Shown one piece after another: positions 1 to 64,000 of a stretch of DNA of 64,000 bases. The stretch comes from Pseudoxanthomonas daejeonensis (lineage in GTDB: Bacteria; Pseudomonadota; Gammaproteobacteria; Xanthomonadales; Xanthomonadaceae). Location: the NCBI RefSeq assembly GCF_010093205.1, contig NZ_PDWN01000012.1:62001-126000 (forward strand), read 5' to 3'. The position numbers and the translations under genes were made by a program. The notes beneath the pieces were generated by a model, which was given only the letters and a program-made list of their open reading frames with translations, made no database searches and was not told the DNA's origin. Each line of letters opens with the position of its first letter. Positions within the stretch are counted from its first letter, which is position 1.

Positions 1-610
1 CGCGCAGCAGCAGCAGCCGGTGGCGGGTGCGCGCCAGTCCGGCAGGCGTCAGGGTGATGCGCAGCGGCCAGTCACCGGCCACCGCGCAGCCGCTGGCATC
101 CAGCGCCGCGTAGGGCTGGTCGCTCGCGAGCACGCGGTCCAGGTCGATCGAGCCGGGGAACAGCGACGCCGTATGCCCGTCGTTGCCCATGCCCAGCACC
201 GCCACGCAGGCCTCGTCGGCATGGCGTGCCTCGACGTTTGCGGCATGGACCGACTCGGCCAGGGTCAGGCCTTCCCGGACCAGCGGCTCGAAGCGTCCGA
301 CTTCGGCGTGGTCGAGCAGGCTCTCGCGGATCAGGCGGGAATTGCTCGCGCTGTCGTGCGGCGAGAGCCAGCGTTCGTCGACCAGGCCGACCGTGATCCT
401 GGACCAGTCCAGCGGCGCCACCGCCACCTGCGCGTATGCCGGCGCCGGCGTGGTGCCACCGGAGAGCAGCATCCGCGCGCGGCCGCGGATCGCCAGCTCC
501 ACGGCGAGCATGCGCTCCATGTCGCGGGCGATGCCATGTACCCAGGATTCCGGATCGCGGTGCTCGATCCACTCTATGCGCGAGTCGCGCTTCATCGGTG
601 CGGGTTTCAT
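1..610 (-). CDS. pgl: 6-phosphogluconolactonase (3' end beyond window)
   Basis: Cytosolic enzyme that hydrolyses 6-phosphogluconolactone, the product of Zwf, to 6-phosphogluconate. The frame runs from an ATG at 610 off the left edge of the window. About 203 codons are visible, so the last few dozen residues are missing. Visible family signatures are SGGTTP (residues 50-55), VDERW (77-81) and GMGNDGHTASLFPG (140-153), the sugar-phosphate binding loops of the NagB/Pgl fold. The start overlaps the glk stop as ATGA, which implies translational coupling in a zwf-glk-pgl operon. A second in-frame ATG at residue 6 could also serve as start. Confidence 0.93.
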   Translation of the reverse strand, partial: MKPAPMKRDSRIEWIEHRDPESWVHGIARDMERMLAVELAIRGRARMLLSGGTTPAPAYAQVAVAPLDWSRITVGLVDERWLSPHDSASNSRLIRESLLDHAEVGRFEPLVREGLTLAESVHAANVEARHADEACVAVLGMGNDGHTASLFPGSIDLDRVLASDQPYAALDASGCAVAGDWPLRITLTPAGLARTRHRLLLLR

Positions 611-1596
611 TGGGCCTCCCGGCGCAGCAGGTCGACCGCGTAGGCGGCCGCGCCGAGCAGGCCGGCGCGCGGATGCATCACCGCCAGCGACGGGACCCGC
701 GACATGTTGGGCGAGAACCGGCCCTTGTATTCGAAGCGCTGGCGGAAACCGGAGTGGCGCAGCGAGTCGAGCATCTTGGGCACCAGCCCGCCGGTGAGGA
801 ACACCCCGTCCCATGCGCCCAGGGTCAGCACCAGGTCGCCGGCGATGGCGCCGAACACCGCGCAGAACACATCGACCGCGCGCATGCCCAGCGCATCGCC
901 CTGCGCGGCGCGCGCGGTGATGTCCTTGGGCTCGAGCAGGCCCGGGTCGACCCCGGCGATCTCGCACAGCGCGCGGTGGATGTTGACCAGGCCCGGGCCG
1001 CAGATCAGGCGCTCGTTGGACACGCGGCCGAACTGGGCCGACAGGATTTCCAGGATCCGGATCTCCTCCGGCGTGCCCGGCGGGAAGCTGACATGGCCGC
1101 CCTCGGTCTCCAGCGGATAGCAGCGGCCGTCGCGGACCACCAGCCCACCCACGCCCAGGCCGGTGCCCGGGCCGAGCACGGCGTAGGTGCGCGGCTGGTC
1201 CGGTGCGGCCGGGATCCAGCCCGCGCCGCCGATCTGGACCACGTCCTCGGGCCGGTACAGGCTGATCGCCATCGCCTGCGCGGCGAAATCGTTGAGCAGG
1301 TGGACCTGGTCGAAGCCGAGCATCTCGCAGGTCCGGCTGCGCGAGATCACCCAGGGATGGTTGGTGATCCGCGCCTCGTCGCCGTCGACCCGCCCGGCGA
1401 CCGCGAACACGCCGCGGCTGGCGTGCGCGCCGACCTGCTCGAGGTAGTGGCGCGCGGCATCGGCCAGCGACGGGAAATCGGCGACGGCGAACTCGCGCAC
1501 GCTGTCGTCCAGCAAGGGCACCGCGGCGTGCGGGTCGGCCAGGGCGAAGCGGGCGTTGGTCCCGCCGATGTCGGCGATCAGCAGCGTTCCGGACAT
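607..1596 (-). CDS. glk: glucokinase
   Basis: ATP-dependent phosphorylation of glucose to glucose 6-phosphate in the cytosol, feeding Zwf. The product is 329 residues, normal for the proteobacterial Glk family. It opens with the phosphate-binding motif ADIGGTNARFAL (8-19), carries LNDF with the probable catalytic base D103, GPGTGLGVGG (142-151) and EGGH (165-168). It lies 2 bp after the zwf stop and overlaps pgl by 4 bp, so the three genes of the oxidative branch are probably one transcript. The start at 1596 follows directly on zwf and puts the phosphate-binding motif at residue 8. Confidence 0.95.
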   Translation of the reverse strand: MSGTLLIADIGGTNARFALADPHAAVPLLDDSVREFAVADFPSLADAARHYLEQVGAHASRGVFAVAGRVDGDEARITNHPWVISRSRTCEMLGFDQVHLLNDFAAQAMAISLYRPEDVVQIGGAGWIPAAPDQPRTYAVLGPGTGLGVGGLVVRDGRCYPLETEGGHVSFPPGTPEEIRILEILSAQFGRVSNERLICGPGLVNIHRALCEIAGVDPGLLEPKDITARAAQGDALGMRAVDVFCAVFGAIAGDLVLTLGAWDGVFLTGGLVPKMLDSLRHSGFRQRFEYKGRFSPNMSRVPSLAVMHPRAGLLGAAAYAVDLLRREAQ

Positions 1597-1598
1597 GC

Positions 1599-3044
1599 TC
1601 AGGACCCGCGCTGCGCCGGGCGACCGACCGCGTCGAACTGCGCGGGCAGGTAGGCGGTGGCTTCATGGGGTCCCGAGGTCCCGGCCGGGTAGTAGCGCAG
1701 CGGCACGTCACCGGCCTTCCAGCCTTCGACCACCGAGTCGATCCACGCCCAGGCGGCCTCGACCTCGTCGTTGCGCACGAACAGCGCGTGGCTGCCGTGC
1801 AGCGCGTCCAGGAACAGGCGCTCGTAGGCGATGCGACGGTTCTTGCCGGTTTCCGAGGAAAGCTCCAGCTCCAGCGGCTGCAGCTCCAGCGTGCCCCATT
1901 CCGGTCCGGCCAGGCTGCTCATCAGGCCCAGCTCGATGTCCTCCTGCGGCTGCAGGCGGAAGGTCAGGCGATTGGGCGCGGCGTGCGCGCCGTCCGGGCG
2001 TTCGAACAGCCAGTGGCTGACCGGCTTGAGCGTCACCGTGACCACGGTGGCGCGCTCGGCCATGCGCTTGCCGGTGACCAGGTGGAACGGCACCCCGGCC
2101 CAGCGCCAGTTGTCGATGTGCGCGGTGACGCCCACGTAGGTTTCGACATCGCTGTCATCCGGGGCCGCATAAGCCTGCACCGGCGCGCCATCGATCGTGC
2201 CCGCGATGTAGCGGCCGCGCACGCTGTGGCGTTGCGCCTCGTGGGCGGTGAACGGGCGCAGCGCGCGCAGCACCTTGACCTTCTCGTCGCGGATGCGATC
2301 GGCGGCCAGCGAGGCCGGCGGCTCCATCGCCACCAGGCACAGCAGCTGCAGGATGTGGCTCTGGACCATGTCGCGCAGCGCGCCGGAACGGGCGTAGTAG
2401 GCGTTGCGGCCATCCACGCCCTCGGTTTCCGAGACCAGGATGTTGACCGAGTCGATGTAAGTGCGGTTCCAGACCGCCTCCAGCAGCGTGTTGCCGAAGC
2501 GCAGGGCCAGCAGGTTCTGCACCGCCGCCTTGCCCAGGTAATGGTCGATGCGGAAGATCCGGTCCTCGTCGATCAGGCCGCCGATCGTGGCGTTGATCTC
2601 GCGCGCCGACGCCAGGTCCGCACCGATGGGTTTCTCCAGCATCAGCCGGTTCGGCGCTTTGAACGCGCCGCCCAGGGCGAGGCCTTCGCAGGTGCTGATG
2701 TACAGGCCCGGCGGGATCGACAGGTAGCTCACGCAGGGCCGGTCGACCAGGTCGCGCACGGCCTCGGCCACCGATTCGGGCGTGCGCATGTCGACCGAGC
2801 GGTAGTCGATCCTGGCCAGGAACGTGTCGACCTGCTCGGCGGTCGGGGTGTAGTGGGCGAGCTGGGTGAAGCGTTCGCGCAGGATCTCGCGGAACTTGTC
2901 AGTGTCGTGCGGCGACAGGGCCAGCGCACGCACGCGGAAATTCTCCGGCAGCAGCCCGTCGCCCTGCAGGCGCAGCAGCGATGGGAACAGGTAGCGCTGC
3001 GCGAGGTCGCCAGTGGCGCCGAACAGCAGCAGGGTGTCGTGCAT
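1599..3044 (-). CDS. zwf: glucose-6-phosphate 1-dehydrogenase
   Basis: NADP-linked oxidation of glucose 6-phosphate to 6-phosphogluconolactone, the first step of the Entner-Doudoroff and pentose-phosphate routes. With the start at 3044 the protein has 481 residues, close to the family norm. It shows the dinucleotide motif GATGDLA (9-15), EKP (137-139) and the substrate motif RIDHYLGK (165-172). I prefer 3044 because GGAAG lies 8 bases upstream. An ATG at 3071 would add nine residues, and the frame stays open to 3161. First gene of the zwf-glk-pgl operon, with about 420 bp of regulatory DNA between it and the divergent ABC ATPase gene. Confidence 0.95.
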   Translation of the reverse strand: MHDTLLLFGATGDLAQRYLFPSLLRLQGDGLLPENFRVRALALSPHDTDKFREILRERFTQLAHYTPTAEQVDTFLARIDYRSVDMRTPESVAEAVRDLVDRPCVSYLSIPPGLYISTCEGLALGGAFKAPNRLMLEKPIGADLASAREINATIGGLIDEDRIFRIDHYLGKAAVQNLLALRFGNTLLEAVWNRTYIDSVNILVSETEGVDGRNAYYARSGALRDMVQSHILQLLCLVAMEPPASLAADRIRDEKVKVLRALRPFTAHEAQRHSVRGRYIAGTIDGAPVQAYAAPDDSDVETYVGVTAHIDNWRWAGVPFHLVTGKRMAERATVVTVTLKPVSHWLFERPDGAHAAPNRLTFRLQPQEDIELGLMSSLAGPEWGTLELQPLELELSSETGKNRRIAYERLFLDALHGSHALFVRNDEVEAAWAWIDSVVEGWKAGDVPLRYYPAGTSGPHEATAYLPAQFDAVGRPAQRGS

Positions 3045-3466
3045 CCGGTGGGCTTCCGTGGCGTGTGGCATCGGTTCCGTGGCTTCTCTCGTGGGTCGCG
3101 TCCGGCGGGCGGACGGATGACGCTGTGGGGATGTGAAGGCTGCCCGTGCGCGGGCGTACAAACTGTCGAAATATGGCCGTCCGCCGCACTTCTTGTCCAG
3201 TGGTCAGGAACGTCTCTGTGGAAACGGTCGATTCCATGCCCCGGCGCACGGAGGGGGCTTGGCCCTATCCCGGTACGCATACCGGCACGCGCCGGACACA
3301 ACCGCATGCAGGCCCTGTCGTACCTGCATCGCGGGACATCGCGCGTTCTCGCGCGAGCGGCGGCGGGTCGCCTCGGCCCCGGTCGCGTGACATGATCCCG
3401 GTCCAGTCGGGCGAATGCCGGGGATGGCGCCGCACGCGTAACGCATACGTATTCCCGGAGGTCCGG
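3045..3466. promoter_or_regulatory. divergent regulatory region zwf / ABC ATPase with palindromes
   Basis: This 422-bp gap between two divergent genes holds no convincing gene. It contains three clean dyads: CCGGTA-4-TACCGG at 3270-3285, ATGCAGG-10-CCTGCAT at 3306-3329, and ATACGTAT at 3445-3452, just before the GGAGG ribosome site of the ABC ATPase gene. The first two have the size and spacing of repressor operators. I could not assign them to a named regulator. They do not match the AT-rich HexR box known from pseudomonad zwf promoters. Confidence 0.45.
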
Positions 3467-4546
3467 ATGGCGGGTTTGCAGCTGGAACAGGTCCGCAAGG
3501 TCTATCCGAACGGCCAGGTCGCCGTGCATGGCGCGACCTTCGAGATCGCCGATGGCGAACTGATGGTCCTGGTCGGTCCGTCGGGTTGCGGCAAGTCGAC
3601 GCTGTTGCGGATGATCGCGGGGCTGGAGGAGATCAGCGCGGGAACCCTGAAGATCGGCGGGCGCGTGGTCAACGACGTCGCCCCCAAGGATCGCGACATC
3701 GCCATGGTCTTCCAGAGCTACGCGCTGTACCCGCACATGACCGTCGCCGAGAACCTGGCCTTCGGCCTGAAGCTGCGCGGCCAGCCGCGCGCCGAAGTCG
3801 AGCGGCGGGTCGCGGACGCGGCGGGGATGCTCGGCCTGGACGGCATGCTTGGCAAGCGCCCGCGCGAGATGTCCGGCGGGCAGCGCCAGCGCGTGGCGCT
3901 GGGGCGGGCGCTGGTCCGCGAGCCGGCGGTGTTCCTGCTCGACGAGCCGCTGTCCAACCTGGACGCCAAGCTGCGCCACTCCACCCGCACCGAAATCGCA
4001 CGCCTGCACCAGCGCCTGGGGGCGACGATGGTGTACGTCACCCACGACCAGGTCGAGGCGATGACCCTGGGCCAGCGCATCGTCGTGCTCGACGCCGGCC
4101 GGATCCAGCAGATCGACACCCCGATGGCGTTGTACGAGCGCCCGGCCAACCTGTTCGTGGCCGGTTTCCTGGGCAGCCCGGCAATGAACGTGCTCGAAGG
4201 CGAGCTGCAGCTCGCCGATGGCTTGCGCCTGGTGCTGGACGGGCAGGGCGACGTGCCGCTGCCGGGCGCTGAAGTTCCCCCGGCCTGGCTGGGGCGGCGG
4301 GTGGCCCTGGGCGTGCGTCCCGAGCACCTGCTGCCAGTGGCCGGCGAAGGCCTGCAGGCGCGGGTGGACGTGGTCGAGCCGATCGGAAGCGAGGCGTTCC
4401 TGCACCTGGATTTCGGTGGTCGTGCCCTGGTCTCGCGGCTGCCGCCGCAGCGCCTGCCCGAGCCGGGCACGCAGCTGAACCTGCGGGCCGATCCGGCGCA
4501 CCTGCACTTCTTCGACCCGGGCAACGGCATGCGGCTGGCGGCCTGA
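3467..4546 (+). CDS. ugpC: sugar ABC transporter ATP-binding protein, UgpC/MalK family
   Basis: ATPase subunit of a carbohydrate-type ABC importer, 359 residues. Walker A GPSGCGKST (37-45), signature MSGGQRQRVALGRAL, Walker B FLLDEPLSNLDAKLR and the H-loop VTHDQVEAMTLGQ follow in the normal order, and a TOBE-type regulatory domain fills the last ~120 residues. The start is set by GGAGG five bases upstream. No permease or binding protein gene is nearby, so it probably energises importers encoded elsewhere, as the shared MsmX/UgpC ATPases do in other bacteria. Its position opposite zwf suggests a link to sugar supply. The ugpC name is by family; the substrate cannot be read from sequence. Confidence 0.88.
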   Translation: MAGLQLEQVRKVYPNGQVAVHGATFEIADGELMVLVGPSGCGKSTLLRMIAGLEEISAGTLKIGGRVVNDVAPKDRDIAMVFQSYALYPHMTVAENLAFGLKLRGQPRAEVERRVADAAGMLGLDGMLGKRPREMSGGQRQRVALGRALVREPAVFLLDEPLSNLDAKLRHSTRTEIARLHQRLGATMVYVTHDQVEAMTLGQRIVVLDAGRIQQIDTPMALYERPANLFVAGFLGSPAMNVLEGELQLADGLRLVLDGQGDVPLPGAEVPPAWLGRRVALGVRPEHLLPVAGEGLQARVDVVEPIGSEAFLHLDFGGRALVSRLPPQRLPEPGTQLNLRADPAHLHFFDPGNGMRLAA

Positions 4547-4567
4547 GCCGCCCTCCGCCCGGACGGT

Positions 4568-5488
4568 TCAGCGGGCGAAACCCTCGACGAAGGCTTCAGT
4601 CACCGTTTCGCTGCCGTCCGCGAGCAGCGGGGCTGGCTCCCGTTCCAGCGGCAGGACCGCCAACGCGTATCGCCGCGACCGCCCGGCCGCACTGACGATG
4701 CTGCCGATCGCGGTGCCGGACTGGGTGACCTGGGCGCCCGGATCGACCTTGTCGGCGACCCGCAGCAGGAGCAGTTCGCGCTTGGCCCTGCCGAGGAAAT
4801 GGGTGCGGGCGACGATTTCCTGGCCGGGGTAGCAGCCCTTCTTGACGCTGAAGGCCTCCAGCCGGTCGAGCGCCAGCTGTTGTGGCGTCCACTGTTCGCG
4901 CTGCGGCGGCGGCAGGCGTGGCAGGCCCAGCCGCAGATCGGCGACGTTCCAGGCTTCGACGGATGCGGGATCGTCGGGCAGCAGGGCGGGGGACAGGCGC
5001 AATGTGCGCGGCAGCCCCGGCGCTCCGTAATCGAGCTCCAGGCCGCTTTCCTCGTCGCCCGCCAGCACCGGGCCGTGCGCCTGGGCCGGCGCGGCGAACA
5101 TCCCCGACACGCGCAGGTCGGTTCGCGCCGAGATGGTGACCTTGCGCCGGAACACGAATCGACGAAGCGCGTCGCCCAGTTCCGCCGCGTCGTGGTCCGG
5201 CAGCACCAGCCGCAAGGCCGTATCGCCCGTGCGCAGCAGCGCGAACACCGCGATGACCCGGCCCTTGGCGGTCAGCCACGCACTCCAGTGCCAGTGTCCG
5301 GGGGCGAGGGCGACGACGTCGCTGGCGAACTGGGCCTGGGCGAAAGCAACCGCATCGGCCCCGTCCAAGGCGAGTACCGTATGGCTCTCCAGTGCGAAAA
5401 AACCCGCTGGATTCAAGGGGGATACGAATGGCTGGTTGTCAGGCACGTGACCGGGGCTTAAAATTTTGTGCGTTGCAAGGAATCCCAT
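4568..5488 (-). CDS. ygfZ: YgfZ-type folate-binding protein (iron-sulfur protein maintenance)
   Basis: Homologue of E. coli YgfZ (GcvT-like fold), which binds tetrahydrofolate and supports assembly or repair of some iron-sulfur enzymes. The diagnostic K-G-C-Y-P-G-Q-E loop is present near residue 225, followed by IVARTHFLGR. The product is 306 residues from the ATG at 5488. That ATG overlaps the start codon of the divergent SDHAF4-like gene (both inside CATG, 5486-5489), and the sdh promoter at 5436-5464 would then lie inside ygfZ. A GTG at 5446 (292 residues) is therefore a serious alternative start. It is convergent with the ABC ATPase gene. Adjacency to sdh fits its known role, since succinate dehydrogenase carries three FeS clusters. 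Confidence 0.9.
   Translation of the reverse strand: MGFLATHKILSPGHVPDNQPFVSPLNPAGFFALESHTVLALDGADAVAFAQAQFASDVVALAPGHWHWSAWLTAKGRVIAVFALLRTGDTALRLVLPDHDAAELGDALRRFVFRRKVTISARTDLRVSGMFAAPAQAHGPVLAGDEESGLELDYGAPGLPRTLRLSPALLPDDPASVEAWNVADLRLGLPRLPPPQREQWTPQQLALDRLEAFSVKKGCYPGQEIVARTHFLGRAKRELLLLRVADKVDPGAQVTQSGTAIGSIVSAAGRSRRYALAVLPLEREPAPLLADGSETVTEAFVEGFAR
5436..5464 (+). promoter_or_regulatory. probable sdh operon promoter
   Basis: TTGTCA (5436-5441) and TAAAAT (5459-5464) are separated by 17 bp, a near-consensus sigma-70 promoter and one of the most AT-rich spots in this GC-rich region. It faces the SDHAF4-like gene; transcription would begin near 5471, leaving a leader of about 16 nt. 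A CACGTG palindrome (5444-5449) sits in the spacer. Confidence 0.7.
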
Positions 5489-5660
5489 GATAGGTCAGAT
5501 CCCCGTGGTTCCCGAGCCTGCCGCCGCGCAGGATCCCGGAACGATGCGGTCCGCGGACGCGGACGGCGCGGTGTTGCCACGCGAAATCGGTGGTCGCGAG
5601 GGTCCGGAGCCGACCCGCTACGGGGATTGGGAAAAGAACGGGCGCTGCGTCGATTTCTGA
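5487..5660 (+). CDS. SDHAF4-like (DUF1674) succinate dehydrogenase assembly factor
   Basis: A 57-residue protein whose C-terminal half, GREGPEPTRYGDWEKNGRCVDF from residue 36 on (quoted here as GREGPEPTRYGDW then EKNGRCVDF), matches the DUF1674/SDHAF4 (yeast Sdh8) signature. In mitochondria and alphaproteobacteria this family binds the flavinated SdhA subunit before complex assembly. The start is supported by AAGGA six bases upstream. It is the first gene after the probable sdh promoter and ends 55 bp before sdhC, which supports the functional call. The N-terminal half is Pro/Ala-rich and variable, as is usual in the family. Its function in this organism is inferred. Confidence 0.85.
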   Translation: MIGQIPVVPEPAAAQDPGTMRSADADGAVLPREIGGREGPEPTRYGDWEKNGRCVDF

Positions 5661-5715
5661 CGCCGTACCTTCAGCCACGCGGCCGGTCGGCCGCACAGCC
5701 GAGACATACCAGCGA

Positions 5716-6108
5716 ATGAGCAGTCGCGAACGTCCCCTGTCACCGCATCTGCAGGTGTACCGCTGGCAGATCCAGATGGTGACCTCGATCCTGCACCGCG
5801 CCACCGGCATCGTCCTGTCGGCCGGCGCCCTGGTCATCGCCGCGGGCCTGTTGTGCCTGATGCTCGGTCCGGACCACTGGGCCTGCTTCACCGGCGTGGC
5901 CGCCACCTGGTACGGCAAGCTGTTCCTGTTCGGCTGGAGCTGGGCCTTCGCCTACCACCTGTGCAACGGCATCCGCCATGTCGTGCAGGACTTCGGCCAC
6001 GGCTTCAGCATCGCGGCCTTCGTCCGCAGCAGCTGGCTGTCGGTCGTCGCCAGCCTGGCCATCACCGCGCTGATCTGGTTCTGCGCCCGCAACGGAGGTG
6101 CCGCATGA
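5716..6108 (+). CDS. sdhC: succinate dehydrogenase cytochrome b556 subunit
   Basis: Membrane anchor of complex II, binding heme b and ubiquinone together with SdhD. The 130 residues form three hydrophobic segments (about 30-50, 65-90 and 105-124). Two family signatures are visible: SPHLQVYRWQ with HRATG (27-31) in the N-terminal quinone-side region, and HLCNGIRHVVQD (81-92), which carries the heme-ligand histidine. It overlaps sdhD as ATGA at 6105-6108, so translation is probably coupled. Confidence 0.95.
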   Translation: MSSRERPLSPHLQVYRWQIQMVTSILHRATGIVLSAGALVIAAGLLCLMLGPDHWACFTGVAATWYGKLFLFGWSWAFAYHLCNGIRHVVQDFGHGFSIAAFVRSSWLSVVASLAITALIWFCARNGGAA

Positions 6109-6488
6109 CCCGTTTCCGCACCCCGCTGAAGAACGTGCGCGGCCTGGGCACGGCCAAGACCGGCACCGAGCACTTCGTCCACCAGCGCCTGACCGCCACC
6201 GCCCTGGTGTTCCTGGGCATCTGGTTCGTCTGGTTCGTGCTGGGCCTGGTCGGCAGCGATTACCTCACGGCCGCCGACGCGGTGTCCAAGCCGTGGAACG
6301 CGGTGCTGCTGGTCGGCTTCCTGGTCGCCGCCTTCTGGCACGCGCAGTTGGGCCTGCAGGTCATCCTGGAGGACTACATCCACAATTCGCTGCTGGCCCT
6401 TGCGCTGCAGGTCAGCGTCAAGTTCATCGCGGTGCTGGGCGCGATCGTCAGCATCTTCGCCGTGGCCCGCATCGCGCTGGCCGGCTGA
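6105..6488 (+). CDS. sdhD: succinate dehydrogenase hydrophobic membrane anchor
   Basis: Second membrane anchor of complex II, 127 residues with three predicted helices. The family pattern H-x3-G-x6-D-Y is present as [14 protein letters not shown] (78-91). H79 is the likely second heme b ligand, and the DY pair belongs to the quinone pocket. The start overlaps the sdhC stop by 4 bp. sdhA follows after 25 bp, with AAAGGAA about 13 bases before its ATG. Confidence 0.94.
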
Positions 6489-6513
6489 CCGCGCGCAAAG
6501 GAACCAAGACTCG

Positions 6514-8304
6514 ATGTCCGCCTACAAGATCACCGAACACAAGTACGACATGGTCGTCATCGGCGCCGGTGGCGCCGGGCTGCGCGCCACCTTCGGCCTG
6601 GCCCAGAAGGGCCTGCAGACGGTCTGCCTGACCAAGGTCTTCCCGACCCGCTCGCACACGGTCGCCGCGCAGGGCGGCATCTCCGCCGCGCTGGGCAACA
6701 TGGGCGAAGACGACTGGCGCTACCACTTCTACGACACCATCAAGGGTTCGGACTGGCTGGGCGACCAGGACGCGATCGAGTACATGTGCCGCGAGGCGAT
6801 CCCGGCGATCATCGAGCTGGAGCACTACGGCGTGCCGTTCTCGCGCACCGAGGAAGGCAAGATCTACCAGCGCCCGTTCGGCGGCATGACCACCAAGTTC
6901 GGCGAAGGCCCGCCGGCGCAGCGCACCTGCGCCGCCGCCGACCGCACCGGCCACGCCATGCTGCACACGCTGTACCAGCAGTCGCTGGCGCACGACGCGC
7001 GCTTCATGATCGAGTACTTCGCGCTCGACCTGATCTTCGACGAAGAGGGCGCATGCCGCGGCGTACTGGCCCTGGACATGGCCGAGGGTTCGCTGCACCT
7101 GTTCCGCGCCCATGGCGTGGTCCTGGCCACCGGTGGCTACGGCCGTGCCTACTTCAGCGCCACCTCCGCCCACACCTGCACCGGTGACGGCGGCGGCCTC
7201 GTGGCCCGCGCCGGGCTGCCTTTGCAGGACATGGAGTTCGTGCAGTTCCACCCGACCGGCATCTACGGTGCCGGCTGCCTGATCACCGAAGGCGTGCGCG
7301 GCGAAGGCGGCATCCTGCGCAACGCCAATGGCGAGCGCTTCATGGAGCGCTACGCACCGCATTACAAGGACCTGGCTTCGCGCGACGTGGTCAGCCGTTC
7401 GATGACCATCGAGATCCGCGAAGGCCGTGGCGTCGGCGAGCACAAGGACCACATCCTGCTCGACCTGACCCACCTGGGCCCGGAAGTCATCAACGAGAAG
7501 CTGCCGGGTATCGCCGAAAGCGCGCACATCTTCGCCGGCGTGGACGTGACCAAGCAGCCGATCCCGGTGATCCCGACCGTGCACTACAACATGGGCGGCA
7601 TCCCGACCAACTACCACGGCGAAGTCGTGCGCAAGGTCGGCGACAACCCCGACGCGGTCGTGCCCGGCCTGTACGCGATCGGCGAGGCGGCCTGCGTGTC
7701 GGTGCACGGCGCCAACCGCCTGGGTTCCAACTCGCTGCTGGACCTGGTCGTGTTCGGTCGCGCGGTGGCCAACCGCTGCGCCACCACGATCAAGACCAAC
7801 GCCCCGCACAAGCCGCTGGCGTCCGACGCCTGCGACAAGGCGCTGTCGCACCTGGACAAGCTGCGCAACGCCGATGGCGACACGCCGACCGCCGTGATCC
7901 GCGACCGCATGCAGCGGACCATGCAGTCCGACGCGGCGGTGTTCCGCACCAGCAAGACGCTGAAGGAAGGCTGCGAGAAGATGGCCGACATCTTCTCCAG
8001 CTTCGAGGACGTCAAGGTCTCCGACCGCTCGCTGGTCTGGAATTCGGACCTGATCGAGACCTACGAGCTGCACAACCTGCTGCTGAACGCGGTGGCCACG
8101 ATCAATTCGGCCGAACAGCGCCATGAGAGCCGCGGCGCCCACGCCCACGAGGATTTCCCCGAGCGCGACGACGTCAACTGGCACAAGCACACGCTGGTCA
8201 CCGTCGACGACAAGGGCGCCTGCAGCTTCGACTACCGCCCGGTGCACATGTACACGCTCAGCGATGACGTGGCCGTGGTGCCGCCCAAGCCGCGCGTGTA
8301 CTGA
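6514..8304 (+). CDS. sdhA: succinate dehydrogenase flavoprotein subunit
   Basis: Catalytic subunit of complex II: oxidises succinate to fumarate and passes electrons to SdhB on the cytoplasmic face. At 596 residues it matches the family. The FAD-binding motif [11 protein letters not shown] starts at residue 15. [10 protein letters not shown] carries H48, the expected covalent flavin site. Further signatures are [15 protein letters not shown], the active-site region [23 protein letters not shown], split here as [11 protein letters not shown] and [11 protein letters not shown], and the C-terminal [12 protein letters not shown]. The start at 6514 gives the standard N-terminus. Confidence 0.97.
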
Positions 8305-8399
8305 CGCGGTGATGCAGCGCCCGACCTTCCATTCCCACGACGCGCGCTGCGCGCGCGTCCCGCTCGCACTGCGGGCCGCCTGAGCCAACGAGATCAGCC

Positions 8400-9182
8400 A
8401 TGGCAGAGTTCAGTCTTCCGAAGAATTCCACGGTCAGGAAAGGCAAGCATTTCCCGGCCAAGGACGCGAAGAACCCGCGTACGTTCAAGGTCTACCGCTG
8501 GAACCCGGACGACGGGGCGAATCCGCGCACCGATACCTACGAGGTCGACCTGGCCGCGTGCGGGCCGATGGTCCTGGACGCGCTGATCAAGATCAAGAAC
8601 GAGATCGACCCGACCCTGACGTTCCGCCGTTCCTGTCGCGAGGGCATCTGCGGTTCGTGCGCGATGAACATCGACGGCACCAACACGCTGGCCTGCACCC
8701 GCGCGATCGCGGATTGCGGCAAGGCCGAAGTGCCGATCTATCCGTTGCCGCACATGGAGGTGGTCAAGGACCTGGTCCCGGACCTGACCCACTTCTACGC
8801 GCAGTACGCCTCGATCAAGCCGTGGATCCGCACGCAGACGCCGGCGCCGCCGGACCGCGAGCGCCTGCAGTCGCCGGAAGATCGCAAGAAGCTGGACGGC
8901 CTGTACGAGTGCATCCTGTGCGCATGCTGTTCGACCAGCTGCCCGAGCTACTGGTGGAACGGCGAGCGTTACCTGGGCCCGGCGATCCTTTTGCAGGCCT
9001 ATCGTTGGATCATCGACTCCCGCGACGAGGACACCGGTGCGCGCCTGGACGACCTGGAAGATCCGTTCAAGCTGTACCGCTGCCACACCATCATGAACTG
9101 CGCGCGGACCTGCCCGAAGGGCCTGAATCCTGCGCTGGCGATTGCCGAGATCAAGAAGCTGATGATGGCGCGCCGCGCCTGA
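8400..9182 (+). CDS. sdhB: succinate dehydrogenase iron-sulfur subunit
   Basis: Electron-transfer subunit of complex II, 260 residues. Eleven cysteines supply three clusters: C79, C84, C87 and C99 ([10 protein letters not shown]...C) for the 2Fe-2S centre; C171, C174, C177 and C181 in [16 protein letters not shown]; and C228, C234 and C238 in [15 protein letters not shown], for the 4Fe-4S and 3Fe-4S centres. It lies 95 bp after sdhA and is the last gene of the operon, followed at once by an intrinsic terminator. sdhE, which is adjacent in some relatives, is instead at 18.4 kb. Confidence 0.97.
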
Positions 9183-9223
9183 TCCAGGCCTGGCGGTGGA
9201 GCGATCCACCTGGGCGAGTATCG

Positions 9224-9250
9224 AAAGGCCCGGCAATGCCGGGCCTTTTT
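9224..9250 (+). terminator. intrinsic terminator of the sdh operon
   Basis: A perfect 11-bp stem (AAAGGCCCGGC and GCCGGGCCTTT) with a three-base AAT loop is followed by a run of five T beginning inside the stem. It lies 42 bp behind the sdhB stop, where a transcript end is expected. Confidence 0.9.
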
Positions 9251-9357
9251 CTTTGGTCCTCATGGGCCGCGATACGCAGCCTCGGGTAGTGGTCGAAACT
9301 GCGTACGAGCGGGCATCGCGACCGGAAGGGCCTCGCCCCGGCATGCGGACCCCGCCA

Positions 9358-9408
9358 GCGAATGTCCCCCGGCATCCGCTTGCGCGGCTGCCTCCTCCTT
9401 GATTTCGC
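9358..9408 (-). repeat. REP-like palindromic element, copy A
   Basis: Read on the minus strand this 51-bp block is GCGAAATCAAGGAGGAGGC, a 16-bp GC-rich centre, then GCCGGGGGACATTCGC. Apart from the centre it matches copy B at 9556-9607 (19 of the first 19 bases but one, all 16 of the last), in inverted orientation. The ends can pair (AGCGAA with TTCGCT), so each copy folds alone, and A and B can also fold on each other. The region between the copies (9409-9555) has no credible gene. Confidence 0.75.
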
Positions 9409-9537
9409 TTCTGGGATACGCATGCCAGGTCGAGGCTCGGGGAGTCGAGCTTGTTTCAGCGCGGGATTTCGAACGAGGCTGGCCGGGGCCTGGGCGGAAC
9501 TGCGCTTTCACGGGCAACACACCACACCCGGTTCGTC

Positions 9538-9625
9538 GGTGCGAGGTCTCCTGGCGCGAAATAAAGGAGGAGGCGTCGGCCGCAGGCCGGCGCCGGGGGA
9601 CATTCGCGCCAGGAGGCCTCGCGCC
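9538..9625 (+). repeat. REP-like palindromic element, copy B, with long flanking arms
   Basis: The core (9556-9607) is GCGAAATAAAGGAGGAGGC, 17 bp, GCCGGGGGACATTCGC. Outside it the dyad continues: 9538-9560 pairs with 9603-9625 over 23 positions with only two T-G pairs, enclosing an inner GCGTCGGCC/GGCCGGCGC hairpin. As RNA this would be a very stable 88-nt stem-loop. It lies between convergent genes (sdhB and regA), the usual habitat of REP elements. Together with copy A it forms an inverted doublet of the REPIN type. Confidence 0.75.
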
Positions 9626-9711
9626 TGGCGACACGACCAATTGAAAGAGCGGCCTTTTTGGCGGGTGCTTCTTGCGTGAATCGATGCGCTCGAGGCAGAC
9701 CCGCGCGCCCG

Positions 9712-10263
9712 CTACTTGACCTGCTGCTTGCCGAGCTTGCGCGCCAACGTGCGCCGGTGCATGCCCAGTCGACGCGCGGTTTCGGAAACGTTGAAGCCGG
9801 TCTCGGCCAGCACCTCGTGGATGCGTTCCCACTCCAGGGTCTTGATCGAGCTCTGGCGCTCGCCCAGCGCGACTTCCACGTTACCCCCGGCGCGGCCGAA
9901 CGCGGCCTCGATGTCGTCGGTGTTGGAGGGTTTGGCCAGGTAATGGCAGGCGCCGAGCTTGATTGCCTCCACCGCCGTGGCGATGCTCGCGTAACCGGTC
10001 AGCACCACGATCAGCATGTCGGCATCGTGCGCATGCAGCGCCTGCACGCAGGCCAGGCCGGAACTGCCGCCGGCCAGTTTCAGGTCCACCACCGCATAAG
10101 CCGGAGCGAAGTCGCGCAGCACCTCCTCCAGTTCGGCTTGGCTGGTCGCGTGGCGCACTTCGTAGCCGCGCCGTTCGAACGAGCGCAACAGCGTGCGTGC
10201 GAACGCGGCATCGTCCTCGACGACGAGGAGGCGGCGTAGCGCGGCAGGAGGGTCATTCGTCAT
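9712..10263 (-). CDS. regA: response regulator, RegA/PrrA/ActR family
   Basis: Redox-responsive regulator, 183 residues. The N-terminal receiver has the acidic pair near E16-D18, the phosphoacceptor D60 in AVVDLKL and the conserved K in YLAKPSN. The C-terminal Fis-type helix-turn-helix reads NVSETARRLGMHRRTLARKL. This short receiver-plus-Fis layout is typical of RegA/PrrA. The start at 10263 overlaps the kinase stop (10253-10255); another ATG lies two codons upstream at 10269. Position behind the kinase and the quinol oxidase operon suggests it controls respiratory genes such as cyo. Targets are inferred. Confidence 0.9.
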   Translation of the reverse strand: MTNDPPAALRRLLVVEDDAAFARTLLRSFERRGYEVRHATSQAELEEVLRDFAPAYAVVDLKLAGGSSGLACVQALHAHDADMLIVVLTGYASIATAVEAIKLGACHYLAKPSNTDDIEAAFGRAGGNVEVALGERQSSIKTLEWERIHEVLAETGFNVSETARRLGMHRRTLARKLGKQQVK

Positions 10264-11635
10264 CGGCATCGTCCAGGTCGTTCTCGCCCGCGGTGTCGCC
10301 TGGCAGTGCCAGCGAGGCCAGCGGGAGTTCCAGCACCACCGAGGCCCCGTTCGGGACGCGATTGCTGGCGGCAAGGCGGCCGCCGAGGCTGCGTGCGACG
10401 TTGAGCGAAAGGAACAGGCCCAGGCCACCGCCTGGCCGGCCCTTGCTCGAATTGTAGGGCTTGCCGAAATCGGCCAGGGTGCCGGCGGTGAACCCCGTTC
10501 CGGAATCGCTCACCTTCAGCCGCAGTACTTCGCCGTCCTCACCTTCGCGGGTCACATCGAGGCCGACCCATTGCGGCGACGCCTCCAGCGCGTTGTCGAG
10601 GATGTTGTTGATCATCTGCTTGAGGCCCGAGTCCGACACGATCGGCACGTCGGCATCGAGCTCGCGACGGTAGTCCAGCGTTTCCACCGGCCGGGTGGCG
10701 CTCCATTCGCTGACCAGTTCATCCAGGAACACCGCCAGCGTGGTGTGGGCCGGGGCCTCGCCGCGCGCATCGCCCGCCGACTGCAGGATGCCGGTGACGA
10801 TGCTCTTGCAGCGCACGAGCTGGGTCTGCATTTCGTCCAGGTCCTGCTGGAGGTCGGGGTGCGAGGTGAACGGCTCCATCCGTCGCCAGTCGCCCAGCAG
10901 CACCGACAGGGTCGCCAGCGGCGTGCCCAGCTCGTGCGCCGCGCCGGATGCGAGCAGGCCCATGCGCACGATGTGCTCTTCCTCGACCGCCTGCTGGCGC
11001 AGGTCTGCCAGGCGCGCGTCGCGGTCGCGCAGGATCCGCGCGATGCGCCCGATGAATACCGCCGCCAGCACCGTGGTCAGCAGGAAGCACGCGAGCAGGC
11101 CCTGCACGTAGGGATCGGCGATGCCGCGCGCAGGGTCCGCTGCGAGGGTGACGGGTCCGGGCGATGCCACCAGGTAGAGGACGCCCACGCAGCTGGCCGC
11201 GACCACGACGCGGCCCGCCCAGGCCGGCAGCAGCACCGCGCCCAGGGCGACCTGCAGCAGGTAGAGGAAGACGAACGGATTGGTGATGCCGCCACTGAGG
11301 TGCAGCTGCGCGGTCAGCGCGGCCACGTCGACCAGCAGCGCGACCAGCAGGACCGCATCGCCAACCTCCTGGCGCGGCCGCCAGAACACCAGGCTGGCCA
11401 GGTTGAACGCCGCCAGCCCCCCGGCCACGGTGAGCATGGACACCAGCGGCAGATGGATGCCGAGGACGAAGTGCACGAACGCGATGGTGGCGAGTTGGCC
11501 GACGATGGCGATCCAGCGCAGCTGGATCAGCTGTTGCATGCTGCGGATGCCCGCACCGCGGGTGGTGTCGGTGCGCGCGGACTCGATCGCCTGGCGTTTA
11601 TCGGTGCCGGGAACCGGCGCTTGTTCCTGGGGCAT
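10253..11635 (-). CDS. regB: redox sensor histidine kinase, RegB/PrrB family
   Basis: Inner-membrane kinase of 460 residues. Five or six hydrophobic segments lie between about 38 and 200, then a kinase core with H234 in ASGAAHELGTPLATL. The ATPase boxes INNILDNALEAS, DSGTGF and GGGLGLFLS follow. Between the second and third membrane segments is SGGITNPF (114-121), matching the GG-x-x-NPF heptad of RegB that senses the ubiquinone pool. The redox cysteine described in Rhodobacter RegB has no obvious counterpart in the linker. It overlaps SURF1 by 38 bp at its start and RegA by 11 bp at its end. Confidence 0.9.
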   Translation of the reverse strand: MPQEQAPVPGTDKRQAIESARTDTTRGAGIRSMQQLIQLRWIAIVGQLATIAFVHFVLGIHLPLVSMLTVAGGLAAFNLASLVFWRPRQEVGDAVLLVALLVDVAALTAQLHLSGGITNPFVFLYLLQVALGAVLLPAWAGRVVVAASCVGVLYLVASPGPVTLAADPARGIADPYVQGLLACFLLTTVLAAVFIGRIARILRDRDARLADLRQQAVEEEHIVRMGLLASGAAHELGTPLATLSVLLGDWRRMEPFTSHPDLQQDLDEMQTQLVRCKSIVTGILQSAGDARGEAPAHTTLAVFLDELVSEWSATRPVETLDYRRELDADVPIVSDSGLKQMINNILDNALEASPQWVGLDVTREGEDGEVLRLKVSDSGTGFTAGTLADFGKPYNSSKGRPGGGLGLFLSLNVARSLGGRLAASNRVPNGASVVLELPLASLALPGDTAGENDLDDADDE

Positions 11636-12434
11636 CCGTGGACTCCGTGTGCTGGCGCCAGTGGCGGCGGATCCGGCGTTCCTCGACCGCGAATCGCCAG
11701 CCGCCGCCGGCCACCAGCAGGGCCAGCGCGAACCAGGTCAGCGCATAGCCCAGGTGGTTGTCGCGGAACCGTACCACCGTCAAACCGCCACGGGGCCATG
11801 GCGTGCCGGCCTGCGTGGCGGAAGCGGCATCGGCATCGACGAACCAGGGGGCTGCCGGCGCGAGCCCGCGGTGGAGCGCGATCGCTTCGACGTCACGGGA
11901 GTACCAGCGCTCCGCTGCCGGCACGTTCTGGCGCAGGAAGCCGCCCCCGGGTTCGGACAGGCGCAGCAACCCGGTCACCGCGGCCCGGCCGGAAGGCGGC
12001 TCGGGCAACGGCCAGTCTTCCGGGACGAAGCCCAGGTTGACCAGCACGACGCTGCCATCCTCCCTGCGCAGCGGGCGCAGCAGCCAGCGACCGGCGCCGG
12101 CCTCGGTCACCGCCTGTACGCGGGTGTCCTTGCCCGGCAGCCACGCACCGTGCAGGACCACGTGGCGGTACTCCTGGTCCTTCGGTGTGCTGGCGGCCCA
12201 TGCGGCGGCATCAGGCGCCGGCTCGGCGGGGGCGTGGATGCGCGCGTCCACCCGCGCGACGAGGTCGTGCTTCCAGCCCAGGCGCTGCACCTGCCAGGCG
12301 CCGAGCGCGGCGAACAGCAGGAAGCCGGCGATGAACGCGACGACCAGCACGCTCGCCGCGAGCGGGCTGCGCGGCGGGCGCGGTACCTCGCCGCTGGCGT
12401 GCGACGACCGCGGCGGAAGTTGCCGGGTGCTCAT
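11598..12434 (-). CDS. SURF1 family terminal-oxidase assembly protein
   Basis: 278-residue inner-membrane protein with the SURF1 architecture: one helix near 27-48 ending in LGAWQVQRLGWKHDL, a large periplasmic domain with YRHVVLHGAWLP, LVNLGFVP and RDNHLGYALTWF, and a second helix near 240-258. SURF1 helps insert heme a into subunit I of heme-copper oxidases. In Paracoccus one paralogue (Surf1q) serves a quinol oxidase. The gene lies 34 bp behind cyoD and overlaps the kinase, so it is part of the oxidase operon. The start at 12434 precedes a polar Pro/Arg-rich leader that may be shorter in reality. Confidence 0.9.
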   Translation of the reverse strand: MSTRQLPPRSSHASGEVPRPPRSPLAASVLVVAFIAGFLLFAALGAWQVQRLGWKHDLVARVDARIHAPAEPAPDAAAWAASTPKDQEYRHVVLHGAWLPGKDTRVQAVTEAGAGRWLLRPLRREDGSVVLVNLGFVPEDWPLPEPPSGRAAVTGLLRLSEPGGGFLRQNVPAAERWYSRDVEAIALHRGLAPAAPWFVDADAASATQAGTPWPRGGLTVVRFRDNHLGYALTWFALALLVAGGGWRFAVEERRIRRHWRQHTESTDAPGTSAGSRHR

Positions 12435-12468
12435 GTCCGCGTGCAGGGCATGCCGTGGCTGGCCGTGA

Positions 12469-12894
12469 TCAGGGCTGGATCCGCGCCTCGTGGGGCGACA
12501 TCGGCATCATGTTCTTGTTCATGTGGTGCATCACCCACATCGAACCGGCCAGGATGATCACCACGAATACCGTGGTGAAGATCAACGCCAGGATGTTCCA
12601 GCCACCCTCCGAGCGCGGGTTCATGTGCAGGAAATAGACCATGTGCACCACGATCTGCGCCGCCGCGAATCCCAGGATCACCAGCGCGGTGGTCCCCGGG
12701 TCGGCGATGACCCCGTCCATCACCAGCCAGAACGGGATCGCGGTGAGGATCACCGACAGGATGAAGCCGGTGACGTAGTCGCGCATCGAGCCGTGCGCGG
12801 CTTCCACGTGCGGGCCGTGCTCGCCGCCATGCTCCTCGTGTGCGGGGCCGTGCGCGGAGTCGTGGCGTGCGTGCGGATCACTGGGCAGGCTCAT
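12469..12894 (-). CDS. cyoD: cytochrome o ubiquinol oxidase subunit IV
   Basis: Small membrane subunit of the heme-copper quinol oxidase, needed for stable assembly of subunit I. With the ATG at 12894 it has 141 residues: a His-rich polar head (eight or more histidines in residues 8-34), then three helices beginning with YVTGFILSVILTAIPFW. The motif AAQIVVHMVYFLHMNP is typical of CyoD. The start overlaps the cyoC stop as ATGA. The His-rich extension is longer than in E. coli CyoD and might bind metal, which is only a guess. Confidence 0.93.
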   Translation of the reverse strand: MSLPSDPHARHDSAHGPAHEEHGGEHGPHVEAAHGSMRDYVTGFILSVILTAIPFWLVMDGVIADPGTTALVILGFAAAQIVVHMVYFLHMNPRSEGGWNILALIFTTVFVVIILAGSMWVMHHMNKNMMPMSPHEARIQP

Positions 12895-13541
12895 CACAGC
12901 ACTCCCATCAGGTAGACGAAGGTGAAGACGCCGATCCAGACGACATCCAGGAAGTGCCAGAACATCGACAGGCACAGCAGCCGCCGCTGGTTGGCCGCGT
13001 GCAGGCCATGGCGCTGCACCTGCACCATCAGCACCACCAGCCAGACGATGCCGAAGGTGACGTGCAGGCCGTGGGTGCCGACCAGGGCGAAGAACGCGGA
13101 CAGGAACGCGCTGCGCTGCGGGCCTGCGCCCTGGTGGATCATGTGCGAGAACTCGTACAGCTCGATGCCCAGGAAGGCCAGGCCGAACAGGCCGGTGATC
13201 GCCAGCCAGGCCAGCACGCCGGGGATGTGGCGACGCTGCATCGACAGCATGGCGAAGCCGTAGGTGATCGAGGAGAACAGCAGCATCGCGGTGTTGATCG
13301 CCACCAGCGGCAGGTCGAACAGGTCCGCGCCGGTCGGGCCGGCGGCGAAGTTGCGGCCGAGCACCCCGTAGACGGCGAACAGCGAGGCGAAGATGAGCAG
13401 GTCGCTCATCAGGTACAGCCAGAAGCCGAGCAGGGTGCCCTGCTGCGGGTGGTGATCGCCGGACAGGTCGTAGAACCGCAGCGGCTCGCCGGGCGCGGCG
13501 GCGCCGGTCAGGGGCAGGGTGGTGGCGTCAGACATGGGCAT
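12894..13541 (-). CDS. cyoC: cytochrome o ubiquinol oxidase subunit III
   Basis: Subunit III of the quinol oxidase, 215 residues with five predicted helices. Signatures are [18 protein letters not shown] and, near the end, [16 protein letters not shown] followed by [16 protein letters not shown]. Two possible ATGs lie at 13541 and 13535, both overlapping the end of cyoB by a few bases, so translation is probably coupled in either case. Confidence 0.95.
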
Positions 13542-15540
13542 CCAGCAGGGCGGTGCGCTGCTCCTCGGTCCGGGCCACGGTCTGCGCCGGGATGTGGTAG
13601 TCGCGCTTGTAGTTGAAGCTGTGGACGATGGCGGCGATGAGGGTGGCGGCGAACGAGGCGATCACCAGCCACCAGATGTGCCAGATCAGGGCGAAGCCGA
13701 GCACGGTGCTCAGGCCGGCCAGGACCACGCCGGCGGCGGTGTTCCTCGGCATGTGGATCGGCAGGAAGCCGGACCGCGGGCGCGCGGCGCCGCGCTGCTT
13801 CATGTCCCACCACGCATCGTTGTCGTGCACGACCGGGGTGAAGGCGAAGTTGTACTCGGGCGGCGGCGAGGAGGTGGACCATTCCAGGCTGCGCGCATCC
13901 CACGGGTCGCCGGTCACGTCGCGCAGCTGTTCGCGCTTGCGGAAGCTGACGAAGATGCAGATCAGGAAGCAGGCGATGCCGATCGCCACCAGCACGGCGC
14001 CGAACGCGGCGATCTGGAACCAGATCTGCAGCGAGGGATCGGTGAAGTGGCTCACGCGCCGGGTCACGCCCATCAGGCCCAGCACGTAGAGCGGCGTGAA
14101 CGCGAACCAGTAGCCGGCCAGCCAGAACCAGAACGACATCTTTCCCCAGAAGTCGTCCAGCCTGAAGCCGAACGCCTTCGGGAACCAGAAGGTCATGCCG
14201 GCGAACAGGCCGAACACCACGCCGCCGATGATCACGTTGTGGAAGTGGGCGACCAGGAACAGGCTGTTGTGCAGCACGAAGTCGGCCGGCGGCACCGCCA
14301 GCAGCACGCCGGTCATGCCGCCGACGACGAAGGTGACCATGAAGCCCATCGTCCACAGCATCGGCACCTCGAAGCGGATCCGCCCGCGGTACATGGTGAA
14401 CAGCCAGTTGAAGATCTTCGCCCCGGTCGGGATCGAGATGATCATCGTGGTGATGCCGAAGAACGAGTTGACGCTGGCGCCCGAGCCCATGGTGAAGAAG
14501 TGGTGCAGCCACACCAGGTAGGACAGGATCGTGATCACGACCGTGGCGTAGACCATCGAGCTGTAGCCGAACAGGCGCTTGCCCGAATAGGTGGCCACGA
14601 TCTCGGAGAACACGCCGAACACCGGCAGGATCAGGATGTAGACCTCCGGGTGGCCCCAGATCCAGATCAGGTTCACGTACATCATCGGGTTGCCGCCGAG
14701 GTCGTTCGTGAAGAAGTTGGTCCCCACGTAGCGGTCCAGGGCGAGCAGGGCCAGCACCGCGGTCAGCACCGGGAAGCTGATCACGATCAGAACGTTGGTG
14801 CACAGCGCGGTCCAGGTGAACACCGGCATGCGCATCAGGGTCATGCCCGGCGCGCGCATCTTGACGATGGTGACGATCAGGTTGACGCCCGATAACAACG
14901 TGCCCAGGCCGGCGATCTGCAACGCCCAGATGTAGTAGTCCACGCCCACGTCCGGGCTGTAGTCGATGCCGGACAGGGGCGGGTAGGCCAGCCAGCCGGT
15001 CTTGGCGAACTCGCCCACGAACAGCGACAGCATGACCAGCACCGCGCCGGCGGTGGTCATCCAGAAGCTGAAGTTGTTGAGGAACGGGAAGGCCACGTCG
15101 CGGGTGCCGATCTGCAGCGGCACCAGGTAGTTCATCAGGCCGGTGACCAGGGGCATGGCCACGAAGAAGATCATGATCACGCCATGGGCGGTGAACACCT
15201 GGTCGTAGTGGTGCGGCGGCAGGTAGCCCAGGTTGTCGCCGAAGGCCATCGCCTGCTGCATGCGCATCATCAGCGCGTCGGCGAAGCCGCGCAGCAGCAT
15301 CACGATGCCCAGCACCATGTACATGATGCCGATCTTCTTGTGGTCGATGCTGGTGAACCAGTCACGCCACAGCGTGCCCCACAGCTTGTAGCGGGTGATC
15401 AGCGCCAGTATCGCGATGCCCGCGACCGCGGTGCCGATGAAGGCCGACAGGATCACCGGGTCGTGCAGGGGGAACGACTCCCAGCCCAGGTAGCCGGTCA
15501 GCGGGTTGTGGGGCGCGGAGGTGGAGTGCGGCGAGGACAT
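13528..15540 (-). CDS. cyoB: cytochrome o ubiquinol oxidase subunit I
   Basis: Catalytic, proton-pumping subunit of the quinol oxidase: oxidises ubiquinol and reduces O2 at a heme-CuB centre. 670 residues with about 15 helices, the CyoB norm. The metal ligands are all visible: [11 protein letters not shown] (CuB His and the cross-linked Tyr), the HH pair in WLHHFFTMG, and HFHNVIIGG with the two heme histidines. The K-channel appears as [11 protein letters not shown]. Whether the active-site heme is o or a cannot be read from these motifs; see the SURF1 finding. Confidence 0.97.
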
Positions 15541-15590
15541 GTGTTCGGACTTCCGTCGTCAGGCCGCCACGCGGGCGGCAGGCGCAGGGT

Positions 15591-16646
15591 TCAGGGCGAA
15601 TTGCGGTAGAGGGCAGTGGTCAGGCCGGGCGCGGGTGCGTCGGTGGATGCGCACATCGCCGACTGCACGTAGCGGCGCCCGCGCAGGTCGCCGGTGCGAC
15701 GCTGCTCCAGGCCTTCCATGCCGCTGCGGCCTGGGCCGTTGCCGGCGTCGATGGCCATCATCTCGTGCATGCACATCCGGCGCGGATCCACGCAGCGGTT
15801 GAGGATGGCCTCGTACAGGCCGCCTTCGACCTGGCCGAAGTGCTGCGCGGGCTCGCGCTCGCTGGGCTTCTCCAGCACCAGGTACGCCTCGCGGTCGAGC
15901 TTGCCGCCGGCGCGCACCGTGGTGACCCACTCGTCAAAGCCGCCCTGGTCCAGCGCATGGAAGCGGAAGCGCATGCCGGAGAAGCCCGCGCCGCTGTAGT
16001 TGGACGAGAAGCCTTCATAGTCGCCGGGCGTGCTCATCACCGCGTTCAGTTCGGTCTGCATGCCGGGCATGGTGTAGATCATGCCGGCCAGCGCGGGGAC
16101 GTAGAACGCGTTCATCACCGTGGAAGAGGTGAGCTTGAACAGGATCGGCCGATCGACGGGGGCGGCCAGTTCGTTGACCGTGGCGATCCCCTGTTCCGGA
16201 TAGAGGAACAGCCACTTCCAGTCCAGGGCCACCACCTCGACCACCAGCGGTTCGGTGCCTTCGGGGACCGGCCGGCCCTCGGCGATGCGGTCCAGCGGCC
16301 GGTATGGGTCCAGGGTGTGGGTGCTGATCCAGGTGATCGCGCCCAGCGCGATGATGATCAGCAACGGCGCGGCCCAGATCACCAGTTCCAGCTGCAGGGA
16401 ATGGTCCCAGTCCGGCTTGTAGGTAGCGTCCTTGTTGGCTGCCCGATAGCGCCAGGCGAAGAACAGCGTCAACGCGATCACCGGGACGATGATGATCAGC
16501 ATCAGCAGCGTCGAGACGATGATCAGGTTGCCCTGCTGGCGGGCGATGTCGCCCGGGGCATTGAGCAGGATCGTGTTGCAGCCGGCCAATGGCAGGGCCA
16601 GGGCGGCGGCCATCAGCAGGCGGCGCAGGGGCGTGAAGGAAGGCAT
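15591..16646 (-). CDS. cyoA: cytochrome o ubiquinol oxidase subunit II (lipoprotein)
   Basis: 351-residue subunit II. A lipoprotein signal ends at LPLAGC (C23), followed by two helices (about 38-62 and 85-110) and a periplasmic cupredoxin-like domain. The CuA ligand cluster of cytochrome c oxidases is absent, as expected for a quinol oxidase. Typical motifs are DWKWLFLYPEQGIA and SGAGFSGMRF. The tail after MCMHEMMAIDA, about 55 residues, is polar and low in conservation signals. First gene of the cyoABCD-SURF1-regB-regA block, with a 50-bp gap holding a GC hairpin before cyoB. Confidence 0.95.
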   Translation of the reverse strand: MPSFTPLRRLLMAAALALPLAGCNTILLNAPGDIARQQGNLIIVSTLLMLIIIVPVIALTLFFAWRYRAANKDATYKPDWDHSLQLELVIWAAPLLIIIALGAITWISTHTLDPYRPLDRIAEGRPVPEGTEPLVVEVVALDWKWLFLYPEQGIATVNELAAPVDRPILFKLTSSTVMNAFYVPALAGMIYTMPGMQTELNAVMSTPGDYEGFSSNYSGAGFSGMRFRFHALDQGGFDEWVTTVRAGGKLDREAYLVLEKPSEREPAQHFGQVEGGLYEAILNRCVDPRRMCMHEMMAIDAGNGPGRSGMEGLEQRRTGDLRGRRYVQSAMCASTDAPAPGLTTALYRNSP

Positions 16647-16848
16647 CTGAATAGGCGGCTGGTGGGGGCGCAGCGAGGTGCCACTCTACTCCCGCTCCGT
16701 GAACGCCACGATTGGGCGTTTTGTCCTATGGCCCCCCCGTGGGAATGGTGGGACTCTGTACCGCCGCCACCCGGCCCGGCGGCGGCTGCACGCCCGCCAC
16801 ACGGACCGGTGTAGCCTCTCACGCAGGCCTCAGCACAGCCCCCCCGCG

Positions 16849-18183
16849 ATGTCCTCGACCCCCGCGTCCAGCAGTTCCACCGTCTCCGTCCACGGCCAGG
16901 ATTCCGGCGCGCATGCGCATGTCGCTCCCGGCGAGATCGCCGTGGGCGTGGTCATCGGCCGCACGTCCGAGTACTTCGACTTCTTCGTGTACGGCATCGC
17001 CTCGGCGCTGGTGTTCCCGAAGGTGTTCTTTCCCTTCGCCGAACCTTTGCAGGCGACGCTGTATTCGTTCGCGGTGTTCGCGCTGGCGTTCGTCACCCGG
17101 CCGCTGGGCACGGTGCTGTTCCTGTGGATCCAGGAGCGCTGGAGCCGCGGCACCAAGCTGACCGCCGCGCTGTTCCTGCTCGGCACCAGCACCGCCGGCA
17201 TCGCGTTCCTGCCCGGCTACGGGAAGATCGGCGCGGCGGCCATCGTGCTGCTGGCGATGTTCCGCTGCAGCCAGGGCGTCGCCCTGGGCGGCTCCTGGGA
17301 CGGATTGCCCTCGCTGCTGGCGTTGAATGCGCCCAAGCACCGCCGTGGCTGGTACGCGATGCTCGGCCAGCTCGGCGCGCCGGTGGGCTTCATCGTCGCC
17401 GCATCGCTGTTTGCGTTCCTGTACTCGAGCCTGTCCAACGACGACTTCTACGATTGGGGCTGGCGCTATCCGTTCTTCGCCGCGTTCGCGATCAACGTGG
17501 TCGCGCTGTTCTCGCGCCTGCGCCTGGTGGTCACCCACGAGTACGCGCAGCAGATGGGCGAGCGCGAGCTGGAGCCGGTGCCGGTCGCCGAGCTGTTCCG
17601 CGAGAAGGGGCGCCACGTGTTCATCGGTGCGTTCGCCGCGCTGGCCAGCTACGCGATGTTCCACATCGTCACCATCTTCCCGCTGTCCTGGATCCAGCTG
17701 TTCACCCAGCAGGACATCAGCCGCTTCCTGATGGTGCAGGTGGTCGGTGGCTTCCTCGCCATCGGCGGCATGCTCGCGTCGGGCGTGATCGCCGACCGTT
17801 TCGGCCGCGTGCCGACCCTGGGCGCGACCGCGCTGGCGATCGCGATGTTCAGCGGTTTCGCGCCGACCCTGCTTGGCGGCGGTCCAGGCGCGCAGCAGGT
17901 GTTCATGCTGCTGGGCTTCCTGCTGCTGGGCCTGTCCTACGGCCAGGCTTCCGGCGCGGTGACCCGCAACTTCGGCTCGCGCTACCGCTACACCGGCGCG
18001 GCGCTGACCACCGACCTGGCGTGGCTGATCGGTGCCGCCTTCGCGCCGCTGGTGGCGCTGGGCCTGTGCGCTCACTTCGGCCTGCCGTACGTCGGCCTGT
18101 ACCTGCTGTCGGGCGCGCTGGCCACGCTGGCGGCGCTGCTGTTCAACCGCTGGCTGAAGCAGCGCGAAGTGGCGCGCGGCTGA
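16849..18183 (+). CDS. MFS transporter, metabolite:H+ symporter (MHS) family
   Basis: Inner-membrane permease of 444 residues with about 12 helices. The N-terminal EYFDFFVYGIAS, the loop FVTRPLGTVLFLW, and ADRFGRVPTLG between helices 8 and 9 are MHS-type signatures (relatives of ShiA, ProP and the citrate/alpha-ketoglutarate permeases). The substrate cannot be read from the sequence. It is divergent from cyoA across about 200 bp that must hold both promoters. The start at 16849 gives a 30-residue hydrophilic Ser/His-rich head before the first helix; it has no strong ribosome site. Confidence 0.85.
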   Translation: MSSTPASSSSTVSVHGQDSGAHAHVAPGEIAVGVVIGRTSEYFDFFVYGIASALVFPKVFFPFAEPLQATLYSFAVFALAFVTRPLGTVLFLWIQERWSRGTKLTAALFLLGTSTAGIAFLPGYGKIGAAAIVLLAMFRCSQGVALGGSWDGLPSLLALNAPKHRRGWYAMLGQLGAPVGFIVAASLFAFLYSSLSNDDFYDWGWRYPFFAAFAINVVALFSRLRLVVTHEYAQQMGERELEPVPVAELFREKGRHVFIGAFAALASYAMFHIVTIFPLSWIQLFTQQDISRFLMVQVVGGFLAIGGMLASGVIADRFGRVPTLGATALAIAMFSGFAPTLLGGGPGAQQVFMLLGFLLLGLSYGQASGAVTRNFGSRYRYTGAALTTDLAWLIGAAFAPLVALGLCAHFGLPYVGLYLLSGALATLAALLFNRWLKQREVARG

Positions 18184-18299
18184 TCCCGGTCGTCCGCGCC
18201 ATGCGCGCGGCGTAGCGGCCTTTCCGACTGCTGGATACCGCGGGTGCTGCGCGGCGCCCTGCCAGCACCGTTTCCGACGCCGATGGCGGCCCCGTCCGT

Positions 18300-18369
18300 C
18301 GCGACCACGGGTCGCGTGTCACTGGGTGGTCGCGTCGTTGTGCCGCGCAGGGGCCCCAGCTCCTACAAT
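18300..18369 (+). promoter_or_regulatory. sdhE promoter region: degenerate palindrome ending in a TACAAT -10 box
   Basis: CGCGACCA (18300-18307) and TGGTCGCG (18327-18334) form an inverted repeat; 25 bp further on GCTCCTACAAT ends in a perfect -10 hexamer (18364-18369). The expected start of transcription (18375-18377) coincides with the sdhE ATG at 18376, so the mRNA would be leaderless. The words TGGTCGCG and GCTCCTAC also occur in the long palindromes at 30.2 and 49.9 kb. The -35 region is weak (TTGTGC at 20 bp). Confidence 0.5.
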
Positions 18370-18375
18370 TGGCGG

Positions 18376-18651
18376 ATGACGGACACGCACACCGACCTGC
18401 AAGCCGACCCCGCCGCCGACCTGCGCCGCATCCGCTGGCGCTGCCGCCGCGGCATGCGCGAACTGGACCAGCTGTTCGAGCGCTGGCTCGCACGCGACTA
18501 TCCGGCTGCGACCGACGCCGAGCGCGGGGTTTTCCTACGCCTTCTGGATTGCGAAGACGATAAGTTGTGGCGCTGGTTCATGGGCTACGAGGCCTGCCCG
18601 GATGCGGAGCTGTCAGCCCTTGTCGCCCACATCCGCGCCCTGCCGGCTTGA
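18376..18651 (+). CDS. sdhE: SdhE succinate dehydrogenase flavinylation factor
   Basis: 91-residue protein of the SdhE/YgfY/SDHAF2 family, which promotes covalent attachment of FAD to SdhA. The key surface motif is [14 protein letters not shown] (residues 17-30; RGxxE in the family), followed by the helix pairs ending in [15 protein letters not shown]. It lies 9 kb from the sdh operon, next to a YgfX-like gene with which it overlaps by 50 bp, as in the E. coli sdhE-ygfX pair. The first 15 residues are a polar extension. No ribosome site precedes the ATG, in line with a leaderless transcript. Confidence 0.93.
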
Positions 18652-19075
18652 ATGGCGTCCCTCGCGCTGGCTGCTGGCCGCGCTGCTGATCTTCGCCTGC
18701 CTGGCGCCGCTGTCGGTGCTCGGCTCGGACCTGCCACCTGCGCTGGCCTGGCCGCTGGCCATGGCCGCCGGCGGCTACGGCCTGTGGAGCGCGCGGCGCG
18801 AGGCGGGCAGGGCGCCGCGAAGGCTGGTCCTGGCCGCAGGCACCGCGTCGCACGGGCCGCACAGGCCGCCGGACACGCTCGATGGGCGACCGATGCCTGC
18901 CTGCCGGATCGCGTGGCGTGGTCCGCTGGCCTTCATCCACCTCGTGGATCGTGACGGCCGCAGCGAACGCCTGGTCTGGTGGCCGGACACGCTGCCACCG
19001 CCGCTGCGGCGTGAACTGCGGCTGGCCGCCGCAGCGCGCGCGGCTTCGCGCCACGACCGGCCGATGGCACCATAG
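18602..19075 (+). CDS. YgfX/CptA-like inner-membrane protein
   Basis: 157-residue protein with two adjacent membrane segments (about 22-42 and 45-62) and a basic cytoplasmic tail. The N-terminal pattern [16 protein letters not shown] fits the YgfX family (DUF1434), partners of SdhE in E. coli where YgfX was reported as CptA, a toxin acting on cell-division and cytoskeletal proteins. Position directly behind sdhE with a 50-bp overlap is the strongest support. The ATG at 18602 lies inside sdhE; a TTG at 18620 is an alternative. Family similarity is limited to the N-terminal third. Confidence 0.7.
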
Positions 19076-19121
19076 TCGCCATCGAACGCCGGGGTGAGCC
19101 GGCCACGGACCCCGAAGGCCC

Positions 19122-20363
19122 ATGTTCAAACCCGTGCAAGTGGCCATCGGCCTGCGTTACCTGCGGGCCAAGCGCCGCAACGGCTTCATCTCCTTCATCT
19201 CGCTGGCCTCGATCCTCGGCATCGCCTTGGGCGTGACCGTGCTGATCACCACCATGGCGGTGATGAGCGGCTTCCAGAAGGAGATCCGCGACCGCCTGCT
19301 CCAGTTCGCCGCCCACGCCACGGTGGTGGCCGACGGGGTGCCGATGCAGGACTGGAGGCATGCGCTGGAGGTGGCCGGGCAGGATCCGCGCGTCTCCGGC
19401 GCCGCACCGTTCATCGAGACCGAGGCGCTGCTGTCGGGCCCGCGCAAGCAGCCGGCGATGGTGCGCGGCATCGAGCCGACCCTGGAGGAAAAGGTGTCGG
19501 TGCTGTCGCAGAAGATGAAGCGGGGCTCGGCCGACTCGCTCACCGAAGGTTCGTACAACATCCTGCTCGGCCAGGAACTGGCGTTGTGGCTGGGCGTGGA
19601 CGTGGGCGACCCGGTCACCGTGATGCTGCCCGAGTTCCAGGGGTCGCCCGTCGGCGCAATCCCGCGCTACAAGCGTTTCACCGTCAGCGGGGTGTTCGAG
19701 GCCGGCTACAACGACATCGACCGCGGCCTGGCCGTGGTCCACATGGGCGACCTGCAGCGCGTCCTTCGCATGGACGGCGCCAGCGGCGTGCGCCTGATGC
19801 TGCACGACATGAACCAGGCCTACGAGGTGGCCCGCGACCTGGCCCTGAAACTGCCCGGCTTCTACCGGGTCAGCGACTGGACCCGCGAGAACGCCAACCT
19901 CTACCACTCGCTGAAGATGGAAAAGACGGTGATGGGCATCCTCCTGTCGCTGATCATCCTGATGGGCGCCTTCACCCTGGTGAACTCGCAGGTGATGCTG
20001 GTCACCGACAAGCAGGCCGACATCGCCATCCTGCGCACGCTGGGCCTGACCCCTGGCGGGGTGATGCAGGTGTTCATGGTCCAGGGCACGCTGATCGGGA
20101 TCATCGGCACCGTGCTCGGCTTCGTGGGCGGGGTGACCCTGACCTGGAACCTCGAGCGGATCCTCGATGGCATCGAGGCTTTGTTCAACGTCACCCTCCT
20201 GCCGGAGGATGTGTACTACATCACCGGTCTGCCGACCGACATGCAGACCCCGGATGTCGTCGCCACGCTGGTGGTCGCCTTGCTGATGAGCTTCCTGGCC
20301 ACGCTTTACCCGGCCTGGCGCGCCGCACGCACCCAGCCGGCGGAGGCTTTGCGCTATGAATGA
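19122..20363 (+). CDS. lolC: LolC/LolE family lipoprotein-releasing permease
   Basis: Membrane subunit of the Lol ABC complex, which extracts outer-membrane lipoproteins from the inner membrane and hands them to LolA. 413 residues: a first helix near 25-48 in the hallmark N-terminus [19 protein letters not shown], a periplasmic domain of about 220 residues, then three helices from about 270 onward including [19 protein letters not shown]. Only one LolC/E-type gene is present, overlapping lolD; whether it forms a homodimer (LolF-like) or a partner lies elsewhere cannot be told here. GAAGG three bases before the ATG is a close ribosome site. Confidence 0.92.
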
Positions 20364-21099
20364 GGCCAGCCCGATGGATTCCGCACCCATGCATGCCGAA
20401 GGCGAGGCCTTGCGCGCCGAGGGCCTGGGCAAGACCTACGCCGAAGGCAAGCTGAAGACCCACGTATTCGACGGCCTGGACCTGCGCGTGGCCGCGGGCG
20501 AGACCGTGGCGATCGTGGGCGCGTCCGGCGCGGGCAAGAGCACGCTGCTGCACCTGCTCGGCGGGCTGGACACGCCCAGCGCGGGCGAGGTCTATGTCGC
20601 CGGGCACAAGATGTCTTCGCTTTCCGACAGCCAGCGTGGTCGCCTGCGCAACCGCGCGCTGGGCTTCGTCTACCAGTTCCACCACCTGCTGCCGGAGTTC
20701 ACGGCACTCGAGAACGTGATGATGCCGGTGCTGCTGGCCGGCGGCGAAGGGGCCGAAGCCAGCCAGCGCGCCAGCGCGTTGCTGGAGTCGGTCGGCCTGG
20801 GTCATCGCCTCGCGCACAAGCCGGGCGAACTGTCCGGTGGCGAGCGCCAGCGTGCCGCGGTGGCACGCGCGCTGGTCAACCGCCCGGCCTGCGTGCTCGG
20901 CGACGAGCCGACCGGCAACCTGGACGAGAAGACCGCTGCGACCGTGTTCGCGCTGATGCTCGAGCTCAACCGCGCCCAGCGCACCAGCCTGGTCCTGGTC
21001 ACCCACGACCGCCGCCTGGCACGCCGCCTGGACCGGGTGCTGGAGCTGCACGAAGGCAAGCTGCGCGAGGTGGCGCCGCAGGACGTGCAGCCGGACTGA
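20356..21099 (+). CDS. lolD: lipoprotein-releasing ABC transporter ATP-binding protein
   Basis: ATPase of the Lol complex, 247 residues. Walker [10 protein letters not shown] (55-63), Q-loop [21 protein letters not shown] (quoted as [16 protein letters not shown]), signature [15 protein letters not shown] and Walker [16 protein letters not shown] follow in order. The [16 protein letters not shown] stretch is typical of LolD. The start at 20356 overlaps the permease stop by 8 bp; ATGs at residues 7 and 12 are alternatives, and the first 20 residues are not conserved in the family. Confidence 0.95.
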
Positions 21100-21126
21100 G
21101 CGGTGCGCGGGCATGACCGCCCCGCG

Positions 21127-21369
21127 CTACAGCGGCGGCCGGTCGCCTGCGTCGATGGAAGCGGGTGCGGACGCTTTCGGCGTCCTGGGCATGAATATCC
21201 ATAGCGCGATGTAGGCGACGAAGCCCACTCCGATTCCGATGGTCGTCGCGACGAAGATCGTCCGCCACAGCCACGAGGGCAGCGGCGTGTGCTCGCCCAG
21301 GCCGCCGCAGACCCCGCTCAGCCAGACATCGCGCGAGGACTTGCACAGGTCCTGCATATCCCACGTCAT
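21127..21369 (-). CDS. PspC domain protein
   Basis: 80-residue protein with one PspC domain: RDVWLSGVCGGLGEH (residues 11-25), an amphipathic turn with LPSWLWR, and a single membrane helix (about 36-57) ending in YIALWIFMPR. PspC domains occur in envelope-stress proteins. This stand-alone form is common in the family and its role is unknown. I chose the ATG at 21369 because GGGAAG lies six bases upstream; the open frame continues to 21543 but that part looks non-coding. Convergent with lolD. Confidence 0.85.
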   Translation of the reverse strand: MTWDMQDLCKSSRDVWLSGVCGGLGEHTPLPSWLWRTIFVATTIGIGVGFVAYIALWIFMPRTPKASAPASIDAGDRPPL

Positions 21370-21662
21370 CGGTTCTTCCCTGGGCTGGGTGGAGTTGCCA
21401 GGCCCGAGGATGACGCTGCATGACGCACGTGCGCCATAGGCCGATGCCGCGGCATGCGTCGGATTATTCCGACTCCAGGACGATGTCGCCGCGCGGGTGC
21501 GGGCGCGGTGGTGGAGTTCCTTGGCGTACTCCGCGATCAGCACGAAGCGTTAACCGCCGCCGCGCTCGCCCCCGCGCAGGTGCCGCTTTTTTTTCATGGC
21601 ACGCCACGGTCGGAAGATGAAGGCACGGTCGCGTGTCGGCAGTGCAGGTAGGCGTGGAGCGA

Positions 21663-21983
21663 TCAGTCCACGCGTGGCCCCGCGCGATCGACGTGGCCCA
21701 GGTCGCGCCCGGGCGCGATGGCATCGCGGACGCGCTGCTTGAGTTCGACGATGTCGGGGAAGCGTCCCTCATCGCTTCGCGACCACACGAGGTGGCCATC
21801 GGCGCGTACCTCGAATACGCCGCCCGTGCCCGGCCGCAGCACCAGCTCGGCGACTTCGCCATCGAAAGTCGTCAGCAGTTCCTGCGCCATCCATGCCGCA
21901 CGCAGCAGCCAGCGGCACTGGGTGCAGTATTCGATCTCGATGCGATGGGGCAGGGGCGGGCTGCCGGTCGAAGGACCGCTCAC
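21663..21983 (-). CDS. SelT/SelW/SelH family (Rdx) thioredoxin-fold protein
   Basis: 106-residue protein with the family active-site turn EIEYCTQCRWLLRA (C20-x-x-C23; selenoprotein relatives have Sec at the second position) and GTGGVFEVRADGHLVWSR, the typical C-terminal strand-turn. It starts with GTG at 21983, whose last two bases are the first two of the ridA stop codon (GTGA), implying translational coupling. It is a probable cytosolic redox protein; substrate unknown. No selenocysteine codon is involved. Confidence 0.85.
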   Translation of the reverse strand: MSGPSTGSPPLPHRIEIEYCTQCRWLLRAAWMAQELLTTFDGEVAELVLRPGTGGVFEVRADGHLVWSRSDEGRFPDIVELKQRVRDAIAPGRDLGHVDRAGPRVD

Positions 21984-22456
21984 CGCGGCCCGCCTGCACC
22001 GGCCACGGCCATGCATTCCAGTTCGACCTGCGCGCCCAGGGCCAGGCCGCTCGTCCCCAATGCACTGCGCGCCGGATAGCGGCCGCCGCTGAAGTAGCCG
22101 CGGTAGATCGCGTTGAAGGAATTCCAGCCCGACATGTCGGCCAGCATCACCGTGCACTTGACCAGGTCGCCCATGGCGAACCCGTGCGCTTCCAGCGTGG
22201 TCCGGATGTTGTCCAGGGTCTGTCGCGTCTCCGCCTCCAGGCCACCGGGGACCAGTTTCATCGTCCCCGGTTCGATGCCGATCTGGCCCGACAGGTAGAG
22301 CGAGTCGTCGACGCGCACCGCCTCGGAGAAAGGCAGGCTCGCGGGCATCACCTTGCCGGAGTTGAGGAACTCGACCCGCGCATGGGGTTCGGCGTCGGCG
22401 GCCGGGGCGACAGGTGCGAGGGCGAGCATGCCGAGGAGGAAGGCCAGGAATCTCAT
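21980..22456 (-). CDS. exported RidA/YjgF-family protein
   Basis: 158 residues: a signal peptide (MRFLAFLLGMLALAPVAPA, residues 1-19) and then a RidA-fold domain with LYLSGQIGIEPGTMKLVPGG and the C-terminal VELECMAVAG. Cytosolic RidA deaminates reactive enamine/imine intermediates; the catalytic arginine in the family's C-terminal R-x-x region is seen here as YPARSALG. Export to the periplasm makes the usual role unlikely and the substrate unknown. The start at 22456 was chosen because it begins the signal peptide; the frame is open to 22525. Coupled with the downstream SelT-like gene. Confidence 0.85.
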   Translation of the reverse strand: MRFLAFLLGMLALAPVAPAADAEPHARVEFLNSGKVMPASLPFSEAVRVDDSLYLSGQIGIEPGTMKLVPGGLEAETRQTLDNIRTTLEAHGFAMGDLVKCTVMLADMSGWNSFNAIYRGYFSGGRYPARSALGTSGLALGAQVELECMAVAGAGGPR

Positions 22457-22534
22457 GTCGTGCGTCGTCCGAAGGGGTGTTGCAGGGAAACGGGGACCGG
22501 AGCATGGCCGTGAACCGGGTCGCACAGCAGGTCG

Positions 22535-22915
22535 CTATCGGCCTTCCGGCGGTTGCCACAGTTCGATCTTGTTGCCTTCCGGGTCCAGGACCCAACCGAA
22601 CTTCCCGAATTCGGAGGGGCCGCTCGCATCTATTACTTCGCAACCTTCTTCGCGAAGCAGGGCGAGCAGTCCGTCGAGGTCGGCTACGCGGTAGTTGACC
22701 ATGAACGAGGCCGTGCCCGGCGCGAAGGATTCCCCGCCGCCGATCGACCACACGGTGGTGCCGCCGATGGGCACGTCGTTGCCATCGACCCAGCGGAACG
22801 CAGTGCCGCCCCAGCTCTGCACGTCGATGCCGAGGTGGGTCCGGTACCAGGCACGAAGTGCCTCCGGATCCCTGGCCCTGAAGAAGATTCCCCCGAGTCC
22901 GGTCACGCGGTCCAT
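22535..22915 (-). other. possible separate translation unit: VOC family protein
   Basis: Internal start within the ACT-VOC frame. ATG at 22915 follows AGGAG with six bases between, a better signal than most starts in the window, and the 126-residue product is a complete VOC domain with the usual Y-R-x-x-LGI strand (WYRTHLGIDVQSW) and metal-side GNKIELWQP. The absence of a stop codon before it is the oddity. Ancestral genes may have been separate and fused by loss of a stop. Confidence 0.5.
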
Positions 22916-23404
22916 GGCAGGCTCCTGGCGAAGTTCCTGGTGTGCGCCGGCGTCCGGATCCCGGTCCGCCCGATGGGGCCGGAACGGTTCGACCCGATTG
23001 GCGGCTCCGGCGGACCGCGACAGGTCATCCAGTGCGTCCAGCGCCTGCCGTGCCTGGTCGAACGGCACGAACAGATGGTCGTGGCGTACGCCTGCGACCA
23101 CGTTGCAGCTGATCCCGGCCTGGCCCAGTGCCCGCGAGAATGCGGCAGTGAAGCCGACCGCCGCAAGGTCGGATTGGACACGCAGGGTGATCCAGGCGGC
23201 AGTGAAGGCGACCTGCAGGCCGAGTTCCCTGGCGATGCGCTCTTCGACGACCACCGAAAGTCCTTCGGGCTCGCGGATCGAAGCCACGACATGGGCAGGG
23301 TCCAGGACAGTGCCCGGCGGCAGGGCAACGAACGCGTAGCGGCCGGGCTCGAGTTCCGGGCGCATGTGCGCAAGCAGAACCTGCAGTTCGTTGCCGGGTC
23401 GCAT
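22535..23404 (-). CDS. ACT-domain protein continuous with a VOC (glyoxalase-fold) domain
   Basis: A single uninterrupted frame of 289 residues from the ATG at 23404, preceded by AAGGA at 7 bp. Residues 1-130 are a small ACT-type protein (PELEPGRYAFVALPPG, EGLSVVVEE, GFTAAFSRALGQAGISCNVV). After about 33 low-complexity residues, residues 164-289 are a glyoxalase/bleomycin-resistance domain starting MDRVTGLGGIFFRARDPEAL and ending FGWVLDPEGNKIELWQPPEGR. The VOC part has its own ATG at 22915 with AGGAG six bases before it. It may therefore be translated both as a fusion and as a free 126-residue protein. Function is unknown for both parts. Confidence 0.75.
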   Translation of the reverse strand: MRPGNELQVLLAHMRPELEPGRYAFVALPPGTVLDPAHVVASIREPEGLSVVVEERIARELGLQVAFTAAWITLRVQSDLAAVGFTAAFSRALGQAGISCNVVAGVRHDHLFVPFDQARQALDALDDLSRSAGAANRVEPFRPHRADRDPDAGAHQELRQEPAMDRVTGLGGIFFRARDPEALRAWYRTHLGIDVQSWGGTAFRWVDGNDVPIGGTTVWSIGGGESFAPGTASFMVNYRVADLDGLLALLREEGCEVIDASGPSEFGKFGWVLDPEGNKIELWQPPEGR

Positions 23405-23553
23405 TGCAGTCCTTGCGATTCGGTCGAGCGGCCGCCTGGCTGGCGGTCGCCCCACCTGGTGGAGAAATCCTACCGTCGCGATCCAGCTTCACCTATCGGC
23501 GGCGGTCGCGCGGGCGAACAGGATGGACGCAACGCCTCCGGGGTCGTGCCGGC

Positions 23554-25950
23554 ATGTCTTCTCTGCCATCCAGCGTCGCCACGGGTGAAGCACGCGCGGA
23601 AGCATGCGAAAGCGCCGCGCCGGTACGCCCATGCCCGCATCCGTTCGGCCCGGGTTGCGCGGCCGGCCTGCTTGCCGGCGCGGTTGCGGTGCTGGGGTTG
23701 CCCTGGCTGTTGCCCGTGCCGGCCCTCTGGGGCCTGCTGGTCGTGGGGTTGCCGGCGTGGGCATGGAGGTGGAACGGCCGGGCCGTCGGCGCACTGCTGG
23801 CCGGCGCGGGTTGGGCCGCACTGGGCGCTGGCTGGGCGCTGGCCGGCTGGCTGCCGCCGGAACTGGAAGGGCGGGAAGTGGGCCTGAGTGGGCGGGTGCT
23901 GGACCTGCCGCAACACGAAGTACGACGCACGCGCTTCCAGTTCGTCGTCGATGCGGACGACAGCGTGCCGCCGCCGCTGCGCGGTCGCCGGCTGCAACTG
24001 GCCTGGTACGACGACTTCGGCGCGCGCGAGGCGGGGCCGCGCATGGCGCTGCAGCCCGGTTCGCGCTGGCAGTTCCAGGCCCGGCTGCGTGCGCCACGCG
24101 GGCTGGCCAACCCGGGCGGGTTCGATGCCGGGCGGCATGCGCTGGCGCAGAGGATCGCGGCCACCGGCTACGTGCGTTCGCCACACCTGGCACGGGAACT
24201 CGCGCCCGCAGCGGGCATCGATGCCTGGCGCGATGCGATGGCCGGACGCATTGCCGGGTCGGTGCCTTCATCGTCTTCGCGTTTCGTCCGGGCGCTGGCG
24301 CTGGGCGACACGCGCGGGCTGGCCGATACCGACTGGGAAACGCTGCGGGCGGTCGGGCTGACCCATCTGATCGCCATCTCCGGCTTCCATGTCGGGCTGG
24401 TCGCCGGATTCGCGGCGTGGCTGGCGATGGCCGCGTGGTGGCTGTTACCGGCACTGGGCCGCCGCTGGCCACGACCCCAGGCTGCGGCGGTCGCGGCGGC
24501 GCTCGGCGCGGCAGGCTACGCGGCGGTAGCCGGTTTCGCATTGCCGACCGTCCGCACCGCACTGATGATCGCGGTGGTGGCCGCTGCGCGGTTGGTGCGA
24601 AGGCCGCTGGATGCGTGGCAGGCGTTGGCGCTGGCCTTGCTGGCCATGCTGCTGGTCGATCCGCTGGCGGTGCTGCAGTCCGGGTTCTGGCTGAGTTTTG
24701 CCGGCGTGGCCTGGCTGGTGTGGTGCCTGCCGGCGCAGGGCGGAGAGCGCCACCTGCTGCGCGACTTCTTCGCCGCACAGGGCGTGGCCACGCTTGGCCT
24801 GTTGCCGCTGGGTGCGGTGCTGTTCCTGCAGGCATCGCTGGTGGGACCGGTGGCTAACCTGCTGGCGGTGCCGTGGTGGAGCCTGGTGGTGGTGCCGCTG
24901 TCGTTGCTGGGTACCGCGCTGGAAGCCTTGCACGCAGGCGCCGGTGCATGGGCCTGGCGCCTGGCCGCCGCCTGCTTCGAGCCGAGCTGGGCAGTCTTCG
25001 AGCGGATGGCGGCCAGTCCCTTTGCACTGGTGTGGTTACCCGAGGGCCGCGCCTGGGCGCTGCCGCTGGCGCTGCTCGGCGCCTTCTGGTGGCTGCTGCC
25101 GCGTGGACTGCCGGGCCGGCCGCTGGCGCTGCTGCTGTGGCTGCCGTTGTTGTGGCCTCCGCGCGACCTGCCAGCGCCCGGCGCCGTCGAACTGAACGTG
25201 ATCGACGTGGGGCAGGGCCTGTCGGTCCTGGTACGCACCCGCAACCATGCGCTGCTCTACGACGCCGGTCCGGCCATCCGCGACGGTTACGACGCCGGCG
25301 AGCGCGCGGTCCTGCCCGCGTTGCGCGCACTGGGCGTTTCCAGGCTGGATCGCGTGGTGCTCAGCCATGCCGACCAGGACCATGCCGGTGGTTGGCCTGC
25401 GGTGCAGCGCGGCATGCCGGTGTCCGTTTCGCTGGCGCCTGCGCGCGCACCGCTGGCGGCGCAGGGGGCATGCGAAGCGGGACGCCGCTGGAGCTGGGAC
25501 GGGGTCGAGTTCGCCTTCCTGCATCCGCCCGTGCACTTTCCCTATCTGCGCAACGAGGCCAGCTGCGTGCTGCGGATCGCTTCGCGGCACGGCGCGGTGT
25601 TGTTGCCGGGCGACATCGGCGAGGTCGTCGAGCGTCGCCTGTTGCGCGCCCCGGGGGTGCTGCGCGCGGACGTGGTGCTGGTTCCGCACCATGGCAGTGG
25701 CGGCTCGTCCTCGGCCGCGTTCATCGCCGCCACCGGCGCGCGCGTGGCGGTGGTCGCGGCCGGCCATGGCAATCGATTCGGTCACCCGCGACCGGAGGTG
25801 GTGCGGCGCTGGCAGCGGCAGGGCGCTGAAGTGCTGGCGACATCGCAGTCGGGCGCCATCCGGATCTGGGTCGACGAGGGCGGCATATCGGTGCGAGAAC
25901 GCCGCGCGTGGCGCCGTCGCCTGTGGGACCAGCCCGGCCCGCCTCCCTAG
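23554..25950 (+). CDS. comEC: ComEC/Rec2 family DNA-uptake channel protein
   Basis: 798-residue inner-membrane protein of the competence type: imports single-stranded DNA in naturally transformable cells. Order of parts: two or three N-terminal helices (about 32-85), an OB-like DUF4131 domain (to about 215), the Competence domain with ALALGDTRGL and LIAISGFHVGLVAGF (from about 245), and a C-terminal metallo-beta-lactamase domain with NVIDVGQGLSVLV, LSHADQDHAGG and PHHGSGGSSS. The MBL metal motif H-x-D-x-D-H is intact. The ATG at 23554 begins a Cys/Pro-rich head. It heads the block comEC-exbB-exbD-msbA-lpxK, the same order as E. coli ycaI-msbA-lpxK with exbBD inserted. Confidence 0.93.
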   Translation: MSSLPSSVATGEARAEACESAAPVRPCPHPFGPGCAAGLLAGAVAVLGLPWLLPVPALWGLLVVGLPAWAWRWNGRAVGALLAGAGWAALGAGWALAGWLPPELEGREVGLSGRVLDLPQHEVRRTRFQFVVDADDSVPPPLRGRRLQLAWYDDFGAREAGPRMALQPGSRWQFQARLRAPRGLANPGGFDAGRHALAQRIAATGYVRSPHLARELAPAAGIDAWRDAMAGRIAGSVPSSSSRFVRALALGDTRGLADTDWETLRAVGLTHLIAISGFHVGLVAGFAAWLAMAAWWLLPALGRRWPRPQAAAVAAALGAAGYAAVAGFALPTVRTALMIAVVAAARLVRRPLDAWQALALALLAMLLVDPLAVLQSGFWLSFAGVAWLVWCLPAQGGERHLLRDFFAAQGVATLGLLPLGAVLFLQASLVGPVANLLAVPWWSLVVVPLSLLGTALEALHAGAGAWAWRLAAACFEPSWAVFERMAASPFALVWLPEGRAWALPLALLGAFWWLLPRGLPGRPLALLLWLPLLWPPRDLPAPGAVELNVIDVGQGLSVLVRTRNHALLYDAGPAIRDGYDAGERAVLPALRALGVSRLDRVVLSHADQDHAGGWPAVQRGMPVSVSLAPARAPLAAQGACEAGRRWSWDGVEFAFLHPPVHFPYLRNEASCVLRIASRHGAVLLPGDIGEVVERRLLRAPGVLRADVVLVPHHGSGGSSSAAFIAATGARVAVVAAGHGNRFGHPRPEVVRRWQRQGAEVLATSQSGAIRIWVDEGGISVRERRAWRRRLWDQPGPPP

Positions 25951-26262
25951 GTGTGGCTGTCCCGCCGGGGCGGGTCGGTGCCAGGGGCGAGGCACGCCAG
26001 GCGCCCTTCCAGCCCGTGGGCTGGGCGCGACCGGAACATTCCGGCGGATGGAATGTCGGGCCCGCGACGGCGGCGTTCGCTGGGTGCAACCGCTGCTGTG
26101 GCGTCACTTCCGCGCGTGGTGGAGTGCCAACCGGAGGCCATGCGACCGGGCGGGGGAACGTGCGCGGTTCCCCGTTCCCGGCGGCACGGGCTGGCGTCCG
26201 GGTCGCGTTTGCCGTCATCCTAGCGGCTCGTCGCAAGCGGCCCGGTGCCGGAGGTGGTTCAG
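25951..26262 (+). promoter_or_regulatory. comEC-exbB intergenic region with dyads
   Basis: 312 bp without a credible gene. A hairpin CCCGCC-GG-GGCGGG (25961-25974) directly behind comEC may end its transcript although no T-run follows. An inverted repeat ACATTCC-7-GGAATGT (26036-26056) stands out as AT-richer and operator-like. GGAGGT at 26250-26255 is the ribosome site of exbB. I see no strong -35/-10 pair. Confidence 0.4.
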
Positions 26263-26958
26263 GTGTGGGAGCTGGTAAAAGCCGGTGGATGGCCGATGCT
26301 GCCGTTGCTGCTGCTGGGCGTGGCGGCCCTGGCGATCATCCTGGAGCGGCTCTGGAGCCTGCGCCGGGCCGAGGTCATGCCGCCGAAGCTGGGGAGCGAG
26401 GTGCGCACCTGGGCGGCGCGTGGCCAGCTCGACCCGGCCCACATCGAATCCCTGCGCCGCAACTCGCCGCTGGGCGCGCTGCTGGCCGCCGCGCTGGACG
26501 TGCGCCACAAGCCGCGTGACGTGATCCGCGAGCGCCTGGAAGACACCGGCCGCCACCTGGTCTTCAAGATGGAGAAGTTCCTCAGCGCGCTGGGTACGAT
26601 CGCCTCGGCCGGCCCGCTGCTGGGCCTGCTGGGCACGGTGGTCGGCATGATCCAGATGTTCCTGGGCATCCTCGACCACGGGCTGGGTGACGTGAACCAG
26701 CTGGCCGGCGGCATCGGCAAGGCGCTGGTGTGCACGGCCACCGGCATGATCATCGCGGTGCCGGCGCTGATGTTCCATCGCTTCTTCCGCAGCCGCATCG
26801 CCGGGTACGTGATCGAAATGGAGCAGGAAGCGACATCGCTGCTGGACGCCCTGGACAATTCGCGCACCGCAGCGCAACCGGCCTCCGCCGTCGCCCAGGC
26901 CGCCGCCGCACGCGTCGCGGCCGCGCGCCCGACGCCCGCCGCCCCGCTGCGCGACTGA
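26263..26958 (+). CDS. exbB: MotA/TolQ/ExbB proton channel family protein
   Basis: 231-residue inner-membrane protein of the ExbB/TolQ family with three helices: about 10-27 (WPMLPLLLLGVAALAIILE), 107-130 and 155-175. The second and third carry the conserved GPLLGLLGTVVGMIQMF and ALVCTATGMIIAVPALMF, which line the proton channel. The GTG at 26263 is chosen as start because GGAGGT lies seven bases before it and the family begins with ELVKAGGWPM; a GTG at 26245 would add six residues. Paired with exbD six bp downstream. In this lipid A cluster it may energise an envelope process rather than iron uptake, since no tonB gene is close. Confidence 0.92.
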   Translation: MWELVKAGGWPMLPLLLLGVAALAIILERLWSLRRAEVMPPKLGSEVRTWAARGQLDPAHIESLRRNSPLGALLAAALDVRHKPRDVIRERLEDTGRHLVFKMEKFLSALGTIASAGPLLGLLGTVVGMIQMFLGILDHGLGDVNQLAGGIGKALVCTATGMIIAVPALMFHRFFRSRIAGYVIEMEQEATSLLDALDNSRTAAQPASAVAQAAAARVAAARPTPAAPLRD

Positions 26959-26964
26959 CCCGCC

Positions 26965-27384
26965 ATGCGCATCCGCGACCAGCGCGCCTACGACGAGCCG
27001 GGGATCGACCTGGTCCCCCTGATCGACGTGATCCTGGTGCTGATCATCTTCTTCGTGATCACCACCACGTTCGATGTTCGCTCGACCTTGCAGCTGCAGC
27101 TGCCGGTAGCCAGCGCGCAGGCGCCGCCGCCGGCGCAGACCCTGAACATCCTGGTCAATGCCGATGGACGCTATTTCATCGGCGAGCGTGAAGTGCTGCG
27201 CACCGGCATCGAGGCGGTCAAGCAGGCGATCGTGGAAGCCGCGGGCGACGATCGCGACCAGGCGGTGATGCTGCGCGCCGACGCGCGCACCCCGTACCAG
27301 GCCGTGGTCACCGCGCAGGACGCGCTCGCCCAGCTGGGGTTCCGCCGCATCGCGATCGCCACCGCGCCGGAGCCGCAGTCTTGA
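26965..27384 (+). CDS. exbD: ExbD/TolR family biopolymer transport protein
   Basis: 139 residues: short cytoplasmic head, a single helix with the essential aspartate in GIDLVPLIDVILVLIIFF (residues 13-30), and a periplasmic domain of about 95 residues ending ALAQLGFRRIAIATA. This is the ExbD/TolR layout. It forms the proton-driven motor with ExbB. The stop overlaps the TTG start of msbA (TTGA at 27381-27384), so the motor and the lipid A flippase are translationally linked. Confidence 0.93.
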   Translation: MRIRDQRAYDEPGIDLVPLIDVILVLIIFFVITTTFDVRSTLQLQLPVASAQAPPPAQTLNILVNADGRYFIGEREVLRTGIEAVKQAIVEAAGDDRDQAVMLRADARTPYQAVVTAQDALAQLGFRRIAIATAPEPQS

Positions 27385-29129
27385 GCGAACCGCGACCGCC
27401 GGTCTGGCCGATCTACAGGCGCCTGCTCGGTTACGCGGCGCATTACCGCCTGTTCCTCGGCGCCGCGCTGGTCGGCATGCTGATCGAAGCCGGTGCCGGC
27501 GCGGCCTTCATCTGGCTGATGGAGCCGCTGACCAACCGCGGCTTCGTCAAGCCCGAACCGCAGATGGCGGTATTGCTGCCGCTGGCCATCGTCGGCCTGT
27601 TCGTGTTGCGCAGCGTGGCCACCTTCGTCACCGACTACGGCATGGCCCGCACCGGCCGCAGCGTGGTCCGCGACCTGCGCGAGCAGGTCCTGGCCAAGTA
27701 CCTGCGCCTGCCATCGACCCAGTTCGACACCGAGTCCACGCCGGTGATGGTCAGCCGGCTGAACTTCGACACCGAGCAGGTGACCCAGGCCAGCTCCGAG
27801 GCGCTCAAGACCCTGGTCACCGACAGCCTGACCATTGCCTACCTGCTGGCGCTGATGCTCTACATGAGCGTCAAGGTGACCCTGGCGATGCTGCTGATCA
27901 CCCCGCTGATCGGCGTGATCGTCTGGTACGTGGGCAAGCGCTATCGGCGAATCAGCGGCGGCATCCAGGACGGCATGGGCCGGATGGCGGCCAGTGCCGA
28001 GCAGTCGCTGGCCGCGCAGCAGGACGTCAAGATCCACGGCGCACAGGCGCTGGAGATCTCGCGTTATTCGGTCCTGGCCAACAGCATCCTCGGCCTGAAC
28101 ATGAAGGTGGAGACCACCCGCGCGGCGGCGTCGGGCCTGGTCCAGCTGCTGGCCGCGATCGCGCTGGCGCTGATCGTGGCGGTCGCCACCCGGGAAGCCC
28201 TGGCCGGGCGCCTCAATGCCGGCCAGTTCATCAGCCTGATGACCGCGATGATGGGCATCATCCCGTCGCTGCGCCGGATCACCAGCGTGCAGACCGCGAT
28301 CGCGCGCGGCGTGGCCGCGTCCGAGCGGCTGTTCGCGATCCTGGATGCCGAAGAAGAGGCCGACACCGGTACGCGCAGCCTCGCCCGCGCCCGCGGCGAA
28401 CTGGTCTTCGACAACGTCAGCCTGCGCTACCGCGACCAGCCCGGGTTCGCCCTGGACGACATCAGCTTCAGCGCACGGCCGGGCACGGTCACCGCCATCG
28501 TCGGCCGCTCGGGCAGCGGCAAGACCAGCCTGGTGCGGCTGGTGCCGCGTTTCTACGAACCCAGCAGCGGCAGCATCACCCTCGATGGCGTGCCGCTGCA
28601 CGACTACCGCATGGCCGACCTGCGCCGGCAGATCGCCCTGGTCGGGCAGAAGGTGATGCTGTTCGACGACACCGTCGCGGCCAACATCGCCTATGGCGGC
28701 CAGGCCAGCCACGAAGCGATCCGCGCGGCGGCCGAGGCGGCCAACGCCTGGGAGTTCATCGAACGCCTGCCGCACGGCCTGGAGACGCCCATCGGCGAGA
28801 ACGGCGCCCTGCTGTCCGGCGGCCAGCGCCAGCGCCTGGCGATCGCCCGCGCGATCCTGCGCGATGCGCCGGTACTGATCCTTGACGAGGCGACGGCCGC
28901 GCTGGACAACGAATCGGAGCGCCTGGTGCAGGATGCCTTGCAACGCCTGATGCCAGACCGCACCACGCTGGTGATCGCGCACCGGCTGTCGACCATCGAG
29001 CACGCCGACCAGGTGCTGGTGCTGGACCACGGCCGCCTGGTGGAACGCGGCAGTCACGCCGAACTGATGGCCGCCGGTGGACTCTACGCGCACCTGCACG
29101 GCATGCAGTTCCGCGAACGCAGGGCCTGA
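27381..29129 (+). CDS. msbA: lipid A export ABC transporter (MsbA)
   Basis: Inner-membrane flippase for core-lipid A, 582 residues, a full half-transporter. Six helices lie in the first 310 residues ([16 protein letters not shown] opens the first). The nucleotide domain shows Walker [10 protein letters not shown] near 375, the Q-loop [15 protein letters not shown], signature [15 protein letters not shown] and Walker [16 protein letters not shown]. The start is TTG at 27381, overlapping the exbD stop. Followed 25 bp later by lpxK, the usual partner. Confidence 0.93.
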
Positions 29130-29154
29130 TGGGGCCACGGAAGGGAAGGAAAGG

Positions 29155-30159
29155 ATGAGCAAGGGCGCTCCAAAGACGCCGGCCTGGTGGTTCGGCGACG
29201 CGGCGGTGCCGTGGTGGGCGCAACTGTTGGCACCGGTCTATGCCGGGGCCACCGGCTTGCGCAGGCGCCTGTACCGCGGCGGCCTGCTGCGTCAGCGCCG
29301 CACGGACGTGCCGGTGATCGTGATCGGCAACCTGGCCGCGGGTGGCGCCGGCAAGACGCCGCTGACGATCGCGGTGGTCCAGAAGCTGCGCGACGCCGGC
29401 TGGCGTCCGGGCGTGGCCAGCCGTGGCTACGGTCGCAAGGACGAGGGCATGGCGCGCTGGGTGACGGCGGAAACTTCGCCCGAAGAGGGTGGCGACGAGC
29501 CCGTCCTGGTCGCGCGCCGGCTGGCCGTGCCGGTGCGCGTGGATCGCGATCGCGCCGCCGCCGCGCGCGCGCTGGCCGAAGCCGGCTGCGACATCGTGGT
29601 CTGCGACGACGGCCTGCAGCACTACCGGCTGGCACGCGACATCGAAATCGAGGTGGTCGACGGCGCCCGTCGCTACGGCAACGCCCGGTTGCTGCCGGCC
29701 GGTCCCTTGCGCGAACCGGTCGAGCGCGGGCGCTGCTGCGACTTCCGCGTGGTCAACCTCGGGCACGGGGGCGGGGAGGTCGGTACCGGCTTCGGCGAGT
29801 GGCCGATGCAGCTGAACGCCCGCGCTGCGGTACCGATCGCCGGCGGGCGTCCCCGCGCGCTGGCCTCCTACATCGGCATTCGCGTGCACGCGGTCGCTGG
29901 CATCGGCAACCCGCAACGCTTCTTCGACATGCTGCGTGCCCTGGGCGTGGGCGTGGTGCCGCACGCGTTCGCCGACCACCACGCCTATCGCGTCGAGGAC
30001 CTGCAGTTCGGCAACGACCTGCCGGTGCTGATGACCGAGAAGGATGCGGTCAAGTGCGCCCCGTTCGCCGATGCGCGCTGTTTCTCGATCCCGGTCGATG
30101 CCGAGTTGCCGGCGGCCTTCTGGGTCGCGTTGCTGGACCGGCTCGCGCGCCTGCGCTGA
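29155..30159 (+). CDS. lpxK: tetraacyldisaccharide 4'-kinase
   Basis: Sixth enzyme of lipid A synthesis: phosphorylates the 4' position of the disaccharide precursor at the inner face of the inner membrane. 334 residues with an N-terminal membrane-associating helix ([18 protein letters not shown]) and the P-loop AAGGAGKTP (61-69), then [20 protein letters not shown] and TEKDAVKC, all LpxK signatures. GGAAGGAAAGG sits directly upstream of the ATG. Ends 279 bp before kdsB, a gap taken up by palindromic repeats where E. coli has ycaQ-ycaR. Confidence 0.95.
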
Positions 30160-30201
30160 AGGCCTGGCGGCTGCTTCGAGTCGCGCTGGACCGCTTTCTG
30201 C

Positions 30202-30292
30202 AGGAGCGGTCATGACCGCGACACCGACGATGCCAACCGGGATGGCGCCTCGTGGTTCCTGCGGCTTCGGTGTCGCGGTCATGCCCGCTCCT
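30202..30292. repeat. long palindromic dispersed repeat, copy 1
   Basis: Two 26-nt arms, 30202-30227 and 30267-30292, are inverted copies with one mismatch. The arm reads AGGAGCGGTCATGACCGC then GACACCGA. A 39-bp loop separates them. The same arm recurs at 49841-49939. Elements beginning GTAGGAGCGG and ending CCGCTCCTAC are, from my general knowledge, very common in Xanthomonadaceae intergenic regions. Here it fills the lpxK-kdsB gap. Confidence 0.8.
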
Positions 30293-30381
30293 ACGACAGC
30301 TCCTGCTGCATCCACCTTGCGGGGCACAATCGCAAGTACCGAGGTTGCCTGGGCCGCGGGGCGCCGTGCCCACCATTACCT

Positions 30382-30414
30382 GCGGTGTCGCGGGTGGGAC
30401 CGCGCTCCTACAAT
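30382..30414 (+). promoter_or_regulatory. kdsB promoter: repeat half-arm ending in TACAAT
   Basis: GCGGTGTCGCGGGTGGGACC then GCGCTCCTAC resembles one arm of the adjacent palindrome (GGTGTCGCGG...CGCTCCTAC) and runs straight into TACAAT (30409-30414), a perfect -10 hexamer 25 bp before the kdsB ATG. No matching left arm is present, so this is a half element. A -35 box is not evident. Confidence 0.5.
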
Positions 30415-30438
30415 GGGCGCCTCGACAGGGAGCACTGC

Positions 30439-31227
30439 ATGGACCCCGCAAACGGATTCGTGGTTGCCATCCCGGCCCGTTATGCCGCCAGCCGGCTGCC
30501 GGGCAAGCCATTGCGCCTGCTCGGCGGCGAGCCGCTGGTGCTGCATGTCGCGCGCCGCGCACTGGCCGCCGGTGCGCGCGAGGTGTGGCTGGCCACCGAC
30601 GACGCGCGCGTGGCCGATGCTATGGACGGAACCGCCGGCGTGCGCGTCGCGATGACGTCCCCCAACCACGCCTCGGGCACCGACCGGCTGGCCGAATGCG
30701 CGACGATCGCGGGGTGGGGCGGCGACACCATCGTGGTCAACCTGCAGGGCGACGAGCCGTTCGCGCCGGCCAGTGGCATCGGCGAGGTGGCCCGCGTGCT
30801 GGCCGCCAGCGGCGCACCGATGGCCACCCTGGCCGAGCCGGTGACCGATGCGCGGACGCTGTTCGATCCGAACACGGTCAAGCTGGTCCGCGCGTCCTCG
30901 GGCGATGCGCTGTACTTCAGCCGCGCGCCGCTGCCATGGCCGCGCGATGCCTTCGCCCGCGACCGCGATGTCCTGCCCGAGGGCGGCCATTGGCTGCGCC
31001 ATATCGGGATCTATGCCTACCGCGCCGGGTTCCTGCAGGCGTTCTCGCGGATGCCGCCGGGTCTGCTGGAGCAGGTCGAATCACTCGAACAGTTGCGCGT
31101 GCTCGAGGCCGGGTACCGGATCGCGGTGGCGCTGGCGCCCGAGCCGTTCCCGCCGGGGGTCGATACGCCCGAGGACCTGGATCGCGCCGAAGCGCGCCTG
31201 GCCGGCACGGCGCCTCGGACGGCATGA
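30439..31227 (+). CDS. kdsB: 3-deoxy-manno-octulosonate cytidylyltransferase
   Basis: Activates Kdo as CMP-Kdo for attachment to lipid A. 262 residues; signatures are [18 protein letters not shown] at the nucleotide site (8-25), [23 protein letters not shown] with the metal-site aspartate, and [18 protein letters not shown] seven bases before the ATG fixes the start; the frame itself is open upstream to 30385. Overlaps the phosphatase gene by 4 bp (ATGA). Confidence 0.96.
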
Positions 31228-31712
31228 AGCTGCTTGTGGTGTGCCTGGGCAATATCTGCCGTTCGCCGCTGGCGGAAGGGGCATTGCGCGCGCGCATCGG
31301 GGCCTCGCCGCTGTCCGACCGGGTGGAGGTCGATTCGGCCGGTACCGGAGGCTGGCATGCCGGCGAACCCCCTGATCGGCGCGCCATCGCCTGTGCGCGC
31401 AGGCACGGCGTGGATATCGGCGGACAGCGTGCCCGCCAGCTGCGCGCGGACGATTTCCACGAGTTCGACTGGCTGCTCTGCGCCGACGCCGGCAACCTGC
31501 GCGATGCGCGCAGGCTGGCACCGGACGGGCTGGAAGAGCGTGCGGTGTTGCTGCTGGACTGGAGCGGGATAAGCCCGGCAGGCGAGGTTCCCGATCCCTA
31601 CCACGGAAGCGAGGACCACTTCGAGGAGGTCTGGCGACTGGTCGATGCAGCGGCACAGGCGGTCGTGGCGCGCCTGTCCCGGCCGGCCGGGACAGGCATA
31701 ATCGGACCATGA
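31224..31712 (+). CDS. low-molecular-weight protein-tyrosine-phosphatase family protein
   Basis: 162-residue cytosolic phosphatase. The P-loop C-x5-R-S is [15 protein letters not shown] with nucleophile C7 and R13, and the general-acid loop is VPDPYHG near residue 125. Relatives act on tyrosine kinases that control polysaccharide export, but no such kinase is in the window. Placed between kdsB and an NHL-repeat gene with 4-bp overlaps on both sides, so all three are probably co-translated. A role in envelope glycan control is inferred only from this context. Confidence 0.9.
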
Positions 31713-33121
31713 ACGCGGCCACCCTCCAGGAACTGCCCCGCGAACTGCCCTGGCTCAATGCCCCGGCGGCCTCGCTGCACGAATTGCGCGGCCGCCCGGT
31801 CGTGCTTGCCTTCGTCAACGCCGCGTCCGCCTGGTGCGCGCAGCGGCTGGCCGAACTGGCCCAGTGGCAGGCGCGCAACCCCGGCCGGCTCCAGATCCTG
31901 GTGGTCCAGGTGCCGCGCTTCGACAGCGAGAGGGTGCCGCAGCGCTCGCTCAAGCTGCTGCGCAGGCTTGGCGTGGCCGCGCCGGTGCTGCTGGACGCCG
32001 ACTGGACCGCCTGGCAGCGCTATGGCATCGAGGCGTGGCCGACCTTGCTGCTGGTCGATGCCGATGGCTGCGAACGCGAACGCATCGTCGGCCTGGGCGG
32101 GGACCTCGAGCGGGCGCTGTTCGCGCTGGTCGAGGGCCTGCCGCGACCGCTGGACGAGGATCTGCTTTCGACCGAGACGCTGCCCGAGCCGCGCCTGCCG
32201 CTGCGATTCCCCTGCGGGATCGCGGCCACTCCCGACCGCCTGTTCGTCGCCGACAGTGGCCACCACCGCATCCTGGAATGCAGCCATGGCGGCCGCATCC
32301 TGCGCCAGTTCGGGCTGGGCACGGCCGATTTCATGGACGGCCCCGCCGACCAGGCCGCGTTCAACCGGCCGCAGGGCCTGGCCGTTGAGCGCGAGTACCT
32401 GTACGTCGCCGACACCGGCAACCACGCCGTGCGCCGGATCCAGCTGCGCACCGGCCAGGTCGACACGCTGTGCGGCAACGGCCGTCCGGGCGACCCGGTC
32501 GAGGGTCCGCTCGCGGCCAATGCGCGCAGCCCGCTCAACCATCCGGTGGGCCTGGCAGTAGCCGGCAACCAGGTGCATATCGCCAGCGCCGGAGACAACC
32601 GCATCTGGAGTTGCGACCTGGGCCGCGGCGAACTGCACCTGCGGGCCGGTTCGGGCCGGCTGGAGCTTCGCGACGGCAACGCGATGATGGCTGCCTTCGC
32701 GCAGCCTGCGGGGCTGGCCGCCGTGCAGCAGGTCGTTTATGTCTGCGACGCGCTGGGTTCGGCGGTGCGTTCGCTGCAGCTGCGCAACGACCTGGTCCAG
32801 ACCCTGGTGGGGCAGGGGCCATGGGATTTCGGCGATGCCGACGGCCCGCGTTCCAGCGCACGCCTGCAACATCCGCTGGGGATCGCACTGAGCCCGGATG
32901 CTCCGCTGCTGTGGATCGCCGACAGCGGCAACGGCACGCTGCGCACCCTGCGCCTGGGCGGCGGCGAGCTGTCCACGATCGAACTGCCGCGGCGCCTGCA
33001 CGGGCCGACCGGCCTGGCAATCGCCGCCGGTTCGGTCTGGATCGCCGAGACCGACGCACACGGCGTGCTGCGCTACGACATCGTCACCGGCAGCCTGGAA
33101 GACGTGTCGATCAGCGAATGA
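31709..33121 (+). CDS. thioredoxin-like/NHL-repeat protein (NHLRC2-like)
   Basis: 470 residues, two parts. Residues 12-150 form a thioredoxin fold with WPTLLLVDADG in the usual cis-Pro strand; the active site reads SAWCAQR, so one cysteine (C43) remains and the second position is Arg46 instead of Cys. Residues 165-470 are a six-bladed NHL propeller with repeated signatures FCGIAATP-like, LYVADTGNHAVRRI, LNHPVGLAVAG and LQHPLGIAL. This layout is that of animal and bacterial NHLRC2-type proteins, whose function is poorly understood. No signal peptide. Overlaps the phosphatase and uvrC by 4 bp each. Confidence 0.85.
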   Translation: MNAATLQELPRELPWLNAPAASLHELRGRPVVLAFVNAASAWCAQRLAELAQWQARNPGRLQILVVQVPRFDSERVPQRSLKLLRRLGVAAPVLLDADWTAWQRYGIEAWPTLLLVDADGCERERIVGLGGDLERALFALVEGLPRPLDEDLLSTETLPEPRLPLRFPCGIAATPDRLFVADSGHHRILECSHGGRILRQFGLGTADFMDGPADQAAFNRPQGLAVEREYLYVADTGNHAVRRIQLRTGQVDTLCGNGRPGDPVEGPLAANARSPLNHPVGLAVAGNQVHIASAGDNRIWSCDLGRGELHLRAGSGRLELRDGNAMMAAFAQPAGLAAVQQVVYVCDALGSAVRSLQLRNDLVQTLVGQGPWDFGDADGPRSSARLQHPLGIALSPDAPLLWIADSGNGTLRTLRLGGGELSTIELPRRLHGPTGLAIAAGSVWIAETDAHGVLRYDIVTGSLEDVSISE

Positions 33122-35016
33122 ACGACGCGGCGGGCGGTACGGCAGCAGGGGAATTCGATGGCAAGGCGTTCGTCGCACAGCTGAGCACGGCGCCCGGCGT
33201 CTACCGCATGTACGCCGCCGATGGCAGCCTGCTCTACGTGGGCAAGGCCGGTGCGCTGAAGCGTCGCGTCGCCAGCTACTTCAGCAACGCCCCGCGGACG
33301 CCGCGCATCCACGCGATGGTCGCGCAGATCGCGCGCATGGAAGTCACGGTCACCCGCACCGAGGCCGAGGCCTTGCTGCTGGAAAACCAGCTGATCAAGT
33401 CGCTGGCGCCGCGCTACAACGTCTCGCTGCGCGACGACAAGAGCTATCCCTACGTGCTGCTGACCCAGGAGAAGTGGCCGCGGCTGGCCTTCCACCGCGG
33501 CCCGCGGGCGGTGCCGGGGCGCTACTTCGGCCCGTATGCGAGCGCCGGCGCGGTACGCGAGACCATGGACCTGATGCACAAGCTGTTCCGCCTGCGCAGC
33601 TGCGAGGACAGCGTGTTCCGCAACCGCAGCCGGCCGTGCCTGCAGTACCAGATCGGCCGCTGCAGCGCCCCGTGCGTGGGGCTGGTCGAAGCCGACGAAT
33701 ACGCCCAGTCGTTGCATCGCGCTTCGCTGTTCCTGGAAGGGCGCAGCGACGAGCTGGGCGAGGAGCTGGCCGCGGCGATGGAGGCGGCCAGTGCCCGGCT
33801 CGAATTCGAGCAGGCCGCGCGCCTGCGCGACCTGCTGGCGACCCTGCGCGGACTGCAGGCCCGGCAATACGTGGACGGGCATGCCGCCAACCTGGACGTA
33901 CTCGCCTGCGCGATGCAGGGCAGCACCGCCTGCGTGCTGCTGCTGGCGTTCCGCGACGGCCGCAACCTGGGCACGCGCGCCTTCTTCCCGCGCACCAACG
34001 GCGAAGACAGTGCCGAGGAAGTGCTGGCCGCGTTCGTCTCGCAGTACTACGCCGAGCAGCCGCCGCCGGCGGAGATCGTGCTCGACCGCGCGATCCCCGA
34101 CGCGGACCTGATCGAACTGGCCCTGGCCGAGACCGCCGGGCGCAAGGTGGCGCTGAAGTCCAGCGTGCGCAGCGAACGCGCCGGCTACCTCGACCTGGCC
34201 CGGCGCAACGCGCAGCTCGCGCTGGCCACCGAGCTGGCCAGCCGCGGCGCGCAGCAGGCCCGCAGCGAAGGGCTGCGCGCGCTCCTGGAACTGGCGGAAG
34301 TCCCGGCCCGGATCGAGTGTTTCGACATCAGCCATACCCTGGGCGAGGCCACGGTGGCCTCATGCGTGGTGTTCGATCCCGCCGGGCCGGTGCGCAACCA
34401 GTACCGGCGCTACAACATCACCGGAATCGAACCCGGAGACGATTACGCGGCCATGCGCCAGGCGATCGAGCGCCGCTTCAGGCGCGCGCTGGAGGCCGGT
34501 GACGGCGCGTCGAGCCCGGGCAGCAACGCGATCCTTCCCGACGTGCTGCTGATCGACGGCGGCGCAGGCCAGCTGGCCCAGGCGCGCGAAGCGCTGGCCG
34601 ACCTGGGCGTGGAGGGCGTGCTGCTGGTCGGCGTATCCAAGGGCGAGCAGCGTCGTGCCGGTGACGAGACCCTGGTCCTGGCCGATGGCCGCGAACTGCG
34701 GCCCGGTGCCGCGTCGCCGGCCCTGCAGTTCATCCAGCAGGTCCGCGACGAAGCGCACCGATTCGCCATCACCGGGCATCGCGGCAAGCGGCAGAAGGCG
34801 CGCAGCACCAGCCGGCTCGAAGACATCCCCGGAATCGGCCCTCGCCGGCGCGCCGCGCTGCTGCGCCATTTCGGTGGCCTGGGCGGGTTGAAGGCGGCAG
34901 GCGAAGAGGAAATCGCGCGCGTGGAGGGGATCAACGCCGCCCTGGCCGCGCGCATCTACGCTACCCTGCACGGGCTGGCGCCTCCGGCAGAACCCGGACA
35001 AAACGAAACACGATGA
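33118..35016 (+). CDS. uvrC: excinuclease ABC subunit C
   Basis: Dual-incision nuclease of nucleotide excision repair, 632 residues. In order: GIY-YIG domain (GVYRMYAADGSLLYVGKAG, about 27-45), the cysteine cluster CLQYQIGRCSAPCVG, a UVR motif for UvrB binding (about 215-250, EFEQAARLRDLLATL), the RNase H-like 5' nuclease with CFDISHTLGEATVASCVVF and LLIDGGAGQL, and a C-terminal helix-hairpin-helix pair (IPGIGPRRRAALLRHFGGL). Start overlaps the NHL gene stop (ATGA). Upstream of pgsA, as in E. coli. Confidence 0.96.
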   Translation: MNDAAGGTAAGEFDGKAFVAQLSTAPGVYRMYAADGSLLYVGKAGALKRRVASYFSNAPRTPRIHAMVAQIARMEVTVTRTEAEALLLENQLIKSLAPRYNVSLRDDKSYPYVLLTQEKWPRLAFHRGPRAVPGRYFGPYASAGAVRETMDLMHKLFRLRSCEDSVFRNRSRPCLQYQIGRCSAPCVGLVEADEYAQSLHRASLFLEGRSDELGEELAAAMEAASARLEFEQAARLRDLLATLRGLQARQYVDGHAANLDVLACAMQGSTACVLLLAFRDGRNLGTRAFFPRTNGEDSAEEVLAAFVSQYYAEQPPPAEIVLDRAIPDADLIELALAETAGRKVALKSSVRSERAGYLDLARRNAQLALATELASRGAQQARSEGLRALLELAEVPARIECFDISHTLGEATVASCVVFDPAGPVRNQYRRYNITGIEPGDDYAAMRQAIERRFRRALEAGDGASSPGSNAILPDVLLIDGGAGQLAQAREALADLGVEGVLLVGVSKGEQRRAGDETLVLADGRELRPGAASPALQFIQQVRDEAHRFAITGHRGKRQKARSTSRLEDIPGIGPRRRAALLRHFGGLGGLKAAGEEEIARVEGINAALAARIYATLHGLAPPAEPGQNETR

Positions 35017-35651
35017 AGTTGACCATCCCGACCTGGCTGACCCTGCTGCGGATCGTGCTGATCCCGGTGCTGGTGATGGTGTTCTACCTGCCCTACAAGT
35101 GGACCAACTTCGCCTCGGCGGCCGTGTTCATCCTGGCGGCGGTGACCGACTGGCTCGACGGCTGGATCGCGCGTCGTTACCACCAGTATTCGGCGTTCGG
35201 CGCCTTCCTCGACCCGGTCGCCGACAAGCTGATGGTGGCCGTGGCCCTGTTCCTGATCGTGCAGGGCCATCCGACGCCGTGGATGGCGTTCTGGGCCTCG
35301 GTGATCGTCGGTCGCGAGATCGCCGTCTCGGCGCTGCGCGAGTGGATGGCCGAGCTGGGCCAGCGGGCGACGGTCAAGGTCGCGACGATCGGCAAGATCA
35401 AGACGGTCGCGCAGATGGTCGCCGTTTCGTGCCTGCTGTATTCGATCAACCCGAAGTACCCGTTGCACCCCGGGACCGACATCTGGCTCGGCGAGTGGAT
35501 TTTCCACCTCGGCGACTGGTTGCTGGCGATCGCCGCGGTGCTCACCCTGTTGTCCGGGGTCCAGTACCTGCACGCGGCGTGGCCGGCGTTGCGCGACGAC
35601 GAAAAGGCCGCAGCGACCCGGGCGAGCGAAGAAAAGCGCAAACACGGTTGA
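35013..35651 (+). CDS. pgsA: CDP-diacylglycerol-glycerol-3-phosphate 3-phosphatidyltransferase
   Basis: Makes phosphatidylglycerol phosphate, the precursor of phosphatidylglycerol and cardiolipin, in the inner membrane. 212 residues with about five helices. The CDP-alcohol phosphotransferase signature D-G-x2-A-R-x8-G-x3-D-x3-D is complete as DWLDGWIARRYHQYSAFGAF followed by LDPVADK. Overlaps uvrC by 4 bp (ATGA). The uvrC-pgsA-tRNA order is an old gammaproteobacterial synteny. Confidence 0.96.
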   Translation: MKLTIPTWLTLLRIVLIPVLVMVFYLPYKWTNFASAAVFILAAVTDWLDGWIARRYHQYSAFGAFLDPVADKLMVAVALFLIVQGHPTPWMAFWASVIVGREIAVSALREWMAELGQRATVKVATIGKIKTVAQMVAVSCLLYSINPKYPLHPGTDIWLGEWIFHLGDWLLAIAAVLTLLSGVQYLHAAWPALRDDEKAAATRASEEKRKHG

Positions 35652-35675
35652 CACCGCCCGCCGAATCCCTAAAAT
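35648..35675 (+). promoter_or_regulatory. tRNA-Gly promoter
   Basis: TTGACA (35648-35653, overlapping the pgsA stop) and TAAAAT (35670-35675), 16-bp spacer, almost consensus. Transcription would begin about 7 nt before the tRNA. Confidence 0.8.
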
Positions 35676-35688
35676 GCGCGTCTCCCAA

Positions 35689-35764
<76 letters not shown>

Positions 35765-35813
35765 GATAAGCTGATCCAGCCGTCGCCCAGGCGCCGGAAC
35801 GGATCGGAAACAG

Positions 35814-35837
35814 ACCCCGGCAACGGGGTTTTGTTTT
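35814..35837 (+). terminator. intrinsic terminator after tRNA-Gly
   Basis: ACCCCG-GCAA-CGGGGT stem with the tail TTTTGTTTT, 50 bp behind the tRNA. It separates tRNA-Gly from tRNA-Cys into two transcripts. Confidence 0.75.
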
Positions 35838-35863
35838 GTCGGCAGGCCGCAAGCGATTACACT
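35836..35863 (+). promoter_or_regulatory. tRNA-Cys promoter
   Basis: TTGTCG (35836-35841) and TACACT (35858-35863) with a 16-bp spacer, ending 15 bp before the tRNA. The -35 box overlaps the T-run of the preceding terminator. Confidence 0.6.
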
Positions 35864-35878
35864 GCGGTACGCACCACC

Positions 35879-35952
35879 GGCCTGGTGGCAGAGTGGTCAT
35901 GCAGCGGACTGCAAATCCGCGTACGCCGGTTCAATTCCGACCCAGGCCTCCA
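35879..35952 (+). tRNA. cysT: tRNA-Cys (anticodon GCA)
   Basis: 74 nt with encoded CCA. Acceptor GGCCTGG pairs with CCAGGCC; the anticodon arm GCGGA-CTGCAAA-TCCGC gives GCA. It corresponds to E. coli cysT by position. Confidence 0.97.
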
Positions 35953-35958
35953 TATCGA

Positions 35959-35985
35959 AAGCCCCTGAGCGATCAGGGGCTTTTT
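35959..35985 (+). terminator. intrinsic terminator after tRNA-Cys
   Basis: AAGCCCCTGA-GCGA-TCAGGGGCTT stem, 10 bp, with TTTTT tail, 7 bp behind the tRNA. Confidence 0.9.
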
Positions 35986-36078
35986 CGTTTCCAGGTGCGT
36001 CCAGCCGGTGCGGAGGGGCGGGGCCGGTGATCGGGCCTTGGCGGTGGATTCCCGCGCTGGCCACGCTTGTCGTCCCGC

Positions 36079-37092
36079 TCAGGGCCCTCGCGGCACCGGC
36101 CCGGTCGAGTGCCGGATCTGCAGCTGGTAGGGCACCCTGACGATGCTGCCCGGGCCGCGGCTGCTGATCTCGTCGAGCAACTGGTGAGCGGCGATCCGGC
36201 CCATCTCGCGGCTGGGCTGGCGGATCGTGCTCAGGCTGGGCCACACCTGGCGCGACATCGGGGTGTCGTCGAAGCCGAATACCGACAGCTGGTCAGGCAC
36301 GACCAGGCCGCGCGCGGCCGCCTCGTAGAGCACGCCACAGGCGGTGTCGTCATTGGCGCCAAAGATCGCCGTCGGAGGATCGTCCAGGTCGAGCAATCGC
36401 CTTGCGCCGGCGATACCCGAATCGAACGAGAATTCGCCTTCGATCACCAGCGCCGGATCCGGTTCGATCCCGGCGTTGTTCAACCCGTCCAGGTAGCCGG
36501 CCAGACGCCAGGCGCGCGCGCCATGGCTGCGGTGGCCGGTGATGTGGGCGATGCGCCGGTGCCCGAGCGCGACCACGTGGGCCATCATGTCGGCCACCGC
36601 GGCGCGCTCGTCCAGGGTCGCGCCGATGCGGGTGTTGTTGCGCTTGGCCGAGATGCCGGCATAGCGCACATCCAGCTCGCGCAGCCGCCGCAGCAGCGGC
36701 AGGTCGTCGGTCAGCGGGGGAGTCAGCACCAGTCCGTCGGGGCGGTACTGGTTGATCAGGCCTTCGACCGATTCGACGTGTCCGCGGCGGCCGAAATCGA
36801 CCGGACGCAGGGTCAGTCCGTAGTGGGCCTGTTCGCAGGCCGCCAGCACGCCCTCGATGATCTCCATGACGTAGTTCGACGACGGATTGTCGTACAGCAG
36901 GGAGATCAGGTACGAGCGCCGGCCGGCCAGGCTGCGTGCGGAGGAATTGGGCCGGTAGCGCAGCTGGCGCGCGGCTTCCTCGACCTTCAGGCGCGTGTCG
37001 TCGCGCACATTGGGTTCGCGATTGAACACCCGCGAGACGGTCTTCATCGACACGCCCGCGGCGGCGGCGACGTCCTCGATCCTTGCGCGCAT
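36079..37092 (-). CDS. LacI family transcriptional regulator
   Basis: 337-residue DNA-binding repressor-type protein. Residues 1-24 are the LacI helix-turn-helix (RIEDVAAAAGVSMKTVSRVF), then the hinge YRPNSSARSLAGRRS and a periplasmic-binding-like sugar domain ending FGFDDTPMSRQVWPSLSTIRQP. The effector is unknown. The start at 37092 is where the HTH begins; the frame upstream to 37359 runs through the tRNA and is not coding. It stands alone, reversed, between tRNA-Cys and tRNA-Leu, and is divergent from tRNA-Leu. No sugar-use genes are adjacent, so its targets are probably elsewhere or include its own promoter region. Confidence 0.9.
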   Translation of the reverse strand: MRARIEDVAAAAGVSMKTVSRVFNREPNVRDDTRLKVEEAARQLRYRPNSSARSLAGRRSYLISLLYDNPSSNYVMEIIEGVLAACEQAHYGLTLRPVDFGRRGHVESVEGLINQYRPDGLVLTPPLTDDLPLLRRLRELDVRYAGISAKRNNTRIGATLDERAAVADMMAHVVALGHRRIAHITGHRSHGARAWRLAGYLDGLNNAGIEPDPALVIEGEFSFDSGIAGARRLLDLDDPPTAIFGANDDTACGVLYEAAARGLVVPDQLSVFGFDDTPMSRQVWPSLSTIRQPSREMGRIAAHQLLDEISSRGPGSIVRVPYQLQIRHSTGPVPRGP

Positions 37093-37114
37093 GCGTCGTG
37101 GGTCCCCATTGCCC

Positions 37115-37134
37115 GCGGCCGGCGGGTCGGCCGC
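37115..37134. promoter_or_regulatory. candidate operator upstream of the LacI-type gene
   Basis: GCGGCC-8-GGCCGC inverted repeat lying 23 bp upstream of the regulator start and 59 bp before tRNA-Leu. Even-spaced dyads of this size suit LacI-family dimers, but the bases are all G/C, so chance is a real alternative. Confidence 0.3.
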
Positions 37135-37192
37135 ATCATAGCCTGCGACCCGGCCGCGGCGCCCGGCCCCGGTGGCACAATGCACGCGCCCT

Positions 37193-37276
37193 GCCCGGGT
37201 GGTGAAACTGGTAGACACAGGGGACTTAAAATCCCCCAGCCGCGAGGCTATGCGGGTTCGACCCCCGCCCCGGGCA
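37193..37276 (+). tRNA. leuZ: tRNA-Leu (anticodon UAA)
   Basis: 84 nt class II tRNA with a long variable arm. Acceptor GCCCGGG pairs with CCCGGGC; the anticodon arm GGGGA-CTTAAAA-TCCCC gives TAA; the T arm is GCGGG-TTCGACC-CCCGC. The discriminator A (37276) is followed by CAC, not CCA, so the 3' CCA is not encoded, unlike in the other three tRNAs here. Same isoacceptor and neighbourhood as E. coli leuZ. Confidence 0.95.
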
Positions 37277-37300
37277 CACCCGATATCCGCCAGGAGTTCC

Positions 37301-38599
37301 ATGTCCGAGCCGACCGCCCCGGTGCCGTTGCCGCCCGCCGATGCCCGCATCGCGGTCATCGGCCTGGGTTACGTCGGACTGCCGCTGGCGGTGGCGTTCG
37401 GTGCCGTGCGCGAAGTGCTGGGGTTCGACCTCGACGCCGGGCGGGTGCGGGAGCTGGGCGAGGGGATCGACCGCACCCTGGAGCTGGATGGCGCCGAGAT
37501 CCGCGCCGCGACCGGCCTGCGCCTGGACAGCGACCCGGCCGCGCTGGTGGGCTGCGAGGTGTTCATCGTCGCCGTGCCCACGCCTATCGACGCGTCGCAC
37601 CAGCCGGACCTGGAGCCGCTGCGCAGTGCCAGCGCGCTGGTCGGTGCAGCGCTGCGGCGCGGGGCGCTGGTGATCTACGAATCCACCGTGTATCCGGGCA
37701 CGACCGAGGAAATCTGCGTGCCGATCCTGGAGCAGGCTTCGGGGCTGCGCTTCAACGTCGACTTCAGCTGCGGCTACAGCCCGGAGCGGGTCAGTCCGGG
37801 CGACCGGCAGCGACGGCTGACCGACATCCGCAAGATCACCGCAGGCTCCACGCCCGGGGCGGCCGAAGCGGTCGATGCGCTGTACCGGCAGGTGATCAGC
37901 GCCGGCACGTTCCCGGCGCCGTCGATCCGCGTGGCCGAGGCAGCCAAGGTGGTGGAGAACATCCAGCGCGACGTCAACATCGCCCTGGTCAACGAGCTGG
38001 CGCTGGTGTTCGACCGGCTCGGCATCGATACCGGCGACGTGCTCGAGGCAGCCGGCACCAAATGGAACTTCCTGCCGTTCCGACCGGGCCTGGTCGGCGG
38101 CCATTGCATCGGCGTGGATCCGTACTACCTGCTGCACAAGTCCGAGAGCGTCGGCTACCACCCCGAGCTGATCCACACCGCACGCGAGGTCAACGAACGC
38201 GTCGGCGCGCACGTGGCGGGCCGGGTGCTGGCGATGCTGGGCGAGCGCGGCGTGGCGGCGGCCCAGGCGCGGGTGCTGGTCCTGGGCGTGACCTTCAAGG
38301 AGAACTGCCCGGACCTTCGCAACAGCCGTGCGCTGGACCTGGCACGGCAGCTGGCGGAGGCGGGCGCGCAGGTGGAAGCCTGCGACCCATGGGCCGATCC
38401 GGCCGAGGTCGCGCGGCAGGGCGTGACCCTGCTCGCCGAACCGCGGGCCGGCAGCTACGACGCCGTCGTCCTGGCCGTGGCGCACGATGGCTATCGCGGC
38501 TACGACGCAGCGCAGGTGCGCGCGCTGGGGCGTCCTGGCGCGGCGGTGTACGACGTCAAGTCGGCGTGGCCGCGCGCGGCGGTGGACGACCGCCTGTAG
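37301..38599 (+). CDS. nucleotide-sugar dehydrogenase (UDP-GlcNAc/GalNAc 6-dehydrogenase type)
   Basis: 432-residue enzyme of the UDP-glucose/GDP-mannose dehydrogenase family that oxidises C6 of a nucleotide sugar to a uronate. NAD motif GLGYVGLP (21-28), catalytic C269 in LVGGHCIGVDPYYL, then VLGVTFKENCPDLRNS and the C-terminal substrate domain. TDIRKITAGS and GTKWNFLPFRPGLVGGHC (as GTKWNFLPFRPG) are nearest to the WbpA/TviB/VipA subgroup, which act on UDP-HexNAc. The product would feed surface polysaccharide, but no glycosyltransferase genes are nearby. AGGAG five bases before the ATG. It begins only 24 nt after tRNA-Leu with no terminator between them. Confidence 0.88.
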   Translation: MSEPTAPVPLPPADARIAVIGLGYVGLPLAVAFGAVREVLGFDLDAGRVRELGEGIDRTLELDGAEIRAATGLRLDSDPAALVGCEVFIVAVPTPIDASHQPDLEPLRSASALVGAALRRGALVIYESTVYPGTTEEICVPILEQASGLRFNVDFSCGYSPERVSPGDRQRRLTDIRKITAGSTPGAAEAVDALYRQVISAGTFPAPSIRVAEAAKVVENIQRDVNIALVNELALVFDRLGIDTGDVLEAAGTKWNFLPFRPGLVGGHCIGVDPYYLLHKSESVGYHPELIHTAREVNERVGAHVAGRVLAMLGERGVAAAQARVLVLGVTFKENCPDLRNSRALDLARQLAEAGAQVEACDPWADPAEVARQGVTLLAEPRAGSYDAVVLAVAHDGYRGYDAAQVRALGRPGAAVYDVKSAWPRAAVDDRL

Positions 38600-38764
38600 G
38601 CGCAGGCGTCAACGCGACACGAGCGCCTGAATCGCGCGAGCGAGCGCCCGTGGCGGGGCTTGGACGCGTCCGTTCCTTCAAGCAGGCCCGGAAGCGGCGG
38701 TATTGCTTCGTTCCGGTCGGCCCGCGGCTAGACTGGATCGGGTCCGGTCCACGAGGGAGCAGGG

Positions 38765-40402
38765 ATGAGCCGTTACTCGGCCTATGCGGCCAGCTGGCTG
38801 CTGTTGCTGGTGTCGATGCCGCTGGCCTTGCGCTGGCCCGGCTGGTGGTGGGGCGTGGTGATCGCTTTGCTGCTGGTGCTGCTGGGGTCGTGGGACCTGT
38901 TGCAGACCCGCACCACGTTGCGCCGCAACTATCCGATCCTTGCCCACTTCCGCTACGGACTGGAATCGGTCGGTCCGGAGATGCGCCAGTACTTCATCGA
39001 AAGCGATACCGCCGAGGCCCCGTTCTCGCGCCAGCAAAGGACGCTGGTCTACCGCCGCGCCAAGAACGTGATGGACGTGGTCCCGTTCGGCTCGCTGCAG
39101 GACGCCTATGCGGTGGACTACGAATGGATCAACCACTCGCTGGCGCCGACCGAAATTCCCGACCACGATTTCCGCGTGGTGGTTGGTGCCGCTTGCGCGC
39201 GGCCGTACTCGGCCAGCGTCTTCAACATTTCGGCGATGAGCTTCGGTTCGCTGTCGGCCAATGCGGTGCGCGCACTGAACGAAGGCGCGCGGCGCGGAGG
39301 TTTCTACCACGACACCGGAGAGGGCTCGATCTCGCCCTATCACCTGGAAAACGGTGGCGATCTCGTGTGGGAGATCGGTTCGGGCTACTTCGGCTGTCGC
39401 GACGAAGCCGGACGCTTCGATCCGGCGCGTTTCGCCGAGCAGGCCGCGCGGCCGCAGGTGAAGATGATCGAGATCAAGCTCTCCCAGGGCGCCAAGCCCG
39501 GGCACGGCGGCGTCCTGCCGGCGGCCAAGGTCAGCGCGGAGATCGCGGCCACGCGCGGCGTGCCGATGGGGATCGACTGCGTTTCGCCAGCCCGGCACGC
39601 GGCCTTCGACACGCCGATGGGGCTGCTCCGGTTCGTGGCCCGGCTGCGCGAGCTCTCCGGCGGCAAGCCGGTCGGGTTCAAGCTGGCCATCGGCCACCCC
39701 TGGGAGTGGTTCGGCATCGCCAAGGCGATGGCCGAGAGCGCAACGTCGCAGCCGGAATGCCTGCCGGACTTCATCGTCGTCGATGGCGCCGAGGGCGGAA
39801 CCGGCGCGGCGCCGGCCGAGTTTATCGACCATATCGGCGTGCCGATGCACGAAGCGCTGCTGCTGGTCCACAACACCCTGGTCGGGCTGGACCTGCGCGA
39901 CCGGGTGCGGGTCGCGGCGGCCGGCAAGATCACCAGTGCCTTCGACATCGCGCGCACCCTGGCGCTCGGCGCGGACTGGTGCAATGCGGCGCGCGGCTAC
40001 ATGTTCGCGCTGGGTTGCATCCAGTCGCTGAGCTGCCATACCGACCGCTGCCCGACCGGGATCGCGACCCAGAACCCGCACCGCTGGAAGCACCTGGACC
40101 CGGCCGACAAAGCCACTCGCGTCCACCAGTTCCACGACAACACCCTGCGCGCGTTGCGCGACCTGCTGTGCGCATCGGGGCTGGAGCATCCCTCGGACCT
40201 GGGGCCGGAGCACATCCTGCGCAGGGTGTCGCCGGTGGAGATCCGTTCGCTGGCGGCGCTGTACCGCTACCTGCGCCCGGGCGAACTTCTGCAGCGTATT
40301 CCCGAGCATGCCGTCTTCCACGATTTCTGGGCCGAGGCCCGCAGCGACGCGTTCTGTCCCCCGGCCCGGGTCGATGCCCTGCGCCGGAGCAAGGCCAGCT
40401 GA
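38765..40402 (+). CDS. membrane-anchored FMN-binding glutamate synthase family protein
   Basis: 545 residues: two close helices at the N-terminus (about 8-24 and 27-45), then a glutamate-synthase-like TIM barrel with VFNISAMSFGSLSANAVRALN, HDTGEGSISPYHLE, KMIEIKLSQGAKPGHGG, IVVDGAEGGTGAAPAEF and SLSCHTDRCPTGIATQ. These are the FMN and iron-sulfur region signatures of GltB domain 2. There is no glutaminase domain, so it is not a normal glutamate synthase. Stand-alone versions are widespread and their reaction is unknown. The ATG at 38765 lies 8 bases after AGGGAG. Confidence 0.87.
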   Translation: MSRYSAYAASWLLLLVSMPLALRWPGWWWGVVIALLLVLLGSWDLLQTRTTLRRNYPILAHFRYGLESVGPEMRQYFIESDTAEAPFSRQQRTLVYRRAKNVMDVVPFGSLQDAYAVDYEWINHSLAPTEIPDHDFRVVVGAACARPYSASVFNISAMSFGSLSANAVRALNEGARRGGFYHDTGEGSISPYHLENGGDLVWEIGSGYFGCRDEAGRFDPARFAEQAARPQVKMIEIKLSQGAKPGHGGVLPAAKVSAEIAATRGVPMGIDCVSPARHAAFDTPMGLLRFVARLRELSGGKPVGFKLAIGHPWEWFGIAKAMAESATSQPECLPDFIVVDGAEGGTGAAPAEFIDHIGVPMHEALLLVHNTLVGLDLRDRVRVAAAGKITSAFDIARTLALGADWCNAARGYMFALGCIQSLSCHTDRCPTGIATQNPHRWKHLDPADKATRVHQFHDNTLRALRDLLCASGLEHPSDLGPEHILRRVSPVEIRSLAALYRYLRPGELLQRIPEHAVFHDFWAEARSDAFCPPARVDALRRSKAS

Positions 40403-40530
40403 ACGCGGAAGGGGCAAGGCGAGGGCGATGCCGACGACGACGCCGGCCGTGCAGCGGTGGCGCCTGCACGCACACGCCACGGGGCATGCGCCTAAACCCT
40501 CCGAAAGCACGCCCAGACGCCTCTGCGGCG

Positions 40531-40559
40531 TTGACCGGATCGCCACGCCCCATTAACAT
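40531..40559 (+). promoter_or_regulatory. tRNA-Val promoter
   Basis: TTGACC (40531-40536) and TAACAT (40554-40559), 17-bp spacer, 37 bp before the tRNA. Confidence 0.65.
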
Positions 40560-40596
40560 GCGCACCCGCATCAAGGTGCGGCTGATCCAGATTTCC

Positions 40597-40671
40597 GGGC
40601 GGTTAGCTCAGCGGTAGAGCATTGCCTTCACACGGCAAGGGTCACAGGTTCGATCCCTGTACCGCCCACCA
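40597..40671 (+). tRNA. tRNA-Val (anticodon CAC)
   Basis: 75 nt with encoded CCA. Acceptor GGGCGGT pairs with ACCGCCC; the anticodon arm TTGCC-TTCACAC-GGCAA gives CAC, reading GTG, the dominant Val codon of a GC-rich genome; the T arm is ACAGG-TTCGATC-CCTGT. Confidence 0.97.
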
Positions 40672-40705
40672 CATTCCAGGCCTGCACATGCGGGTGCTGT
40701 CGGAG

Positions 40706-40727
40706 AGGCCGGCCCTGCCGGCCTTTT
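40706..40727 (+). terminator. intrinsic terminator after tRNA-Val
   Basis: AGGCCGGC-CCT-GCCGGCCT stem (8 bp) followed by TTTT, 35 bp behind the tRNA. Confidence 0.85.
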
Positions 40728-40860
40728 CTGTTTCAGGCTCCCGCCCGTGCAGCCGGCCTCATCCCGCCGCGGGGGACGCGGATCCTGACAAGGCCGATGC
40801 CAGCAGGCATCATCGGGCGGTACCGGCCGCACAACGGCCCGCCAGCGGAGACCCCGAGCA

Positions 40861-42681
40861 TTGCGGCAGGACAGCCTCACCATCACCTATGTCCGCTGGC
40901 GCCTGCCCCTGCTGGTATCGGCGCTGGTCCTCATCCTGCTGGTGCCCTACCTGCTGATCCGGCAATGGACCGAGAACAGCCAGGAGGCCGACCGCTGGGT
41001 CCGCCACACCCAGCAGGTGGAATCTTCCACTCATAGCCTAGAAGCGATGATCCGCGAGCTCGATTCGATCGGCTTGGCCCTGGGCAGCGGCAGCAGCAAT
41101 CCGCGACTGCGCCAGCGCCTGGAGGAAACCCTCGCGCGGATCGATCCGCAGCTGAGGCAGCTGACCGAACTGAGCCGCGACAACCCCGGGCAGCAGATCC
41201 TCATCGGCCGCCTGCAGACCCTGATCGAGCGTCGCATCGACGTGGCGAGGCGGCTGAGCATGGGCGTGACCCCGGCCGAACGCCTGGACCTGATCGACGA
41301 GCTCTACGGCAAGTACCAGGTCCGCGACCTGTTCACGAATTTCATGGCCAATGAGCGTTCCTTGCTGGTCGAACGCAGCGCCTATGCCGACCGGCAGCGC
41401 GAACGCGTGCGCTGGCTGGGCCTGGCTGCGCTCATGGCCCAGCTGACGCTCATGGGCGTGGTCATCTACCTGCTGTACCGGATGGAGCAACGACGGGCCG
41501 ATTCGGAGGGCGAGGTGCGCCAGGCCAGTGCGCGGGCGTTGGCGGTGGTGCAGACGGTGCGCGAACCGATCGTGCTGCTGGACCGCGAACTGCGCGTGCT
41601 GATGCACAACACCGCCTTCGCCGAGCTCTACGCCGACGAGGACGGCGACGAGCATTACGAGCGCCTGGACGAGATCGGGCACGGCGCCTGGCGCGACCCG
41701 GTGATCCGCCAGCGCCTGAGCGAAGTGCTCGCCCGCGGTCGCGAACTATGGGATTTCGAACACGTCCAGCGCACTGCCGACGGGGTCAGCCGGACCATGC
41801 TGCTCAACGCCCGGCGCATGCAGTTGCCCGATCGCGACGACGACGTCGCGCTGATGACGGTCAGCGACATCAGCGCACAGAAGGCCGCGCAGCACCGGAT
41901 CGGCGAGCTCAACCGGCAGCTGGAGGGCAAGATCGAACAGGTCACCGAGGTGAATCGCGAACTTGAAGCGTTCAGCTATTCGGTGTCCCACGACCTTCGC
42001 GCCCCGCTGCGCCATGTGGCAGGATTCGCAGACAAGCTCTCGCGCCACCTCGGCGACGGGATCGACGAAAAGGGGACGCACTACCTGGAGGTGATCGGCA
42101 GCTCCGCGCGGAGGATGTCGACCCTGATCGACGACCTGCTGGTCTATTCGCGCCTGGGCCGCAACGCGATGAAGCTGCAGGCGGTGGACATGCAGTCCCT
42201 CGTCCACGAGACGCGGGCGATGCTGGATGCGAACCGGCAGGCCGACGCCGCCGAAGGCGTCGCGGCGCACCGGATCGACTGGCGAATCGCGCCTTTGCCG
42301 GTGCTGGTGGCCGACGAGAACATGATGCGGCAGGTGTGGCTGAACCTGCTGGGCAACGCGGTCAAGTACTCCGCCCGCAGGGAACCGGCGGTGATCGAAG
42401 TCGCTTGCGAGGTGCAGGAGGACGGCGGCCACCACTTCAGCGTCCGCGACAACGGGGTAGGTTTCGACATGGAGTACGCCGGCAAGCTGTTCGGGGTGTT
42501 CCAGCGGTTGCACAAGGCCAGCGACTATCCGGGCACCGGCATCGGCCTGGCCAGCGTGCGCCGGGTCGTGACGCGACTGGGCGGCAAGGTCTGGGCCGAG
42601 TCGGTCCCGGACCAGGGTTCCACCTTCCACTTCGTCCTGCCTCCGCAGGACAATATTTCAACGGGCGAAACCTTCAAATGA
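40861..42681 (+). CDS. membrane sensor histidine kinase with CHASE3-like and PAS domains
   Basis: 606 residues starting at TTG 40861 (GGAG ten bases upstream; no nearer ATG keeps the first helix). Two helices, about 12-33 and 184-205, enclose a mostly helical periplasmic domain of 150 residues resembling CHASE3. A PAS domain (about 225-345) with VREPIVLLDRELRVLMHN follows, then a HisKA with H377 in SYSVSHDLRAPLRHVAGF and an HATPase with LLGNAVKYSARREP, DNGVGFDM and GTGIGLASVRRVV. The kinase core is of the phytochrome-like type. Overlaps the next gene as ATGA; first of a three-gene signalling operon. Confidence 0.88.
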   Translation: MRQDSLTITYVRWRLPLLVSALVLILLVPYLLIRQWTENSQEADRWVRHTQQVESSTHSLEAMIRELDSIGLALGSGSSNPRLRQRLEETLARIDPQLRQLTELSRDNPGQQILIGRLQTLIERRIDVARRLSMGVTPAERLDLIDELYGKYQVRDLFTNFMANERSLLVERSAYADRQRERVRWLGLAALMAQLTLMGVVIYLLYRMEQRRADSEGEVRQASARALAVVQTVREPIVLLDRELRVLMHNTAFAELYADEDGDEHYERLDEIGHGAWRDPVIRQRLSEVLARGRELWDFEHVQRTADGVSRTMLLNARRMQLPDRDDDVALMTVSDISAQKAAQHRIGELNRQLEGKIEQVTEVNRELEAFSYSVSHDLRAPLRHVAGFADKLSRHLGDGIDEKGTHYLEVIGSSARRMSTLIDDLLVYSRLGRNAMKLQAVDMQSLVHETRAMLDANRQADAAEGVAAHRIDWRIAPLPVLVADENMMRQVWLNLLGNAVKYSARREPAVIEVACEVQEDGGHHFSVRDNGVGFDMEYAGKLFGVFQRLHKASDYPGTGIGLASVRRVVTRLGGKVWAESVPDQGSTFHFVLPPQDNISTGETFK

Positions 42682-43121
42682 GCACGATCCGCACCATCCT
42701 GCTGGCCGAAGACAATGCCGCCGACGCCGAAATGGCCATCGATGCGCTGCGCGAGGCCAACCTCGCCAACCCGATCGTCCACGTCGAGGACGGGGTGGAG
42801 GCGATGGAGTACCTGCTCCGCAAGGGCGCGTACGCAAACCGCACCGACGAGGAGCCGGCGGTGCTGCTGCTCGACATCAAGATGCCGCGCATGGACGGGC
42901 TGGAAGTGCTGCAGCGCATCCGCGCCGACGACAAGCTGCGGCGCATCCCGGTGGTGATCCTGTCGTCCTCGCGCGAGGAAAGCGACCTGGCGCGCAGCTG
43001 GGACCTGGGCGTGAACGCATACGTGGTCAAGCCGGTGGACGTGGGCCAGTTCTTCGGCGCGGTGAAGACGCTCGGCAAATTCTGGGCGGTCATCAACGAA
43101 GCGCCCGGCGGCGAAGGCTGA
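42678..43121 (+). CDS. single-domain response regulator, Rcp1-like
   Basis: 147 residues, a stand-alone receiver with no output domain. Acidic pocket near E11-D12 (LLAEDNAADAEM), phosphoacceptor D66 in LLLDIKMPRMDGLEVL, switch serines in VVILSSSREE and the conserved lysine in AYVVKPVD. The longer alpha4-beta5 region and the D-N-x2-D opening are those of Rcp1-type regulators, which partner phytochrome-like kinases. It probably relays phosphate between the flanking kinases. Confidence 0.92.
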   Translation: MSTIRTILLAEDNAADAEMAIDALREANLANPIVHVEDGVEAMEYLLRKGAYANRTDEEPAVLLLDIKMPRMDGLEVLQRIRADDKLRRIPVVILSSSREESDLARSWDLGVNAYVVKPVDVGQFFGAVKTLGKFWAVINEAPGGEG

Positions 43122-43123
43122 CG

Positions 43124-44635
43124 ATGGCGCCGTTGCGGGCGATCAGCACCGAAAGGCGGTTCCGGGTCCTGTTCGTCGAGGATTCGCCGGAGGACGCCGA
43201 GCTGCTGCAGATGCAGCTGGAGGACGCGGGCCTGGATGCGGACTTCATGCGCGTGGACGAGGAGCCGGCGCTGCAGCAGGCGCTGGCCACGTTCCATCCG
43301 GACATCGTCCTGTCGGACCTGTCGATGCCGGGCTTCTCCGGGCACGATGCGCTGCGGATCGTCCGTGCGCATACGCCGCACCTTCCTTTCATCTTCGTCT
43401 CGGGCACCATCGGCGAGGACGTTGCGGTGGCGGCCCTGCACGAGGGCGCCAACGATTACATCCTCAAGCACAGCAGCGCGCGCCTGCCGGCGGCGGTGGA
43501 GCGCGCCCTGCGCGAAGCGCGCCTGGAGACCGAGCGCGCGCGCGCCGAAGTCGAGCTGATGCGCAGCCAGCGGCTGGAGAGCCTGTCGTTGCTGGCCGCC
43601 GGGCTCAGCCACGACCTGCGCAACATCCTGCAGCCCCTGCTGATCGTGCCGGACCTGATCGCCCAGCGCAGCGACGACCCCCGCCTGCACCAGCTGGCCT
43701 CGGTGGTGGCCGAGTGCGGACGCCGTGGCCACGAGATGGCCGAATCGATGCTGTCGTTCGTGCGCGGCTCGCGCCGTGCCAGCGAGCGTTTCCTGCTGAC
43801 GGACCTGTTCCGCGCGGTGCAGCTGCTGCTCAAGGGCAGCCTGCCGCGCGACGTGCAGCTGGAAGTGAGGCTGGCCGACCCGGCGCTGGCACTGGACGCC
43901 AACTACACCGAGCTGCAGCAGTGCCTGCTCAACCTGTGCCTCAACGCGATCCAGGCGATGCCCCAGAGCGGCCGCCTGGAACTGGTCGGCGAGGAAGCCG
44001 ATGGCGGCGTGCGCCTGGTCGTGGCCGATACCGGCAGCGGCATGGATGCGCAGACCATCGCCCAGCTGTTCACGCCGTTCTTCACAACCAAGACCAGCGG
44101 TACCGGGTTGGGCCTGGTTTCGTGCAAGCGCATCGTCGAGGGCCTGGGCGGCCGGATCGGGGTGGCCAGCGTGGTCGGCGAGGGCACGCGGTTCGAGCTT
44201 TGGCTGCCGGCCCCGGTGGAGGCCGATGAACTGGACCTCGACGACGCGCCCGCGATCGCCGGGCAGGGCGAAAGGATCCTGCTGGTGGCCCGCGAAGGCG
44301 CGCGCCTGTCGCTGGTGGGCGATGCGCTGATCAGCCAGGGCTACCTGATCGACCGGGCGGCCGACGGCGCCGCGGCGCTGCGCCGATGGGCCGAGACCGG
44401 CGCGGCGGACGTGGTCGTGGTGGACAGCCGGATCAGCCTGTTCCCCGCCGAGGCGTTGCTGTCGACGATGCACGAAACCGGCTACACCGGACCGGCCATC
44501 GTGATCGAGGATGACGAGGCGCCGTTCGACCCCGCACAGGTGCCCGCTTCGATGCCCTTGCAGCGGTTGCAGCGACCGCTCGACATGCACCGTTTGTTCG
44601 AAGCGGTGGCGGCCGCACTGGCAGCCGGCGACTGA
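43124..44635 (+). CDS. receiver-histidine kinase hybrid with degenerate C-terminal receiver
   Basis: 503 residues, no membrane segment. Residues 13-130 are a receiver with D65 in IVLSDLSMPGFSG. A short coiled stretch (125-155) leads to a HisKA box with H163 in AAGLSHDLRNILQPLL, then an HATPase domain with LLNLCLNAIQAMPQ, DTGSGMDAQTI and GTGLGLVSCKRIV. Residues 380-500 form a second receiver-like fold (ERILLVAREGARLSLVGDAL) in which the acidic pocket is lost, so it is probably not phosphorylated. Two bp behind the Rcp1-like gene. Likely an internal node in a relay started by the membrane kinase; output unknown. Confidence 0.87.
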   Translation: MAPLRAISTERRFRVLFVEDSPEDAELLQMQLEDAGLDADFMRVDEEPALQQALATFHPDIVLSDLSMPGFSGHDALRIVRAHTPHLPFIFVSGTIGEDVAVAALHEGANDYILKHSSARLPAAVERALREARLETERARAEVELMRSQRLESLSLLAAGLSHDLRNILQPLLIVPDLIAQRSDDPRLHQLASVVAECGRRGHEMAESMLSFVRGSRRASERFLLTDLFRAVQLLLKGSLPRDVQLEVRLADPALALDANYTELQQCLLNLCLNAIQAMPQSGRLELVGEEADGGVRLVVADTGSGMDAQTIAQLFTPFFTTKTSGTGLGLVSCKRIVEGLGGRIGVASVVGEGTRFELWLPAPVEADELDLDDAPAIAGQGERILLVAREGARLSLVGDALISQGYLIDRAADGAAALRRWAETGAADVVVVDSRISLFPAEALLSTMHETGYTGPAIVIEDDEAPFDPAQVPASMPLQRLQRPLDMHRLFEAVAAALAAGD

Positions 44636-44722
44636 CCTTCCGCGCTTCGCGGCGGCGGCCCCCGGCGTCGGCGTGACCGCACGCCGTCCTATACTCGGAG
44701 CAACGGGCAGGGAGCGCGACGC

Positions 44723-47700
44723 ATGACGCGGACGGCAATGGACGGGCGTGGCAAGGGGTGGCGTGGCAAGGGCTGGCGTGGAACCGGCCCGGCGTGGCTG
44801 GCACGGGTGGCGATGCTGGCGATCCTGGCGGTCGCCGGATGCAGTCGCGATCCCGGCGGCCAGCTGCCCGCAGCGGGCGGCGAGAAGCTGCAGGCCCAGC
44901 GTGCCGAGGTGACCGGATTCGCACTGGTCCGTGCCTGGCCCGACCAGCAGGATGGCAGCCTGGCCCTGGCGCTGGAGTTCTCGAGGCCACTGGTCGGGAC
45001 CCAGGAATTCGACCGCCTGTTGCAGGTCGAGCCGGCCGGCTCGGGCGAAAGCGGCTGGACGCTGTCCGATGATGGCAAGACGTTGCGCTATCCCTTCGTC
45101 GAACCGGCGCGCGACTACACCGTGACCGTCGCCGCCGGGCTGCTCGCCGCAGACGGCAGCCGCCTGGACGCGCCCCTCAAGAAAACGATCCATACCGGCG
45201 AGCTCGATCCGGTGGCCGGGTTCGCCTCGCAGGGCAGCGTGCTGCCGGCGCGCGAGAGCCGTGGCCTGCCGGTGGTGTCGGTGAACGTGCCGGAAGTGGA
45301 CGTGGAATTCCTGCGCGTGCGCGAGTCGGAGCTGCCGCGCTTCTTCGCCCAGTTCCAGCGCGGCGGCCGTCGCGGTGGCTGGGAGCTCGACCGTGATTAC
45401 GACGACCGGGCGCCGTTGCGCGAGCTGGCCGAGCCGGTCTACCTCAACCGCTTCGTCCTGGGCGGCGAGCGCAACGAACGGGTCCTCAACTACCTGCCGG
45501 TGCAGGACATCGCGGAGCTGCAGCAACCCGGCTTGTACTTCGCGGTGCTGCGCCGGGTCGGCCAGTTCAGCGACCAGTACGACACCGCGTTCTTCAGCGT
45601 CAGCGACATCGGCCTGCACGCGCGCGCCTACCGCGACACGCTCTACGTGCACACCGCTTCGCTGCACGACGGTTCGCCGCTGAAGGGCGTGGAGCTGCGC
45701 GTGCTCGACGCCAGGGGCGAGGCGGTGCTGAAATCGGCCACCGACGGCAACGGCAACGCGCTGCTGGACTACACGCTCGACGCCGGCCAGGTGCTGGTGG
45801 CCCGTCGTGGCAAGGATGTGTCCCTGCTGCCGTTCAACCAGCCGGCCCTGGACCTGTCCGAGTTCGCGGTCGGGGGACGCGCCCAGGCGGATTTCGACGT
45901 GTTCGCCTGGTCCGGGCGCGATCTGTACCGGCCTGGCGAGACGGTTCGCATCTCCGCCCTGCTGCGTGACGGTGACGGCAAGTCGCTGGCGCCGGCCCCG
46001 GGGGGCAAGGTGGGGGCGCCTGGAGCGGGCGCAGCGCAACCGTTGTTCCTGCGACTGAAGCAGCCTGACGGTCGCGTCTTCCGCGAGACCCGGCTCGAGC
46101 CGGGCGCGCAGGGGTATTACGCGTTCGAGCAGGCGATCCCGTCCGATGCGCCGACCGGTCGCTGGCAGGTGGAGTTCCGCACCGACCCGGCCGGCAAGGA
46201 CGTCGTCCAGGGCATGGCCTTGCGGATCGAGGAGTTCCTGCCGGAGCGCCTGAAGCTGGACCTGTCCGCGCAGGACACGCTCAAGCCGGGCGAGCCGTTG
46301 AAGCTGCAGGCCGAGGCGGCCTACCTCTATGGCGCATCGGCCGCCGGCAACCGCTTCACCGCGAAGATGGCCTTGGCGGTCGCGCGCCAGCCGGTCGAGG
46401 GCCTGCCCGGGTTCTTCTTCGGTGATCCGACCGTGGACCTGCCACGGGAGCCTCGCGACGTACTCGATGCGACGCTCGATCCGCAGGGCCGCCTGGAGGC
46501 CTCGCTGCCGCTGCCCGAAGAAGCGGCCAAGGCCGCCACGCCGGTGCAGGTGACGATCGCCGGCAGCGTCCACGAGAGTGGGGGACGCCCGGTCAACCGC
46601 AGCCTGCAGCGCGTGCTGTGGCCGGCGCCTGCGCTGGTCGGGGTGCGCCCGCTGTTCGACGAGGCCGACGGCGCCGATGCCAATGCCGCCGCCCGTTTCG
46701 AGCTGGTGCGGGTGGATGCGCAGGGCAAGCCGCAACCGGCCAAGGGGCTGAAGGTGACCCTGGTGCGCGAGCTGCGCGACTACCACTGGCGCTACGAGGA
46801 CGACGGCGGCTGGGACTACGATTTCACCCGCCGTTTCGAGAACGTGCAGACGCGCAGCGTCGATGCCGGCGCCACCGCGGCACGTTTCGATTTCCCGGTG
46901 GAGTGGGGCGAGTACCGCATCGACGTGCTCGATCCGGCGACCGGCCTGACCGCGCGCTATCCGTTCCGCGCCGGCTGGAGCTGGGGCGACGACAACCGCG
47001 GCCCGGATGCGCGCCCGGACCGGGTCAAGCTGGCCCTGGATCGCACCGGCTACCGCGCCGGCGATACGCTCAAGGTCACGGTCACGCCGCCGCACGCCGG
47101 CCGCGGCGTGCTCCTGGTGGAAAGCGACCGCTTGCTGTACGCGCACGACATCGAACTGCGCGGGCAGGACGGAAAGGCGACCGGCACGTTCGAGATCCCG
47201 GTGACCGCGGACTGGGAACGCCACGACGTATACGTCACCGCGCTGGTGTTCCGCGGCGGCTCGGCGGCCAGCCAGGTCACGCCCGCGCGTGCGGTCGGCG
47301 TGGCCCACGTGCCGATGCGGCGCGACGACCGCCGCGTCTCGGTCGGATTGAAATTCCCCGCGCAGAGCCGGCCACAGCAGGACCTGCCGGTCACCGTGAG
47401 CGTGCCGCAACTGGCTGGGCGCGATGCGCATGTCACCGTGTCGGCCACCGACGTGGGCATCCTCAACATCACCCGTTTCCCGGTGCCGGACGCCAATGCC
47501 CACTTTTTCGCCCAGCGCCGGCTGGCCACCGATGCCTACGATGTCTACGGGCGGGTGATCGAGAGTTTCGCCGGTGGAAACGCGCGCCTGCGTTTCGGCG
47601 GCGACATGGCGCTGGAGGCGTTGCCGCAGGCGCGCAGGCCGACCGCGCGGGTGCAGACCGTGGACCTGTTCTCCGGGCCGGTGAAGCTGGATGCGCAGGG

Positions 47701-49735
47701 CAACGCGCGGCTGAAGCTGCCGCTGCCGGACTTCAACGGCACCTTGCGCGTGTCGGCGCTGGTCTATGCCGACGACCGTTACGGCAAGCGCGACGGCGAG
47801 GCCCTGGTGCGTGCGCCGGTGGTGGCCGAGGCTGGCATGCCGCGGGTGATGGCGCCGGGCGACCGCGGCACGGTCAGCCTGGACGTGCAGAACTTCAGCG
47901 GTGCGGCGTCCGAATTCCGGGTGCGCGTGGAAGGCGAAGGACCGCTGGCGGTGGGCGAGGGCCAGCGTCGCCTGCGCCTCGACGACGGGGCCAAGGCCAC
48001 GCTCGAATTCCCGCTGCTCGCCGAGCCGGGCAACACGGTGGCGCGGGTGCGCGTGCGCGTGGATGGCGGGGGGTATGCGGTGGACCGGCGTTACGACCTG
48101 CCGGTGCGCGCGGCGTGGCCAGGGGTGTTGCGTACCAGTACGCCCGTGCTGAAGGAAGGCACGCCGCTGGTGCTGGATGCGTCGCTCGCCGAAGGCCTGG
48201 TCGCCGATACGGTCAACGTGCGGCTGCGCATCACTGCCTCGCCGCCGATCCCGTTCGCCAGTGCGCTGCAGGGCCTGCTCGAGTATCCGTACGGCTGCGC
48301 CGAACAGACCACCAGCAAGGGCTACGCGGCACTGGTGATGGATGCGGCGACGGCACGGCAGCTCGGCGTGCCGGGCCTGGACCCGGCCACGCGTCGCGCG
48401 CGCCTGGAAGGCGCCGTCGGCCGCCTGGCGGCGATGCAGGCTGGCAGTGGCCACTTTTCGATGTGGGGCGGGGACAGTGGCGACACCGAGCCGGCATTGA
48501 CGCCTTACATTGCCGATTTCCTGCTCGATGTACGCGAGGCCGGCTTCGCCGTGCCCGACGGCGTGCTGCAGAAGGCGCTGGACCGTCTCTCCGAAGACCT
48601 GTTGTCCGGCGGTGCGCAATTCTATGGACGCGACCATCGCGACCACCTGCGCTTCGCCAACCGTGCCTATGCCGGTTACGTGCTGGCGCGGGTCAACCGC
48701 GCGCCGCTGGGCACCCTGCGCGCGCTCTACGACCAGGAGAAGGGCGAGAGCCTGACCGGCCTGCCGCTGGTCCAGCTGGGCCTGGCGCTGGAGCTGCAGG
48801 GCGATGGCAAGCGCGGCGCGCAGGCCATTGCCGACGGGTTCGCGCGCGATCCGGACGACCGTCCAGCCTGGCTGGGCGACTACGGCAGCCGCATCCGCGA
48901 CGACGCGCTGATGATCGCGCTGCTGCACGAGCGCGGGCGCGGCAATGCGAAATACGACGGGCGCGCGGTCGATCTGGCGCGCGCGCTGCAGGCACGCCGC
49001 GACGTCGACCGCGATGGCCGGCTGTGGCTGAGCACGCAGGAGCAGATGGCGCTGGCGCGCCTGGGCAAGGCGCTCGATGCCGGTGGCGGACGCACCCTGG
49101 CCGGGCGCTGGGTATCGGGCGGCGAAACCGTCGAGGTCGAACCCGTGGCGGTCTTCGCGCGCAGCCTGGACCATGCCGCGCTGGCACAGGGCGTGCGCTT
49201 CGAACCGCAGGGCGGCCCGTACTACGCGAGTGTCGAAGTGGCCGGCATTCCGCGGCAGCCGCCGGCCGAAGACCGTCGGCGTGTCGGCATCGTCCGCGAC
49301 TGGTTCCTGCCCGACGGTTCGCCCTGGAAGGGCGGCACGCTCAAGGAGGGCCAGGTGCTGGTCGCGCGCCTGACCGTGCAGGCCGAGCAGGCCATGCCCG
49401 ATGCGCTGGTCACCGACCTGCTGGCGGCCGGCCTGGAGGCCGAGAACCTCAACCTCGGCGACAACGCGCAGTGGGACGGCGTGCAGATCGAGGGCGTGGC
49501 CCTGTCAGATCGCGCCGACCAGGCCGAGCTGCAGCACGAGGAGTATCGCGACGACCGCTATGTGGCGGCGCTGTCGCTGGACCAGGGCGCCACCGCGCGG
49601 CTGTACTACCTGGTGCGCGCGGTCACGCCGGGCACCTACACCGTGCCGCCCCCGCAGGCCGAGGACATGTACCAGCCGACGCTGCGCGGCACCGGTGCGG
49701 CACGGCCGGCGACGGTCACGGTGACGCCGCCCTGA
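44723..49735 (+). CDS. alpha-2-macroglobulin family lipoprotein (YfhM-like)
   Basis: 1670-residue periplasmic lipoprotein, lipobox LAVAGC with the lipidated cysteine near residue 40. Bacterial A2Ms trap attacking proteases with a reactive thioester. The thioester motif is intact: YPYGCAEQTTS, C1192-A-E-Q1195. MG-type beta domains lie on both sides, and the bait region precedes it. It fits the long YfhM type by length and by the ending NYVAALSLDQ-like beta domain. The usual neighbour pbpC (penicillin-binding protein 1C) is absent. GGGAG eight bases before the ATG. The N-terminal basic region before the signal helix contains a 15-bp tandem repeat. Confidence 0.93.
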   Translation: MTRTAMDGRGKGWRGKGWRGTGPAWLARVAMLAILAVAGCSRDPGGQLPAAGGEKLQAQRAEVTGFALVRAWPDQQDGSLALALEFSRPLVGTQEFDRLLQVEPAGSGESGWTLSDDGKTLRYPFVEPARDYTVTVAAGLLAADGSRLDAPLKKTIHTGELDPVAGFASQGSVLPARESRGLPVVSVNVPEVDVEFLRVRESELPRFFAQFQRGGRRGGWELDRDYDDRAPLRELAEPVYLNRFVLGGERNERVLNYLPVQDIAELQQPGLYFAVLRRVGQFSDQYDTAFFSVSDIGLHARAYRDTLYVHTASLHDGSPLKGVELRVLDARGEAVLKSATDGNGNALLDYTLDAGQVLVARRGKDVSLLPFNQPALDLSEFAVGGRAQADFDVFAWSGRDLYRPGETVRISALLRDGDGKSLAPAPGGKVGAPGAGAAQPLFLRLKQPDGRVFRETRLEPGAQGYYAFEQAIPSDAPTGRWQVEFRTDPAGKDVVQGMALRIEEFLPERLKLDLSAQDTLKPGEPLKLQAEAAYLYGASAAGNRFTAKMALAVARQPVEGLPGFFFGDPTVDLPREPRDVLDATLDPQGRLEASLPLPEEAAKAATPVQVTIAGSVHESGGRPVNRSLQRVLWPAPALVGVRPLFDEADGADANAAARFELVRVDAQGKPQPAKGLKVTLVRELRDYHWRYEDDGGWDYDFTRRFENVQTRSVDAGATAARFDFPVEWGEYRIDVLDPATGLTARYPFRAGWSWGDDNRGPDARPDRVKLALDRTGYRAGDTLKVTVTPPHAGRGVLLVESDRLLYAHDIELRGQDGKATGTFEIPVTADWERHDVYVTALVFRGGSAASQVTPARAVGVAHVPMRRDDRRVSVGLKFPAQSRPQQDLPVTVSVPQLAGRDAHVTVSATDVGILNITRFPVPDANAHFFAQRRLATDAYDVYGRVIESFAGGNARLRFGGDMALEALPQARRPTARVQTVDLFSGPVKLDAQGNARLKLPLPDFNGTLRVSALVYADDRYGKRDGEALVRAPVVAEAGMPRVMAPGDRGTVSLDVQNFSGAASEFRVRVEGEGPLAVGEGQRRLRLDDGAKATLEFPLLAEPGNTVARVRVRVDGGGYAVDRRYDLPVRAAWPGVLRTSTPVLKEGTPLVLDASLAEGLVADTVNVRLRITASPPIPFASALQGLLEYPYGCAEQTTSKGYAALVMDAATARQLGVPGLDPATRRARLEGAVGRLAAMQAGSGHFSMWGGDSGDTEPALTPYIADFLLDVREAGFAVPDGVLQKALDRLSEDLLSGGAQFYGRDHRDHLRFANRAYAGYVLARVNRAPLGTLRALYDQEKGESLTGLPLVQLGLALELQGDGKRGAQAIADGFARDPDDRPAWLGDYGSRIRDDALMIALLHERGRGNAKYDGRAVDLARALQARRDVDRDGRLWLSTQEQMALARLGKALDAGGGRTLAGRWVSGGETVEVEPVAVFARSLDHAALAQGVRFEPQGGPYYASVEVAGIPRQPPAEDRRRVGIVRDWFLPDGSPWKGGTLKEGQVLVARLTVQAEQAMPDALVTDLLAAGLEAENLNLGDNAQWDGVQIEGVALSDRADQAELQHEEYRDDRYVAALSLDQGATARLYYLVRAVTPGTYTVPPPQAEDMYQPTLRGTGAARPATVTVTPP
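44745..44783 (+). repeat. 15-bp tandem repeat in the A2M signal-peptide n-region
   Basis: GGCGTGGCAAGGGGT, GGCGTGGCAAGGGCT and a partial GGCGTGGAAC: 2.6 copies. Each unit adds five residues (RGKGW) to the basic part of the lipoprotein signal. Confidence 0.85.
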
Positions 49736-49840
49736 GTGGCACGGATTCGCTAGTCATCCCCGCCCAGGCGGGGAATGCGGTTCGAGGTTGTGATGCGGTG
49801 GCCCGGGTTTTGTGCGGCAGAGGACCGTGCTCCTCGCTCT

Positions 49841-49939
49841 CGTAGGAGCGGGCATGACCGCGACACCGACGCCTTCAGCACAGGCGACCCGCTAGTGGTT
49901 TCCGAGGCCGTCGTGGTCGCGGTCATGCCCGCTCCTACG
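49841..49939. repeat. long palindromic dispersed repeat, copy 2
   Basis: Two 30-nt arms, 49841-49870 and 49910-49939, pair with two mismatches. The left arm reads CGTAGGAGCGGGCATGACC then GCGACACCGAC. The outer 26 nt match the arms at 30202-30292. The 39-bp loops of the two copies have the same length but differ in sequence. Confidence 0.8.
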
Positions 49940-49974
49940 GAAGTGCACGCCTCCTACGGAAGTGGCACGCCTCC
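49932..49974 (+). repeat. tandem duplication next to the palindrome
   Basis: CTCCTACGGAAGTGCACGC (49932-49950) is followed at once by CTCCTACGGAAGTGGCACGC (49951-49970) and CTCC. The unit starts with the last bases of the palindrome, so the repeat end has been duplicated. Confidence 0.8.
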
Positions 49975-50023
49975 GGCAGAATGGCGCCACGGTGCTGCAT
50001 GCGGGCGCATGACCGGCACGGGA

Positions 50024-51337
50024 TTACTGTGTCGTCCCCTTGGCCTCCGTCCCGGCTGCGGGTGGCGCCGATGCCGTCTGCACCAGCTGGTCCATCACTT
50101 CGTCCAGGCGCGCCTCGTAGTTTTCCGGGAACGTCCAGAACTGCAGGTCCGCTTCGTTCTGGTTGCGCTGCAGCCCGCGTTCTTCCGGCGCCATGTGGAA
50201 CAGCATCTTCAGCAGCACGTCGCTGCTGACCCAGGGATGGTCGTACCAGAAGATGTGCGAACGCCGGTCCATGCCCGGCAGGTCGTCGGCGCTGGCCGAG
50301 ATCAGGTCGAAGTCCAGCCGGTTGGAGGCGTCGATCATCCACTGCGCGTCTTCGGGGCTGAGTTCGGTCGGATCCGGCCTGCCGGCACGCGAGCCACGCT
50401 GGTGCAGCCGCGACAGCACCAGCACCGAGTCGCGCATGTTCACCGTGACCGTCACCCTTTGCGGATAGCCGTGGTAGACCTGCAGTTCGCTCACGAACTG
50501 GCGGAAGTCGGCATCGGGCGCGGGAAAGTAGACCTCGCCCAGCCGCGCTGACGCCGGATCGTATCCCGCGGTGGGCGTGCCCAGGATCGCCAGGCCGGGC
50601 GAGGCCACCATCGCCCCTGAGCTGTAGGCGATCACGTTGATGTGCCGGGCCCGGGTGTGCTGGCTGAGCATGCGTACGAGCTGGGCGAAAGCCGGAGCGG
50701 TGCCGCCGGCCTTGGCCACGTCGTGGGAGAAGCGCATGAAGTTCTCGGCCGACGGCCAGATGAAGGACAGCACCACCGAATTGCGCCCGGTGAAATGGCG
50801 GTACTGCGCCGCCTGCGCGGTCGCGCGGCCGACGCTGGTATTGGCGCCGTGGACGTAGATGGTCAGGTTCGGGTCGGCACTGCGCGCGAGCGCCTCGTCG
50901 ACCAGGCGCAGGAAGGCGAGGGCTTCCTCGCCCGGCTCGTCCACGGAAGCGCCCGGTGCGACCGATGCCTTTTCGTCCATCGAATTGACCAGGAGCTGCG
51001 GCCGGCGCTCGGCGGAAGCATTGGTGGACTGCTCGTAAAGCCAGTCCCAGCTGCGGCCGCCACCGCCGATGCTGAGGTTGGCCACGCCCAGGTGGAGTTC
51101 GTCGCCGGGGAACACGGTGTAGGCGCGCGCGCCCGACGGACCGAAGGGCACCCGGTTGGTCGCGTAGAAGACCTGGATGTCGCTGCTGCGATCGAGGTTG
51201 GCGTTGGCGCCGAACAGGTTGTGTTCGCCGTTGAGGAACACCGCCGGTGCCGGCATCAGCCGTACCGGAGGCTGGCAGGCGGCCAGGGCGAACAGCATCA
51301 ACAGGCAGGCAAGCAATCGGGTCGACGATCGGAGCAT
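50024..51337 (-). CDS. alpha/beta hydrolase lipoprotein (DUF900 type)
   Basis: 437 residues with a lipoprotein signal ending LFALAAC (C21). The body matches the DUF900 alpha/beta hydrolase group: VFYATNRVPFG, LTIYVHGANTSVGRATAQA, VLSFIWPSAENFMRF and the probable nucleophile S in IAYSSGAMV, where most esterases have H-S-x-G. The usual catalytic histidine may be in the late RRSHIFWYDHPWV. The substrate is unknown. The ATG at 51337 has GAGG five bases upstream; another ATG lies at 51361. Convergent with the A2M gene. Confidence 0.85.
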   Translation of the reverse strand: MLRSSTRLLACLLMLFALAACQPPVRLMPAPAVFLNGEHNLFGANANLDRSSDIQVFYATNRVPFGPSGARAYTVFPGDELHLGVANLSIGGGGRSWDWLYEQSTNASAERRPQLLVNSMDEKASVAPGASVDEPGEEALAFLRLVDEALARSADPNLTIYVHGANTSVGRATAQAAQYRHFTGRNSVVLSFIWPSAENFMRFSHDVAKAGGTAPAFAQLVRMLSQHTRARHINVIAYSSGAMVASPGLAILGTPTAGYDPASARLGEVYFPAPDADFRQFVSELQVYHGYPQRVTVTVNMRDSVLVLSRLHQRGSRAGRPDPTELSPEDAQWMIDASNRLDFDLISASADDLPGMDRRSHIFWYDHPWVSSDVLLKMLFHMAPEERGLQRNQNEADLQFWTFPENYEARLDEVMDQLVQTASAPPAAGTEAKGTTQ

Positions 51338-51534
51338 GGGAACCTCGCGTGCGTGGTACATCACTGGGCCCGCGTCCGCGCCATGCATCTGGCCCGGCAA
51401 CGATGCCCCCTTGGGCGACAGCATCGGCGGGCCAGTTGTAGCAGAGCGCGCCGGCCGGCGGAACATGGGCCGGGCGCGCGGCGTGGATGGTGGCCGCCTG
51501 TATATTCGCGTTGACTGGGCCAACGGGATGACGA

Positions 51535-52365
51535 ATGGAACGGAAGGCTGCTGTTGTCGCGCCGCACGCGCACCGGGTCGTTCGCATCGCCTGCGCATGG
51601 TTCCTGCTGCTGGCCGCAGGCGTCGCCCATGCGCGGCCCGATGCGCCGTCCGGCGAAGATCCGCAGCGCCTGCCGCCGGTGCAGGGTGAGTGCGTGGTCC
51701 TGCTGCACGGACTGGGACGGACCCATCGTTCGATGGCCCGGATCGACTGGATGCTGCGCGATGCCGGCTATGCCACGGCCAATATCGACTACCCGTCGCA
51801 AAGCCAGACGATCGAGGCCTCGGCGCGGACCGCGATTCCGCAGGGCGTGCGCGAATGCCGCGACGCCGGCGCGCAGCGCATCCATTTCGTCACCCATTCG
51901 ATGGGCGGCCTGCTGCTGCGCTACTACCTCGGCAATGATCCGGTCGCAGGGCTGGGCAGGGTGGTGATGCTCGGTCCGCCCAACCAGGGTAGCGAGGTCG
52001 CCGACGCGCTGGTCGGCACCACGCTGTACGACCGGGTCAATGGCCCGGCCGGCGCGCAACTGGTGACCGGCCCGGGTGGCATCGCCGCGCGACTGGGGCC
52101 GGCGGAGTTCCCGCTCGGCATCATCGCCGGCAACGAACAGACCGCCTTCGACAGCGTGCTGGCCACGCGCATCGTCGGCGAGAACGACGGCAAGGTCGCG
52201 GTGGAGCGCGCCAAGGTCGACGGGATGGCCGATTTCCTGGTGCTGCCGGTGAACCACACCTTCATGGTGGTCAATGACGTGGTCATCGGCCAGGTGCTGG
52301 AATTCCTGCGCCATGGCCGCTTCCTGCACGAGGAAGCGGCAACCCCGGCAGCGCCGGCCGGATAA
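51535..52365 (+). CDS. alpha/beta-fold lipase/esterase family protein
   Basis: 276 residues, probably exported: a basic head and a hydrophobic stretch (about 18-33) ending AHARPDA. The hydrolase core shows VVLLHGLGRTHRSM (oxyanion loop), nucleophile S122 in FVTHSMGGLLLRY, PPNQGSEVAD, an acid in VGENDGKVAVE and the catalytic histidine in VNHTFMV. This is the layout of small triacylglycerol-lipase-like proteins; substrate unknown. A TATATT sequence at 51501-51506 may be its -10 box. Divergent from the DUF900 lipoprotein, with 197 bp between them. Confidence 0.85.
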   Translation: MERKAAVVAPHAHRVVRIACAWFLLLAAGVAHARPDAPSGEDPQRLPPVQGECVVLLHGLGRTHRSMARIDWMLRDAGYATANIDYPSQSQTIEASARTAIPQGVRECRDAGAQRIHFVTHSMGGLLLRYYLGNDPVAGLGRVVMLGPPNQGSEVADALVGTTLYDRVNGPAGAQLVTGPGGIAARLGPAEFPLGIIAGNEQTAFDSVLATRIVGENDGKVAVERAKVDGMADFLVLPVNHTFMVVNDVVIGQVLEFLRHGRFLHEEAATPAAPAG

Positions 52366-52391
52366 AAAAAACCCCGCCTTGCGGCGGGGTT
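52363..52391. terminator. bidirectional terminator between lipase gene and cspA
   Basis: ACCCCGCC-TTGC-GGCGGGGT stem (8 bp). An A-run on the left becomes a seven-U tail for cspA on the minus strand; for the plus strand only TT follows. It therefore serves mainly cspA. Confidence 0.85.
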
Positions 52392-52416
52392 CAATTGAAA
52401 CACCTGACAGTCGCGG

Positions 52417-52623
52417 TCAGGCGATCGGGGTGATGTTGGAGGCCTGCGCGCCCTTGGGGCCCTGGGTCACCTCGTAGCTCACCCGCTGTCCTTCCGTGAG
52501 GGAACGGAAACCCTTGGAGTTGATCGCGGAGAAGTGTGCGAACACGTCCGCGCTGCCATCTTCCGGCGAAATGAAGCCGAATCCCTTGGCGTCGTTGAAC
52601 CACTTGACGGTACCGTTGGCCAT
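52417..52623 (-). CDS. cspA: cold shock domain protein
   Basis: 68-residue single-stranded nucleic-acid-binding protein, an OB-fold RNA chaperone. RNP1 is KGFGFI (13-18) and RNP2 is VFAHF (27-31), both intact. In related bacteria members are induced by cold or constitutive. A promoter lies about 60-85 bp upstream, giving a roughly 50-nt leader, shorter than the thermosensing leader of E. coli cspA. The specific paralogue cannot be assigned. Confidence 0.96.
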
Positions 52624-52678
52624 GATGCTGCGTAGTCCTTAGCGATTGACGGAATGCGCGGCGGCTGCCGCGAAGCGG

Positions 52679-52708
52679 AGTATGCAAAAGCCGGGGCGCG
52701 GCTGACAA
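52679..52708 (-). promoter_or_regulatory. cspA promoter
   Basis: On the minus strand TTGTCA (52708-52703) and CATACT (52684-52679) with an 18-bp spacer and an extended TG-like G before the -10. Transcription would start near 52672, about 50 nt before the ATG. Confidence 0.6.
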
Positions 52709-52756
52709 TCGCCCGGGGCACCGTTGCATGGGTTACCGCTAACACCGGTGGCCGGA

Positions 52757-53497
52757 TCAGCCCCGGGCCAGCTCGGCGACCAGCTCCGGCAGGCCAGCCG
52801 ACGCGGCGGCCACGTTGTCCAGCACTTCGGCCAGGGTGATCTCCTGCGCGTCGCCGCACCCGGCGGCCCAGTTGGCCACGATCGCCAGGCAGGCGTATTC
52901 CAGGCCCAGCTCGCGTGCGAGCGCCGCCTCGGGCATGCCGGTCATGCCGACCAGGTCGCAGCCGTCGCGGCGCATGCGGGCGATCTCGGCATTGGTCTCC
53001 AGGCGCGGTCCCTGGGTGGCGCCATAGCAGCCGCCGTCGACCACGCGCGCACCGGTCACCCGGGCGGCGGCCAGCAGCTTGTGCCGGAACATCGGGCTGT
53101 AGGGGTGGCCGAAGTCCACGTGCAGCGCTTCGCCTTCGCCGTCCCAGAAGCTCGACTCGCGGCCCCAGGTGTAGTCGATCAGCTGGTCGGGGCAGGCGAG
53201 CACGCGCGGGCCGTAGTGGTCGGTGATGCCGCCGACGGTGTTGAGCGCCAGCACGCGCCGGGCGCCGGCCTGCCTGAGCGCATGCAGGTTGGCGCGGTAG
53301 TTGACCCGGTGCGGCGGCAGCGCGTGACCTTCGCCGTGGCGGGCCAGGAAGGCGATGCGCGCGTCGCCGAGGCGGCCGATCCGCAAGGGACCGGAGGGCG
53401 CGCCGTAGGGCGTTTCGAAATGGCGGGCCTCCGCGTCTTCCAGCGCGGCCAGCCGATAGACGCCGGTGCCGCCGATCACGGCCAGGGCGATGTCCAT
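52757..53497 (-). CDS. S-methyl-5'-thioinosine phosphorylase
   Basis: 246-residue member of the MTAP/PNP family that cleaves methylthioinosine to hypoxanthine and methylthioribose 1-phosphate, a step in methionine salvage known from Pseudomonas aeruginosa PA3004. Phosphate motif GGTGVY (9-14), RHGEGH, LNTVGGI and TQGPRLET are family signatures. The base-recognition loop reads IVANWAAG; adenine-specific human-type MTAPs have D-Y-D here, so an oxopurine substrate is more likely. It lies 5 bp behind hpt, which would use the hypoxanthine. MTA phosphorylase activity is the alternative. Confidence 0.85.
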   Translation of the reverse strand: MDIALAVIGGTGVYRLAALEDAEARHFETPYGAPSGPLRIGRLGDARIAFLARHGEGHALPPHRVNYRANLHALRQAGARRVLALNTVGGITDHYGPRVLACPDQLIDYTWGRESSFWDGEGEALHVDFGHPYSPMFRHKLLAAARVTGARVVDGGCYGATQGPRLETNAEIARMRRDGCDLVGMTGMPEAALARELGLEYACLAIVANWAAGCGDAQEITLAEVLDNVAAASAGLPELVAELARG

Positions 53498-53502
53498 GCC
53501 GC

Positions 53503-54087
53503 TCAGTCCTTCAGCGCGTAGATGCCCGGCAGGTTCCGCCCCTGCTCGTAGTAATCCATGCCGAAGCCGAACACGTAGCGGTCCGGCAGGTGCAGGCCGA
53601 CGTAGTCGGCGCGCACGCCTTCCACGCAGCGGTCGTGGTCCTTGACCGTCAGCGCGGCGATGCGCACGTCGGTGGCGCCCTGTTCGATGCACCAGCGGCT
53701 GACCTCGGCCAGGGTGTGGCCTTCGTCGAGGATGTCGTCGGCGATCAGCACGCGCCGGCCATACAGCGACGTGGCCGGCCGGTGCTTCCAGACCAGTTCG
53801 CCGCCCTGGTTGTTGCCGCGGTAGCGGGTCGCGTGCAGGTAGTCGAACTGCAGGTCCAGCCCGCGCGCGCCCAGCTCCAGAGCCAGTTGGCCGGCGAAGG
53901 GCAGGGCGCCGTGCATCACGGTCAGGAACACCGGCACGAAGCTGTCGCCCAGGCGGTGCGGCGGCACGTCGCCGATGTAGTCACGGGCGATGGCATCGGC
54001 CATGGAGGCGATGGCCGCATCGATGGCGGGGCGGTCGACCAGCAGGTCGGACTTTTCGAGGACTTCGGCGATTAGGAGATTCGACAT
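53503..54087 (-). CDS. hpt: hypoxanthine-guanine phosphoribosyltransferase
   Basis: Purine salvage: hypoxanthine or guanine plus PRPP to IMP or GMP. 194 residues. The PRPP loop is VLIADDILDEGHTL (113-126) and the base-specificity region includes the lysine of TVKDHDR. The upstream HATRYRGN loop is the flexible catalytic loop. Middle gene of nagZ-hpt-phosphorylase, all minus strand with gaps of 56 and 5 bp, so cell-wall and purine salvage share a transcript. Confidence 0.93.
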   Translation of the reverse strand: MSNLLIAEVLEKSDLLVDRPAIDAAIASMADAIARDYIGDVPPHRLGDSFVPVFLTVMHGALPFAGQLALELGARGLDLQFDYLHATRYRGNNQGGELVWKHRPATSLYGRRVLIADDILDEGHTLAEVSRWCIEQGATDVRIAALTVKDHDRCVEGVRADYVGLHLPDRYVFGFGMDYYEQGRNLPGIYALKD

Positions 54088-54143
54088 CGGGCGATGCTAC
54101 CGGAAGAGGTGTGGAGAAGCGGAAAAGTAGGTGGCTGGCCGGG

Positions 54144-55145
54144 TCAGGCGACCGAGGCCGGTGGCAGGCGCGACTGCGCGCTGTCGTAGCGGGCATCGGC
54201 GAGCAGGCCGTCCCAGCCCAGTGCGCCGCGGCCGATCAGGCCAGTCAGCGCCGCGGTGTTGAGCGCGCGGCCTTCGACCGCGCGCAGTGATTCCTCGACC
54301 AGTTCCGGGTGGCAGACCAGGACCACGTCGCAGCCGGCGTCCAGGTGCGCGTCGATCCGCGACTTGACCCCGCCCGCGGAGAACGCGGCGGCCATGCCGA
54401 TGTCGTCGGAGAAGACCACGCCGCGGAAACCCATTTCGCTGCGCAGGACATGCTCGATCCAGAACTTCGAGTAGCCGGCCGGCTCCGGCGCCACCGCCGG
54501 GTAGGCCACGTGCGCCATCATCACCGCGTCGGCACCGGCTTCGATCCCGGCCACGAACGGGACCAGGTCCTCTGCGCGCAGCACGTCCAGCGGACGCGGA
54601 TCGATCGCGTCGTCGAAGTGGGTGTCCTCGAGCACGGTGCCATGGCCCGGGAAATGCTTGAGCGTGGCGGCCATGCCGACGCTGTGCATGCCGCGGACAT
54701 ACGCGCGGGTGAACGCGGCGACCACCTGCGGGTCGTCGCTGAAGGCCCGGTCGGCGATGGCGCGATTGCCGCGGGCCAGGTCGACCACCGGGGCGAAGCT
54801 CAGGTCCACGCCACTGGCGCGGATTTCGCTGGCCATCAGCCAGGCATGTTCCTGGGCCAGGGCGAGGGCGGCTTCGGGGTCGCGGCGGTACAGGGCGTCG
54901 AAGTGCTGCAACGGCGGCAGCGCGCTGTAGCCCTCGCGGAAACGCTGCACGCGGCCGCCTTCCTGGTCCACGCAGACCAGTTGCGGGCGCGGCGCGGCGG
55001 CGCGGATCGCGGCCGACAGCTCGGCGACCTGGTCGCGCGAAGCGAAGTTGCGCCGGAACAGGATCACGCCGGCGACCGCGTCGTGCTGCAGCCAGTCGCG
55101 TTCCTGCGTGGTCAGTTCGGTGCCGGCGACGCCGATCACGAGCAT
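54144..55145 (-). CDS. nagZ: beta-N-acetylhexosaminidase (NagZ)
   Basis: Cytosolic glycoside hydrolase family 3 enzyme that removes GlcNAc from anhydromuropeptides in peptidoglycan recycling. 333 residues. Signatures are VCVDQEGGRVQRF, LSFAPVVDL, and KHFPGHGTVLEDTH with the catalytic His of the flexible loop, then GFRGVVFSDDIGM with the nucleophile aspartate. The ATG at 55145 puts VIGVAGTELT at the N-terminus as is usual. The frame remains open to 55328 but upstream residues are not conserved. First gene of the salvage operon. Confidence 0.95.
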   Translation of the reverse strand: MLVIGVAGTELTTQERDWLQHDAVAGVILFRRNFASRDQVAELSAAIRAAAPRPQLVCVDQEGGRVQRFREGYSALPPLQHFDALYRRDPEAALALAQEHAWLMASEIRASGVDLSFAPVVDLARGNRAIADRAFSDDPQVVAAFTRAYVRGMHSVGMAATLKHFPGHGTVLEDTHFDDAIDPRPLDVLRAEDLVPFVAGIEAGADAVMMAHVAYPAVAPEPAGYSKFWIEHVLRSEMGFRGVVFSDDIGMAAAFSAGGVKSRIDAHLDAGCDVVLVCHPELVEESLRAVEGRALNTAALTGLIGRGALGWDGLLADARYDSAQSRLPPASVA

Positions 55146-55211
55146 GCGTTTGGACTCCGGATCGCGCCGATCGCGCGCCGGGCCATTGTCGCAGATGCGG
55201 GCGGGACGCTG

Positions 55212-55230
55212 TGCACGGGCGTACCGTGCA
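55212..55230. promoter_or_regulatory. palindrome upstream of nagZ
   Basis: TGCACGG-GCGTA-CCGTGCA, perfect 7-bp arms, 67 bp upstream of nagZ and 118 bp downstream of the preceding gene. Candidate operator or short hairpin. Confidence 0.35.
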
Positions 55231-55348
55231 TGCGTCCGTTCTCCGGGGAACGGATCCGGCCTGCGACGCGAAGCCGTTCGCTGGGCCATCCCGGCCTGGA
55301 TCCGGCCGTGATGGACCGGTCCCGGCAAATGTCCGCCCGGATCGGCTC

Positions 55349-56035
55349 CTATGCCGAGCAGCCTTCCGGTCCGCAGGCCTCACCGGAGGCAGGCGCCGGG
55401 GCGCCCTCGGCCATCGCCTGGCGCAGCGCCTGCGCGAAGGCTTCCGGAGGCTGCCCGCCTTGGATGGCATAGCGGCCGTCGATGACGAAGGTCGGCACCG
55501 CGCGGATGCCCATCGCCTGTGCCTGCGCCAGTTCGGCGCGGACCTCGGCCAGGCCCTCGTCCGTGTCGAGGACGGCGCGGACCCGCCCGGCGGCCAGCCC
55601 GCCGGCGGCACCGGCCTCGACCAGCGTCTGCGGATCGGCCAGGTCGCGGCCTTCGACGAAGTGGGCGCGGAACAACGCTTCGCCCACGAGGTGTGCGTCA
55701 CCTTCGCGTGCGGCCAGCCACATCAGCCGGTGCGCGGGCAGGGTGGTCACCCGGACCTGGCCGCGGTCGAAATCCATCGGCAGTCCCTCGGCGCGCGCGG
55801 TGGCCTGGGTCTGGGCCAGGATCTGTTCGGTGCGCTCGGCGCCGCCGAACTTGGCGGCATAGGCCTGGCGCAACGGTACCGGCTCCGTGCCGGCGTCCGG
55901 ATCGAGCTGGAACGGGTGCCAGTGCACCTCCAGCGGCGGGGCGGCGTCACCCAGCAGTTCCACGCCACGCTGGAAACGGTGCTTGCCGATCCAGCACCAG
56001 GGACAGACCACGTCGGACCAGATATCGATTCTCAT
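55349..56035 (-). CDS. DsbA family oxidoreductase, FrnE-like
   Basis: 228 residues, no signal peptide, so cytosolic. The thioredoxin-fold active site is DVVCPWCWIGK (C11-P-W-C14), with an inserted helical domain and the cis-Pro strand RAVPTFVIDGRYAIQGGQ. The tail carries a second cysteine pair, GEACGPEGCSA. This is the FrnE group of DsbA-like disulfide enzymes, described in Deinococcus and in polyketide clusters. The ATG at 56035 starts at the first strand; the frame upstream to 56143 is not conserved. Separate from nagZ by 203 bp. Confidence 0.87.
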   Translation of the reverse strand: MRIDIWSDVVCPWCWIGKHRFQRGVELLGDAAPPLEVHWHPFQLDPDAGTEPVPLRQAYAAKFGGAERTEQILAQTQATARAEGLPMDFDRGQVRVTTLPAHRLMWLAAREGDAHLVGEALFRAHFVEGRDLADPQTLVEAGAAGGLAAGRVRAVLDTDEGLAEVRAELAQAQAMGIRAVPTFVIDGRYAIQGGQPPEAFAQALRQAMAEGAPAPASGEACGPEGCSA

Positions 56036-56191
56036 GGCACCCAGATGGGGTCGGGGCCCTGTTCCCGCAAGGTGATCCCTGGGAGCGGGACTCGCCCCGC
56101 TGCCTCCCTTGCCCCGCGAACCGCCTTCGCGCCTTTTCGCCATTCGCCGGCGCGGCGGGTCCTGCTCGAGGAAGCGCCAGGCCCGCCAGTG

Positions 56192-56707
56192 TCAGCGAAG
56201 CGGCGGCTCGCGCTCGACCGGGTCCCACCGCGAGTACGGCCGTTCGGCCAGGGCCAGGTTGTAATAGCGCTGCAGGTCGGTGACCTCGATGCCGAGCCAG
56301 TCCGGGCGCGCGTAGGCCTCGTCGGCCGACGCCAGTTCCAGCTCGGCCACCACCAGACCGGCGTTGTCGCCGATGAATTCGTCCACTTCCCACAGGTGGC
56401 CGGCATGGCGGACGTAGTGGCGGCGTTTCTCGATGCGCCCACCCACGCACAGGGCAAGCAGCTGGCGGGCGTCTTCGACCGGCACGGGGTAATCGAATTC
56501 CTGCCGGGTGTGCCCCGGCTCGCGCGACTTGAGGTTGAGGAATGCGCGATCGCCTTCGATCCGCACGCGCACCGATGCCCGCTGCCCGCCGCCTTCCAGG
56601 GCCGCCAGGCTGTTCAGATAGCCTTGCGCCATCGGCTGGACCCGTTCGGCCGCCGCCCGCCAGCCATCGCCGGTGACCGTGAACTTGCGTTCGATCTCGA
56701 TGCCCAT
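56192..56707 (-). CDS. CYTH domain protein
   Basis: 171 residues. The N-terminal E4-x-E6-x-K8 signature (MGIEIERKF) and the later RVRIEGDRAFLNLKSR, DEFIGDNAGLVVAELEL mark a triphosphate tunnel metalloenzyme of the CYTH group. Bacterial single-domain members hydrolyse inorganic triphosphate; adenylate cyclase activity is the historical alternative. The two acidic and two basic tunnel strands look complete. Divergent from the FimX-like gene, with about 190 bp between. Confidence 0.9.
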   Translation of the reverse strand: MGIEIERKFTVTGDGWRAAAERVQPMAQGYLNSLAALEGGGQRASVRVRIEGDRAFLNLKSREPGHTRQEFDYPVPVEDARQLLALCVGGRIEKRRHYVRHAGHLWEVDEFIGDNAGLVVAELELASADEAYARPDWLGIEVTDLQRYYNLALAERPYSRWDPVEREPPLR

Positions 56708-56899
56708 GCCTCGCGTCCTCACACGACAGTCCCGCCGCTCGCGGGGCGCACATGCTAGCGCGCCCTGCGCGGGCACCGGTGACGCACGGCGGCTTTCACG
56801 CGACGCGCCATGGACGCTCCGGCGACCATCGTGTATTAAACCGGCTTCGTCCGCGCTTTCCCCCGAGCGCCCATCCCGAAGGTTCCCCTGGCCCACCGC

Positions 56900-58966
56900 A
56901 TGCAGAAAGACACCGCGATTCGCCTGCTCATCGTCGACGACCGCGTGGAAGACGCAGAAGCGATCGTCAGTACCCTGCGCAACGGCGGCATCGCAGTACG
57001 CCCGCTGCGGCCGACCAACGCCGCCGAGCTCGCGCAGATGGTCGCCAGCCAGCCGATCGACCTGGTCGTGGCCGCCGACGCGGCCTCGATGCCGCTGGAA
57101 CAGGTGCGCACCCAGGTCGCCGCCAGTGGCAAGGACCTCCCGCTGCTGCTGCTGGTGGACCGGATCGACGAGGCCGCCGTGCTCGCGACCCTGGGCGGCG
57201 GTGCCCGCGCCCTGGTTCTCAAGCACCGTCCCGAGCACCTGCTGGAAATCCTCAAGCGCGAATGGGCCGACCTGGACGCGCGCCGTGGCCTGCGCCGGCT
57301 GGAAGCGCAGCTGCGCGAGACGGAGCGCCGCTGCGACTCGCTGATCGCCTCTTCGCGCGATCCGGTGGCCTACATCCACGAAGGCATGCACATTCGCGCC
57401 AACGACGCTTACCTGGAGATGTTCGGGTTCGAATCGTTCGACGAGGTGGAAGGCATCTCGCTGCTGGACCTGGTCGGCCCGCAGCACATCGACGGCTTCA
57501 AGCAACTGCTCAAATCGATGTCCAAGGGCGAGCCGCCGCCGCCGGAATACCTGATGGAGGCGCGGCATGTCGATGGCAGCACCTTCCCGGCGAAGATGGA
57601 GTTCGTCACCGCCAGCTACGAGGGCGAGGCCTGCGTGCAGGTCGTGTTCCGGCGCCGCGAGGAACTGGACCCGGAATTGGCGCGCGAGGTCGAGGAGCTG
57701 CGCCGTCGCGACCAGGTGACCGGCTTGTTGAACCGGCCGACCTTCATGCACCTGCTCGAGGACACCGTCGCCACGATCGGGCGCGACGGCGGCCAGTACG
57801 GCTTCCTGCTGGTCGATCCGGACCACTACGCGCGACTGCTGCCGGACATCGGCCTGGACTCGGCCGACGCACTGATCGCGGCCCTGGCCGCGCGGGTGCG
57901 CACCTCCGTGGACGCCGACATCAAGGTCGCGCGTTTCGGCGAGCACAGTTTCGCCCTGCTGCTGGAGGGCAACCATGCGCGCACGCGGGCGGTGGCCGAC
58001 GCCTTGCGCGAAGCCTTCGCCACCCACGTGTTCAGCGTCGGTGCGCGCTCGGTCACGGTGACCGCGAGCATCGGTGGCGTCCAGGTCGGCGAGAAGATCG
58101 CCAGCGTGCCGCAGATCCTGGCGCGGGCGAACCAGTGCCTGAATTCCGCCGTCGAACTGGGCGGCAACACGGTGCAGGTGTTCGACCCGGGCGCCGTCGA
58201 CCGCGCCGAGGAAGAGCGCATCCAGTTGTGGGTCTCGCGCATCCGCGAGGCCCTGGTCGGCGAGGGTTTCACCCTGCATTACCAGCCCGTGATGAGCCTG
58301 CAGGGCGAGCCGGGCGAGCTCTACGAGGCGCACCTGCGGGTGGACGCCAACGGCGAGCTGGTCACGCCGTCGGGCTTCCTCGGCATCGCCGAGGAGCATG
58401 GCCTGCTCGGTGAAATCGACCTGTGGGTGGTGCGCCGGGCGATCACCGTGCTCGGCGAGCGGGAGCGCGCCGGTCGCCAGACCCGGATGCTGGTGCGGAT
58501 CAGCCCGGCATCGTTCGCCAGCACGACCATGGCCGACCTGATCGGCCGCGAACTGGCCGCGCACGGCGTTCCAGGCGAACGGCTGTGGCTGGAGGCGCCG
58601 GAGGCGAAGGTGTTCACCCACCTGCGCAACGCCCAGCAGTTCCTGGCCGCGGTGGCGCCGATGGGTTGCCGTTTCGGGCTCGAACAGTTCGGTTCCGGGC
58701 TCGATTCCTTCCAGCTGCTGGCGCACCTCAAGCCGTCGTTCTTCAAGATCGACCCGGGCTTGACCGACGAGATGGGCAGGCCGGGCGAGGTCCAGGACAA
58801 GGTCCGCGAGATCACCACGCGCGCGGGCGAAGCCGGCATCACCACGATCGCCGAGCACGTGGAGGATGCGCAGGCGATGAGCCAGCTGTTCAGCGCCGGC
58901 GTGGACTATGTCGCAGGCGGCTTCGTCGCGCCGGTGGGCGCGGCGATGAATTTCGACTTCAGCTGA
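56900..58966 (+). CDS. fimX: FimX-like REC-PAS-GGDEF-EAL c-di-GMP protein (degenerate active sites)
   Basis: 688 residues. A receiver-like domain (8-118) lacks the phosphoacceptor (LVVAADAASM). A PAS domain (about 145-255) and a GGDEF domain (about 260-425) follow, the latter with RFGEHSFALLL in place of GGDEF and LLNRPTFMHLLE before it. The EAL domain (435-685) has LYEAHLRV in place of E-x-L and lacks the catalytic metal set. Inactive GGDEF and EAL with intact fold is the pattern of FimX, the c-di-GMP receptor for type IV pilus assembly in Pseudomonas and Xanthomonas. No pil genes are near. The FimX name rests on domain order and degeneration. Confidence 0.8.
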   Translation: MQKDTAIRLLIVDDRVEDAEAIVSTLRNGGIAVRPLRPTNAAELAQMVASQPIDLVVAADAASMPLEQVRTQVAASGKDLPLLLLVDRIDEAAVLATLGGGARALVLKHRPEHLLEILKREWADLDARRGLRRLEAQLRETERRCDSLIASSRDPVAYIHEGMHIRANDAYLEMFGFESFDEVEGISLLDLVGPQHIDGFKQLLKSMSKGEPPPPEYLMEARHVDGSTFPAKMEFVTASYEGEACVQVVFRRREELDPELAREVEELRRRDQVTGLLNRPTFMHLLEDTVATIGRDGGQYGFLLVDPDHYARLLPDIGLDSADALIAALAARVRTSVDADIKVARFGEHSFALLLEGNHARTRAVADALREAFATHVFSVGARSVTVTASIGGVQVGEKIASVPQILARANQCLNSAVELGGNTVQVFDPGAVDRAEEERIQLWVSRIREALVGEGFTLHYQPVMSLQGEPGELYEAHLRVDANGELVTPSGFLGIAEEHGLLGEIDLWVVRRAITVLGERERAGRQTRMLVRISPASFASTTMADLIGRELAAHGVPGERLWLEAPEAKVFTHLRNAQQFLAAVAPMGCRFGLEQFGSGLDSFQLLAHLKPSFFKIDPGLTDEMGRPGEVQDKVREITTRAGEAGITTIAEHVEDAQAMSQLFSAGVDYVAGGFVAPVGAAMNFDFS

Positions 58967-59012
58967 GTCCCGGAGCGGCCCCCGCGCCGCGATCCGGACC
59001 CGGAGGAGCGTC

Positions 59013-60680
59013 ATGCGCGAGCAGGACAGGCGGGATCCGGAGACGCACGATCCGTCTCGTTTCGAGACCCACCGGGTGGATGCGCCGCCGCCGTCGTTCG
59101 AGCCGCGTGACCTGTGGGCCGACGACGTGGCACTTCGCGAGGGCATCGCGCTCGCCGGCGCGCAGGGGCATGCCGACAGCCTCCAGGCCTATGGCCGGCT
59201 TGCCGGCGACGAGCTGTACCGGCTGGGCTTCGACGCCAATCGCGACCGCCCGCGACTGCGCACCCATGACCGGCATGGCCGCCGCATCGACGTGGTCGAG
59301 TTCCATCCGGCCTACCACCGGCTGCTCGAGCAGGCCAAGGCGCACGGAGTGGCCGGCCTGTCATGGCAGGAAAAGGGCCGGCGGGCACACGTGGCGCGTG
59401 CCGCTCTCAGCTACCTGCACCACCAGGCCGAGGCCGGCACCAGCTGCCCCCTGACCATGACCCATGCGGCGGTGCCGGTGCTGCGGCGCGAGCCGGCGTT
59501 GCGCGAGTGGGCGGACAAGGCAGCAGCGCCGCGCTACGACCCGCGCGACGTGCCGGTGGCGGACAAGGCCGGGCTCACCATCGGCATGGGCATGACCGAG
59601 AAGCAGGGAGGCTCGGACGTGCGCAGCAATGCCACCACCGCCACGCCGCTGCCGGCCGGCGATGGCTACGCGCTGGTGGGACACAAGTGGTTCTTTTCCG
59701 CGCCGATGTCCGATGGTTTCCTGGTGCTGGCCCAGGCTCCCGGTGGGCTCGCTTGCTTCCTGATGCCGCGGCGGCTGGCCGATGGCACGAAGAACGCATT
59801 CCGGCTGATGCGGCTGAAGGACAAGCTCGGCGACTGGGCGAACGCTTCCAGCGAAGTGGAATTCTGCGGCGCGCAGGCCTGGCGGGTCGGCGAGGAGGGG
59901 CGTGGCGTGGCCACGATCCTGGAGATGGTGATGCTGACCCGGCTGGACTGCATGCTCGGCGCCGCCGCCGAAGTGCGCATGGCCCTGGCCCAGGCGCTGC
60001 ACCATGCGCGCCATCGGCGCGCGTTCGGGCGGCGCCTGGTCGAACATCCGCTGATGGCCAACGTGCTGGCCGATCTTGCGATCGAGTCGGAGGCGGCGAC
60101 GGCTTTCGCGCTGCACGTGGCCGCGGTGGTCGACGCGGCGGCCACCGACCGGGAGGCCGCCGCCTTCGCACGCATTGCCACCGCGATCGGGAAGTACTGG
60201 CTGTGCCGGCGCGCGCCGGCCCTGGTCAACGAAGCGCAGGAGTGCCTGGGCGGTGCCGGCTATGTCGAGGAGTCGATCCTGCCGCGCCTGTACCGGCAGG
60301 CGCCGCTCAATTCGATCTGGGAGGGCAGCGGCAATATCCAGTGCCTGGACGTGCTGCGCGCGCTTTCGCGCGAACCAGGCGCGACGCGGGCGCTGCAGGG
60401 CGCGCTCGAACAGGCGGCCGCATCCCATCCGCTGCTGGAACGCGAGGCGGCGGGATTGAACCAGCAGCTCGCCGCCAGCGAAGTGCCGGAAGCGCAGGCG
60501 CGCTCGTTGGTCGAGCGCCTTGCGCTGGTGCTCCAGGGCTCGGCCCTGCTCGCCGTGGGCAGCCCCCTGGCGGAGGCGTTCCTGCGCAGCCGCCTCGGCG
60601 GCGAACACGGGTTGGCGATGGGCACCTTGCCGTCGGATCTCGATTTCACCGGCATTCTTTCCCGCGCGCTGCCGGTGTAG
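59013..60680 (+). CDS. aidB: AidB-like acyl-CoA dehydrogenase
   Basis: 555-residue flavoprotein with the AidB architecture: an N-terminal extension (to about 180) ahead of the dehydrogenase core with TIGMGMTEKQGGSDVRSN, GHKWFFSAPMSDGFLVLAQ and the late ECLGGAGYVEE and NSIWEGSGNIQCLD. Relatives in E. coli belong to the adaptive alkylation response and bind DNA; acyl-CoA activity is low. No ada gene is nearby. GGAGG lies 8 bases before the ATG at 59013. 46 bp separate it from the FimX-like gene. Confidence 0.88.
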   Translation: MREQDRRDPETHDPSRFETHRVDAPPPSFEPRDLWADDVALREGIALAGAQGHADSLQAYGRLAGDELYRLGFDANRDRPRLRTHDRHGRRIDVVEFHPAYHRLLEQAKAHGVAGLSWQEKGRRAHVARAALSYLHHQAEAGTSCPLTMTHAAVPVLRREPALREWADKAAAPRYDPRDVPVADKAGLTIGMGMTEKQGGSDVRSNATTATPLPAGDGYALVGHKWFFSAPMSDGFLVLAQAPGGLACFLMPRRLADGTKNAFRLMRLKDKLGDWANASSEVEFCGAQAWRVGEEGRGVATILEMVMLTRLDCMLGAAAEVRMALAQALHHARHRRAFGRRLVEHPLMANVLADLAIESEAATAFALHVAAVVDAAATDREAAAFARIATAIGKYWLCRRAPALVNEAQECLGGAGYVEESILPRLYRQAPLNSIWEGSGNIQCLDVLRALSREPGATRALQGALEQAAASHPLLEREAAGLNQQLAASEVPEAQARSLVERLALVLQGSALLAVGSPLAEAFLRSRLGGEHGLAMGTLPSDLDFTGILSRALPV

Positions 60681-60812
60681 AGGCTGTATTCAACCAATAC
60701 AGGTGAAGCCGGCAGGCAGGTTTCGCCGATCCATGCAGAAGCCGGCTTCAGCTGGCGCCATGGAACATCGGCATGGGTGATGCGCCCGCGACAGCCTTCG
60801 GTGCAACGGGGA

Positions 60813-62579
60813 TCAGTCCAGGAACTGCAGCCGCGCCAGCTCCGCATACAGGCCGCCCTGCGCGAGCAACTGTTCGTGGGTGCCTTCGGCGACGATCCGG
60901 CCCTGGTCGATGACCACGATCCGGTCGGCTCGCAGCACCGTGGCCAGGCGGTGTGCGACCACCAGCGTGGTGCGGCCACGCATCAGGTTCTCCAGCGCAT
61001 GCTGCACCGCGCGTTCGCTCTGCGCGTCCAGCGCGCTGGTGGCCTCGTCCAGCAGCAGCACCGGTGCGTCCTTGAGCAGCGCCCGGGCGATCGCCACGCG
61101 CTGTTGCTGGCCACCGGACAGGCGCGCGCCGCGCTCGCCCAGTTCGCTGGCATAGCCCTGCGGCAGTGCTTCGATGAAACCGTCGGCCTCCGCGGCGCGC
61201 GCGGCGGCGCGCACCTCGTCGTCGCTGGCATCGAGCCGCCCGTAGCGGATGTTGTCCATCGCGCTGGCCGCGAACAGCACCGGGTGCTGCGGCACCAGCG
61301 CCACCTGCGCCCGCAGCGCGGCAGGATCGGTCTCGCGCAGGTCGATGCCGTCGATCCGCACCGCGCCTGACTGCGGATCGTGGAAGCGCAGCAGCAGTGA
61401 GAGCACCGTGCTCTTGCCCGCACCCGACGGGCCGACCAGGGCGACCGTCTCGCCGTGGCGCACGTGCAGGTCGAAGCCCTGCAGCGCCGGCGCATCCAGC
61501 CGTTCGGGGTAGTGGAACATCACCTGCTCGAAGCGGATGTCGCCCTGCAGCGGCGACGGCAGCGCGACCGGCCGGGCCGGCGTGGCGACCTGCGGCTGCT
61601 CCTGCAGCAGTTCGGAGATGCGGCCCATGCCGCCGGCGGCGCGCTGCAGCTCGTTCCACACTTCGGCCAGCGCGCCCACCGAGCCTCCGCCGATCAGCGC
61701 GTACAGCACGAACTGGCCGAGCGTGCCCGCGGTCATCGTGCCCTCGATCACCTGGTGCGCGCCGGACCACAGGACCAATACGATGGCGCCGAATACCAGC
61801 ACGATGGCGGCCGCGGTGACCATGGCCTGCGCGCCGATCCGCCGCCGCGCAGTCGCCACGGCGACGTCCAGCGCCGCGCCAAAGCGTCCGCGTTCGTAGG
61901 GTTCGCGGGCGTAAGCCTGGACCGTGCGCACCGCGCCCAGGGTCTCGGCGGCCAGTGCGTTGGCATCGGCGACGCGATCCTGGCTCGCACGCGAGGCCTT
62001 TTCCAGCCGGCGCGCACCCAGCACGATCGGCAGCACCGAAAGCGGGATGCCGACCAGCGAGTACGCAGCCAGGTGCGGGCTGGTCACGAACAGCATCACC
62101 AGGCTGCCCACCACGGTCACGCTGCTGCGCAGGGCCACCGACATCGTCGTGCCGATCACGCTGCGCAGCAGTTCGCTGTCGGCCGACAGGCGCGAGACCA
62201 GCTCGCCGCTGCGGCTGCGGTCGTGGAACGCGGGATCGAGTCCGATCAGGTGCGCATAGAGCTGGCTGCGCAGGTCGGCGACCACCTTTTCGCCGAGCAG
62301 CGACACGAAGAAGAAGCGCGCCGCGGTCGCCGCTGCGAGCACCACGGCGACCACGAACAGCAGGCCGAAGGCCTGGTTGATCTGGGTGCCGCCGCCGAAG
62401 CCGTGGTCGATCATGTAGCGCACCGCCACCGGCAGGCTCAGGGTCGCGCTGGAGGACACGGCCAGCGCGACCAGCCAGGCGCCGAACAGCCCGCGGTGGC
62501 GGCGTACGAACGGCGATAGCGTGCGCAGGCTTCCAAGTCGGCGCATGCGGCCGTCGCGTTCGTTGTCGTTCTCGGCCAT
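60813..62579 (-). CDS. ABC transporter, fused permease/ATPase (exporter type)
   Basis: 588 residues: six helices in the first 320 residues and a nucleotide domain with Walker A VGPSGAGKST, Q-loop VPQHPVLFAASAMDNIRYG, signature ARLSGGQQQRVAIARAL and Walker B LLLDEATSALDAQSE. It resembles MsbA/LmrA-type lipid or drug exporters, but msbA proper is at 27.4 kb. Substrate unknown. The ATG at 62579 overlaps the yigZ stop (ATGA). Confidence 0.88.
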   Translation of the reverse strand: MAENDNERDGRMRRLGSLRTLSPFVRRHRGLFGAWLVALAVSSSATLSLPVAVRYMIDHGFGGGTQINQAFGLLFVVAVVLAAATAARFFFVSLLGEKVVADLRSQLYAHLIGLDPAFHDRSRSGELVSRLSADSELLRSVIGTTMSVALRSSVTVVGSLVMLFVTSPHLAAYSLVGIPLSVLPIVLGARRLEKASRASQDRVADANALAAETLGAVRTVQAYAREPYERGRFGAALDVAVATARRRIGAQAMVTAAAIVLVFGAIVLVLWSGAHQVIEGTMTAGTLGQFVLYALIGGGSVGALAEVWNELQRAAGGMGRISELLQEQPQVATPARPVALPSPLQGDIRFEQVMFHYPERLDAPALQGFDLHVRHGETVALVGPSGAGKSTVLSLLLRFHDPQSGAVRIDGIDLRETDPAALRAQVALVPQHPVLFAASAMDNIRYGRLDASDDEVRAAARAAEADGFIEALPQGYASELGERGARLSGGQQQRVAIARALLKDAPVLLLDEATSALDAQSERAVQHALENLMRGRTTLVVAHRLATVLRADRIVVIDQGRIVAEGTHEQLLAQGGLYAELARLQFLD

Positions 62580-63181
62580 CAAGGGGTCTCCGGGTGCTGC
62601 GGAATGTGGAAGCGGACGCGGTCGCGGGTGGCGTCGCGCAGCCTCCGCTGGAGGGCATCGACCTGCGCGGCGGGCAGGCGCAGTGACAGGTGCGCGCCGT
62701 CGGTCTCGAAGCGCTCGCCGGTTTTCTCGGCCGCATGCGCGGGCAGCGCCGCGTGCACCAGGCCCAGGTCGTCGAACGCGCAGGCCAGCCCGAGGTCGGC
62801 CATCGCCACCAGTGGCTGGCGAGGAGCGATGCGCAGGCATTCGGCGGCCGTGCCGCCGTACGCGCGCACCAGTCCGCCAGCGCCCAGCTTGATCCCGCCG
62901 TACCAGCGGGTCACCACCACGGCGATCCGGTCGTAACCCTGGCCGTCGATCGCCGCCAGGATCGGGCGTCCAGCGGTCCCGGCCGGTTCGCCGTCGTCGC
63001 TGGAGCGGTAATCCTGGCCGATCCGCCACGCCCAGCAATTGTGGGTGGCGTCGGGATCGGAGACCCGCGCGACGAACTGCATGGCCGGCACCGGGCCATC
63101 CACCGCCTCGGCGTGGGCAAGGAAGCGGCTGTGCCGGACTTCGAGCAGGTGCGTGGCCGGGGCGGCGAGGGTATCGGTCAT
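62579..63181 (-). CDS. yigZ: YigZ/IMPACT family protein
   Basis: 200-residue protein of the IMPACT family: HSRFLAHAEAV, the signature DDGEPAGTAGRPIL, VVVTRWYGGIKLGAGGLVRAYG and a C-terminal ferredoxin-like domain. Bacterial YigZ role is not settled; translation and proteolysis links have been proposed. I choose the ATG at 63181 because a -10 TACAAT (63197-63192) would start the transcript just a few bases before it; an ATG at 63193 lies inside that box. Translationally coupled with the ABC exporter. Confidence 0.9.
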   Translation of the reverse strand: MTDTLAAPATHLLEVRHSRFLAHAEAVDGPVPAMQFVARVSDPDATHNCWAWRIGQDYRSSDDGEPAGTAGRPILAAIDGQGYDRIAVVVTRWYGGIKLGAGGLVRAYGGTAAECLRIAPRQPLVAMADLGLACAFDDLGLVHAALPAHAAEKTGERFETDGAHLSLRLPAAQVDALQRRLRDATRDRVRFHIPQHPETP

Positions 63182-63191
63182 CTCTGCGCGC

Positions 63192-63197
63192 ATTGTA
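63192..63197 (-). promoter_or_regulatory. -10 box of yigZ
   Basis: TACAAT on the minus strand, 10 bp before the ATG at 63181. The transcript would have a leader of only a few bases. The -35 region is GC-rich and unremarkable. Confidence 0.4.
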
Positions 63198-63243
63198 GCC
63201 GCCGGGTCCGCTGCCGCCGGCGCGCTGTGGCACCCGATGGAGC

Positions 63244-64000
63244 TCAGGGCGCGAGCAGGCGCAGGTCGTCGGGCAGCGGCACGTCCGGATGGGCGGCGAC
63301 GAAGCGCGCCATGCTGGCCCGCGCGAGTTCCTGTTCGCCACGGCCGACGCGCTCGCGGATGCGCTGCAGCCACTGGGTGGCCGGCAGGCGGGCGTCAGCA
63401 TCGATCATGGCCGTTGCCGTGGCCAGCGATAGGCCCGCCGCGTCGGCGGCGACGGCCTGGGGCGGATCTGCGGCGAAACCGTCATCGGCCGACGCGGCAC
63501 GGGCGCGCTCGGCGGGTATCGTGCCGGCCGCTGCACCCATGTCCGCGACCGGGGCTGGAGGAGCAGGCGGTGAGGGTTCCTGATAAACGTCGGTCGGGCG
63601 CGGTTCGGCCACATCCACCGGCGGTGCGGCGAGGGGGGGCGGCCAGGCGGCGGAAGGCGCCGCAGCCATCTGGCGGGCGGCCTTCTCGGCACGCTGGCTG
63701 GTCCGCTGCGACGCGGCGGCGACCGCTGCCTGCTGGGCGCGTGCCTGTTCGGCCTCGGCAGCGGCCCGGGTCTCGGCCTGGCGGGCAGCCTTTTCCTGGC
63801 GCTGGTCCGTCCGCTCGCGCGCCGCGGCCACGGCCACGCGCTGTTGCTCTGGCGGTGCCTGCCTGGTCGATGGTTCAGTCATCGGTGCAGGCGGCGGAGC
63901 CATTTCGGCAACGGGCGCGGTGGCGGGGCGCGAGGCTGCGTTCTCCGCTTCCGGCGGCTGGATGGATACCTCGTTCCGCACCGGCGCCGGAGCGGGCAGC
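63244..64000 (-). CDS. Ala/Pro/Gln-rich protein, C-terminal part (5' end beyond window)
   Basis: The frame is open to the right edge, so this is the last 250 or so residues of a longer protein. It is low-complexity (Ala, Pro, Gln, Glu) with two related segments, RTDQRQEKAARQ and RTSQRAEKAARQ, likely coiled-coil, followed by a proline-rich stretch and a helical C-terminus (LPATQWLQRIRERVGRGEQE, then HPDVPLPDDLRLLAP). I do not recognise the family. Similar Ala/Pro-rich tails occur in anti-sigma factors and envelope proteins of this group. A GTG at 63981 is not necessarily the start. Confidence 0.65.
   Translation of the reverse strand, partial: LPAPAPVRNEVSIQPPEAENAASRPATAPVAEMAPPPAPMTEPSTRQAPPEQQRVAVAAARERTDQRQEKAARQAETRAAAEAEQARAQQAAVAAASQRTSQRAEKAARQMAAAPSAAWPPPLAAPPVDVAEPRPTDVYQEPSPPAPPAPVADMGAAAGTIPAERARAASADDGFAADPPQAVAADAAGLSLATATAMIDADARLPATQWLQRIRERVGRGEQELARASMARFVAAHPDVPLPDDLRLLAP

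Follow-up and report, generated by a model that had tools for sequence, protein, structure and literature searches.

Related repeats and the locus behind sdhB

Several described systems come close to the locus analysed here. REPINs and BIMEs, as treated in passages of PMC3116915 and PMC8266576, resemble it in that inverted palindrome doublets form the dispersed intergenic unit. According to the same passages, recognition of the Escherichia coli REP is strand-specific and its stem irregular; TnpA-REP is described in part of PMC8266576 as binding single-stranded REP and not inverted REP, the bulge being required. MITEs, in the part of PMC3116915 devoted to them, share with our locus a non-coding nature, a length of about 400 bp, inverted ends, and multiplication in some genomes, and the SMAG or GTAG-tagged palindromes of Stenotrophomonas are, by a title cited in PMC3733652, likewise palindromic repeats in related bacteria. 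Rho-independent terminators also place strong hairpins behind genes. Integron attC sites consist of inverted core sites (RYYYAAC / GTTRRRY) used with an integrase, and no such motif is conspicuous in A1 or A2. SMAG and similar palindromes are short and carry a GTAG tag.

In comparison with REPINs and BIMEs, our doublet comprises ~90-nt hairpins whose purine loop is conserved while their arms vary, lacks the GTAG foot and linkage to RAYT genes, and forms a longer unit of two distinct hairpins with inverted ends of its own. It differs from MITEs, apart from a search in which no parent transposon was found, in two internal structured hairpins that seem to be under strand-specific constraint where they sit, and from Rho-independent terminators in that neither hairpin is followed by a T-run and both are located beyond the terminator of sdhB itself. 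The GTAGGAGC palindromes near RAYT genes resemble the SMAG kind, whereas the hairpins of the doublet do not.

The window (the whole 64,000-nucleotide stretch of Pseudoxanthomonas daejeonensis DNA that was analysed) has the following features around the doublet.

8400..9182, plus strand: sdhB (the name given in the original prediction), a 260-aa ORF upstream of the doublet
9223..9249, plus strand: intrinsic terminator-like site, an inverted repeat, with the two-hairpin unit located past it
9337..9429, minus strand: hairpin A, with its core loop at 9363-9400; the 3' end, as judged by eye, is Y-like
9430..9534, no strand: spacer separating hairpins A and B; none found in a scan for sigma-70-like promoters
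9535..9628, plus strand: hairpin B, with its core loop at 9564-9602; the 88-nt hairpin spans 9538-9625, and the arms, as judged by eye, are X-like
9712..10428, minus strand: converging gene, a 238-aa ORF, response-regulator-like by eye, start codon provisional, DNA conserved in relatives

A terminator scan at the window unit returned two sites only, the terminator of sdhB and, within the spacer, a stem of 5 bp. The proposed comparison of this locus across relatives showed the doublet to be present in some and absent from others. The site was viewed in 14 of the 17 same-genus genomes, and the doublet occurs in the genome of the window itself (own genome), G282, G227, and G136. G087 has hairpin B only, G155 retains a decayed pair of hairpins (scores of 34 and 22 bits in the covariance model described below), G262 has the regulator gene directly after the sdhB terminator, and G203 and G239 have different large hairpins (by eye). 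None was seen in the remaining five, two of which have a different gene behind sdhB and one of which ends early. Conservation of the doublet base for base in all relatives, which would have counted against the original prediction, was not observed; among the four carriers, up to 6 of the 17 stem pairs differ in both partners. The sdhB homologues at the 80 loci listed are 73–97% identical, the 97% protein identity being that of a Pseudoxanthomonas, and a search of these loci for the loop pattern gave just three strings with three mismatches and no apparent hairpin of the family. In most of these named relatives, a small gene (sdhE-like by eye; for example, L047, L052, L060, and L062) follows sdhB, and the window carries, at 9183-9711, the doublet and the converging gene in its place. 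Because the relatives and the window differ in this manner, the gap downstream of sdhB is a rearrangement point as well.

Structure and folding of the two hairpins

Each element is a hairpin of ~90 nt composed of a variable outer stem of ~20 bp, a conserved purine internal loop, and an apical stem. The purine side of the internal loop (AAGGAGGAGG / GGGGGACA) is common to hairpins A and B. Two elements facing each other across 147 bp had been predicted with the right coordinates: the core of copy A lies on the minus strand and that of copy B on the plus strand, and the shared 19-nt arms of the two, 147 nt apart, are 95% complementary. The predicted extension of copy B by 23-nt arms into an 88-nt hairpin was confirmed both by the complementarity of the arms (91% for 9538-9560 / 9603-9625) and by folding, with the 88 nt giving –70.4 kcal/mol (z, –9.8) and the opposite strand –57.5. 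Hairpin A also has long arms (9337-9429), and folds at –51.2 kcal/mol (z, –4.3; opposite strand, –43.7). A covariance model trained on 12 hairpins from outside the genome of the window, two of which come from its own genus, recovered the places of A and B in the 64-kb window at E values of 1.3e-19 and 4.7e-14 and no third place, the third line in its output being hairpin B read on the other strand. Since a model built from other genomes recovers both places, A and B are beyond chance.

At the gathering threshold, Rfam 15 assigned only four tRNAs in the window and no family to the hairpins; a search of nine own-genome loci at E values up to 1 gave a single miRNA line (26 bits against a threshold of 104). 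Speculatively, the loop, which contains GGA triplets, might be bound by a CsrA/RsmA-type protein or fold into a G-quadruplex.

Copies and distribution of the family

The family is dispersed, and the motif is not confined to this locus. A similarity search of the own genome (37 contigs) gave 46 lines at E values up to 10. Hairpins with the core account for 13 of these lines; all 13 were recovered again by the independent covariance model, and eight of them sit in four inverted doublets. The count across the genome that the original prediction proposed gave 5 places for GGGGGACATTCGC, with none for the reversed control, and 8 for RAAGGAGGAGGC, with 1 for the control. Within the bacterial family, the exact loop pattern was found in 49 of 297 genomes, which represent 7 of 54 genera; the number of copies per genome ranges from 0 to 68, and the reversed pattern is absent from the rows listed. 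As most hairpins beyond the own genome were found through this exact pattern, the invariance of their loops is partly a matter of construction. In a sample of 369 genomes of the class, the pattern occurred in three. Besides the own genome, these are a second member of its family and G402, which belongs to a different family and whose only match was confirmed by the covariance model. The bacterial family to which the unit belongs is probably Lysobacteraceae.

Of three pattern matches in viral contigs, two were confirmed by the model; L225 694-775 and L227 7351-7430 (IMG/VR contigs) are single hairpins of the family, and the viral filing of L225 may be doubtful because the contig bears metabolic-looking genes. 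Plasmids queried with a composed Y-type sequence and phages queried with the window's own stretch gave no match. The motif strings met only short chance strings in the open-access literature, in which no description of the hairpin family was found. Another repeat family (CCCCCTGAGTAGGGGGCGATTCGTGCCGCAGG...) is present at L212 15476-15669 and in many contigs of G141, with dozens of matches in that genome.

The doublet as a probable mobile unit with inverted ends

That the inverted doublet is the unit, as the original prediction held, was borne out by the four doublets among the 13 own-genome copies and, above all, by genome G065, in which all 21 close pairs are oriented minus-then-plus at 160–187 bp, while 26 of the 68 cores have no exact partner. 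By eye, each close pair comprises one X hairpin (GCGCCGG-type apical stem) and one Y hairpin (CCGCCGCC type). These arm classes, which were assigned by eye throughout, recur in numerous doublets from three further genera (g3, g4, and g28), the doublet of L197 being an exception in which both hairpins look Y-like.

In an alignment of 24 G065 units, the similarity extends to inverted ends, TGGTTCTTC[G/T]CCCAA, and then stops. Both ends are recognisable in 16 of the 24 (up to 3 mismatches in 13), 408–440 bp apart, corresponding to the terminal inverted repeats of MITEs, and one end is unrecognisable in the other eight. In the window copy, the inverted ends of this type are unrecognisable. A T-run lies just outside 17 of the 42 unit ends, compared with 2 of 126 control positions farther out; five ends adjoin an A-run and 20 adjoin neither. 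The flanks of the units are T- and A-rich, and no clear fixed-length repeat was seen as a target-site duplication. One G065 unit is missing from the same gene junction in six congeners, where the gap measures 32–174 bp instead of about 560. The 174-bp gap (L358 in G160) holds CATGTCCCCCG, perhaps a hairpin remnant. On the evidence of these alignments, the doublet, with its two hairpins facing outward, is a unit of 408–440 bp with inverted ends that has multiplied in G065.

No mover was found among the ISL3 and Y1_Tnp families or at the end-like sites in G065. The ends of ISL3 elements, which we take to resemble those of the unit, prompted a test of the ISL3 transposase, which was rejected as the mover with a match in five of nine genomes and none in G065. 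Also rejected were an autonomous element between the G065 hairpins at 2519679 and 2522063, where the gap contains an ORF that looks transporter-like by eye, along with end-like sites belonging to separate units, and an empty site in the comparison of G133 with G169, in which G169 retains remnants of both arms, indicating a deletion.

The TGGTTCTTC inverted ends in G065 also enclose a second structure, in which a long stem bears two small hairpins (CATCCATGG and GACATCCATGTC). This second class of branched hairpin lies between two such ends at L325, L328, and L333, and beside a single end at L338. Two more candidates of the class were seen at L296 and L298 (G065).

Strand-selective pairing and apparent constraint on resident copies

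Arms that vary and keep pairing had been taken as a sign of selection on structure, and both compensatory changes and an excess of G·T pairs agree with this. Among the 13 own-genome copies, 20 of the 26 pairs show double changes that preserve pairing, and 92.8% of the cells pair, compared with 73.2% in shuffled and 33–46% in slid alignments. In the 17 pairs of the outer stem, counted on the purine strand over 209 of 227 distinct hairpins (18 were dropped for having too few pairs in fixed register), the departures amounted to 226 G·T, 12 A·C, and 93 other mismatches, and the bias is absent from positions farther out in the same hairpins (131 G·T, 196 A·C, and 240 other). With within-genome repeats collapsed, the outer stem retains 109 G·T against 8 A·C and 30 other, and the apical stem 62 against 7 and 60. 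A control on GTAG palindromes gave 2 G·T and 3 A·C, from five hairpins only. Since a G·T on the purine strand is an A·C on the opposite one, it is the purine strand that must fold, each hairpin on its own strand. A mobile, strand-selective hairpin family is a description in which we place considerable confidence.

The same excess is found in copies that stay in place. A same-place comparison across related genomes took in 54 pairs of copies, which share genomes, with 13 set aside for shifted register. The one-sided departures from a standard pair comprised 47 to G·T, 4 to A·C, and 34 other, and 55 base pairs were altered on both sides and still Watson–Crick. G133 and G169 alone (14 pairs of copies used) contributed 12 G·T, 1 A·C, and 9 other one-sided mismatches. 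In about 18 hairpins of these two genomes, only 3 of 358 loop sites are different, a comparison that escapes the circularity of the exact pattern on one side only. The apical part differs at 14 of 322 sites, the inner arms at 45 of 719, the next 20 bp at 102 of 676, the remaining surroundings (spacers, outer arms, and partner hairpin) at 289 of 2433, and the flanks at 441 of 5303. Because of the same-place G·T excess and the nearly frozen loop, the hairpin copies seem to be constrained at their resident sites.

Gene context and possible function

With gene context assigned from a home-made ORF score, the 80 doublets comprise 37 in convergent, 30 in tandem, and 3 in divergent gaps, against an assumed value of 20% for the expected share of divergent gaps, with 3 inside ORFs and 7 unclear. 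No promoter-like site was found in the two units scanned. In tandem gaps, the comparison drew on 26 of the 30 doublets and, with one two-doublet locus omitted from the paired count, covered 24 loci; the hairpin that readthrough from the upstream gene would copy in sense fared worse at 7, better at 7, and equally at 10. Upstream-gene readthrough was rejected as the selecting process, co- and counter-oriented hairpins being equal at these loci, and a difference based on means was traced to three hairpins with shifted register. Separately, about eight of nine single hairpins in tandem gaps are oriented against the genes.

We infer that a recombinase mobilises the unit in trans and that the T-runs of intrinsic terminators are favoured places for it to settle. 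Less certainly, the hairpins might function at a transcription boundary in the form of RNA. Polymerase leaking in from either side would produce the functional sense of the far hairpin, and the unit could in this way act as a two-way barrier; alternatively, it may be a site of RNA decay or protein binding between adjacent transcripts. A boundary of this kind, acting in both directions through RNA, would agree with the site, symmetry, and strand bias as read from sequence, and we regard such a boundary function as possible, at a probability clearly below even. In the full reading, the window doublet is a copy, worn at its edges, of a non-coding mobile unit of two hairpins, with a mover in trans and the RNA boundary included; we hold this whole reading tentatively, at somewhat short of an even chance. 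A broader version, in which mobile gene-less cassettes with common inverted ends and exchangeable structured payloads lie beside terminators and are kept as two-way transcription boundaries by selection on RNA structure, would take in the second class of branched hairpins and appears unlikely.

The strand bias of both hairpins, each on its own strand, would also be expected if the unit acted as single-stranded DNA, its irregular-loop hairpins being recognised by a strand-specific recombinase or an ssDNA-binding protein in mobility or chromosome organisation. Such a role would equally explain the indifference of hairpin upkeep to gene orientation, and has a precedent in the single-strand, bulge-dependent recognition by E. 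coli TnpA-REP related in part of PMC8266576. It is at odds with the absence of linkage to HUH genes and with the constraint on resident copies, for which mobility alone has no need, and we consider it rather unlikely.

The inverted ends, the length of 408–440 bp, the lack of genes, the recent multiplication in G065, and the patchy distribution are all those of a purely selfish MITE without function in place, the hairpins of which serve transposition only. The in-place constraint is, however, more than a purely selfish element would need, and the retention of loops and strand-specific pairing in same-place copies weakens this reading to an improbable one.

REP/RAYT elements and mutational explanations

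The original prediction read the doublet as a REPIN moved by a RAYT transposase. Its inverted doublet as a unit stood up, as described above, and membership of the REP/RAYT system fell on size, GTAG foot, and RAYT linkage. Inverted doublets dispersed between genes accord with that reading, as does some Y1_Tnp match in 16 of the 20 further genomes tested. Against it, alignments of the 13 own-genome copies contain no GTAG foot or like tetranucleotide, and the hairpins measure ~90 nt instead of 20–50. The expected flanking of a RAYT gene was not observed, the one Y1_Tnp gene of the own genome sitting among GTAGGAGCGG repeats of another type. No convincing hairpin copy was present at 26 RAYT-type loci (one in the own genome and 25 in the 20 further genomes), where the palindromes differ in type: core-like strings with up to 4 mismatches at L229, L248, and L249 were not confirmed by the covariance model, and its two weak matches at RAYT loci are GTAGGAGC palindromes. 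G169, G201, and G185, which are rich in copies (27, 24, and 19, respectively), gave no Y1_Tnp match. The absence of a transposase from the window holds for the RAYT family, the one checked there. Altogether, the doublet is not a REP/RAYT REPIN, and movement by a RAYT transposase is very improbable. Tandem arrays of GTAGGAGC palindromes (repeat lengths of about 162 and 121 bp) containing RAYT-type genes were seen at L044 1085-3024 and L235 873-2353, and represent a REPIN array of the ordinary kind.

Scarcely credible is a mutational origin of the compensatory changes by replication strand switching, a known process that perfects imperfect palindromes and would suit the long, near-perfect stems, as it would erase G·T and A·C equally, leaves the ratio of 226 to 12 and the frozen unpaired loop unexplained, and is refuted as the whole cause by the strand bias.

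Implications

The doublet family consists of small non-autonomous mobile repeats, a variant for which no earlier description was found in the open-access literature. The usual explanation for small palindromic repeats of bacteria is that they are REP/RAYT elements or neutral MITEs; here, a mobile unit seems to retain its strand-specific structure wherever it has inserted, and the unpaired loop is the slowest part to change. Whether dispersed hairpins act where they are located thereby becomes a question testable by deletion and compensatory mutation in ordinary laboratory strains. The count of G·T against A·C is a simple test that may be applied to other repeat families.
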